A DNA stretch of 37,965 nt from Clostridia bacterium (GCA_003566675.1 PXCI01000334.1:1-37965), one strand, 5' to 3'. Shown: positions 1-37,965, counted from the stretch's first letter. Notes: generated by a model from the sequence alone, not told the origin. Program-made: numbers and translations.

Positions 1-2
1 AC

Positions 3-260
3 GCCCCGGCCTTTGCTGCGTTTATACTAATCTGGCGCTACTACGGGTTGGGCGGCCTTGGTAGTTATCTCCGCCGCCTGACATTGTGGAGGATGCCGCT
101 TGCCTGGTGGCTGTTTCTGGTATTCGGAACCCCCGCCCTCTTTTACCTAGCCTCACGAATAACCGGCACAATCGCTGATCCTTTTCCATATAATCCATGG
201 CATGCCGTTATGCTGCATTGCTGCTTATGCTAGTCTTGGGCCCCGTAGACGAATTCGGCT
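3..260 (+). pseudogene. 5' part of a CPBP-family intramembrane protease gene (frameshifted), interrupted by a group II intron
   Basis: Open from the window edge: APAFAAFILIWRYYGLGGLGSYLRRLTLWRMPLAWWLFLVFGTPALFYLA...; after a frameshift near 220 it continues ALLLMLVLGPVDEFG, resembling the CPBP GPxxEExGWRG motif. Confidence 0.6.
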
Positions 261-1013
261 GTGCGCCACGAAGCATCTGTAAACCGTGCGATCTGAAATG
301 ATGGCCACCTCCGGACGCATCCGGGGGTAGAAGCTAGGGGCAGTCTGACGGCGGAGCCGCGCCGGCGGGCGGGAGCAGCCCTGACAACAGTAACGCAACG
401 TCGGCATCACCAGACGACGGGGGCGTGCCAGCAAGGGTGGAAGGTGCAGCGAAAGCGAACCAGTGGTTGAAGCCTCTTAATTCGTCAGCGACTCAAACCT
501 GGTGAATATCGGTCGTAAGAGGGTATCCGGTACGGTTAGCCAGATCTGTATCGGACTTTGATGACGGGTTATCCCTATCCCGCATCGATGGCTCCGGGGA
601 CAATGCGATCGCCCCGGAGATGGGCCCTCAGGGGTGTAAGCTGGGCACCGTGTCACCCAAACGGATACAGGTGAACGGGGGAAGCGGTTGGTATCGTTCC
701 GAGATTCGGGATAGGTGCGGGGTCCACCGAAGAACCAGCCGTGGCGGAGTCCCCGTCGTAGTCGGAGCGCGGGAAAGCCGCGCACAGGGCGAAGGGGGAC
801 AGCAGGGGAGTAACTGGCTGATCAAGTGAGGAGGCCGCGGGTGAATTCCTGCGCACCGGCAAAATGGGTACTTACATGGCAGACCAAGTTGCACGAGTGA
901 AACTCGATCAACCTTGTGGAGAGCCGGATGCGTAAAAGCGCACGTCCGGTTCGGGGAGAGGGGTGTGGAAACCTGCCTCGAAATGAGGATAAGGCGCCAC
1001 ACTCCTACTCCAC
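261..1013 (+). mobile_element. Group II intron lacking an intact RT/maturase ORF
   Basis: 5' end GTGCGCCACGAAGC at 261; domain V hairpin GAGCCGGATGCGTAAAAGCGCACGTCCGGTTC at 921-952 with AGC triad and CG bulge; domain VI-like region and CCTACTCCAC 3' end at 1013; removing 261-1013 joins GPVDEFG to WRRLALPLQ. Confidence 0.88.
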
Positions 1014-1123
1014 GGCGTCGCCTGGCTCTCCCTCTACAGATCTCAATTATCATGACTGCAATGTTGATCGGTGGAACGTCGCATTCCCCGCAAAGATCAC
1101 TATCGCCAACGCAGCTAAACTAA
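1014..1123 (+). pseudogene. 3' exon fragment of the CPBP-protease relic
   Basis: Joined reading ggc t|gg cgt cgc ctg gct ctc cct cta cag = G-W-R-R-L-A-L-P-L-Q, matching the GWRGxALPRLQ segment of CPBP proteases; then degenerates. Confidence 0.55.
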
Positions 1124-1297
1124 ACAAAGAGCAATGTTTGCCCACTGCAGTACTGTAACCACAATTCTTTTTATCCTGAAGGTGAGCTCCTCCTATCAGT
1201 TAACAAGACAGACCGCTGATGGATAAGGGTGGGCCTTCCTCGCTTGAGCCATTTCATGTGTTTGAATTACCGATCTGACGAGATTAAACAATTGTTC

Positions 1298-2218
1298 TTA
1301 ATCTAATAAGGACAACCACAGTGTTTCAGAATCTATCACAAGTTTTGATACCAGTTTGATGAATGGCTCATAGTTCATGGTTGTATGCGCTAGATCAAGA
1401 ACATCATAGTATTTTGCTCGTTCCTCATTCTTGATAATGATTGGAGGATATCCGTTCTTTATAAGTTCAAAGTTAAGTAGCAGTCTTGAAGTCCTGCCAT
1501 TTCCATCTAAGAACGGATGAATTTTCACAAATTCTCCGTGGAGTAGTGTTGCCCTGACAACAGGATGAAATACTTTCCACTCATTTTGATATTCTGCGAT
1601 AAGTCTTTGCATCAGATCTCCAACTTCATAATGCTTCGGGGGAGTATGTTTTGCACCGCTAATTACAACATTTTCAATCCGATATTTGCCGGCATTCGTA
1701 TTATCTATTTGTTTCAGTATCAGAGCATGGATATTCTTGATATTCCATTCAGAAAGTAGTTCTTTATTAGCAATAAGATCTTCTACAAAAAGTATAGCTT
1801 GACGATGGTTCATTGCTTCTAAATGTTCAACCATACTTTTCCCGCCGATGGTAATTCCTTCAAGGACAACTTTGGTCTCTGACAATGTCAGGGTATTTCC
1901 TTCTAACGCATTGGTGTTATATGTCCATTCAACAATTAGTTTCTCATGTAGGGAATTGGCAAGTCCTTTTGAAAAAGGCCTGTGCTGATCGATAGATTCT
2001 TTTAGGGAATCAATATAACTGAAGTCGAATTCTAATCCAAAGTACTCCTTCTTATTTGCTTCTCTTGCATCCACAGGTTTAACAGCATCAAAAGGTATAG
2101 ACCAATTGCGTCCAATTTTTACAGCACCTTCAATACGGCCCTCATTACAAAGCACTCGGATTCGCCGGTCACTTATTCCCCATTTTTCACTTGCTTTCTT
2201 TGAGCTTATATATTTCAT
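1298..2218 (-). CDS. Fic domain protein with N-terminal helix-turn-helix domain
   Basis: Fic motif HPFLDGNGRTSRL; upstream NALEGNTLT resembles the inhibitory helix motif; N-terminal excisionase/MerR-like KKASEKWGISDRRIRVLCNEGRIEGAVKIGRNWSIP; AT-rich relative to neighbours. Confidence 0.93.
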   Translation of the reverse strand: MKYISSKKASEKWGISDRRIRVLCNEGRIEGAVKIGRNWSIPFDAVKPVDAREANKKEYFGLEFDFSYIDSLKESIDQHRPFSKGLANSLHEKLIVEWTYNTNALEGNTLTLSETKVVLEGITIGGKSMVEHLEAMNHRQAILFVEDLIANKELLSEWNIKNIHALILKQIDNTNAGKYRIENVVISGAKHTPPKHYEVGDLMQRLIAEYQNEWKVFHPVVRATLLHGEFVKIHPFLDGNGRTSRLLLNFELIKNGYPPIIIKNEERAKYYDVLDLAHTTMNYEPFIKLVSKLVIDSETLWLSLLD

Positions 2219-2237
2219 AGGAGATCACCTCATGCAC

Positions 2238-2282
2238 ATTTTATGCCGTTATCGGAATAACGTCAACAATATCCCGATAACG
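2238..2282 (-). promoter_or_regulatory. Promoter with embedded operator upstream of the HTH-Fic gene
   Basis: Minus strand: TTGACG (2266-2261), 17-nt spacer, TAAAAT (2243-2238); inverted repeats CGTTATTCCGATAACG and CGTTATCGG/CCGATAACG overlap -35 and spacer; AGGTGA RBS before ATG. Confidence 0.6.
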
Positions 2283-2316
2283 ATATCATATAATGGTAAG
2301 CTGGTTCCTCGCTGTT

Positions 2317-2615
2317 TCATGTGGGTAATCCATATTCCAGTTTGCGGGCAATGAGATAGGCCATGGTTATGAGATTACCGTTGGTGCGATAGCCCCTGGC
2401 CCTGGCCGCCTGAATGAGACTATTGATCCCTTCCAACAGCCCGGTATTGAGTCGACCCGCAAACCAACTCAACACACCTTCCCAATGCTGCTTGATGGTC
2501 CGGGCGGCCTCGATCACCGGAACCGGGCGATGGATTGGCTGGTCCCGCGAGTAGCAGTACTGACGCCTGCAGTACGTAGTGAACAACCAGCGATTTTTGA
2601 TCCTTCCGGGGATCA
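2317..2615 (-). pseudogene. ISL3-family transposase C-terminal remnant
   Basis: PVIEAARTIKQHWEGVLSWFAGRLNTGLLEGINSLIQAARARGYRTNGNLITMAYLIARKLEYG matches the ISL3 transposase C-terminus; N-terminal part missing. Confidence 0.82.
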
Positions 2616-2774
2616 TCATCAAGAACCTCCCCTCAGCCAACCTCGGATAACAGGATTGAGAGCTTCGATCAACGGGTGGCCGAAGACCGCCTCCCAGTCC
2701 AGCGGCAGTCTCTTGGTGTTCATGGCGAGGGTCTTTGGGTACCCAATCACCGCAAAGCTCATATCCGCAAGTCA

Positions 2775-3050
2775 TTCAATCGACTGAACCGCTGGATTGT
2801 GCTCCGTATCTGGTCACACCGGTGCTGACGATGGAGGAACATCGGATGGAGACGGTATCCTGAGCGATTCCTCTACGGGGAGTGCAGGCTGGTGAGTTTG
2901 CTGACCCTCATTCCGGATTTTAAGTGATTCGCTGCAGCATATGCTTGCAATCGAGGAAAGCGGAATACGGGAAAACTGTACGTTCCGTTTGAGTGAGCGG
3001 ACGGAAGTAGGCGTCTTGCCCGCCTCTTCCGATCCTACACATGGCTGGGA
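2775..3050 (+). mobile_element. 3' fragment of a second group II intron (domain V/VI, possible maturase tail)
   Basis: AAGCGGAATACGGGAAAACTGTACGTTCCGTTT (2958-2990) folds as domain V: AGC triad, 8-bp lower stem, 2-nt CG bulge, GAAA-type loop; preceded by SFNRLNRWIVLRIWSHRC*RWRNIGWRRY, maturase-X-like; followed by a domain VI-like hairpin and ATCCTACAC. Confidence 0.6.
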
Positions 3051-3227
3051 ACCAGGACTGGTGTGTCCATGTGATCGCCAACAGGAGGCGAGGCTCCCCG
3101 TTTGCGGGAGGAGCCTCGAACTCTGCCTAATTCTAGCTTCTGGTGCAGACAGGCCCATCCATGACTGACCGCTGCCGCTGGCCTCGTCAACGTGAGTAAA
3201 TCGCCTCATCCGCATGCCAGTCAGGGT

Positions 3228-3262
3228 GGGTGAGCGGCGGGGGATGACCCCGCCGCTCACCC
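3228..3262. terminator. Perfect 15-bp inverted repeat at the 3' end of the M81 gene
   Basis: GGGTGAGCGGCGGGG-GATGA-CCCCGCCGCTCACCC directly after the stop codon at 3269; no U-tract. Confidence 0.5.
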
Positions 3263-3268
3263 GTTCTC

Positions 3269-4744
3269 TCACCCGGTGATGTCATCCAGGGGGAAGATCG
3301 GGCGGTTGACCTTTTCGTAGTTGAACGACGTCACGTCAGCGGCAGTCACTCCAGGGGTGTTCACATCGATGATATCGGCTGCCATGGACGTGAACCCGGC
3401 CCGGAAATGTCCTCCCGATTTGAGGACCACGATCTTCTTCGCTGAGGGTTCAATTCCCGCCTGGCGGAAGACCTCGGGGTCGGTGGGAGAGATCCGTCTC
3501 TCGGTGAGTACAATGTCGAAATCCTGGCCGACCCGGATCACAGCGGTCCTGCCCACGTCCATCTTCACGCCGGTGTCCTTGGGGCCGCGGTTCTGGTAGG
3601 TCCCGTCTGTCAGTGCCCGGACCGTTCCCCGGACCACCACCGGTTCACCGTGGAAGGTGTCGGTTTTACCACCCACTTCCATCTCGAAGGAGCTCCTCAC
3701 GCCCCGTCTAACGGCCTCTGCCACGGCCTCGGGGTCCTTGACAACGATAGCAACCCCGTCGGCTCCGGCCTCGAGGAGGGCTCGCAGGGTGACGGTACCG
3801 TCCCCGGAGCTCCCGCCAGCGGGGCTGTCGCCGATCTCCGCCAGTATGACGGGTCCCTCTGTGGCCTCCATCGCCCGTTGAACGGCATCCTCTGTCTGCA
3901 CCAGGTCCCGGGGAAGGAACTCAGGCAGGCGATTGAGGGCGTCCTCGGCGAGATCCTGGGCAATAGTCTCTGCCAGTGACCGGTCACCCTCCGTCACAGG
4001 GACGAAACAGATGCCCGCATCGCGTATATCAACGTGGGGCCAGCCGCCAAAGACGGAGACGTTGATCACACCGGGCTTGTTCTCCCACTCCCGGGCTCTC
4101 TCCAACAGGGCCACCAGGGGGCCGGTATCCGTTCGAACACGGAGTGGGTGAGGCATGATCGGCGGGTGGGACCGTGCCATTACGGGATGGGATTTGCCCT
4201 CAACGACTCGGACCATGGCGGAAAAGGCCTCCAGGCCCCGCTCGTACTTGTCGACGTGAGGGTTGGTATCGTATCCAAAGAAGGCGGTGGCCTTTTCAAG
4301 CATGAGATCGGTGATGTTCCCATGCAGGTCAAGGGTGGTGATGATGGGGATGTCGCACCCCACCTCATCCCGGACGGCGGAGAGAATCACACCCTCACCA
4401 TCCTCGTAGTCGTCGGTGACCATGGAACCGTGCAGCTGAAGCAGGATCCCATCAAAGCTCCCTGCGGTCCGAATCCCCTGGAGCAAATCCTCGAGAATGG
4501 TCTCAAAGGCGGTTCGGGTGACGGGGCCCGAAGGCGTGGCCTCTGCGGCCACGGTGGGAATCAGTTCAACTCCCTGGGATTGGGCGCCTGCCAAAAATCC
4601 GCCCAGAGGAGTGTTCGTGTTTTCGAAGGCGGTCAAGATATCGGCCCCGCGGCGGTATCCTCTTTCATTGAAGGCCTCAAGATCGGCGGGTATCACGCTG
4701 AAGGAATTGCTTTCGTGGCTAATCTTCCCGATGACAAGGCGCAT
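3269..4744 (-). CDS. M81 family metallopeptidase (MlrC-like)
   Basis: MRLVIGKISHESNSFSVIPADLEAF..., TTLDLHGNITDLM, GDSPAGGSSGDGT; full-length MlrC architecture. Confidence 0.94.
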   Translation of the reverse strand: MRLVIGKISHESNSFSVIPADLEAFNERGYRRGADILTAFENTNTPLGGFLAGAQSQGVELIPTVAAEATPSGPVTRTAFETILEDLLQGIRTAGSFDGILLQLHGSMVTDDYEDGEGVILSAVRDEVGCDIPIITTLDLHGNITDLMLEKATAFFGYDTNPHVDKYERGLEAFSAMVRVVEGKSHPVMARSHPPIMPHPLRVRTDTGPLVALLERAREWENKPGVINVSVFGGWPHVDIRDAGICFVPVTEGDRSLAETIAQDLAEDALNRLPEFLPRDLVQTEDAVQRAMEATEGPVILAEIGDSPAGGSSGDGTVTLRALLEAGADGVAIVVKDPEAVAEAVRRGVRSSFEMEVGGKTDTFHGEPVVVRGTVRALTDGTYQNRGPKDTGVKMDVGRTAVIRVGQDFDIVLTERRISPTDPEVFRQAGIEPSAKKIVVLKSGGHFRAGFTSMAADIIDVNTPGVTAADVTSFNYEKVNRPIFPLDDITG

Positions 4745-4931
4745 AGCCGCTTCCTCCTCGAACTGGAATTTCTATCTCGTCCCATGACCGGAATTCGCCC
4801 ACAGGACTGCTGTGGTTTATTTCGAGATCTGTTCACCATTTCCTGTAAGGTGGCTGAACCCGGTCGAACATCTTTCCATGTCGGATCCTACGCCCGTCAA
4901 ATGATTCGTTTTCGTACAGGTGAAGGATCTC

Positions 4932-5339
4932 ATGGGCACACGATTCGAGGGAATCTGCATTGTTACCGACGACGTGGTTGCACTGAGGGACTTCTCTCAG
5001 GAAATCCTCCAGGCGGAAGCCGAAGGTGATGAAACCGATGCCAGGCTACTGTTAGAAGGCGTAGGCCTGACATTGTTCTCGAAGGCCAGCATGGAGGCCA
5101 TGGCACCTGGTTCCACGGAGGGTGCGGGTAGCGGCGGTTACACCGTTGAGATAGAGGTTTCGGATGTCAACGATCAATACGAGCGACTGAGGGATCTCGG
5201 GGTGGACATTGTTAAACCGCCGACGATTTATCCCTGGGGCAGGCGATCATTTTGGTTCCGCGACCCTGATGGCAACATTGTGAACTTCTTCAGTCATGTG
5301 GCCGCAGCGAGCGTGGCGCGATCGGAACGCCCAAGGTGA
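4932..5339 (+). CDS. VOC family (glyoxalase/dioxygenase superfamily) protein
   Basis: MGTRFEGICIVTDDVVALRDFSQEILQ... GRRSFWFRDPDGNIVNFFSHV; RBS AGGTGAAGG before ATG 4932. Confidence 0.9.
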   Translation: MGTRFEGICIVTDDVVALRDFSQEILQAEAEGDETDARLLLEGVGLTLFSKASMEAMAPGSTEGAGSGGYTVEIEVSDVNDQYERLRDLGVDIVKPPTIYPWGRRSFWFRDPDGNIVNFFSHVAAASVARSERPR

Positions 5340-5570
5340 GGGACACTGTGCGAGGTCTTCTCAAATCTCCACGTCATACCTGCTCCAGGCTGTTGATGCA
5401 TCCTCTCAGGGGTCGTTTCGATGAAATGATCTCCGATCACCCTGAACGGACGGCCCCGTTTTAGCCATGGGGATCTTCTCAGGACCGAGAGCACCCACGT
5501 CCTCATACACACACTATCCCCACCCCTCTCATATTTTGATACTGCACTTGCTGCCTCACGAGATGGGGGG

Positions 5571-6575
5571 ATGTGTGTGTCCCAGAACAACAAATACGCG
5601 ATTCGCTGTCATGACGCAGGGTCAGCCTGGTGCCCGTGTGCCCCGGGGATAGCCGGTTATTGCCTGGCTTGCCCCGTCATCACCGGAGCCCAGACCTGTG
5701 ACTTCTGTCTGTGGTCGGGAACCTGTGTGTACGACCACCACTTCCGTCACCGAGGCCCGATCAGGGTCAGGGAGTTCGTCAGCACCCCTGTGCGTCAGCG
5801 ACAGGTCATTGGCCATGAGCTCTATCTTGTCCGATTGGAACTGCCTGGTGGGTGGGAGACTGAGTTGAGAAGGCCGGGAAGCTTCGTCATGGTGAAGCGA
5901 CCGAACGATGAGGACATCTCTGCTGCCCCAATGGCTGTGTGCGGTGTGGATTCTGAGGAGCAGACCCTTACCATCGTTTTTCAGATTCGGGGGCCCAAGA
6001 CTTCTGCCTTGATGTGCGCCGGGAGTGAGTGGGCTCTGAAAGGGCCCTATTACGGAGCGCTTTTTGGCGTCAGGCGTCTACTCAGGGCTTTCGGTCAGAA
6101 GGTCCTTATTCTCGTGTCCAGTACCGGTCAATCGCTGATTCCAGGCGTTGTCGGAAATCTGTTGGAGCAGGAAAATGACATCAGTATTGCTATAGACCCT
6201 GGGCTGAGTGGAGGCCTATACATCCTAGACAATCTGAAGGAGTTTGACGGGCGCGTACTGGCCACAAGGTTCTACGACACGGTGACTCACGCGGACCTCG
6301 GACGATTATCGGAGATCATTGGGGCCAGTCGAGCTGACCTGATCATCACCCTGGGCAGCGACTTTTTGCATCGCGATGTGGCCCAGCTCTTAGAACCGAA
6401 ACAGGAGTGGGTGGCTTCCAACAACAGCATCATGGTATGTGCAGATGGACTATGTGGGAGCTGTAGCATTGTCCTGCGCGATGGGACGGAGATCCGCGGC
6501 TGCAAGGCGGATATGGCTCCCGAGGATGTGTTCTGGCGGGATATCGATCGGGCCGCCAGTGGGAAGGAGGGCTGA
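5571..6575 (+). CDS. PyrK/sulfide dehydrogenase-like FAD/NAD-binding oxidoreductase with Cys-rich N-terminus
   Basis: HDAGSAWCPCAPGIAGYCLACPVITGAQTCDFCLWSGTCVYDHHF N-terminus; ferredoxin-reductase-like core; C-terminal CADGLCGSC...GCK cluster motif. Confidence 0.85.
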   Translation: MCVSQNNKYAIRCHDAGSAWCPCAPGIAGYCLACPVITGAQTCDFCLWSGTCVYDHHFRHRGPIRVREFVSTPVRQRQVIGHELYLVRLELPGGWETELRRPGSFVMVKRPNDEDISAAPMAVCGVDSEEQTLTIVFQIRGPKTSALMCAGSEWALKGPYYGALFGVRRLLRAFGQKVLILVSSTGQSLIPGVVGNLLEQENDISIAIDPGLSGGLYILDNLKEFDGRVLATRFYDTVTHADLGRLSEIIGASRADLIITLGSDFLHRDVAQLLEPKQEWVASNNSIMVCADGLCGSCSIVLRDGTEIRGCKADMAPEDVFWRDIDRAASGKEG

Positions 6576-6578
6576 GCG

Positions 6579-7865
6579 GTGCCGAAAAAAGTCATCGTCA
6601 CAGGAGGGGGTTGGGCGGGCTGTGCTGCAGCCCTGTCAGCGGCCCGGGCCGGCGTCGAGGTGCAGCTGTTGGAAAAGACCGACATGCTGTTGGGCGCTGG
6701 GCTGGTCGGTGGGATCATGCGCAACAACGGACGTCACACCGCCGCCGAGGAGGCCCTGCGCCTCGGGGGTGGGGGAGAGCTCTTTGCACTGACGGATCAG
6801 GCCGCGCGTCATGAGAACATCAGCTTTCCCGGGCATGACCACGCGAATCTTTATGACATTACCCTGATTGAACCCCTGGTTCTCAGGCACTTGCACGACG
6901 CCGGAGTCGACGTCCATCTGGAACGCCGCGTGGTGGACGTGGAATTGGACACCGACCGAATATCTGCGCTCATCGATGAGGATGGGCACACGCACAGGGC
7001 CGATGCCTTCGTCGATGCCACCGGCACCTCGGGTCCGATGGGAAATTGCACGCGGTACGGCAATGGCTGCGTCATGTGCATTCAGCGGTGTCCCGCCTTT
7101 GGTCCCCGGGTCAGCCTGGCTGCCAGGGCCGGCGTACGAGAGCTCATGGCAATTAAAAGACCCGATGTTCCCGGTGCGATGAGTGGCTCGGGCAAGCTGA
7201 ACAAAGAATCCCTATCGCAGGACATTCGCGATGCCCTCGATGAGACAGGTGTCGCTGTGCTTCCCCTTCCCCAGGACCTGATCCAACAGGGGAAGCTGGG
7301 GACAAAGGCCTGCCAGCAGTATGCCCTGCCCGATTACGCTGACAACGTTGTGTTGCTTGATACTGGCCATGCCAAGCTGATGACCCCCTATTTCCCGCTG
7401 CAGGAACTGCGAAGGATCCCGGGCCTGGAGCGTGCGAGATTCGAAGATCCTTACGCAGGTGGGCGGGGGAATTCCATACGCTTCACGGCAGTGGCACCCC
7501 GAGATAACAGCCTGCTGGTCGATGGACTCTCGAATCTCTTCTGCGCGGGGGAGAAGGCTGGAATCTATATCGGCCACACCGAGGCGATGGTGACGGGAAT
7601 GTTAGCCGGTCACAATGCCGCTCGGCAGACCCTGGACCTGGAGTTGCTGGAACTCCCCCGGAGCCTGGCGATCGGCGATTTCATCGCATCCGGCCGGGAG
7701 GAAATTCTGACCCGCCAGGGGCTGGAGAAGAGCTACACGTTCGCAGGATCTGTCTTCTTCGAGAGGATGCAGAAACGAGGTTTGTATACAACGGATTCCG
7801 ATGTCGTTGATCGGAGAGTGGAGGAGACGGGGCTGGTTAGAGGGGTCTTCTCCAAGCCTCTCTGA
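6579..7865 (+). CDS. FAD-dependent oxidoreductase (GidA/TrmFO-like Rossmann fold)
   Basis: N-terminal VIVTGGGWAGCAAALSAARAGVEVQLLEK dinucleotide-binding motif; GNGCVMCIQRCPAFGPR; LFCAGEKAGIYIGHTEAMVTGMLAGHNAAR. Confidence 0.9.
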   Translation: MPKKVIVTGGGWAGCAAALSAARAGVEVQLLEKTDMLLGAGLVGGIMRNNGRHTAAEEALRLGGGGELFALTDQAARHENISFPGHDHANLYDITLIEPLVLRHLHDAGVDVHLERRVVDVELDTDRISALIDEDGHTHRADAFVDATGTSGPMGNCTRYGNGCVMCIQRCPAFGPRVSLAARAGVRELMAIKRPDVPGAMSGSGKLNKESLSQDIRDALDETGVAVLPLPQDLIQQGKLGTKACQQYALPDYADNVVLLDTGHAKLMTPYFPLQELRRIPGLERARFEDPYAGGRGNSIRFTAVAPRDNSLLVDGLSNLFCAGEKAGIYIGHTEAMVTGMLAGHNAARQTLDLELLELPRSLAIGDFIASGREEILTRQGLEKSYTFAGSVFFERMQKRGLYTTDSDVVDRRVEETGLVRGVFSKPL

Positions 7866-7882
7866 GCGGACTGGAAGGGGGA

Positions 7883-8944
7883 TTGGAGCCCATGCCAGGT
7901 AACCGTCATCGCCCTTACAAGACGGAAGACATACTGAGCTGGATCGAGTCGGGACACGTTTCCGCTCCCGTTGCACTGTCCTATTTCACCGCAGACGGGG
8001 ACAATACTGCGCCTGATCATGGATCTGGAAATGGGATCCGCACGTCCAATACACCTCGAGAGAGGCCGCACCTTCGTCCGGTACCCTCTACCCGGAGCGG
8101 GACGAGGTCCGAAAAGGCCGACCTGGTGCTGGAGAAGGAAGCGGTTGATCCCTTTCAGCTGCTCGAGGATTTAATTGGCCTGGAGGAGGTCAAGGAGACG
8201 GTCCGGGAAGTCACTGCATTTGTGCGGATTCAGCGGATGCGCAATAGCCTACGCCTTATTGCCGACCCAACGGTCCTGCACATGATTTTCAAGGGGAATC
8301 CGGGCACTGGAAAGACGACGGTAGCTAGGATTCTCGGCAAGATCTTTCGGGATATCGGCGTTCTGAATAAGGGGCATCTTTTGGAGGTGGAACGAGCCGA
8401 CCTGGTTGGCGAATACATCGGGCACACGGCGCAGAAAACTCGGGCGAAGATCAACGAGGCCATGGATGGGATCCTTTTCATCGATGAGGCCTACTCCCTG
8501 GCCCGCGGAGGCGAGAAGGACTTTGGCAAGGAAGCAATCGACACGATGGTAAAGGCAATGGAGGATCACAAGGACAATTTCGTACTCATCCTCGCCGGAT
8601 ACAGCAGCGAGATGGAGTGGTTTCTGGAGCAAAACCCGGGGCTGCGTTCGCGCATCGCCATACACATGGAGTTTCCCGACTACAGTGCGGAGGACCTGCT
8701 GGCCATCGCCAATCTGACGCTGAAGCAAAGACAGTACCGGCTCTCCCCCGGGGCGGAAAAGAGATTGGTCAGCCTCTTGGAACAGGGCGGCATCTCGAGA
8801 CGCGAGGGCAATGCCCGACAGGTTCGGAACCTACTCGAGTCGGCCATGCGCCGGCAGGCCCTTCGCCTGGTCGAACAGGACAACATCACACGTGAGGATC
8901 TGATCGTGCTCACCGAGGAAGAATTCGAGGGGATTCAATTGTGA
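7883..8944 (+). CDS. spoVK: AAA+ ATPase, stage V sporulation protein K (CbbX) family
   Basis: Walker A GNPGTGKTTVARILGKI, Walker B GILFIDEAYSLARGGEKDFGKEAIDTMVKAMEDH. Confidence 0.92.
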   Translation: MEPMPGNRHRPYKTEDILSWIESGHVSAPVALSYFTADGDNTAPDHGSGNGIRTSNTPRERPHLRPVPSTRSGTRSEKADLVLEKEAVDPFQLLEDLIGLEEVKETVREVTAFVRIQRMRNSLRLIADPTVLHMIFKGNPGTGKTTVARILGKIFRDIGVLNKGHLLEVERADLVGEYIGHTAQKTRAKINEAMDGILFIDEAYSLARGGEKDFGKEAIDTMVKAMEDHKDNFVLILAGYSSEMEWFLEQNPGLRSRIAIHMEFPDYSAEDLLAIANLTLKQRQYRLSPGAEKRLVSLLEQGGISRREGNARQVRNLLESAMRRQALRLVEQDNITREDLIVLTEEEFEGIQL

Positions 8945-9645
8945 TGAGGTGTGCAATAGCAGGGTCGCCCGGTGGAGGCAAGTCCACACTTTTTTCGCGC
9001 CTGGTGGCGGAGCTTGGCCGACGACGTGGTGTGTTGGTTCGAAGCAACGGTTCATCAGGGGTTCGCGGCGGAGGCTCGAAGGGGATCTCTACCCCCGGCA
9101 GCATCCGGTGTGTCCGAGTTGCCGTGTCGCGCGGATTTATGGGCTCAAAGGGATGCGATTGGACCATCTATGATGCTCCTGGTCTGGCCGATGATGTGCA
9201 GTCTTCACCGGCTGAGCGAAAGGCAACAGCAGAGGTCATCCGGCTCCTCCTGGTCTGCGACGCAATCGTCCACGTCATTGATGCATCCCGGGTGGGTCAG
9301 CTGGGTGGTGAGAGGGGCCTTACCGAGGTTGACTCGGCCCTTCACGACTTGGTTCACAGGGCGGACTGGAATCGGCTCGCTTCCAGCAATGGCAATGGGA
9401 CGGGAGGCGCTCTTCAACAATGGAAGGGCTTATTTCGTCGGGCACTTGCACCCAATGGCGGCGCGAGACGATCACGCAGGCCGCCAGATTACATCATGGT
9501 GGCAAGTAAGATGGATCTACCGTGGGCGCAAGTGGGAAGAGATGAACTGGGGAAGCGCTTTCCCGACATGGAGGTGGTTCCCCTTTCAGCTGGCAGGGGA
9601 GAGGGAGCCCGGCTGACCTCATGGTTTTTAGGGGAGTCCAGGTAG
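8941..9645 (+). CDS. Small P-loop GTPase, translationally coupled to the spoVK-like gene
   Basis: G1 GSPGGGKST, G3 DAPGLADD, G4-like ASKMDL, G5-like LSA; ATGA overlap with upstream stop. Confidence 0.8.
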   Translation: MMRCAIAGSPGGGKSTLFSRLVAELGRRRGVLVRSNGSSGVRGGGSKGISTPGSIRCVRVAVSRGFMGSKGCDWTIYDAPGLADDVQSSPAERKATAEVIRLLLVCDAIVHVIDASRVGQLGGERGLTEVDSALHDLVHRADWNRLASSNGNGTGGALQQWKGLFRRALAPNGGARRSRRPPDYIMVASKMDLPWAQVGRDELGKRFPDMEVVPLSAGRGEGARLTSWFLGESR

Positions 9646-9700
9646 GCAGGTTGCGCCTGACCGGCCTACAGGTGGCCCCATTTTGATGCGAGAAGTTTTG

Positions 9701-9726
9701 CCTGGCCCTGAGATGGCCGGGTTTTT
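9701..9726 (+). terminator. Rho-independent terminator after the GTPase gene
   Basis: CCTGGCC-CTGAGAT-GGCCGGG followed by TTTTT. Confidence 0.8.
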
Positions 9727-9855
9727 CATTGAGTTGCCCAGAGAGGTCACCCATGGCCAGTCATGGGCCCTTCAGAATCTCGCGGTGGTCGGAAAATGCC
9801 CAGGCTGGAAGGGGTGTGTGGGTCAAAGCCGTAAAGCGCCTGGCTATATGCTATA

Positions 9856-11187
9856 ATGAAAGACAAACTGCCCAACGGCACGGTGAGAGTGAGATGGTTT
9901 ATGGACACCCGGTACGCACCTGAACGAGCGGCTTCCGTGACTCTGATCACCAGGGAACTGGCCACCATCTACGGCGATCCCACTTTAGATAGCCGACGAA
10001 AGGAATTGAACCAGCTCGTCCGTACGGCGGGAGGACAGGTTGTCGAGGAGTTTGTGCAGGAGCGCAGGAGTCCGGATCCCGCCACTTTCATCGGCAGCGG
10101 CAAGGCCTTCGAGATCGCTGAAGTGGTTGATCGCTTAGCCATCGATATGGTGGTCGTCAATCACGAACTCAGCCCAGGGCAGCAGACCAACCTTGAGGCG
10201 ATGATGGGCGCCAAGGTGGTCGACCGGACCCGGTTGATCCTGGATATTTTTGCCCAGCGGGCGCGCAGCAAGGAAGGCAAGATCCAGGTGGAGCTGGCCC
10301 AGTTGTCCTACCTGCTTCCCCGGCTCACAGGGATGGGTGAGGCACTATCGAGATTGGCTGGCGGAATTGGAACCCGGGGACCAGGTGAGACGAAACTGGA
10401 AGCTGACCGCAGGCGAGTTCGCCGCAAGATGAGTGACCTCAAACAGCAGATCCACGAAATCAGGAGCCATCGACAGCGAATCCGAGACAAGAGGCAGAGT
10501 CGTGCAGTTCCCCTTTTCGCTCTCGTCGGCTACACCAATTCGGGCAAGTCCACCCTGATGAATCGTCTCACGGGGGCGGATCAGCTGGCAGAGGACCGCC
10601 TGTTTGCGACTCTAGACCCACTGGTGCGTAAGATGGACCTTTCTCCTTCCTATGAGGCCTGCCTTGTGGATACAGTCGGATTTATCCGGGATCTGCCCGA
10701 TCAGCTGATGGCAGCGTTCCGGGCAACCCTGGAGGAGCTGAACGAGGCGGACTACCTGCTTCATGTCGTTGATATCTCTCATCCCGATTGGCCCGAGCAG
10801 GTAAATGCGGTGATCGAGGTTCTGACAGGTCTGAAAGTCATGGACAAGGAGATGATCACCGTCTTGAACAAGGTTGACCGCATCGAAGGGCCCCCCGATC
10901 CGGGTCTGATCCGGGATCTACCCAGTCCGGTGACCGTATCAGCCCTTCATGGCATGGGGATCGGCCCACTGATTGAAGCGATGACCCACGCAGTCCAGAA
11001 GCATCGCGTACACGAGACTTTTGACATTCCGTATTCTCACATGGAAGTGGTCAATGAGCTTCACCAGTTTGGTGAGGTTCACCGCGAGGAGTACGGAACT
11101 GAGAGCGTTCACCTGGAGGTGTCCGTGCATTGGGCCCTGGCTGAGAGAACGCGCTCATTGTTGAAAGAACTGCAGCGCACCGAATGA
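9856..11187 (+). CDS. hflX: GTPase HflX
   Basis: GYTNSGKSTLMNRLTG, DTVGFIRDLPDQLMAAFRATLEE, GTRGPGETKLEADRR; exact start uncertain (9856 or 9895). Confidence 0.96.
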   Translation: MKDKLPNGTVRVRWFMDTRYAPERAASVTLITRELATIYGDPTLDSRRKELNQLVRTAGGQVVEEFVQERRSPDPATFIGSGKAFEIAEVVDRLAIDMVVVNHELSPGQQTNLEAMMGAKVVDRTRLILDIFAQRARSKEGKIQVELAQLSYLLPRLTGMGEALSRLAGGIGTRGPGETKLEADRRRVRRKMSDLKQQIHEIRSHRQRIRDKRQSRAVPLFALVGYTNSGKSTLMNRLTGADQLAEDRLFATLDPLVRKMDLSPSYEACLVDTVGFIRDLPDQLMAAFRATLEELNEADYLLHVVDISHPDWPEQVNAVIEVLTGLKVMDKEMITVLNKVDRIEGPPDPGLIRDLPSPVTVSALHGMGIGPLIEAMTHAVQKHRVHETFDIPYSHMEVVNELHQFGEVHREEYGTESVHLEVSVHWALAERTRSLLKELQRTE

Positions 11188-11592
11188 ACCCCCAGTCAAC
11201 TCATCACGCGTTCCCATGTCCGAATGGATCTGGTTCTCATGCACCACCGCCCAAGTCGGTAATCCTTGAGCCCCCTTCTCCTTGATGCCTGCCTAATGTC
11301 GGCGCAGAGCTCCTCCGCGTAGCCCTTCACTGTGCCCATGGTCATCCGGGTAACAGACAAGGACCCGGAGGGCTTCGCCGGAGGAGAATCTTCGTACCGA
11401 GTGGGGGAGACTCCGAGTATCTACTCTTTCAGCCCATCGATCCCGTTTCCAGTGGGGCTGGTGGGGCATGTTGAACCATGAAGCAATTGCCGGGAGGCTC
11501 TCGCCACCGGAGTGACTGGCTTTTGGAAGGTAAGGGGGAGGCCTGCGCCTGCGTGTCTGGCTACTGAGGTCGTTTCAGGTGTTGCCGTGAGT

Positions 11593-11627
11593 CCAGAGAG
11601 GCCCCGGTCACCACCGGGCCTCTCTGG
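11593..11627. terminator. Inverted repeat downstream of the FMN-binding lipoprotein gene
   Basis: CCAGAGAGGCCC ... GGGCCTCTCTGG, 12-bp perfect stem, no U-tract. Confidence 0.45.
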
Positions 11628-11652
11628 ATCCCACAAGAGAAGAGAAGATAGC

Positions 11653-13296
11653 CTACGAAGCATCGTCCAGGGCGCGTTCGACTGCCTGTCGGAACATGTT
11701 GGAGGTCGATGTCGCGTCCGCGATGGCGTCGACATCGGCAGATTGGGCGTCGACTACTGCTCCCGGCAGTTCTTCATATGCCTGGAGCCACGGCTCGAAG
11801 TCGTAGTTGTCAGGGGTCTTGGCTTCCCCGTCGGCCTGGTATTCTTCAAAACTTACTGCCACGATTCGGCCCAAGAGCACGGTGACTTCGGCTTCCACGT
11901 AACCTCCGCGTTCGGACTCATCTGAACGAGCTTCATATGTGCCGTCCTTGTAAGGTCCGTGCTCGAAGGCGGGCTCTTCGCCGAGGGCGCGGGCCATCGC
12001 CAACAGGAACATGTTAGAGGTCGATGTGGCGCCTGCGATGGCGTCGACATCGGCAGATTGGGCGTCGACTACTGCCCCCGGTAGTTCTTCGGCTGCCTGG
12101 AGCCACGGCTCGAAGTCGTAGTTCTCGGGAGTCTTCTGGCTGCCGTCGCCCCGGAATTCCATCATCTGCACATCGGTGATGGTCCCGCCTTCGACTACGA
12201 CCTCCACCGAAAGATAGCCACGGGGGCCAGGGTCGGAGAAACCCTCATGAACGCCATCGGTAAAGTGACCGGCAAGCTCCTCTTCTTCGCCGAGGGCGCG
12301 ACGGACTGCCTGTCGGAACATGTTAGAGGTTGATGTGGCATCCGCGATGGCGTCGACATCGGCAGATTGGGCGTCGACTACTGCCCCCGGCAGTTCTTCA
12401 TATGCCTGGAGCCACGGCTCGAAGTCGTAGTTGTCAGGGGTCTTGGCTTCCCCGTCGGGCTGGTACTCCTCAAAGCTCACTGCCACGATTCGGCCCAAGA
12501 GCACGGTAACTTCGGCTTCCACGTAACCTCCGCGTCCGGACAAGTCTGAACGAGCTACATGAATCCCGTCTTCATACGGACCGAACTCCACGGCGGGCTC
12601 TTCGCCGAGGGCGCGGGCCATTGCCTGTCGGAACTGGTTAGAGGTCGATGTGGCGTCCGCGACGGTGTCAACATTTGCAGATTGGGCCTCGAGAGCCGCC
12701 TGGGGTAGATCTTCGGCTGCCTGGAGCCACGGCTCGTAGTCGTAGTTATCAGGGGTCTTTTCACTGCCGTCGCCGCGAAATTCGCTCATCTGCACGTTGG
12801 TGATGGTACCCCGTTGGACCACGACATTCACCGCAAGGTAGCCGCGGGGGCCAGGATCAGAGAAGCCCTCATGAACGCCGTCGGTAAAGGGGCCGACGAG
12901 ATCCTCTTCTTCGCCGAGCGCCCGGCGGACTGCCTGTGAGAAGAGTGCACTGGAGCTCGTTGCTCCCGCGACTGCATCAACATCGGCAGATTGGGCCTCG
13001 ATCATCGCCTGGGGTATCTGCTCGACGGCCTCCGCCCATGGCTCGTAGTCGTAGTTGTCCGGTGTCTTCTCACTGCCATCACCTCGGAATTCCTTCAACT
13101 CGATAGCGGTGATCTCGCCGCCCGAGATCACTACCTGGGACCACGCATAGCCTCGCGGACTGGCGTCGGATGCGCCTTCATAGGTTCCGTCGACGAGATC
13201 CTGCGCGTCCGGTTCGGCTTCTCCTGTTGCACATCCTGCGATAATAACTGCGCTTAATAGAAGAATGAGGATCACATTGGGGAGTTTCTGCTGCAT
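11653..13296 (-). CDS. Lipoprotein with five tandem FMN-binding-like domains
   Basis: Lipobox LSAVIIAGC; five repeats ending DAVAGATSSS, DTVADATSTS, DAIADATSTS, DAIAGATSTS, DAIADATSTS. Confidence 0.88.
   Translation of the reverse strand: MQQKLPNVILILLLSAVIIAGCATGEAEPDAQDLVDGTYEGASDASPRGYAWSQVVISGGEITAIELKEFRGDGSEKTPDNYDYEPWAEAVEQIPQAMIEAQSADVDAVAGATSSSALFSQAVRRALGEEEDLVGPFTDGVHEGFSDPGPRGYLAVNVVVQRGTITNVQMSEFRGDGSEKTPDNYDYEPWLQAAEDLPQAALEAQSANVDTVADATSTSNQFRQAMARALGEEPAVEFGPYEDGIHVARSDLSGRGGYVEAEVTVLLGRIVAVSFEEYQPDGEAKTPDNYDFEPWLQAYEELPGAVVDAQSADVDAIADATSTSNMFRQAVRRALGEEEELAGHFTDGVHEGFSDPGPRGYLSVEVVVEGGTITDVQMMEFRGDGSQKTPENYDFEPWLQAAEELPGAVVDAQSADVDAIAGATSTSNMFLLAMARALGEEPAFEHGPYKDGTYEARSDESERGGYVEAEVTVLLGRIVAVSFEEYQADGEAKTPDNYDFEPWLQAYEELPGAVVDAQSADVDAIADATSTSNMFRQAVERALDDAS
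11670..12930. repeat. Tandem ~624-bp near-identical direct repeat inside the FMN-binding lipoprotein gene
   Basis: ACTGCCTGTCGGAACATGTT... recurs at 11681 and 12305 (offset 624 bp, 208 codons), with long stretches of identity such as GGCGTCGACATCGGCAGATTGGGCGTCGACTACTGC. Confidence 0.85.
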
Positions 13297-13596
13297 GGGC
13301 TATCTTCCTCTCGTGTCTGCTGATTTTCGGATTCCACAGTTGCACTCTGTGAATCTGTTAACTATTATATAAGTGCACTCTAAATGCTTGCAAGGTATCC
13401 GCTAACACCCGTATCCAGATCAATGGTGTGACGGATATGTACATTGGGACATTAGCGGGGGGCTATTGAGCGGTTTGGTAAATTGTAGTATCATAAGAAA
13501 CAGATAACGTGAAATGGATAACGTGTGTCTTGCGGACGTGTTTGTAGTTGATTATAAGTGCCCATATATTTGGGCTGAAATACGGTTAGGGGTGAG

Positions 13597-15315
13597 ATGA
13601 TGAGAAAACTCGACGTTCTCCGAACCGGTGGTTTTTTGATGATTTTGTGCACCGTGGCAGCTTTTTCGCTGGCCGTGACTGCAGTAGCGACCGAGCCGGT
13701 GATTGAGCAGAACCGGGTGCGAGAACTGCAGCAGGCCCTCTCCAAGGCTTTGCCCGGGGGCGAAAGCTTTGAGCCCGTGCAGGAGTGGGACGGCGGTGCG
13801 ATTTACGCGGGCTTCCGGGAAGACGAGCTAGTGGGTCATGTGGTCTTGACCTTTCGCCCTGGCTACTCGGCGGATATCTCCGTACTAGTGGGCGTGGATA
13901 TCTCTGGCACCGTGGTTGCACCGATTCAGGTTCTTAGCCAGAGAGAGACCCCAGGCTTGGGGTCCAACGTTACGCAGGACTGGTTTCGAGAGCAATTCGA
14001 GGGGAAGACCTACGATGATGATCTCGTGATCGACGGGGATCTGGACGGCCTGGCGGGAGCCACCGTGTCTTCACAGGCTGTAGCCGGTGCTGTGGGTGAC
14101 GCCCTGGGTCGCTGGGCGGGCGCAATAGCCGGCGTTGTAACGGGCCTGGAGATCCACGAGATTCCCGATGGTATTTACCAGGGCGACGGCCGAGGCTTCG
14201 GCGGTAACATCATCGTCGAGGTTGAAGTGCGAGATGGTAGCCTGATCAGTATCCGTGTTGTGGAGCACGCAGAGACCCCGTCAATCGCGGGGCCGGCTCT
14301 GGAGGCCATTCCTTTTACCATGATCGACAAGCAGACGATCCAGGTGGATGCTTACTCCGGTGCCACGGCTACCACCAAGGGAATCATTGAAGCTGTTGAG
14401 AACGCCTTCAGCAGGCTGGTTGCCGATGATCCGTCCGTTGATCTGACGCAGATACCCGACGGTACCTACTGGGGTCAGGCTATGGGCTACGATGGTGTCC
14501 TCGAGGTGGAGGTGGAGGTCAAGGGTGGACAGCTAATTCGCGTAGAGATCGTGGACAGTTACGAGGTGCATGAATACATTGCCGACATTCTGGCGCTGAT
14601 CCCCAATCAGATGCTCGAGGAACAAAAGATCGAGGTCGATGCCTACTCTGGCGCTACGGAGACGACCATGGCTATTGTCGAAGCTGTGAAGGCTTCGCTG
14701 GAAGGTGCCGATGAGCCCGAAGAAATAGACCTCAGCTCTGTTCCCGATGGCATCTACCGGGGCCAGGCAGAGGGTCACCGAGGCAAATTGACGGTCGAGG
14801 TCGATTTCTATGGTGGTGAGCTCATCAGGATCCGGGTCTTGGACCATGAGGAGACTCCGGAGCTGGCTGATCCTGCCATTGTTGCTGTGACAGAGGAGAT
14901 TCTTGTTCGTCAAAAAGTAGAAGTGGACGCCCACTCCGGGGCCACTGTGACCAGCGAGGCCATTATGAAGGCCATTGAGGATGCCGCCCGCGGAGCCCTG
15001 GCCGGAAGCGCTGACGAGGGAGAGTTCGATGACCTTACTGTGATTCCTGATGGCTCCTACCAGGGATCGGCGGAGGGATTCAGGGGAGAAGTGGTCGTCG
15101 AGGTCGAGTTCGCTTCAGGACGGCTGATCCGCGTTGAGATCATGTCGCATGAAGAGACTCCCGAGTTGGCAGAGCCCGCCATCGAAGCCGTTACGGATGA
15201 GATTGTCGATCGGCAGCAGGTCATCGTCGATGCTTACTCCGGTGCTACGGCCACCAGTGTTGCTATTATTGAGGCTGTGAAGGCGGCGGTCCGGGTGGCA
15301 CAGGACGCTGATTGA
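13597..15315 (+). CDS. Exported multi-flavinyl protein: RnfG-like N-terminal domain plus four tandem FMN-binding domains
   Basis: Signal peptide; QRETPGLGSNV and DGLAGATVSS (RnfG-like); DAYSGATATT, DAYSGATETT, DAHSGATVTS, DAYSGATATS. Confidence 0.92.
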   Translation: MMRKLDVLRTGGFLMILCTVAAFSLAVTAVATEPVIEQNRVRELQQALSKALPGGESFEPVQEWDGGAIYAGFREDELVGHVVLTFRPGYSADISVLVGVDISGTVVAPIQVLSQRETPGLGSNVTQDWFREQFEGKTYDDDLVIDGDLDGLAGATVSSQAVAGAVGDALGRWAGAIAGVVTGLEIHEIPDGIYQGDGRGFGGNIIVEVEVRDGSLISIRVVEHAETPSIAGPALEAIPFTMIDKQTIQVDAYSGATATTKGIIEAVENAFSRLVADDPSVDLTQIPDGTYWGQAMGYDGVLEVEVEVKGGQLIRVEIVDSYEVHEYIADILALIPNQMLEEQKIEVDAYSGATETTMAIVEAVKASLEGADEPEEIDLSSVPDGIYRGQAEGHRGKLTVEVDFYGGELIRIRVLDHEETPELADPAIVAVTEEILVRQKVEVDAHSGATVTSEAIMKAIEDAARGALAGSADEGEFDDLTVIPDGSYQGSAEGFRGEVVVEVEFASGRLIRVEIMSHEETPELAEPAIEAVTDEIVDRQQVIVDAYSGATATSVAIIEAVKAAVRVAQDAD

Positions 15316-15327
15316 TGAACGTCTGTC

Positions 15328-15369
15328 CGCAGATGGATTCTCGCCCTGACGGGGGAGGATCCATCTGCG
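15328..15369. terminator. Inverted repeat after the multi-FMN gene
   Basis: CGCAGATGGAT ... ATCCATCTGCG 11-bp stem just after the stop at 15315, followed by a T-containing stretch GCCATTGTTTT. Confidence 0.6.
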
Positions 15370-15688
15370 CCATTGTTTTCACAAGGTGTAGTAGTACTCT
15401 CTAATCAAAATCCCGTTGGCCCCTGTACTGCAGTGATTTCATGGCAGAATTCTTTCGCCCCCATCCTACCTGTGTCTGATTTGGCCGTTTGATTTCCCGT
15501 CCAGCACGCAATATTATGATAGGGTGTTATGATGCGGAAGATCGCAGGGATTTAGCCGCATCCTCATCACAACGGTGCACTAGGAATAGGTTTGTCCTGA
15601 GCACTACTTCTTTGAGTGCCAACTGTGACTTGTGGAAGTGGAGGGGTTAAGGTAGAGATAACAAATGGAGAGAGGGAGGTCAGCGCTT

Positions 15689-17017
15689 ATGACAGACTCA
15701 AAAGACGTGATGAAGATCTGTGAACAAGAGGGAATAAGGTTCATAAAATTGCAGTTCACGGACATACTCGGCGCGGTCAAGACCGTGACCATTCCCGTGG
15801 AACAGCTCCCCAAGGGGCTTGAGGGCAACATCGCCTTTGACGGCAGTTCCATAGAAGGGTTTGTCCGTATCGAGGAGTCTGACATGTTGTTGCGGCCAGA
15901 TCCGGCGAGTTTCTCCATCTTTCCATGGCATTCTGATCCGGGCTCAAAGACCGCTCGCCTGATGTGCGATATAGCATGGCCCGACGGCGCACCCTTTGAT
16001 GGCTGCCCGCGGACCATTCTCCAGCGGGTGGTGCAGGATGCCCAAGATCTCGGGCTGGTTCCGCACGCGGGACCGGAGCCTGAGTTCTTCCTTTTTCTTC
16101 GCAACGACGATGGATCTCCCTCTTTAAAAAGCCATGATCATGCGGGCTACTTCGATCAGCCCCCACTGGACAAGGGTGAGGAGGCCCGGGAGCACATGGT
16201 CAGGACGCTCCTCGACATGGGTTTTGAGATCGAGGCTTCTCACCATGAAGTTGCCCCGGCCCAACATGAGATCGATTTCAAATACGAAGAAGCCCTCACC
16301 ACTGCAGACCAGATCGCCACGTTTCGGTTCGTCGTTCGCACTGTGGCCCTCCAGCACAACCTGCACGCGACCTTTATGCCAAAACCCAAGCACGGTATTC
16401 CGGGGTCAGGCATGCATGTGCATCTATCATTGTTCCGGGGAGACATGAATATTTTCTACGACCCGAGTGATGAGGACGGGTTGAGCCGGGAGTGTCGCCA
16501 CTTCATCGCCGGTTTGATGTATCATGCTCGCAGTCTCACTGCAATCACAAACCCCCTGGTGAACTCCTATAAGCGACTGGTCCCGGGTTACGAGGCTCCA
16601 TCATATATTGCATGGTCTCTAGGGAACCGGAGTCCCCTCATTCGGGTGCCTGCTCGTCGTGGGACCGGAACGCGCGTTGAAATGCGAAATCCTGATCCCT
16701 CCTGCAATCCCTACCTGGCCCTGGCCGTGCTTTTCGCAGCCGGCCTGGACGGCATGAAGAATGAAATGGAGCTGGGGGACTCCGTGAACGACAACATCTA
16801 CAGCATGGGTGAACAGCAGCTCCACGACAGGCACATAGAGTCCCTACCAAGAAGCCTAGATGAAGCCCTGGATGAGCTGTCAAAAAGTGAGTTGATCAGA
16901 AGGACCCTCACGCCCCACCTGCTCGAGCGTTTCATCGAGGCAAAGCGGATTGAGTGGGATGAGTATCGCACCCAGATCCACGAATGGGAAATCAAACGAT
17001 ACCTTGGCGCGTACTGA
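15689..17017 (+). CDS. glnA: Glutamine synthetase type I
   Basis: FTDILGAVKTVTIPVEQL, FDGSSIEGFVRIEESDM, GPEPEFFLF, PGSGMHVHLSL, NSYKRLVPGYEAP; RBS GGGAGGT before ATG 15689. Confidence 0.97.
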   Translation: MTDSKDVMKICEQEGIRFIKLQFTDILGAVKTVTIPVEQLPKGLEGNIAFDGSSIEGFVRIEESDMLLRPDPASFSIFPWHSDPGSKTARLMCDIAWPDGAPFDGCPRTILQRVVQDAQDLGLVPHAGPEPEFFLFLRNDDGSPSLKSHDHAGYFDQPPLDKGEEAREHMVRTLLDMGFEIEASHHEVAPAQHEIDFKYEEALTTADQIATFRFVVRTVALQHNLHATFMPKPKHGIPGSGMHVHLSLFRGDMNIFYDPSDEDGLSRECRHFIAGLMYHARSLTAITNPLVNSYKRLVPGYEAPSYIAWSLGNRSPLIRVPARRGTGTRVEMRNPDPSCNPYLALAVLFAAGLDGMKNEMELGDSVNDNIYSMGEQQLHDRHIESLPRSLDEALDELSKSELIRRTLTPHLLERFIEAKRIEWDEYRTQIHEWEIKRYLGAY

Positions 17018-17023
17018 TACGAA

Positions 17024-17662
17024 TCAGGACAACAGTCGGAACAGTCCGACCACCTTGCCAAGGATTTGCACCTCGTGCGAAATGATGGGCTCCATGGTGG
17101 GGTGTTCGGGCTGGAGGCGGATGTGACCGTCTTCGCGGAAGAATCGCTTGACCGTCGCATCCTCATGCTCAACCAGAGCTACCACGATGTCACCGTTGTC
17201 AGCATGCTGTTGTCGGCGGACGATGACCAGATCACCGTCCAGAATCCCGGCGTCCACCATACTTGTACCCTCTACGCGGAGGAGGAAAGTGTCCTGCTCT
17301 GCAGAGCGTACAAGTCGGCGGGGGAGTGGAATGGCTTCCTCAATGTTTTCGACGGCGAGGACGGGGGCGCCGGCCGTGACTCGTCCGACCAGGGGCACCA
17401 TTACGGTCTCGGATTCTTCCGGATGATTGTACTGGGTAGCGCTGGAGGCGCCGGACAGGATCTCAATGGCCCGTCCCTTGGAGGGATCCCTGCGTATGTA
17501 CCCCTTGTCCTCGAGGCCGGCCAGGTGACTGTGAACGGTTGACGGAGACCTCAATCCCACAGCACGGCAGATCTCGCGAACTGTCGGAGGGTATCCTTTG
17601 TGAGCCACTGTACGGGATATCAGATTGAGAATCTGTCGTTGTCTATTCGTGAGTTCATCCAC
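17024..17662 (-). CDS. lexA: LexA SOS repressor
   Basis: [101 protein letters not shown]. Confidence 0.97.
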
Positions 17663-17732
17663 CGAATCGCTCCCATCAAAGCGCTACTCAACCGGATATT
17701 TCAACCAGTATATCACAGGACTGGAGCAGAGA

Positions 17733-17746
17733 CAAACAGCTGTTCG
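17733..17746. promoter_or_regulatory. LexA (Gram-positive SOS) box upstream of lexA
   Basis: CAAACAGCTGTTCG (reverse complement CGAACAGCTGTTTG) versus consensus CGAACRNRYGTTCG. Confidence 0.7.
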
Positions 17747-17747
17747 A

Positions 17748-18029
17748 TCATTTTGCACGCCCGCCGGGAATCCGCAGAGTCTGCCCTGGGCGGATCACAT
17801 ACCCCTCCAAGTCGTTGGCTTGGGCGATACGGTACGCGGTTTGCCGCAGATCTGCGCCTTCGGGGCCGTAGTGGCGAGCAAGGTCCCAGACGGTATCACC
17901 GGGCTGAACGGTCACCTCAACGTAAGTTTGCTCGCTGACCATTGATCCGGCGTGAGAAGAGAAGAACCCGGGAACGATCAGAAGGAGAATCGCCACTGTG
18001 ACAATCAACACCGAGGCTGGTTTGATCAT
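17748..18029 (-). CDS. LysM-domain SOS cell-division inhibitor-like protein (YneA-like)
   Basis: N-terminal TM segment; LysM YVEVTVQPGDTVWDLARHYGPEGADLRQTAYRIAQANDLEGYVIRPGQTLRIP; adjacent to lexA with LexA boxes in its promoter. Confidence 0.82.
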   Translation of the reverse strand: MIKPASVLIVTVAILLLIVPGFFSSHAGSMVSEQTYVEVTVQPGDTVWDLARHYGPEGADLRQTAYRIAQANDLEGYVIRPGQTLRIPGGRAK

Positions 18030-18049
18030 GATCCGATTTCACCCTATCC

Positions 18050-18063
18050 CGAACATATGTTTG
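18050..18063. promoter_or_regulatory. LexA box 1 upstream of the YneA-like gene
   Basis: CGAACATATGTTTG. Confidence 0.75.
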
Positions 18064-18083
18064 GTGTACATTACAACAATATA

Positions 18084-18097
18084 CGAACATATGTTCC
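18084..18097. promoter_or_regulatory. LexA box 2, inside the predicted -35/-10 spacer of the YneA-like gene
   Basis: CGAACATATGTTCC; minus strand TTGACC-17 nt-TATTGT flanks it. Confidence 0.75.
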
Positions 18098-18152
18098 GGG
18101 TCAAGGGGTTCTTGATTAGTTTCTTACATCAGTGGGTACAGGGATCGTGAGG

Positions 18153-18183
18153 GGCGTACAACGGATCAGATCCGTTGTACGCC
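18153..18183. terminator. Near-perfect inverted repeat downstream of the small ORF at 18198
   Basis: GGCGTACAACGGATC-A-GATCCGTTGTACGCC. Confidence 0.5.
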
Positions 18184-18197
18184 GTAACGAAGCAAGT

Positions 18198-18449
18198 CTA
18201 CCTGGGTCTCCTTGGTCCTGAACGGAAGTGGTTTGTTATGGGAGGAGACTGGTTGAGGTAATCATCCCAGTCGTGCAGAAGGCCAGATTGAGGGTACTGC
18301 CTGATTCGGCCAAAAGGCCGTTCTACCAGGTCCGGATCGATGAGCGAATCGTCGATCAACTCGCTTTCTGCCGGGTTGCGGTATGCCTCGTCGTACTGGT
18401 CATACGGCTCGTAATCATGAAACGCTCTCTCATTCGGTCGGCGCTGCAT
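18198..18449 (-). CDS. Small hypothetical acidic/aromatic protein
   Basis: MQRRPNERAFHDYEPYDQYDEAYRNPAESELIDDSLIDPDLVERPF... with strong RBS GGAGGTGAG before ATG at 18449. Confidence 0.6.
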   Translation of the reverse strand: MQRRPNERAFHDYEPYDQYDEAYRNPAESELIDDSLIDPDLVERPFGRIRQYPQSGLLHDWDDYLNQSPPITNHFRSGPRRPR

Positions 18450-18628
18450 GATCTCACCTCCGCGTGATTTCAAATCTATTGTTCCCGCTCAGGGCCGATT
18501 CCTATGCCGACCACCAAATTACATTACTGTGCTAAGACAGGCGGTGGGGACCATCTTCGGTTCGAGTTTCCATGTCACAAATCCGAGAACAGCAAGGATT
18601 TAGGGGGCTTCCTGTTGAAAGGAACGTG

Positions 18629-20500
18629 ATGTGTAATGAAAGGTCGGTGAAATACAGCCTCATGCCATCTCGCTCTGCACGAACGAACCTACGAGACAGA
18701 CATGTGGTCTGGATGCTCGTAATTGCATGGTTCGCTGCCTCGGCGGTGTTCATATTCGGAGCGGTTTTATGGCGGACCACCCGCCCCAACACAGACGTGG
18801 TTGCACGGGAGGGTACGCCTCTCCGTCTCGTCTACGACGATCAGGTAGTCCCTGATCTGGAACCCATTTTGTCTTCCGAGAATGGCCTGCTGATCCCGGT
18901 GGATTTCCTACTTGACTACCTTGAATCCCCGGTCTATATAGAGGAAGAGGACGATGCAACCTATCTTGTGTGGAGCACTCCGGCGTTTTTTTTGGAAACC
19001 CAGGTTGGAGAGCCGCAGTCCTGGATCAACGAGGATCCAGCTGAATTGCTCGCCCCGAGCGTTGTCCTCGAGGGAGCGGTCTACGTGGCAGCAGACTTCG
19101 TCACTCGCCTGACCGCAACGAAGTTTGAGCATCATTCTGAGACAGGTCGTGTCATGGTGGATCCTCCTGGTCAGCCCCACATTGAAGCAGAACTCCGTGC
19201 ACCCGTTGCTCCTCACGGAACCGTGGCCCACGTAGTGGGCGAGCTGTGGGATTGGCTTCGCAGCGCCAGCGAAGATGAGAACGAGACCGTAGCGCTCCGG
19301 TTGCATCCCACACTGCAATCACCGGTGGTCATGACTCTGCCTGTCGGGGAAAGGGTTCGCATCGTGGGAGGCGAAGACGGATGGACCAGGGTGAACAGCA
19401 GGGGGCTCGACGGCTATGTTCATTCGGCGTCCATTGGTGAGCAGCACGTTGTAGTGTCGTCAACGCAACCCTGGAGCGAGGAGGGTCTGCCTGAAATGTC
19501 ACAATGGAGCCAGAGGCAACCGGGTATGCCGCTGTCAGGGGAACGTATCAACCTGGTATGGGAGCAGGTCGGCCACATGAGCCCCGATCCCCAAAGCATT
19601 GGGGCACTACCTGGCGTTAATGTGGTGTCTCCAACGTGGTTCCACCTCGCCGATGAAGAGGGACGACTCCGCAATACGGCCGATTACCGCTATGTGAAGT
19701 GGGCTCACGAGCAGAACATCAGGGTCTGGGGCCTGGTCAGCAATTCATTTGATCCAGATCTCACTTCAAAGGTTCTAAACAGCAGAGAAGCTCGTAGGGC
19801 AATGATACGCAATATTTTGACGTATGCTGAAATCTATGATCTGGACGGAATAAACATCGATTTTGAGAACGTGTTCTACGAGGATCGCGATATATTTACC
19901 CAGTTTGTAAGGGAATTGGTGCCCCTCGCGCATCGCCAGGGGCTTACCATGTCCATCGACATCACAATGATATCTTCCAGCCCAACCTGGTCCATGTTCT
20001 ATGATCGCCGGGCCCTCGCCGAAATGGTCGATTACGTAATGCTCATGGCATATGACGAACACTACGCGGCTTCACCTGTGGCGGGTTCTGTATCGTCGCT
20101 GCCTTGGGTGGAATCCGGCCTGCGCCGGATACTGGAGGAGGTCCCCGCGGACAAGCTGGTGCTGGGAATCCCCTTTTACATGCGCATATGGGAAGAGACT
20201 ACGGATTCCGATGGACAGAAGAAGGTGAGCTCACGTGCAGTGGGGATCCGGTGGTTCCAGGAGCACTACGCGGATAAAGCGGACGCCATCGAATGGGATG
20301 CGGAGGCGGGCCAGCACTACCTGGAGTATGAAGAAGGAGATGCAAAATACAGAATATGGATTGAGGATGGAGAGTCCCTGCAGGCCCGATTGGCCGTGGT
20401 ACACAAATACGGTCTCGCCGGCGTTGCAGCCTGGAGGCGGGGCCTTGAGGTTCCGGAAACATGGGAGATGATCAAAGATGCCATGCGATGGTGGCCCTGA
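18629..20500 (+). CDS. GH18-family glycosyl hydrolase with N-terminal copper amine oxidase-like and SH3-like domains (YaaH/SleL-like)
   Basis: N-terminal TM; RIVGGEDGWTRVNSRGLDGYVHSASI SH3-like; catalytic DGINIDFENVFYEDRD; YVMLMAYDEHYA; VLGIPFYMRIW. Confidence 0.92.
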   Translation: MCNERSVKYSLMPSRSARTNLRDRHVVWMLVIAWFAASAVFIFGAVLWRTTRPNTDVVAREGTPLRLVYDDQVVPDLEPILSSENGLLIPVDFLLDYLESPVYIEEEDDATYLVWSTPAFFLETQVGEPQSWINEDPAELLAPSVVLEGAVYVAADFVTRLTATKFEHHSETGRVMVDPPGQPHIEAELRAPVAPHGTVAHVVGELWDWLRSASEDENETVALRLHPTLQSPVVMTLPVGERVRIVGGEDGWTRVNSRGLDGYVHSASIGEQHVVVSSTQPWSEEGLPEMSQWSQRQPGMPLSGERINLVWEQVGHMSPDPQSIGALPGVNVVSPTWFHLADEEGRLRNTADYRYVKWAHEQNIRVWGLVSNSFDPDLTSKVLNSREARRAMIRNILTYAEIYDLDGINIDFENVFYEDRDIFTQFVRELVPLAHRQGLTMSIDITMISSSPTWSMFYDRRALAEMVDYVMLMAYDEHYAASPVAGSVSSLPWVESGLRRILEEVPADKLVLGIPFYMRIWEETTDSDGQKKVSSRAVGIRWFQEHYADKADAIEWDAEAGQHYLEYEEGDAKYRIWIEDGESLQARLAVVHKYGLAGVAAWRRGLEVPETWEMIKDAMRWWP

Positions 20501-20577
20501 GGCTGAGAACCCGGGTTGGAAGGTGGGCAAGGCGAAGACCGGCACCGCATACCGGTCTCCGTTATCACTGTCCATCA

Positions 20578-20784
20578 TTAGTAATCTTCAGGGCAGACAC
20601 CATGAGTCTTCGACGGTACGATCCAGATCAGGATCGCTTGGACCATCGTGAGGCGGGTGTCGATCAACACTACGGGTTCGTGGATCCACGTGTGAAGGTA
20701 GAGCAGCAAACCAACCAAGAGCGCTAGCACGATCCAGAGAATGACGTCGTTTTTTATCGTTTCATCAAACCAACCTCCCTGCAC
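20578..20784 (-). CDS. Possible single-TM small membrane protein
   Basis: MQGGWFDETIKNDVILWIVLALLVGLLLYLHTWIHEPVVLIDTRL; start codon not clearly supported. Confidence 0.4.
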   Translation of the reverse strand: MQGGWFDETIKNDVILWIVLALLVGLLLYLHTWIHEPVVLIDTRLTMVQAILIWIVPSKTHGVCPEDY

Positions 20785-21492
20785 ACCGAATTGTATTATG
20801 TCACCAGCAATCTAAGCATAGGCATTCATGGGGCACAAATGTAAATCTACTACGACTCCGTCATCCCTTGATGTCTCTATGTTTGCCATTTTTCTTAGTT
20901 GACATAATATCCATTATCGGAAGCTGAGTCCAGGCGCAGTCTCCGTACCAGAGGTTGGTGGCAACCCTCGGGTCTACCACTCAGCATTAACTTTCAGCGC
21001 AGCATTGACCTTCATCTGCCAGATGCAGAGCGAAGATGCTGCGTTCCGTTGTAAGTCGCCTCAACGGGTTCAGGTTCAGCGAGATCGCTGCGGCGATTCG
21101 ATTGTACGAGTTGTCTTACACAGTGACGAAGCGATTCCCCCGGCGGACGTCTGTGCTGAATGCTCACCTCACCAGGAGCAACGCTGTCCGTGTGGTGCGC
21201 GTGGGCGAACCTGCCCGCGCACCTGTCCCCCTTCCCCACTCCCAGGAAATGTCTTCCAGTTCCCGGTTTGTGTCACAGTTCATTCAGAGGGAAATGAATC
21301 ACAAGGCGCTGCTGCATTGGCTGGTGACTCCCATGGCGCAACAATTACCCAGTGGCCTCGGTCCTGATCATCTGAAAGCTCTGAATGCCGCAGCCGCTCG
21401 CCGGCACACGAGCCCCGAACTTCCCGTTAGGAGTTTTTCGTTACATGGGGACGCAGTATCGCAGGACCCGTGAAAGAAATCGGAGAAGTAAG

Positions 21493-23673
21493 ATGAAGAT
21501 GGCCATGTTGTCCTGGAAAGCGAGGGTTATCATGAACATCAGGTGGAATCTGTTGTTGCTCGCTACACTGATCGCCGTGCTCATGCTCGCGTCCGCATGT
21601 GATGAAGCGGAAGATGACGTGCAAGAGGATATCCTCATCTGGTCAGGTCAAATCGCGGGTGAACACGCGTACGTCCGTTTCGATGAGCGGGCGGAGGAAC
21701 TGTTGCTGGTGACGGACAGCGATGTCTGGAGAATATGTCTCTGGTTGATTCAACTCGATGATGTTGAGATCTGGCGAATAGCCGGTCAGGATTCATCTTA
21801 CGCGATGACAGGTCTCCCCTATCTCACCTACGACAATGATATGCGAACGATCAGTGTGCTGCGGGACCTTCGCGGCAACATGAAATTGAGGGAATTCCAC
21901 GATGAAGGCACGACGGTACACGCGGTCGGGGACGCCGGTTGGGTGCGCTTCTCCGAGCAGGTCGACAGTGCTCAGTTTTTTGCTCCCGTGATGCTCGTCA
22001 GACAGACATACAGGTTCCACAGCGGCACCCGGTGGTTCGAGTTGGCCATCGAGGTTGAACAGGGCGATGAGAACACGTACAACCTGGAGCTCTATCGTCT
22101 CGCCCAGATGCCGGATGCACCTCACCTGGATGCGCCCGGCTACCTGGTTGAGCATCACGAAGAGGGATATTCCGTCTGGGTGGCAGAGGCCTTTGAGGAC
22201 CAGTTTGACGACTACTCCCGTTGGTGCAGGGAAGCGATGCCACAGGCCCGGGAGTTTCTGGGTCTGGATGCTTTCACACCGGTCCATCTTGTTGTGGCGC
22301 CCCGCGATGAAAAGCTGCCCCCGAGATCTCCCCGCTCGAACATGAGGTACTTCCCACCCTATGCCCGGGCGACATGGGTCAGCAATTCGAACGAAGATAT
22401 GTTCAGGCGCCTGGTATTGACCGCAGTTCAGTACGAGGCCGGAAAAGAAAGGGAGGGGCTCGTCACTTACGGCCACGGACACCTCCCTGCCTGGCTGCGT
22501 GATGGACTGGCGGGATATTTTGCTCAGCTGGGCACGGAGCGGGAAGAGACGATGTCCCTGCTGACCCATCAAATGTCCGTTTTTGTGCCGCTGGACAATC
22601 CCAGGCTTCTTCTGGATAGCTACTCGTTTGGCATTGTCATGGTCGAGCACCTGGTAGACGAGTTTGGATGGGACGTGTTTGCAGACTACGTCTCCGTCCC
22701 TCGCGAGGAGACAGCAACCTGGGAAACAGAGGAGCAGCTGGCCAGGGAGCGGTTCGGGATTGGCCAGGAGGACATACTGAGAGCCGCTCTCGAGAACCCG
22801 CCGGCGATCATCGCTGAGCATCCTCCGCCAGATTATGTTCTCACCGATTGGCAGTGTTTGACGGATGCCGCTGGGATTAATCATGGCTTCGCCTTGAGCC
22901 GGGACGGTTCGAGGATTGCCCTCATCGCAGCGGGACAGGGCAGCATCCGAATACTGGATCTGCGAACGGGGCACATTGACGAGGTGTTCGAGGGCCACCA
23001 CCTCGAGGGGTTCGTGGCGTTGGGCACTTTGAGCTGGTTCCCCTGCGGTGAGAGAATCGCCTTCATGATGGTACAGGCCGGTTCTCAGGACATCTACGTT
23101 CTGAACCTGCAGGACGGCTCTCATGAGAAGGCGATCTCCTCTGAGTATATTGATTCCGGTCCCGACATTTCTCCCTGCGGTGAACATATCGCCTTTCGCT
23201 CAGAGAGAACGGGACATTCCGAGATCTACATCAAGGATCTGATCACCGGTGAGATCAGCCAGCTGACGGACGAGAAGGCGTACCTGACCTGGCCCGTGTG
23301 GTCGGAGGACAGTACCCGGTTAGCGATTACCGATCGTGACAGGCACAGGATCGGCATCATGGATCTGGACACGCTGGAGATCAGATGGGTTGATCTGAAA
23401 CCCCACGCTGCAGTCAGTGCTTCACGGCCCAGGTGGACCAATGACGACGAGGTCGTCCTCACTGTTGCCACCTACGGTGTCTCTCAATCGCTGTTGTCCG
23501 TGAATCTGTCAACCGGGGAGCAGGCCATCTACGGCGGACTCGGGCTGTTCGCGCAGTGGGGCGAGCCCAGCGGCCTCGAGAACCAATTCTACATCCGAAC
23601 CTCGCTGTGGGACCCTGGGCGTGAGGCGATCCATTTTGGGATCGCGAAAGCTACGTTCGAACTGGACAGGTGA
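21493..23673 (+). CDS. Lipoprotein with peptidase MA-like (non-canonical) domain and C-terminal TolB-like beta-propeller
   Basis: Lipobox VLMLASAC; HLPAWLRDGLAGYFAQ peptidase-MA-like segment; propeller repeats such as DISPCGEHIAFRSERTGHSEIYIKDLITGEISQLTDEKAYLTWPVWSEDSTRLAI. Confidence 0.8.
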   Translation: MKMAMLSWKARVIMNIRWNLLLLATLIAVLMLASACDEAEDDVQEDILIWSGQIAGEHAYVRFDERAEELLLVTDSDVWRICLWLIQLDDVEIWRIAGQDSSYAMTGLPYLTYDNDMRTISVLRDLRGNMKLREFHDEGTTVHAVGDAGWVRFSEQVDSAQFFAPVMLVRQTYRFHSGTRWFELAIEVEQGDENTYNLELYRLAQMPDAPHLDAPGYLVEHHEEGYSVWVAEAFEDQFDDYSRWCREAMPQAREFLGLDAFTPVHLVVAPRDEKLPPRSPRSNMRYFPPYARATWVSNSNEDMFRRLVLTAVQYEAGKEREGLVTYGHGHLPAWLRDGLAGYFAQLGTEREETMSLLTHQMSVFVPLDNPRLLLDSYSFGIVMVEHLVDEFGWDVFADYVSVPREETATWETEEQLARERFGIGQEDILRAALENPPAIIAEHPPPDYVLTDWQCLTDAAGINHGFALSRDGSRIALIAAGQGSIRILDLRTGHIDEVFEGHHLEGFVALGTLSWFPCGERIAFMMVQAGSQDIYVLNLQDGSHEKAISSEYIDSGPDISPCGEHIAFRSERTGHSEIYIKDLITGEISQLTDEKAYLTWPVWSEDSTRLAITDRDRHRIGIMDLDTLEIRWVDLKPHAAVSASRPRWTNDDEVVLTVATYGVSQSLLSVNLSTGEQAIYGGLGLFAQWGEPSGLENQFYIRTSLWDPGREAIHFGIAKATFELDR

Positions 23674-23783
23674 GGTCGTCCGGGACTGCTCATTCTTCAA
23701 TCCGGCCGACCTACAGTCCAGCATCATCTGCGAGGTTGATAGACGATATCGTGAACTGGCGGATCTCCAGGCAGGAGGAAATA

Positions 23784-24440
23784 ATGAACGTGGGCGCTGA
23801 GCCATATGAACTCCTCACCAGATACATCACGTACATCGATCTCACCGTCGTCCTGTCCTGTGCGGTGTTTCTCGTGCTGGCCATAATTCTCATACGACTC
23901 GAGCGTCACATCTTCAAGCTGATGACCCCCCAGGTGCCGGAAGGCGCAGAGGACGCGCATGTCGTGAGCCGGACCATGGACGACAACAGCATTTCCTCCG
24001 CCACCATGTCGAGCATGGAATCCACGGAATGGGACACCTTCTCGTGGGATGAGAAAATGGCGATCCAAAGACGGCAACAGCTCATCAATCGCGTGGCCAC
24101 GGTTTCTGGTGGCCTGGGTGTGCTGGCGGGAATGCTGAAATGGAAAGCCGACCAGTATGGCGTCCAGGGATATATCGGCCTTTTCGAAGTGACACTGATC
24201 GCCGTCGCCTTCCTCGGCATGGGAGTTTACTGGATGTGGAACCACGTTCAGCTGAAGAGGGATTCGATCTCGACAGCGGAGCTTCAGATGGAAGGGACGT
24301 CCAGGGACAGGCGTTTTGACCGGATCATCGTGATCGCTGTACTCATCATAGTCTTCGGAGCATTTCTCGGTCGGATTGGGTTCTTCGTCTACCTTGCTGT
24401 GCTGGCAGCGCTCGCGGCCCTGCTGTTGAGACTCATCTGA
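23784..24440 (+). CDS. Hypothetical multi-TM membrane protein
   Basis: RBS GGAGG before ATG 23784; TM segments LTVVLSCAVFLVLAIILI, GLFEVTLIAVAFLGMGVYWMW, IIVIAVLIIVFGAFLGRI, VYLAVLAALAALLL. Confidence 0.72.
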   Translation: MNVGAEPYELLTRYITYIDLTVVLSCAVFLVLAIILIRLERHIFKLMTPQVPEGAEDAHVVSRTMDDNSISSATMSSMESTEWDTFSWDEKMAIQRRQQLINRVATVSGGLGVLAGMLKWKADQYGVQGYIGLFEVTLIAVAFLGMGVYWMWNHVQLKRDSISTAELQMEGTSRDRRFDRIIVIAVLIIVFGAFLGRIGFFVYLAVLAALAALLLRLI

Positions 24441-24516
24441 GCCAGATCGACCGACCCGTGCTGCGCTCGTCCTGGCCGTTGCCGGGGTGCACTCACCAAC
24501 CCGTACCCGTAACTTC

Positions 24517-24546
24517 GAGGCCCCCGGTATCCATGCCGAGGGCCTC
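24517..24546. terminator. Inverted repeat after the membrane protein gene
   Basis: GAGGCCC ... GGGCCTC; no clear U-tract. Confidence 0.35.
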
Positions 24547-24723
24547 TCTGACTTCATTGTCAGTCTGTGATCGCTCAAGTACAGGATCTAACCACGCTCC
24601 AGTATCGATGCACCAGGTTGATACTGGTGCGGCCTGTCAGCCTATTCGTTTCTCACAGCATACTGGGCCCGCATGGTCAGGCCCAACCCACTCCCCATTC
24701 GTCACCCCGCATCCCCCGGGGGA

Positions 24724-25149
24724 TCATCTCCTCTCCCACGGCCGGTCGTAGTCATGATACTGCTTGAGGCATCGGCTCGACTGAAGCTGCTGCTCGCGGA
24801 GAATCCCCGCGGTACAGCTGTCTTGTAGAATGTCGTCGAGGTGAACGGGGTCAACGGGGTAATCCGCGTGTGCTATGTCCAAAAACACATCGCAGATGTC
24901 CGACTCGTCGCCGTAGATTGGACTGGCGACGCTTGCAGTCTCACAGTATGTATCTCCATCTTCTCTGAGTAGGGATCTATGCGCCCGAATGATGTAATGA
25001 GGAACTTCGGGCTTGCAATCTGCCAACAGGTCGTAGCGGTATGTTGAGTTGCCTCTAGGATCATTTAGGTCTCGAATGACGGTCTGTAAGAATCGAAAAC
25101 GTGGAAATGGCATGTACTTGTGTAACCTACTCCTCTCATGGAACCCCAT
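24724..25149 (-). CDS. Hypothetical protein (possibly DUF6514-like)
   Basis: TYRYDLLADCKPEVPHYIIRAHRSLLREDGDTYCE...DPVHLDDILQDSC; real start may be the MPFPRF methionine. Confidence 0.5.
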   Translation of the reverse strand: MGFHERSRLHKYMPFPRFRFLQTVIRDLNDPRGNSTYRYDLLADCKPEVPHYIIRAHRSLLREDGDTYCETASVASPIYGDESDICDVFLDIAHADYPVDPVHLDDILQDSCTAGILREQQLQSSRCLKQYHDYDRPWERR

Positions 25150-25378
25150 TGCAATCGATCTTCGTGTGACGTTGAATGCAATATCCCTCCGTTTCCCTTA
25201 CCTGTATGTGACAGTCTATCATGCGGTGCAGGTCGAAATATGTCATAATATGTCGTCAAACCGGGACATTCCAGGATGGATTCTTCTTTGCGTCGTATGC
25301 TATTGCGATAGGCAGGAATACGCAGGCCTTCCTTGAATGTTTAGGGTATTATCCCTATAGGACAAGGGAGTGAGGTAT

Positions 25379-27478
25379 ATGGGAATGATTGGACTAAAGG
25401 AAGTATTAGACTTGAAGTATCTGGAGTCCTGGTCATGGGCTCCCGCGGGGAAACACATCGCATACCTGCTCGATGACGGCGGCAAACACGACCTGTGGGT
25501 TGTCGACTCCGAATCAGAAGAGACCTGGCGGATATCTGCTGCTCGCAAAGATGCCGGGCCCTACACCTGGCATCCCTCTGGAACCCGTCTTGCCTACATT
25601 CAGGATGGGAACCTGTGGGTGTCGGAATTCAAAGGTGAGCATTGGGAGAGCCGGGCCCTCACCCAGACGCTCCAGAGCGAGCAGGCACCCTGTTATTCTC
25701 CGGACGGGCAGTATCTCGCTTTCATCCGGGACGGAACTCTCTGGATCTACGATGAAAGGGGGAAAGTGACCCGCTCATACAGACCCGGAGGCAACTCGGC
25801 GGTCATTCCACGCGTCTTTGGCCAGGGAGAAGCGCTGAAGTGGTCGCCAGGGGGCGACATGATCCTGTTTCATTTCCGGGAGCCGGACAAGACCATCCAC
25901 CTGGGCGTGATCAGTACCCGCTGCGCGCTCCTATGGCGGACTTCGTGGAGGTTCGGTCCCGTGGCCGGGCTGTGCTGGACGGAAAGCGGTCAGATCCTGT
26001 ATGCCCAGTCCAAGGAGCGCAACACTGTCGTTGACTTCTACCTGGCCACTCTTCCGAACGATGCAGTACAGACTCAGAAGAGAGAAGCCCGGGATCATTT
26101 CACCGCAGCGCCGTCCATTTTGCAGGCCGAAGTGGAGATACTGTACCAGCAGGTTGCAAAGGGTACTCCGGGAGCCCTTCGTGTGTCAGGAGCCTACCCG
26201 GAACCCGACGGCAACCGAATCCTGTTTATCAATGAAGACGATGGGTGGGCCCACCTGTACATATACTGTCGTGACACGGGGGCCATGCAGCAGAGGACTT
26301 TCGGCAAGTGTGAGGACTTTGGATACATGGGAGATGAGCCAGCATGGGCGCCCGGCGGCCGTTACGTTGCGTATTCCTCGAACCGCGGCTGCAGCGGTCA
26401 GCGGCAGCTGTGGATCCTCGATGCAGATGCTGAGAGCAGCCATCAGCTGACGGACTTCCCCGGCACCAATGCAGCTGCCAAATGGTCCCCGGATGGATCG
26501 GTCCTGGCCTTTCTTCACTGCGACCCCTATCGGAGTGCGGATCTGTGGACCCTTCCTGTGCATCTGGACGAGCTTCACGCTTCTTCTGCGATCCAGGAGG
26601 GGCCTGAGACCTGTCAGCTGATGCAGACCCTGCCCGAGAGCTGGACCCCCGACAAGTGCATCGTCCCCGAGGAGGTCACCTTTGAGAGTGCTGACGGGTT
26701 GAAGGTGCACGGCTACCTGATTGCCCCACCGGGCTGTGCTGAGCAGGCGAAGAAGCATCCCGCACTGGTGTGGGTTCATGGCGGACCCGTCAGGCAGATG
26801 CGGTATGGGTTCCACCCCATGCGTTCCTACGCCCTCTTCTATGCCTACTCCCAGTATCTTGCGCATCAGGGATATGCTTCGCTGCTGGTGAACTTCCGGG
26901 GCGGCATCGGGTATGGCCGGGACTTTCGCAATGGAATCTACGGCAAAATGGCGGTTGATGACATAGCCGATGTGGTGGCTGCAGGGAGATACTTGAAGGC
27001 TCTCCCCTACATCGACGAAGAACGGGTGGGCGTGTGGGGCCTGAGCTACGGTGGCTACATGACCCTGACTGCCCTGACCAAGTACCCGGAAGAGTTCCGT
27101 ATGGGGATCAACATAGCAGGGATCTGGGACTTCGCCCAGTGGATCCACTGGATCCAGAAACGCCATGGACGATTAGGAGGCGGGTTTGAGATCTACTTCA
27201 AGGGTTCTCCCGAGGAGAGCCCGGAGCTGTATCGGATCGGCTCTCCCTGCAGTTTCAAGGAGAACCTGAAACGTCCCCTTATCAACTTCCACGGCACGGC
27301 AGATGCTAACGTGGACTTCGAACAGATGGATCGCATCGTCAAGGATTGCCTCGCCCTGGGCACGGAGTATGAAGCGTACTACTACCCCGACGAGGCTCAC
27401 ACTTTCACACACCGACGTACCTGGGCAGATGCCTTTGCCAAGATCGAACGGGAGTTGGAACGACATCTGAAAGCGTGA
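25379..27478 (+). CDS. S9 family prolyl oligopeptidase/acylaminoacyl peptidase with beta-propeller
   Basis: Nucleophile elbow GLSYGGYMTL; HGGP oxyanion motif (WVHGGPVRQMRYGF); C-terminal YYYPDEAHTFTHRRT; GGGAG RBS. Confidence 0.95.
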   Translation: MGMIGLKEVLDLKYLESWSWAPAGKHIAYLLDDGGKHDLWVVDSESEETWRISAARKDAGPYTWHPSGTRLAYIQDGNLWVSEFKGEHWESRALTQTLQSEQAPCYSPDGQYLAFIRDGTLWIYDERGKVTRSYRPGGNSAVIPRVFGQGEALKWSPGGDMILFHFREPDKTIHLGVISTRCALLWRTSWRFGPVAGLCWTESGQILYAQSKERNTVVDFYLATLPNDAVQTQKREARDHFTAAPSILQAEVEILYQQVAKGTPGALRVSGAYPEPDGNRILFINEDDGWAHLYIYCRDTGAMQQRTFGKCEDFGYMGDEPAWAPGGRYVAYSSNRGCSGQRQLWILDADAESSHQLTDFPGTNAAAKWSPDGSVLAFLHCDPYRSADLWTLPVHLDELHASSAIQEGPETCQLMQTLPESWTPDKCIVPEEVTFESADGLKVHGYLIAPPGCAEQAKKHPALVWVHGGPVRQMRYGFHPMRSYALFYAYSQYLAHQGYASLLVNFRGGIGYGRDFRNGIYGKMAVDDIADVVAAGRYLKALPYIDEERVGVWGLSYGGYMTLTALTKYPEEFRMGINIAGIWDFAQWIHWIQKRHGRLGGGFEIYFKGSPEESPELYRIGSPCSFKENLKRPLINFHGTADANVDFEQMDRIVKDCLALGTEYEAYYYPDEAHTFTHRRTWADAFAKIERELERHLKA

Positions 27479-27484
27479 GGCACA

Positions 27485-27510
27485 GGAGAGGGCGGGGTCC
27501 CGTCCTCTCC
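27485..27510. terminator. Hairpin between the convergent S9 peptidase gene and znu-operon trailing ORF
   Basis: GGAGAGGGCGG-GGTC-CCGTCCTCTCC, 11-bp stem with one G.U. Confidence 0.5.
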
Positions 27511-27516
27511 ACCTAT

Positions 27517-27897
27517 TCAGATCTGGAAGGGGTGTAAAGTGATTCGTCCTTCCTCCTGCCATGTTTCCTGCTGGTCGCTGGTGTCATAGTTCAGGGGGAT
27601 ACCCAACCAGTAGTGACGACTCGGAACCCCATCGGCCCACGTCACCATGGTTCGTTGGTGCTTGAGGTCCTTTTTCATGTCCTCTCCCAGGGCCACATCC
27701 GCTGCGATACATATCCCAGCTCTGTCACTATAGATGGCGGGTACAACGCCGTTGATCTCCGGCGGCTCTGGGTAGGGGTAGGACTCATGCAATACGTGGA
27801 GGTTCTCATCTCCAAAAACTGCGCGCACGTTGTCGACCATGATGTCGAGGATAAATCGGTATCTGGGATTTTCGGATTCCAGTAGATCTTTGCTCAA
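27517..27897 (-). CDS. Hypothetical protein at the end of the znuACB-like operon
   Basis: MSKDLLESENPRYRFILDIMVDNVRAVFGDENLHVLHESYPYPEPPEINGVVPAIYSDRAGICIAADV...; 16 nt after the permease stop. Confidence 0.68.
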   Translation of the reverse strand: MSKDLLESENPRYRFILDIMVDNVRAVFGDENLHVLHESYPYPEPPEINGVVPAIYSDRAGICIAADVALGEDMKKDLKHQRTMVTWADGVPSRHYWLGIPLNYDTSDQQETWQEEGRITLHPFQI

Positions 27898-27913
27898 CTT
27901 TGCGCCTCCATTT

Positions 27914-28762
27914 CTACCATCTGCTGAGCAGATGCTGTTTGATGATTCCCCGATGAGGGGAAAAGACCAGTGCCAGGAAGAACATCGCAGCTGACACCGT
28001 CACGATAGTTGCCCCTGCAGGCCAACTCGTGCTGTAGGATAAACCGAGTCCAAGCACCACAGAGGACATGCCAGTCAGCCATGCGTAGACGAGGATGCTC
28101 CTGTAGTTCGCCGAGAGCAGCTCCCCGGTTGCGCCGGGTATCACCAGGAGTGCCGAGGCCATGACCACACCTACCAGTTTCACTGAGAGCACGACGGTTA
28201 GAGCCAGGGCGATCAGGAGTCCATAGTGCAAAAAGCCGATGTGGACCCCCTGTGCCTCCGCGATCCCCTCGTGCATGTTGACCAGCAGGAGCTCCTTGAA
28301 GAATGCGCCCAGAAATCCCCCTGCAATCAACGTGAGCCCCACGATCAGCCACAAGTCTGTCGCGGAGACAGCGAGGATGTTGCCGAACAGGTAGCTGAAC
28401 AGTTCCCCGAAGTACCTTCCCTGGGTGTTGCTGACCATCAGGACGCCAAGGGCCATGGATGTGGAAAAGGCGATTCCGATGGCAACATCGACCTCCAGCC
28501 TCTTCTTACGGGAGACGGATGCGATCAGGATTCCCACGACGACACTGAAGAGGGTTCCTGTGATGATCGGTTCCAGGTTTAGCATAACTCCCAGGGCCAG
28601 TCCACCAAAGGCGGAATGGGCGATCCCCGCCCCTGCGAAGGATAGACCCCGCTGAACAACAAAGAAGGATAGAATCGAGCAAAGAGAGGCGATCAGAAGA
28701 CCGCCGATCAGGGCATGGAGCATGAAAGGATAGTTCAGAACCGCCGCGAACAGGGGGATCAT
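27914..28762 (-). CDS. znuB: Metal (Zn/Mn) ABC transporter permease
   Basis: ABC-3 family: LIGGLLIASLCSILSFFVVQRGLSFAGAGIAHSAFGGLALG; 4-bp overlap with ATPase gene. Confidence 0.93.
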   Translation of the reverse strand: MIPLFAAVLNYPFMLHALIGGLLIASLCSILSFFVVQRGLSFAGAGIAHSAFGGLALGVMLNLEPIITGTLFSVVVGILIASVSRKKRLEVDVAIGIAFSTSMALGVLMVSNTQGRYFGELFSYLFGNILAVSATDLWLIVGLTLIAGGFLGAFFKELLLVNMHEGIAEAQGVHIGFLHYGLLIALALTVVLSVKLVGVVMASALLVIPGATGELLSANYRSILVYAWLTGMSSVVLGLGLSYSTSWPAGATIVTVSAAMFFLALVFSPHRGIIKQHLLSRW

Positions 28763-29562
28763 TTCAGCTCATCTCCTGCGGTCAGGCCGAAGCAGAGCCT
28801 TAGCTGTCGACTCTGCAGCACTGCGTCGGGTTTTCCCTCAATATACAGGTTGCAGTTCATGACAAGCAGTCGATGAACCGTCTGGGCCATCCTGTTGAGT
28901 TCATGGGACACGAGCAGGATGCTGATTCCCGAGTGGGCGCAGATCTCTTTGAGCGTTTCATAAAGTTGCTGCTCCACCGTGAAGTCGAGGGCCTCTGCCG
29001 GCTCATCCAGAAGAAGCAGGCGGTTGTCTCCGGCGAGCACCATGGCGAGAAAGGCGCGCCTCTTTTGACCACCGGACAGGGCACCAACCGGAAGATGCCA
29101 CAGTCTTCGCGCCACCTTCAGGGCTTCCATGGCTCTCCTCGCCTTCCTGTGATCCTCGGCAGCGGGAAGCCTGCAGGGACCGATCAGGCGTGTCCGTCCC
29201 ATCATGACCAGGTCGTACGTGGAGACTGGAAAACTCTCTTTAAGATCCAGCCCCTGGGGCATGTATCCGATGGATCTGGATCTCCTGCCGGGCTGTGTGA
29301 ATTTGCTGGAGATTGTCCCCCGATCCGGCCGGACCAGTCCCGCAATGGCACGGAGCAGGGTGGTCTTTCCGCCGCCATTGGGGCCAACGAGGCCGACGAT
29401 CTCACCCTGCTTCAGGGCAAAGCTGATGTCGCGGAGGACGGGATGCCCGCCCAGGGTTATGGACACCCCGCTAACCGTGAGGACTTCAGATCCATGCAGA
29501 AGCACTGGGTGGCGCTGACCATCACTCCGGCGCTGGTCAGCGCCTTGACTGCGGAGGTTCAT
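28759..29562 (-). CDS. znuC: Metal ABC transporter ATP-binding protein
   Basis: Walker A GPNGGGKTTLLRAIAGL, signature LSGGQKRRAFLA, Walker B LLLLDEP. Confidence 0.94.
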   Translation of the reverse strand: MNLRSQGADQRRSDGQRHPVLLHGSEVLTVSGVSITLGGHPVLRDISFALKQGEIVGLVGPNGGGKTTLLRAIAGLVRPDRGTISSKFTQPGRRSRSIGYMPQGLDLKESFPVSTYDLVMMGRTRLIGPCRLPAAEDHRKARRAMEALKVARRLWHLPVGALSGGQKRRAFLAMVLAGDNRLLLLDEPAEALDFTVEQQLYETLKEICAHSGISILLVSHELNRMAQTVHRLLVMNCNLYIEGKPDAVLQSRQLRLCFGLTAGDELK

Positions 29563-30473
29563 GGTTCAACGGATTCATGAAGAGCGGCTGCGAGTTTTGC
29601 AGCATTGTACCGCATGATCTGGGCATAGGAGTTGCGATCTGCTGAGTCAGGATCACCGAGGGGGTCCAGGTCGAGCAGGATGCCGTCGATCTGTCCCGCC
29701 AGGGCCTCCGCCAGCATGGTTCCGTGGCCCCGAGTGGTGGTGATCACATGAATGCCTTCATGGTTGGCCAGATCAACCAGCTCCGTTGCTTCCCTCGGGC
29801 TGCATTCGTGGCCGGGTGTCGTCTCGAGAACACCCCTCTGTTCGAGGTTGTACCGATGTGCGAAATGGGTCCAGGCAGCATGGTCGCTGATGAAGGATCG
29901 CCCGGTGACATCCTGGAACATGTCCTGCAGTTCGCGGTCGAGATCGGTCAGTTCATCCGTGAAGCGGGCGGCGTTGTTCACGTAGTGCACAGAGCCCTCG
30001 GGATCTACAGCGGAGAAAGCATTGACCAGCAGGGGTACGATGTGGTCACGAACGAGGATGGGATCGAGCCAGACGTGAGGATCCCCCAGGTCCTCTCCCC
30101 CGTCTTCGGCCAGAACCGTGGCGATCTCAAGGCTTGCTGCATCCTCCCTGGCAGTGCTGAATACCTGCTCAGCCCATTCGTCCAGACCGCCTGCAATCCG
30201 GATCAGAAGGTCTGCGCTGACCGCTTCTTGCATCATGGCAGGGCCCACCTCGTGCAGATGGGCGCTTCCTCCGGCAGGAAGCAGGGTGGTCACAGTCACC
30301 CGATCCCCACCTATTTCCTGGGCAATACAGGTGAGGGGGTAAATGGTTGTTGCAACCAACAGGCGCTCATCTTTATCGGGTGCAGCCTGAAAGGCTGAAA
30401 AAATGCCGCATCCTGCAAGTAGCAGTGCAGATAGAGCCATGTACAAAACAAGTGCCGCAGTGTTTCGTTTCAT
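29559..30473 (-). CDS. znuA: Metal ABC transporter substrate-binding lipoprotein
   Basis: Lipobox LLLAGC; TIYPLTCIAQEIGGDRVTVTTLLPAGGSAHLHEVGP; DPHVWLDP; SDHAAWTHFAHRYNL. Confidence 0.93.
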   Translation of the reverse strand: MKRNTAALVLYMALSALLLAGCGIFSAFQAAPDKDERLLVATTIYPLTCIAQEIGGDRVTVTTLLPAGGSAHLHEVGPAMMQEAVSADLLIRIAGGLDEWAEQVFSTAREDAASLEIATVLAEDGGEDLGDPHVWLDPILVRDHIVPLLVNAFSAVDPEGSVHYVNNAARFTDELTDLDRELQDMFQDVTGRSFISDHAAWTHFAHRYNLEQRGVLETTPGHECSPREATELVDLANHEGIHVITTTRGHGTMLAEALAGQIDGILLDLDPLGDPDSADRNSYAQIMRYNAAKLAAALHESVEP

Positions 30474-30850
30474 GAGAAATGGACGCTCCTCTCATCCATG
30501 GATATAGTTAGGAATACCCTGAGGTCGCCTATCTTATCCTCTGTCGATGTGCGCTGTTAGGCGGGTCTTTGAACTCTGGGAGGAACACTGTGAGGAGCTG
30601 AGGTACTCAGTAGGTCTGGGATCATAATCAATTCTAGGCAGTGCCACGGCATGTCGGTGTCGGGAGCACTGAGCGCTGGCTGCTGGAGTCTAACCTATCG
30701 AACCATGTACTGACAACGTTGCACTGGCGATTCATCTTCTTCGCCTTGCCGACTGGGTATGTTGCCTAAAATATGTCAGTTGTCGGAAGAGCGCAATGCT
30801 CACTGGGAAGATGGCGATCTGTCAGATCACATGAGGAAGCACCCCCATCG

Positions 30851-32143
30851 CTACCCGGCCACGGGGGCAGGCAGCACTGAGGGTGCCTCGGGTAAGATGA
30901 GGACTCGGGTGTCGCTCTCCGTTGATAGATCTTCGGCTGTGCGCAGGGCCTCTTCGGGGATCTGCAGGCTCCCGTCCGCATTGAGGTTGAGGGGTTTCAT
31001 AAAAGCTTTCCGAACAAGGTGGGGTTCCATGTCTGACACCAACCAGACCGGGTTGTCACGTAGTGTGCGGGCCAGGGCGGCCGCCTTGTGGCCACCCAGT
31101 TCAAAATCCTCTTGAAGTCGCGACAGTACCTGCTGGGCAGAATCGGCCTCGGACAGCCATTCCGCGAAGATCCGATGACCGTAGCCCTCGGAGCACCGGG
31201 CAATAAGGATGATCGGTGCCCGGGGACAGGCGAAGGCCTGAGCATGGTCAAGGGCCTTCTGCGCCTGGTAGAGGTTGAGGTCCTTTGGGTGTCCTCCTGT
31301 ACTTGCGATGACCAGGTGTCCCGGCCCTCGAACTGAGATCCGGTTGCCCGCGTCCACAAAGGAAGCGGCTCGGCGGTGCGCTGTGATCGGATCTCCGGCG
31401 TAGGCTTTGATGACCCGTTTCTGTTCGTCGAGTACTACGTTCAGGATGAAATCTACGTGAACGAGATTGAGGACAGAGTCAATGTCTTCGCGGACCGGAT
31501 TTCCCACGATAACCCCAGCCCTGGCCTCGGACTCCATCATCATCTTGTGATTGAAGACCACTGTTTCCTGGTTACAGACCCCGGGCAGTATGGCCTTCAA
31601 TCCCCCGGAGTATCCTGCGATATAGTGGAATTCCACGTTTCCGAGGCAGATGATGCGATCGGCCTCCGCCACCACCCGGGTCAGCTGTACCGGTGTACCC
31701 TTCTCGGTGTGGCCAACGAACACCACATCCTTGGGATCACTGTCCACACATCGGACCTGGTGCGCAATATCCTCGCCGACGAGTTTCACCTGTTCCGCTC
31801 GACTCTGAGAGCGATGAATACCCGTGGCAAACACCACGGTTATGTCATCCGGCGAAATGCCCCCAGCAAACAGATCCTCGAGCAAGGCGGGTAGAACCAC
31901 ATCTGAAGGCATTGGGCGGGTCACATCACTGGTCACAACACATACGTTTTCACCCGGCTGCACAAGGTCTTGCAGACGGTCGCTAGCGACAGGATGATCC
32001 AGCGCATCCCGCACGATTTCCTCCTGTTCCCCGCCGGACGCATGGCTGGGTGAACCCTTGCTTATCACCGATACCCTGTCCGCCCAGTCGCTGCCGAGAT
32101 TGAGGCTCACAATCTGATCACCGTACTTCAGTGAATAACGCAA
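30851..32143 (-). CDS. LarA family (nickel-dependent lactate racemase-like) protein
   Basis: DVTRPMPSDVVLPALLEDL, ATGIHR, GNVEFHYIAGYSGGLKAILPGVCNQETVVFNH, STGGHPKDLNLYQAQKALDHA. Confidence 0.92.
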   Translation of the reverse strand: MRYSLKYGDQIVSLNLGSDWADRVSVISKGSPSHASGGEQEEIVRDALDHPVASDRLQDLVQPGENVCVVTSDVTRPMPSDVVLPALLEDLFAGGISPDDITVVFATGIHRSQSRAEQVKLVGEDIAHQVRCVDSDPKDVVFVGHTEKGTPVQLTRVVAEADRIICLGNVEFHYIAGYSGGLKAILPGVCNQETVVFNHKMMMESEARAGVIVGNPVREDIDSVLNLVHVDFILNVVLDEQKRVIKAYAGDPITAHRRAASFVDAGNRISVRGPGHLVIASTGGHPKDLNLYQAQKALDHAQAFACPRAPIILIARCSEGYGHRIFAEWLSEADSAQQVLSRLQEDFELGGHKAAALARTLRDNPVWLVSDMEPHLVRKAFMKPLNLNADGSLQIPEEALRTAEDLSTESDTRVLILPEAPSVLPAPVAG

Positions 32144-32226
32144 CGCACGTCTCCTTCCCTCGAAGGGCCAGCATGCTCGGCGAACCGGGTTCGGACGGGC
32201 CCATGAGGTGGCCGAATTCGGGGTGG

Positions 32227-32376
32227 CTACCCCAGATGGTTTTGCAGGCTCTGCACCCTGAGCCGGAGCTCCTGCACGTCCTTTGCCGTCAGGTTATCGT
32301 TTTGGTCTGCATACCTGGAGCTCACCCATTCAAAAAGATCCTTCAGCTCCCTGAGCATAGCATTTCTCTTGACCAC
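32227..32376 (-). CDS. 49-aa small hypothetical protein (below ORF-track threshold)
   Basis: RBS AAGGAG, GTG start: VVKRNAMLRELKDLFEWVSSRYADQNDNLTAKDVQELRLRVQSLQNHLG, stop TAG. Confidence 0.55.
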   Translation of the reverse strand: MVKRNAMLRELKDLFEWVSSRYADQNDNLTAKDVQELRLRVQSLQNHLG

Positions 32377-32410
32377 AAAATCAACTCCTTAAGATGTGTG
32401 GGGAAAGTGG

Positions 32411-32507
32411 CGGGAGTATGTGGGAATCGAACCCACCACGGACAGGTTCGGCCCATCCGTCAACGGATTTGAAGTCCGCGGGTGGCACCAGCCATCCAAC
32501 TACTCCC
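32411..32507 (-). tRNA. selC: tRNA-Sec (anticodon TCA), CCA encoded at 32408-32410
   Basis: GGGAGTAG...GGATGGCTGGTGCCACCC...CGGACTTCAAATCCG...long variable arm ACGGA/TCCGT...GTGGGTTCGATTCCCACATACTCCCGCCA. Confidence 0.93.
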
Positions 32508-32620
32508 GTGACAATGACAACTTTAGTTTAACGCCACGACTGGCATCTTGTCAATTTTGACCCGGCATCAGTGTGTCAAGACCGCGCAGGTAAGAATCGA
32601 GGGTGGTGCCCTGTACATTC

Positions 32621-33340
32621 TCATCCATTGATTGACGGCATACATCTGCCGTCAAGGTAGGCAACGACGTCTGACAATGTGCGTACGGACGCTGATAATT
32701 GACCGGTTCCCTGCCGGTCGAACAGAAGTGCATCCATGCCGATACTCTGAGGACCATGCACATCCCACAGCGGATCATCGCCTACGAAGAGACAATCACC
32801 AGGCTGAGCATCAAAGATGTCAAGGGCATGGCGGTACACCACGGGTGCTGGCTTGCGGTATCCAACGTCTCGACAGGAGATCACGTGCTCGAACAATACC
32901 CGCAGTCCACGGTCATCGAGGTCACGAAGCCACTCTTTTCCTGGACACCCCCAGGGTGTATTGGATACCAAGCCGAGCCGGTAGCCTTGTTCGGTCAAGT
33001 CAGTCAGCATCGCGCGCCCACCAGGTATAGCGACGCCGTGCCCTCGGATCACCTGGGTAAAGGCCGTCGCAGCAGCCTGCAGCCGATGAGAATGATCCGT
33101 CTTGAAGATGCGGGCGAGCCTTTCTTCAAGAGGTCGCACGCGGTGATCCGACCGTTCCCGATCTTCCCGTGACACCCGGTCCCAGATGTCTGTATCCGGG
33201 GGCATTGTCTCTTCGTTCTGAAACAAGATCGTGCTAGCTTCGGACAGTGCTTCCCACAGGACCTCCGGGAACTGGTCTCTCCGATAAAAATCCACCAATG
33301 TGCCTCCATAGTCGAACAGCACGACCGAGTATCGCCCCAT
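32621..33340 (-). CDS. HAD superfamily hydrolase
   Basis: VVLFDYGGTLVD, LGLVSNTPWG, VGYRKPAPVVYRHAL, CLFVGDDPLWDVHGPQSIGMDALLFDR. Confidence 0.9.
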   Translation of the reverse strand: MGRYSVVLFDYGGTLVDFYRRDQFPEVLWEALSEASTILFQNEETMPPDTDIWDRVSREDRERSDHRVRPLEERLARIFKTDHSHRLQAAATAFTQVIRGHGVAIPGGRAMLTDLTEQGYRLGLVSNTPWGCPGKEWLRDLDDRGLRVLFEHVISCRDVGYRKPAPVVYRHALDIFDAQPGDCLFVGDDPLWDVHGPQSIGMDALLFDRQGTGQLSASVRTLSDVVAYLDGRCMPSING

Positions 33341-33604
33341 GATGGCTCTCCCCTTTCTCTTGTAGAAAATAACAGACAAGCTGACCTCTCGGAACCGAGG
33401 CCCAAGTTCCTTGTTGATTCTCCTCAAGTACCCACAACCGCTTCACTCCTATCTCATTGGTCTGCACAAATGTTGCTCCTTTGTGCCGTGATGGCAGATC
33501 CCGGAGGAGCGGATGAGATGGCCCTGGATAAATGCTTCACACGGCGTCGACCCGCGACAGGTACTGGCATGACATGGAGGATGACCATGGCGCACGCAAA
33601 ATTC

Positions 33605-36433
33605 TCAGGGCTCCCGGGGGAGAAATACGTGGGGGCGGATGACTCCCGCCCGGATCTGAGTAATCCCCTCCAGGACGGCCGGCCCACCCCTATGTTCTTC
33701 GAACACCGTGGCTGTTCTCTCCGGAAGGGTCCCGAGATGACCGAAACCCTTCAGCAGGCAGATACTCAGGGGCGGTCGCCGTTCACCGGGGCCTGCATCG
33801 CAGGATGGGTCCTCAAAATATTCGTCCAAGATCCTCCCGGTGGCGCGCGGTGCCACAATGCCCTTCACTGCCATCTCCTGTGCCTGCTCCAGCAGGGCCC
33901 AGGTCAAGGTACGATTCAGGACCACGATTGCATCGGAGTGCTGCTCCGAGATAACCCCGTCTGATCCATTGCGGATCTCGTCCAAGATCTGCAGCGTTCC
34001 AGCCACCCGACCCCCTACGCCATAGGCCCCATTGATTTTCCAACCGCGTCCTGTCACAGCAATCTCCCGTTCGCTGATCCGGGCAATTTTGCCGTAGGTT
34101 TCGGCCCGCAGGCGTTTCCGGGGACCTTGCCGTGAGATTATCACGGTGCCGTCTTCGATCGATGTGATGGTTCCTGACAGAGGCGCCGTGGCCTTTTTCG
34201 CAAAGAGCCCAAGTAGGCCTCCGGGGTGCGGCGAGGCCAGGATCGTCCCTTCGAGCACCCGATCCCCAATCCTGACCCGCAAGTATTGCTCAGCCTGATC
34301 CTTCGAGACGCCCAAATCCCCGGCTACATTGATGGCTGCCTCCCGTTCGTCCAGTTGCTCCTCAATCACAACTCGCCCGGAATCCGAAGAGATGTTGGTG
34401 ATCTGGCCTCTCACCGGGGCCTTGTACTCATATATGGTTGCGCCAACCCGGGCAGAGGCGAGGACTTCTCCCTTTGCCACCCGGTCGCCCACTCTTTTGA
34501 GCATGACTGCGGGCAATGTTTCGGGTTCAACCCTCAATGTTGGGCAGGGTGACAGGTACCAGGGAAAGCTGACATGATCTCGGCTCATCGCCAGTACCGT
34601 TGAGGGTCGAACCTCCTGTCCCTCCTTCACCGAAACCGACGCATCTTCGGGTAGGGGTATGCGGTACGTGACCTCCGTATTCACAGGGGGTGAGGCGTTG
34701 TCAAAGGAGCTGAAAGATACCGGTGCCGACATGGGCTCTATCTTCTCCCTCAGATCGACGATCAGGTTGAACCCCGTGTTTTCATCGAGTTGCGGCAGCT
34801 GCAAAACGGCGGGCCTGCTCACAGAGATCCCAGAGATTCCTGTGATTTGCTCCGCCTCATCGGGGGCTTCGAAGTAGATGTCGCCCGGTGCATACTGACT
34901 CACCCTGCCGTCGCTGAAGCGGATCTTCAGGTCCTGGGGCTTTCCGGGGCGAATCAGGACGCACAATCTGCGAAGCGCGAGCTGCTCAAACAGATCTCGG
35001 ACCTCGGCGGGGGGCAACACCTGAAGCAGAAGGCCGAGGTGAGGCGTGATGAACATCGGATCGACGGCGAGGATGGTCACGCCGGTGGGCCCCAGGCCGT
35101 CAATCAGGGTCAGTGCCAGGTCCCGGGCATCTCCACCGTGGGCAAAGTAGCCGCCCGAACCAACCAGCAGATCGGTATCCGTGACATCGAGGGTGCTCTG
35201 GATCCTTCCGCGGATATGGTCCTCCATCCCGGGGAGAATACCCACCTTCTTGATTGCGGTGGGCGCGTCCCTGAGGTGGTCCTGCAGGGCCAGGGCCAGA
35301 ACTTCGCGGGCAACGGCTCTCTCAACGAGGCGTTCTGCTTCGGTTTGGGGGATGTGGGTTGGGTGGCACATCTTGTTGTTGATGTAGTCCCGGACCTTTT
35401 CCTTGTCGAATGCACGGCGGTCCAGCCAGCGCATTACCCGCTCACTGCCTGCGCGAATCAGAGCATTACGGATGCTGTAGCTCATGCCGAGGTTGGCGCT
35501 CACGCTACGGTGGAGGTGCCCTTCCGTGACGGTGAAAATGTCTGTGGTGGCTCCTCCCATGTCAGCAAGCAGGATGTTAAGACCGGTGGCCCCGGCGTAG
35601 TCGGTCACCATCTGGCCCACCGCCCTGGGCGTCGGGAGAATGTTGCCACTGGTCCTTTCCTTCAGGCCCCGATATCCCGGTGCTCGCTCCATAACGTGTT
35701 CCATGAAGCTGCTTTCAATGGCAGCGGACAGGGGGGCGACATTTTCGCGGTCCGGCCTGGGCCGAACGTTCGCGACCGCTTCCACCAGGGCATCATCCCT
35801 GAGCGTCTCCTTCACAAGTGCCTGTGCCCCGGTGTTTCCGGCGAAGATGACGGGACAGAGGTGGTCTTCATCTGATCGACGCATCGCAAGGGCTCGCCTG
35901 ATGATCTCGGCCATGTTCACCAGGGGCTGTACGGATTGGGCATCAAAGCCGCCAGAGAAAACGACGAGGTCCGGGTGAAGCTGCCGGATTCGGTCGATCC
36001 GCTCCATGGGTGACCGTCCGTCATTGGAAGCGATGCCATCCAGAATAATGCCTCCGGCACCGAGGGCAGCCCGGTTAGCGCTTTCTGCGCTCAGGTGCCT
36101 TACAAGGCCGACCACCACCACCTGCAGGCCGCCGCCGGCGCTGGAGGTCGCCAGCCAGGTGATCTGGTCTTGGCTTTCGAGTTCGCGAATCACCCCATTG
36201 GTCTTGGCTAGCTGCGTAAACGCCTCGTCCACGCCCGCCATCACGTCCTCTGTTGGCCGTTCAACCGTCGTAGAAGAATGGCTACGCCCCATCAGGCAGT
36301 AGGTGTTGCCCTGTTTTTGCAGGTAGAACATTTTGGTGGTTGTGCTGCCGACATCGAGCAGTATGATGTGTTCCACTGGCTGACCCTCCTGGGATCGATT
36401 GGCCTTGCACTGGTTAGTTAGCGGAACGATCAT
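33605..36433 (-). CDS. Glutamate mutase L (GlmL/MutL)-like ASKHA-fold protein with long C-terminal barrel-sandwich-like extension
   Basis: ILLDVGSTTTKMFYL, WLATSSAGGGLQVVVVGLV, ILLADMGGATTDIFTV, SGGFDAQ; C-terminal YKAPVRGQITNISSDSGRVVI and TAPLSGTITSIEDGTVII repeats. Confidence 0.85.
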   Translation of the reverse strand: MIVPLTNQCKANRSQEGQPVEHIILLDVGSTTTKMFYLQKQGNTYCLMGRSHSSTTVERPTEDVMAGVDEAFTQLAKTNGVIRELESQDQITWLATSSAGGGLQVVVVGLVRHLSAESANRAALGAGGIILDGIASNDGRSPMERIDRIRQLHPDLVVFSGGFDAQSVQPLVNMAEIIRRALAMRRSDEDHLCPVIFAGNTGAQALVKETLRDDALVEAVANVRPRPDRENVAPLSAAIESSFMEHVMERAPGYRGLKERTSGNILPTPRAVGQMVTDYAGATGLNILLADMGGATTDIFTVTEGHLHRSVSANLGMSYSIRNALIRAGSERVMRWLDRRAFDKEKVRDYINNKMCHPTHIPQTEAERLVERAVAREVLALALQDHLRDAPTAIKKVGILPGMEDHIRGRIQSTLDVTDTDLLVGSGGYFAHGGDARDLALTLIDGLGPTGVTILAVDPMFITPHLGLLLQVLPPAEVRDLFEQLALRRLCVLIRPGKPQDLKIRFSDGRVSQYAPGDIYFEAPDEAEQITGISGISVSRPAVLQLPQLDENTGFNLIVDLREKIEPMSAPVSFSSFDNASPPVNTEVTYRIPLPEDASVSVKEGQEVRPSTVLAMSRDHVSFPWYLSPCPTLRVEPETLPAVMLKRVGDRVAKGEVLASARVGATIYEYKAPVRGQITNISSDSGRVVIEEQLDEREAAINVAGDLGVSKDQAEQYLRVRIGDRVLEGTILASPHPGGLLGLFAKKATAPLSGTITSIEDGTVIISRQGPRKRLRAETYGKIARISEREIAVTGRGWKINGAYGVGGRVAGTLQILDEIRNGSDGVISEQHSDAIVVLNRTLTWALLEQAQEMAVKGIVAPRATGRILDEYFEDPSCDAGPGERRPPLSICLLKGFGHLGTLPERTATVFEEHRGGPAVLEGITQIRAGVIRPHVFLPREP

Positions 36434-37596
36434 GAATCGTCATTTCGGACAATATCTTCGCCTCGGATGCAGCCCGGATGATTCGGGTTGCGGCCCCGGA
36501 GCCTTCGCTGAATCAAGAGTTCGGTAGCTAAACCTCCGGCGAAGCCGACACCCAGGTTAAAAATGAGGCTCAGCGCAACCGTGACGCCCGCCGCGGGCCA
36601 GGCTGGTGAACGCAGTGTCTGTGAGAACCTGCCGAGTTCAATGCCCACGACAACCATCATCGCACCGATGATGGGCATGGGGAAATTGGAGAAGAAACTC
36701 AGGAGAGTCGCCCCGAAGACGACCCCAAGCAGGATTTCCAGGGTTCCCTCGAGAATGTTTGCCCCTCCGGTTCTTGCGCCGAAATAGTACTGACTGGCCA
36801 ACCCACCGGCACCGTGACACATGGGGAAACCACCGAACAGAGAGGCAAGAACATTCATTACCCCCATATTGCGCATGAGTCGCCTCTCTGAAATGTCCCT
36901 GTGGGGGAAATATTCTCTCAGTAGCGCTGCACATCCTACTACGGCATTGCTAAGGGTGAGGGGAATTTGCCCGGCTCCAGCCCGCAGCATTCCCTGCCAT
37001 GCAAGGGAAGGATCGGGAAGCTGCAGAGAAGGCAGGGCAAGATCTGCAGGCGTATACTCCAGGGTGCCGTCGTACAGCATGATTAGCATTCCCAGGACGA
37101 AGACAACCAGGGCAGCCGGATTCCGGCGTCTTCCGCGGCTGAGGTAGCCAATGATGCCGAGGGCAGCGAGGCCGATCCACCACCGATTCGGCAGTATCAT
37201 CTGCAAACCCGTCCACCCGAGACTGATGCCCAGGGCGAGCTGGATTCCTCTGATCACGGACTCGGGTGTTCTTTTCAGAGCATCCTCCACCTGGGAGAAG
37301 CAGCTTAATAACAGCCAGAACACGCCCATAGACAGGGCCGTGGCGGAGATCAGGTCAGGAGCCCAGCTGCCGGCAATGGCGACTGCCGCGATGGCCTTCA
37401 TCGGCTGTAGGGGCATGGGTGCCCGGTAGATGAGACCCGTGACGATATTGGTGACGCCGAAGACGACCAGGAAGTCTGTCGGGTGCATTCCGTTCACGAC
37501 GATGAAGCCGACGGCGATGGGAAGCAGGGTTCCGAAATCGCCCATTGCTCCCGAGAGTTCACGAAGACTGAACTCATAATCGCCCAACCTGTACAT
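36430..37596 (-). CDS. MOT1-type putative sulfate/molybdate transporter
   Basis: LRELSGAMGDFGTLLPIAVGFIVVNGM, YRAPMPLQPMKAIAAVAI, PMCHGAGGLASQYYFGARTGGANILEG; 4-bp overlap with the downstream GlmL-like gene. Confidence 0.88.
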   Translation of the reverse strand: MYRLGDYEFSLRELSGAMGDFGTLLPIAVGFIVVNGMHPTDFLVVFGVTNIVTGLIYRAPMPLQPMKAIAAVAIAGSWAPDLISATALSMGVFWLLLSCFSQVEDALKRTPESVIRGIQLALGISLGWTGLQMILPNRWWIGLAALGIIGYLSRGRRRNPAALVVFVLGMLIMLYDGTLEYTPADLALPSLQLPDPSLAWQGMLRAGAGQIPLTLSNAVVGCAALLREYFPHRDISERRLMRNMGVMNVLASLFGGFPMCHGAGGLASQYYFGARTGGANILEGTLEILLGVVFGATLLSFFSNFPMPIIGAMMVVVGIELGRFSQTLRSPAWPAAGVTVALSLIFNLGVGFAGGLATELLIQRRLRGRNPNHPGCIRGEDIVRNDDS

Positions 37597-37965
37597 AGGA
37601 CTTCTCCCTTTCGTCCGTGAGTGTTTCGATCGCGATCCACCCCAGGTTCACAATGCCTCGGGGCTATTACTGCGCCGTCACCCCCATTGTGTCCCCACAA
37701 CCGAACGTAACGGTGCGTTGTCTTCATACCCGCCTGTCATTAACCTCAAATCCTACCCTACCGCATAGAACACTACTACCTGTGGCCCAGCTTCTCCTGC
37801 CCCTGGCCATGAGATGCCTGAGAAACTGCTGCCGCTCGCTAAACCCCTTTCATCTCGCGAGCAATCCATCAGAAGGATCCGAGTCCAGCCGTGGGATGTT
37901 CACTGATCGGGAGCCTGCGATGCAGGACGGAAGCGTTCCAGGCGATCAGAGATACCTACCCGCCG

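Follow-up and report, generated by a model that had tools for sequence, protein, structure and literature searches.

Which enzyme supplies electrons to a divergently encoded pair of exported proteins, each with five tandem FMN-binding domains, and where these electrons go, are the questions raised by a locus in the draft genome of a Clostridia bacterium (GCA_003566675.1, contig PXCI01000334.1). The whole stretch of DNA analysed, hereafter the window, spans 37,965 nucleotides and belongs to a genome (G000) of 365 contigs with 90.6% completeness and 6.3% contamination. The close relatives are "Clostridia bacterium" MAGs (CSSed, B1Sed, and T1Sed) from datasets of Kulunda Steppe soda-lake sediments (PMC6704655, PMC6146748).

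Architecture of the divergent gene pair

The open reading frames were found where the original prediction had placed them, and the shared gap of about 300 bp measured exactly 300 bp (Table 1). Alignment of this intergenic region revealed no convincing conserved operator. Orthologues of both genes with 62–66% protein identity occur in three genomes of one genus, with a divergence of about 0.60 at third codon positions and of 0.18–0.26 at first and second positions; this concentration of differences at third positions shows that purifying selection acts on both genes. The two proteins are strongly acidic (pI 4.2 and 4.1), as is expected of exported proteins in haloalkaliphiles.

Table 1. Features of the divergent gene pair, in coordinates of the window
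Feature	Position	Strand	Remarks
Lipoprotein with five tandem FMN_bind1-type domains	11653..13296	-	547 aa; lipobox IAGC, Cys22
Lipoprotein repeat 5	11656..11946	-	DAIADATSTS (Gly to Asp)
Lipoprotein repeat 4	11947..12258	-	DAIAGATSTS (canonical)
Lipoprotein repeat 3	12259..12570	-	DAIADATSTS (Gly to Asp)
Lipoprotein repeat 2	12571..12882	-	DTVADATSTS (Gly to Asp)
Lipoprotein repeat 1	12883..13191	-	DAVAGATSSS (canonical)
Shared divergent intergenic region	13297..13596	.	300 bp
Promoter-like site	13393-13364	-	weak consensus match only
Promoter-like site	13466-13494	+	weak consensus match only
RnfG paralogue, N-terminal membrane helix and five FMN_bind domains	13597..15315	+	572 aa
RnfG domain	13597..14106	+	RETPGLG and DGLAGATVSS; residues 2-170 align with TIGR01947 and PDB 7zc6 chain G
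Tail FMN_bind domain 1	14164..14454	+	DAYSGATATT
Tail FMN_bind domain 2	14455..14742	+	DAYSGATETT
Tail FMN_bind domain 3	14743..15045	+	DAHSGATVTS; nearest solved domain CbFMN4-D1, PDB 8p2b
Tail FMN_bind domain 4	15046..15312	+	DAYSGATATS

The Pfam profile PF04205 (FMN_bind) matched five separate stretches in each protein, with whole-protein E values of 2.7e-41 (minus strand) and 2.9e-69 (plus strand). Membership was assigned domain by domain as a score above the curated Pfam cut-off, and in the genome profile search all ten predicted repeats individually exceeded it (>22 bits). With five domains each and either a lipobox or an N-terminal helix, both proteins belong to the multi-flavinylated class, defined by more than one FMN_bind domain and export (PMC8238504).

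By profile and motif, the plus-strand protein is a membrane-anchored RnfG paralogue with a tail of four FMN_bind domains. It scored 163 bits against the NCBIfam rnfG family TIGR01947 (cut-off 102), and the operon-encoded RnfG of the same genome scored 108. When a profile was built from the protein together with its orthologues, residues 2-176 aligned with the solved RnfG chains 7zc6_G and 9eri_G, the former being the best PDB match. The predicted order of an RnfG-like head carrying RETPGLG and DGLAGATVSS and four further domains was thus recovered, and the motif Dxx[S/T/A]GA[T/S] is canonical in all five domains. The predicted signal peptide had to be revised, since the N-terminus looks like the uncleaved single membrane helix usual for RnfG and is not clearly a cleaved signal peptide. 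An AlphaFold model placed a long helix at residues 2-51 with low confidence (pLDDT 55), too poor for the spacing of the flavins to be read.

The minus-strand protein is a lipoprotein, as predicted, with the lipobox Cys22 invariant in 7/7 homologues. The model of its repeats shows the same fold five times and is of good confidence (pLDDT 85), and the nearest solved domains are CPE2226, SaFMN3, and CbFMN4. Repeats 3 and 5 share 89% protein and 90% DNA identity, and repeats 2 and 4 share 77% and 81%; these likenesses suggest that a three-repeat ancestor was probably expanded via duplication of a two-domain unit. Relatives encode two, three, or five repeats, with three in G001, G002, and G005.

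Other features of the window include a 942-aa MutL-type (PF13941) protein (33605-36433, minus strand) in which residues 642-690 weakly resemble RnfC_N/NqrA_N. ARAGORN called a tRNA-SeC (32408-32507, minus strand) and an odd 102-nt tRNA-Cys(aca) (33300-33401, minus strand), which looks spurious.

Conserved pairing and the genomic Rnf complex

The window contains neither rnf genes nor ApbE, in agreement with the original prediction, and the gene of the plus-strand protein lies outside any rnf operon. Genome-wide searches located a complete rnfCDGEAB operon including its own rnfG on contig C61, and the apbE gene sought outside the window was present as a single copy on contig C173 (E 3.8e-77), near genes for a NusG_II protein, a Gx-type transporter, and a DUF1670 protein. 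The partners missing from the window therefore exist elsewhere in the genome, and RnfD together with ApbE is present in all eight genomes of the window's family (f1). The ApbE contig also encodes a small lipoprotein with a single FMN_bind domain (L015:18447-18890, minus strand), near broken DUF1670 fragments (C173:24112-24490).

The divergent arrangement recurs in four f1 genomes, namely that of the window, G001, G005, and G007. In G002, genes for Gx, the poly-FMN RnfG, DUF1670, the lipoprotein, NusG_II, and ApbE follow one another within about 7 kb, an arrangement that links the pair physically with the gene of the flavin transferase. All 13 genomes with a poly-FMN RnfG also encode a lipoprotein-like protein (two of them weakly) versus 4/48 genomes without it, a contrast inflated by shared ancestry in a sample of draft MAGs from few families. 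The conserved divergence, the clustering with ApbE in one relative, and this co-occurrence in relatives all lend support to the putative paired, surface-anchored flavin relay.

A DUF1670 protein of one subfamily adjoins the poly-FMN RnfG in G001, G002, G004, G005, and G006, and a member of the same subfamily adjoins ApbE in the window's genome. Subfamily members were located at L015:5051-6784 (+), L048:6842-8362 (-), L051:7149-8726 (-), L054:2490-4076 (-), L056:1260-2879 (+), and L049:4898-6127 (-). No link to FMN_bind was seen for other DUF1670 copies in the class; the association is therefore limited to the subfamily of this neighbourhood, which may act as a regulator. The literature search returned no paper on DUF1670, and the structure search no solved relative.

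A profile of the plus-strand protein run over 84,980 genomes in a pattern-limited search retrieved 79 loci, 72 of them outside the window's family and almost all of these short RnfGs in rnf operons. Four other families of the same class depart from this organization. In f5 (G011, G036, G052), f9 (G015), f20 (G045), and f19 (G025), RnfD and RnfE are separated by 32-81 bp, versus 570-1097 bp where rnfG is present; no RnfG-HMM hit was obtained in this gap, and the operon order C-D-E-A-B leaves no room for rnfG. The only RnfG-type FMN_bind protein found in these genomes is of the poly-FMN kind, encoded on a different contig and, in f5, f9, and f20, adjoining a two-component system. These sole RnfGs carry one to three extra flavin domains, and the protein of the window's family carries four. 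The operons of G026 and G044 also lack rnfG, but a single-domain RnfG is encoded elsewhere in these genomes. As a poly-FMN RnfG is the sole RnfG found in the genomes of f5, f9, f19, and f20, the simplest reading is that such a protein can fill the place of subunit G in Rnf. The electron donor, which the original prediction left unknown, can be narrowed, given an RnfG-family subunit in a genome with a full Rnf complex.

Altogether, operons without rnfG were recorded in eight genomes of five families (G011, G036, G052, G015, G045, G025, G044, and G026; loci L236-L240, L243, L249, and L253), and several of the separately encoded RnfGs in such genomes have a LuxR-type response regulator and a histidine kinase of the PAS/GAF type as neighbours. 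Some operon RnfGs are about 330-363 aa long, with room for two RnfG units (L053:4159-5184 on the minus strand, L182, L191, and L206); in that of L053, two domains and two motifs were seen.

In the RnfG tree, the poly-FMN RnfGs of f1 form one clade (99/90) apart from the operon RnfGs of the same family (99/93). An origin of the former from the latter is thus not favoured, and the topology test did not reject it (p-AU 0.186). A single clade of all extra-operonic RnfGs was likewise not rejected (p-AU 0.52). Because the tree gives no resolution of the deep branches, the f1 poly-FMN RnfG may, but need not, be an orthologue of the sole RnfG seen in other families.

RnfC and RnfD also occur as pairs without RnfG, E, A, or B (L247:1472-7732, L246, L241, L248, L251, L250, and, in the window's own genome, L244:7466-9814). 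Neighbours of the pair in several genomes are a molybdopterin oxidoreductase, which has a TAT signal in G005, and a 4Fe-4S subunit resembling ferredoxin. Such a pair may represent a membrane module that derives from Rnf and serves an exported molybdoenzyme. Contig C131 of the window's genome encodes a 1127-aa ORF (L245:4159-7542, plus strand) in which Nqo3-type ferredoxin and molybdopterin oxidoreductase domains are fused to an RnfD-like membrane domain (PF03116).

A candidate electron path and its alternatives

The window's family keeps both RnfGs, which suggests that the second one is probably an alternative subunit diverting electrons outward to a PplA-like lipoprotein. The main reading, given a probability of roughly 0.55 from sequence evidence, is that the plus-strand protein acts as an alternative G subunit of Rnf, whose ApbE-flavinylated tail sends electrons outward via the lipoprotein to an extracellular acceptor. 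The N-terminal helix would anchor the protein in the membrane, and the RnfG domain would either occupy the position that the ordinary RnfG has at the core of Rnf or accept electrons from that subunit. Electrons from ferredoxin would pass through Rnf to the FMN of the RnfG head; with the ordinary RnfG they would return to NAD+, and with the poly-FMN form they would instead travel outward along four tail FMNs, attached covalently by ApbE. The lipid-anchored lipoprotein, with two canonical and three altered FMN sites, may then carry them further through the envelope, as PplA does in Listeria. Beyond the RnfG head these steps are inferred, and candidates for the final acceptor are external Fe(III), humics, sulfur, or a distant enzyme.

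No acceptor enzyme and no neighbouring reductase was found near the pair. PF00890 proteins of the same genome were considered as FMN-linked acceptors and rejected: neither of the two strong hits contains an FMN_bind domain or, on visual inspection, a signal peptide, and the PF00890 hits include no exported, FMN-linked protein resembling fumarate reductase.

Several other explanations of the pair were weighed. Because the f1 genomes retain an ordinary operon RnfG, the poly-FMN RnfG need not work with Rnf, and it might partner a different membrane module that has no RnfG of its own, such as the RnfC-RnfD pair beside molybdopterin oxidoreductases. The window's genome does hold a second RnfC/RnfD pair on contig C243, and in G004 and G005 such a pair has a molybdopterin enzyme or a large ORF alongside. 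However, among the drafts with a poly-FMN RnfG, G001, G002, G006, and G007 encode a single RnfD and the f5 and f9 genomes have only the ordinary rnf operon, leaving this partnership rather improbable. It is somewhat easier to imagine, although still unlikely, that the pair serves as an electron sink or buffer, consuming O2 or storing electrons at the surface of an anaerobe, and is no respiratory outlet. Reduced SaFMN3, with three FMNs, reacts with O2 and shows one single potential of -184 mV (PMC10339131), and the freely varying repeat count of the lipoprotein (two, three, or five) would suit such a role; but the RnfG head and the relatives with the poly-FMN form as sole RnfG point to electron flow from Rnf, and no oxidase or peroxidase gene was seen alongside the pair in the window. 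Reduction of iron for uptake, not for respiration, would agree with the frequent tie of flavinylation clusters to iron assimilation (PMC8238504). This is the least probable alternative, as no iron transporter adjoins the pair in the window or in relatives, and the ABC transporter of the window (27914-30473), 12 kb from the pair, belongs to the zinc-uptake type.

A last explanation concerns the lipoprotein, in which the ApbE-substrate motif is AGAT in two of the five repeats and ADAT in the remaining three. Gly occupies the exchanged position in 115/123 distinct FMN_bind motifs of the fetched loci, so that the altered repeats might have lost their FMN and the protein might be decaying or purely structural. 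The non-Gly exceptions (D, Q, E, K, or N), however, belong mostly to lipoproteins of this same type, other members of which have Q, E, or K, and in RnfD, likewise flavinylated by ApbE, the corresponding position is more often S, T, A, or Q than G. Together with the purifying selection on the gene and the good confidence of all five modelled repeats, this makes a loss of FMN improbable. Exchange of Gly to Ala cuts flavinylation of a model protein to about half (PMC12052999); in view of this and of RnfD, the ADAT sites may still accept FMN, if perhaps at lower occupancy. Of the predicted maximum of five FMNs per protein, the figure for the plus-strand protein stands, and that for the lipoprotein is uncertain at three sites, which gives the pair a predicted capacity of seven canonical sites and ten at most.

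Returning to the alternative G subunit, the findings can be assembled into a wider, tentative picture that is rather less secure than the main reading. Rnf would possess interchangeable G subunits, the ordinary RnfG serving the ferredoxin-NAD+ loop and the poly-flavin RnfG making the Na+/H+-pumping complex a surface electron outlet, with the poly-flavin lipoprotein as the next carrier, the DUF1670 protein as a possible regulator, and sister families relying on the poly-flavin form alone. For most of the numerous multi-flavinylated proteins no electron donor or acceptor has been established, and the families with rnf operons lacking rnfG provide a natural test in which the proposed link from Rnf to an outward flavin wire can be directly examined. 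These families also suggest that soda-lake anaerobes may couple ferredoxin oxidation to external acceptors via flavins.

Comparison with known flavin carriers

Like RnfG and NqrC (TIGR01947; 7zc6_G, 9eri_G), the plus-strand protein has an N-terminal helix, ETPGLG and DxxAGATxS motifs, and a score above the family cut-off; unlike them, it carries four extra FMN_bind domains and is encoded outside the operon. The lipoprotein resembles PplA of Listeria (NF041941), a component of extracellular electron transfer and its best NCBIfam match, in its lipid anchor and tandem FMN_bind domains. Its score of 61.5 bits against a cut-off of 325 nevertheless places it outside the PplA family, its type has two to five repeats, and the Ndh2/EetA/EetB context of PplA was not recognised in the window. 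The domain fold is common to SaFMN3 and CbFMN4 (PMC10339131; 8p2a, 8p2b) and CPE2226 (3o6u). Multi-FMN proteins have been purified, and attachment of several FMNs by ApbE was demonstrated for SaFMN3 and CbFMN4 (PMC10339131); in contrast to the plus-strand protein, none of the three has an RnfG head.

The survey by Meheust et al. (2021; PMC8238504) already described multi-flavinylated proteins with up to 13 sites and, within RNF clusters, RnfGs of this kind. These RnfGs share with the plus-strand protein the fusion of an RnfG domain to more FMN_bind domains and the proposal of a second, outward electron path from Rnf. The plus-strand gene differs in lying outside the rnf operon, beside a poly-FMN lipoprotein and, in relatives, near DUF1670, and in coexisting with an ordinary operon RnfG. 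Since that survey counted RNF only with RnfB in the same cluster, extra-operonic cases of this kind would have escaped linkage to Rnf. Multi-flavinylated RnfGs are thus already known, and what is new here is the variant outside the rnf operon that is paired with a poly-FMN lipoprotein.
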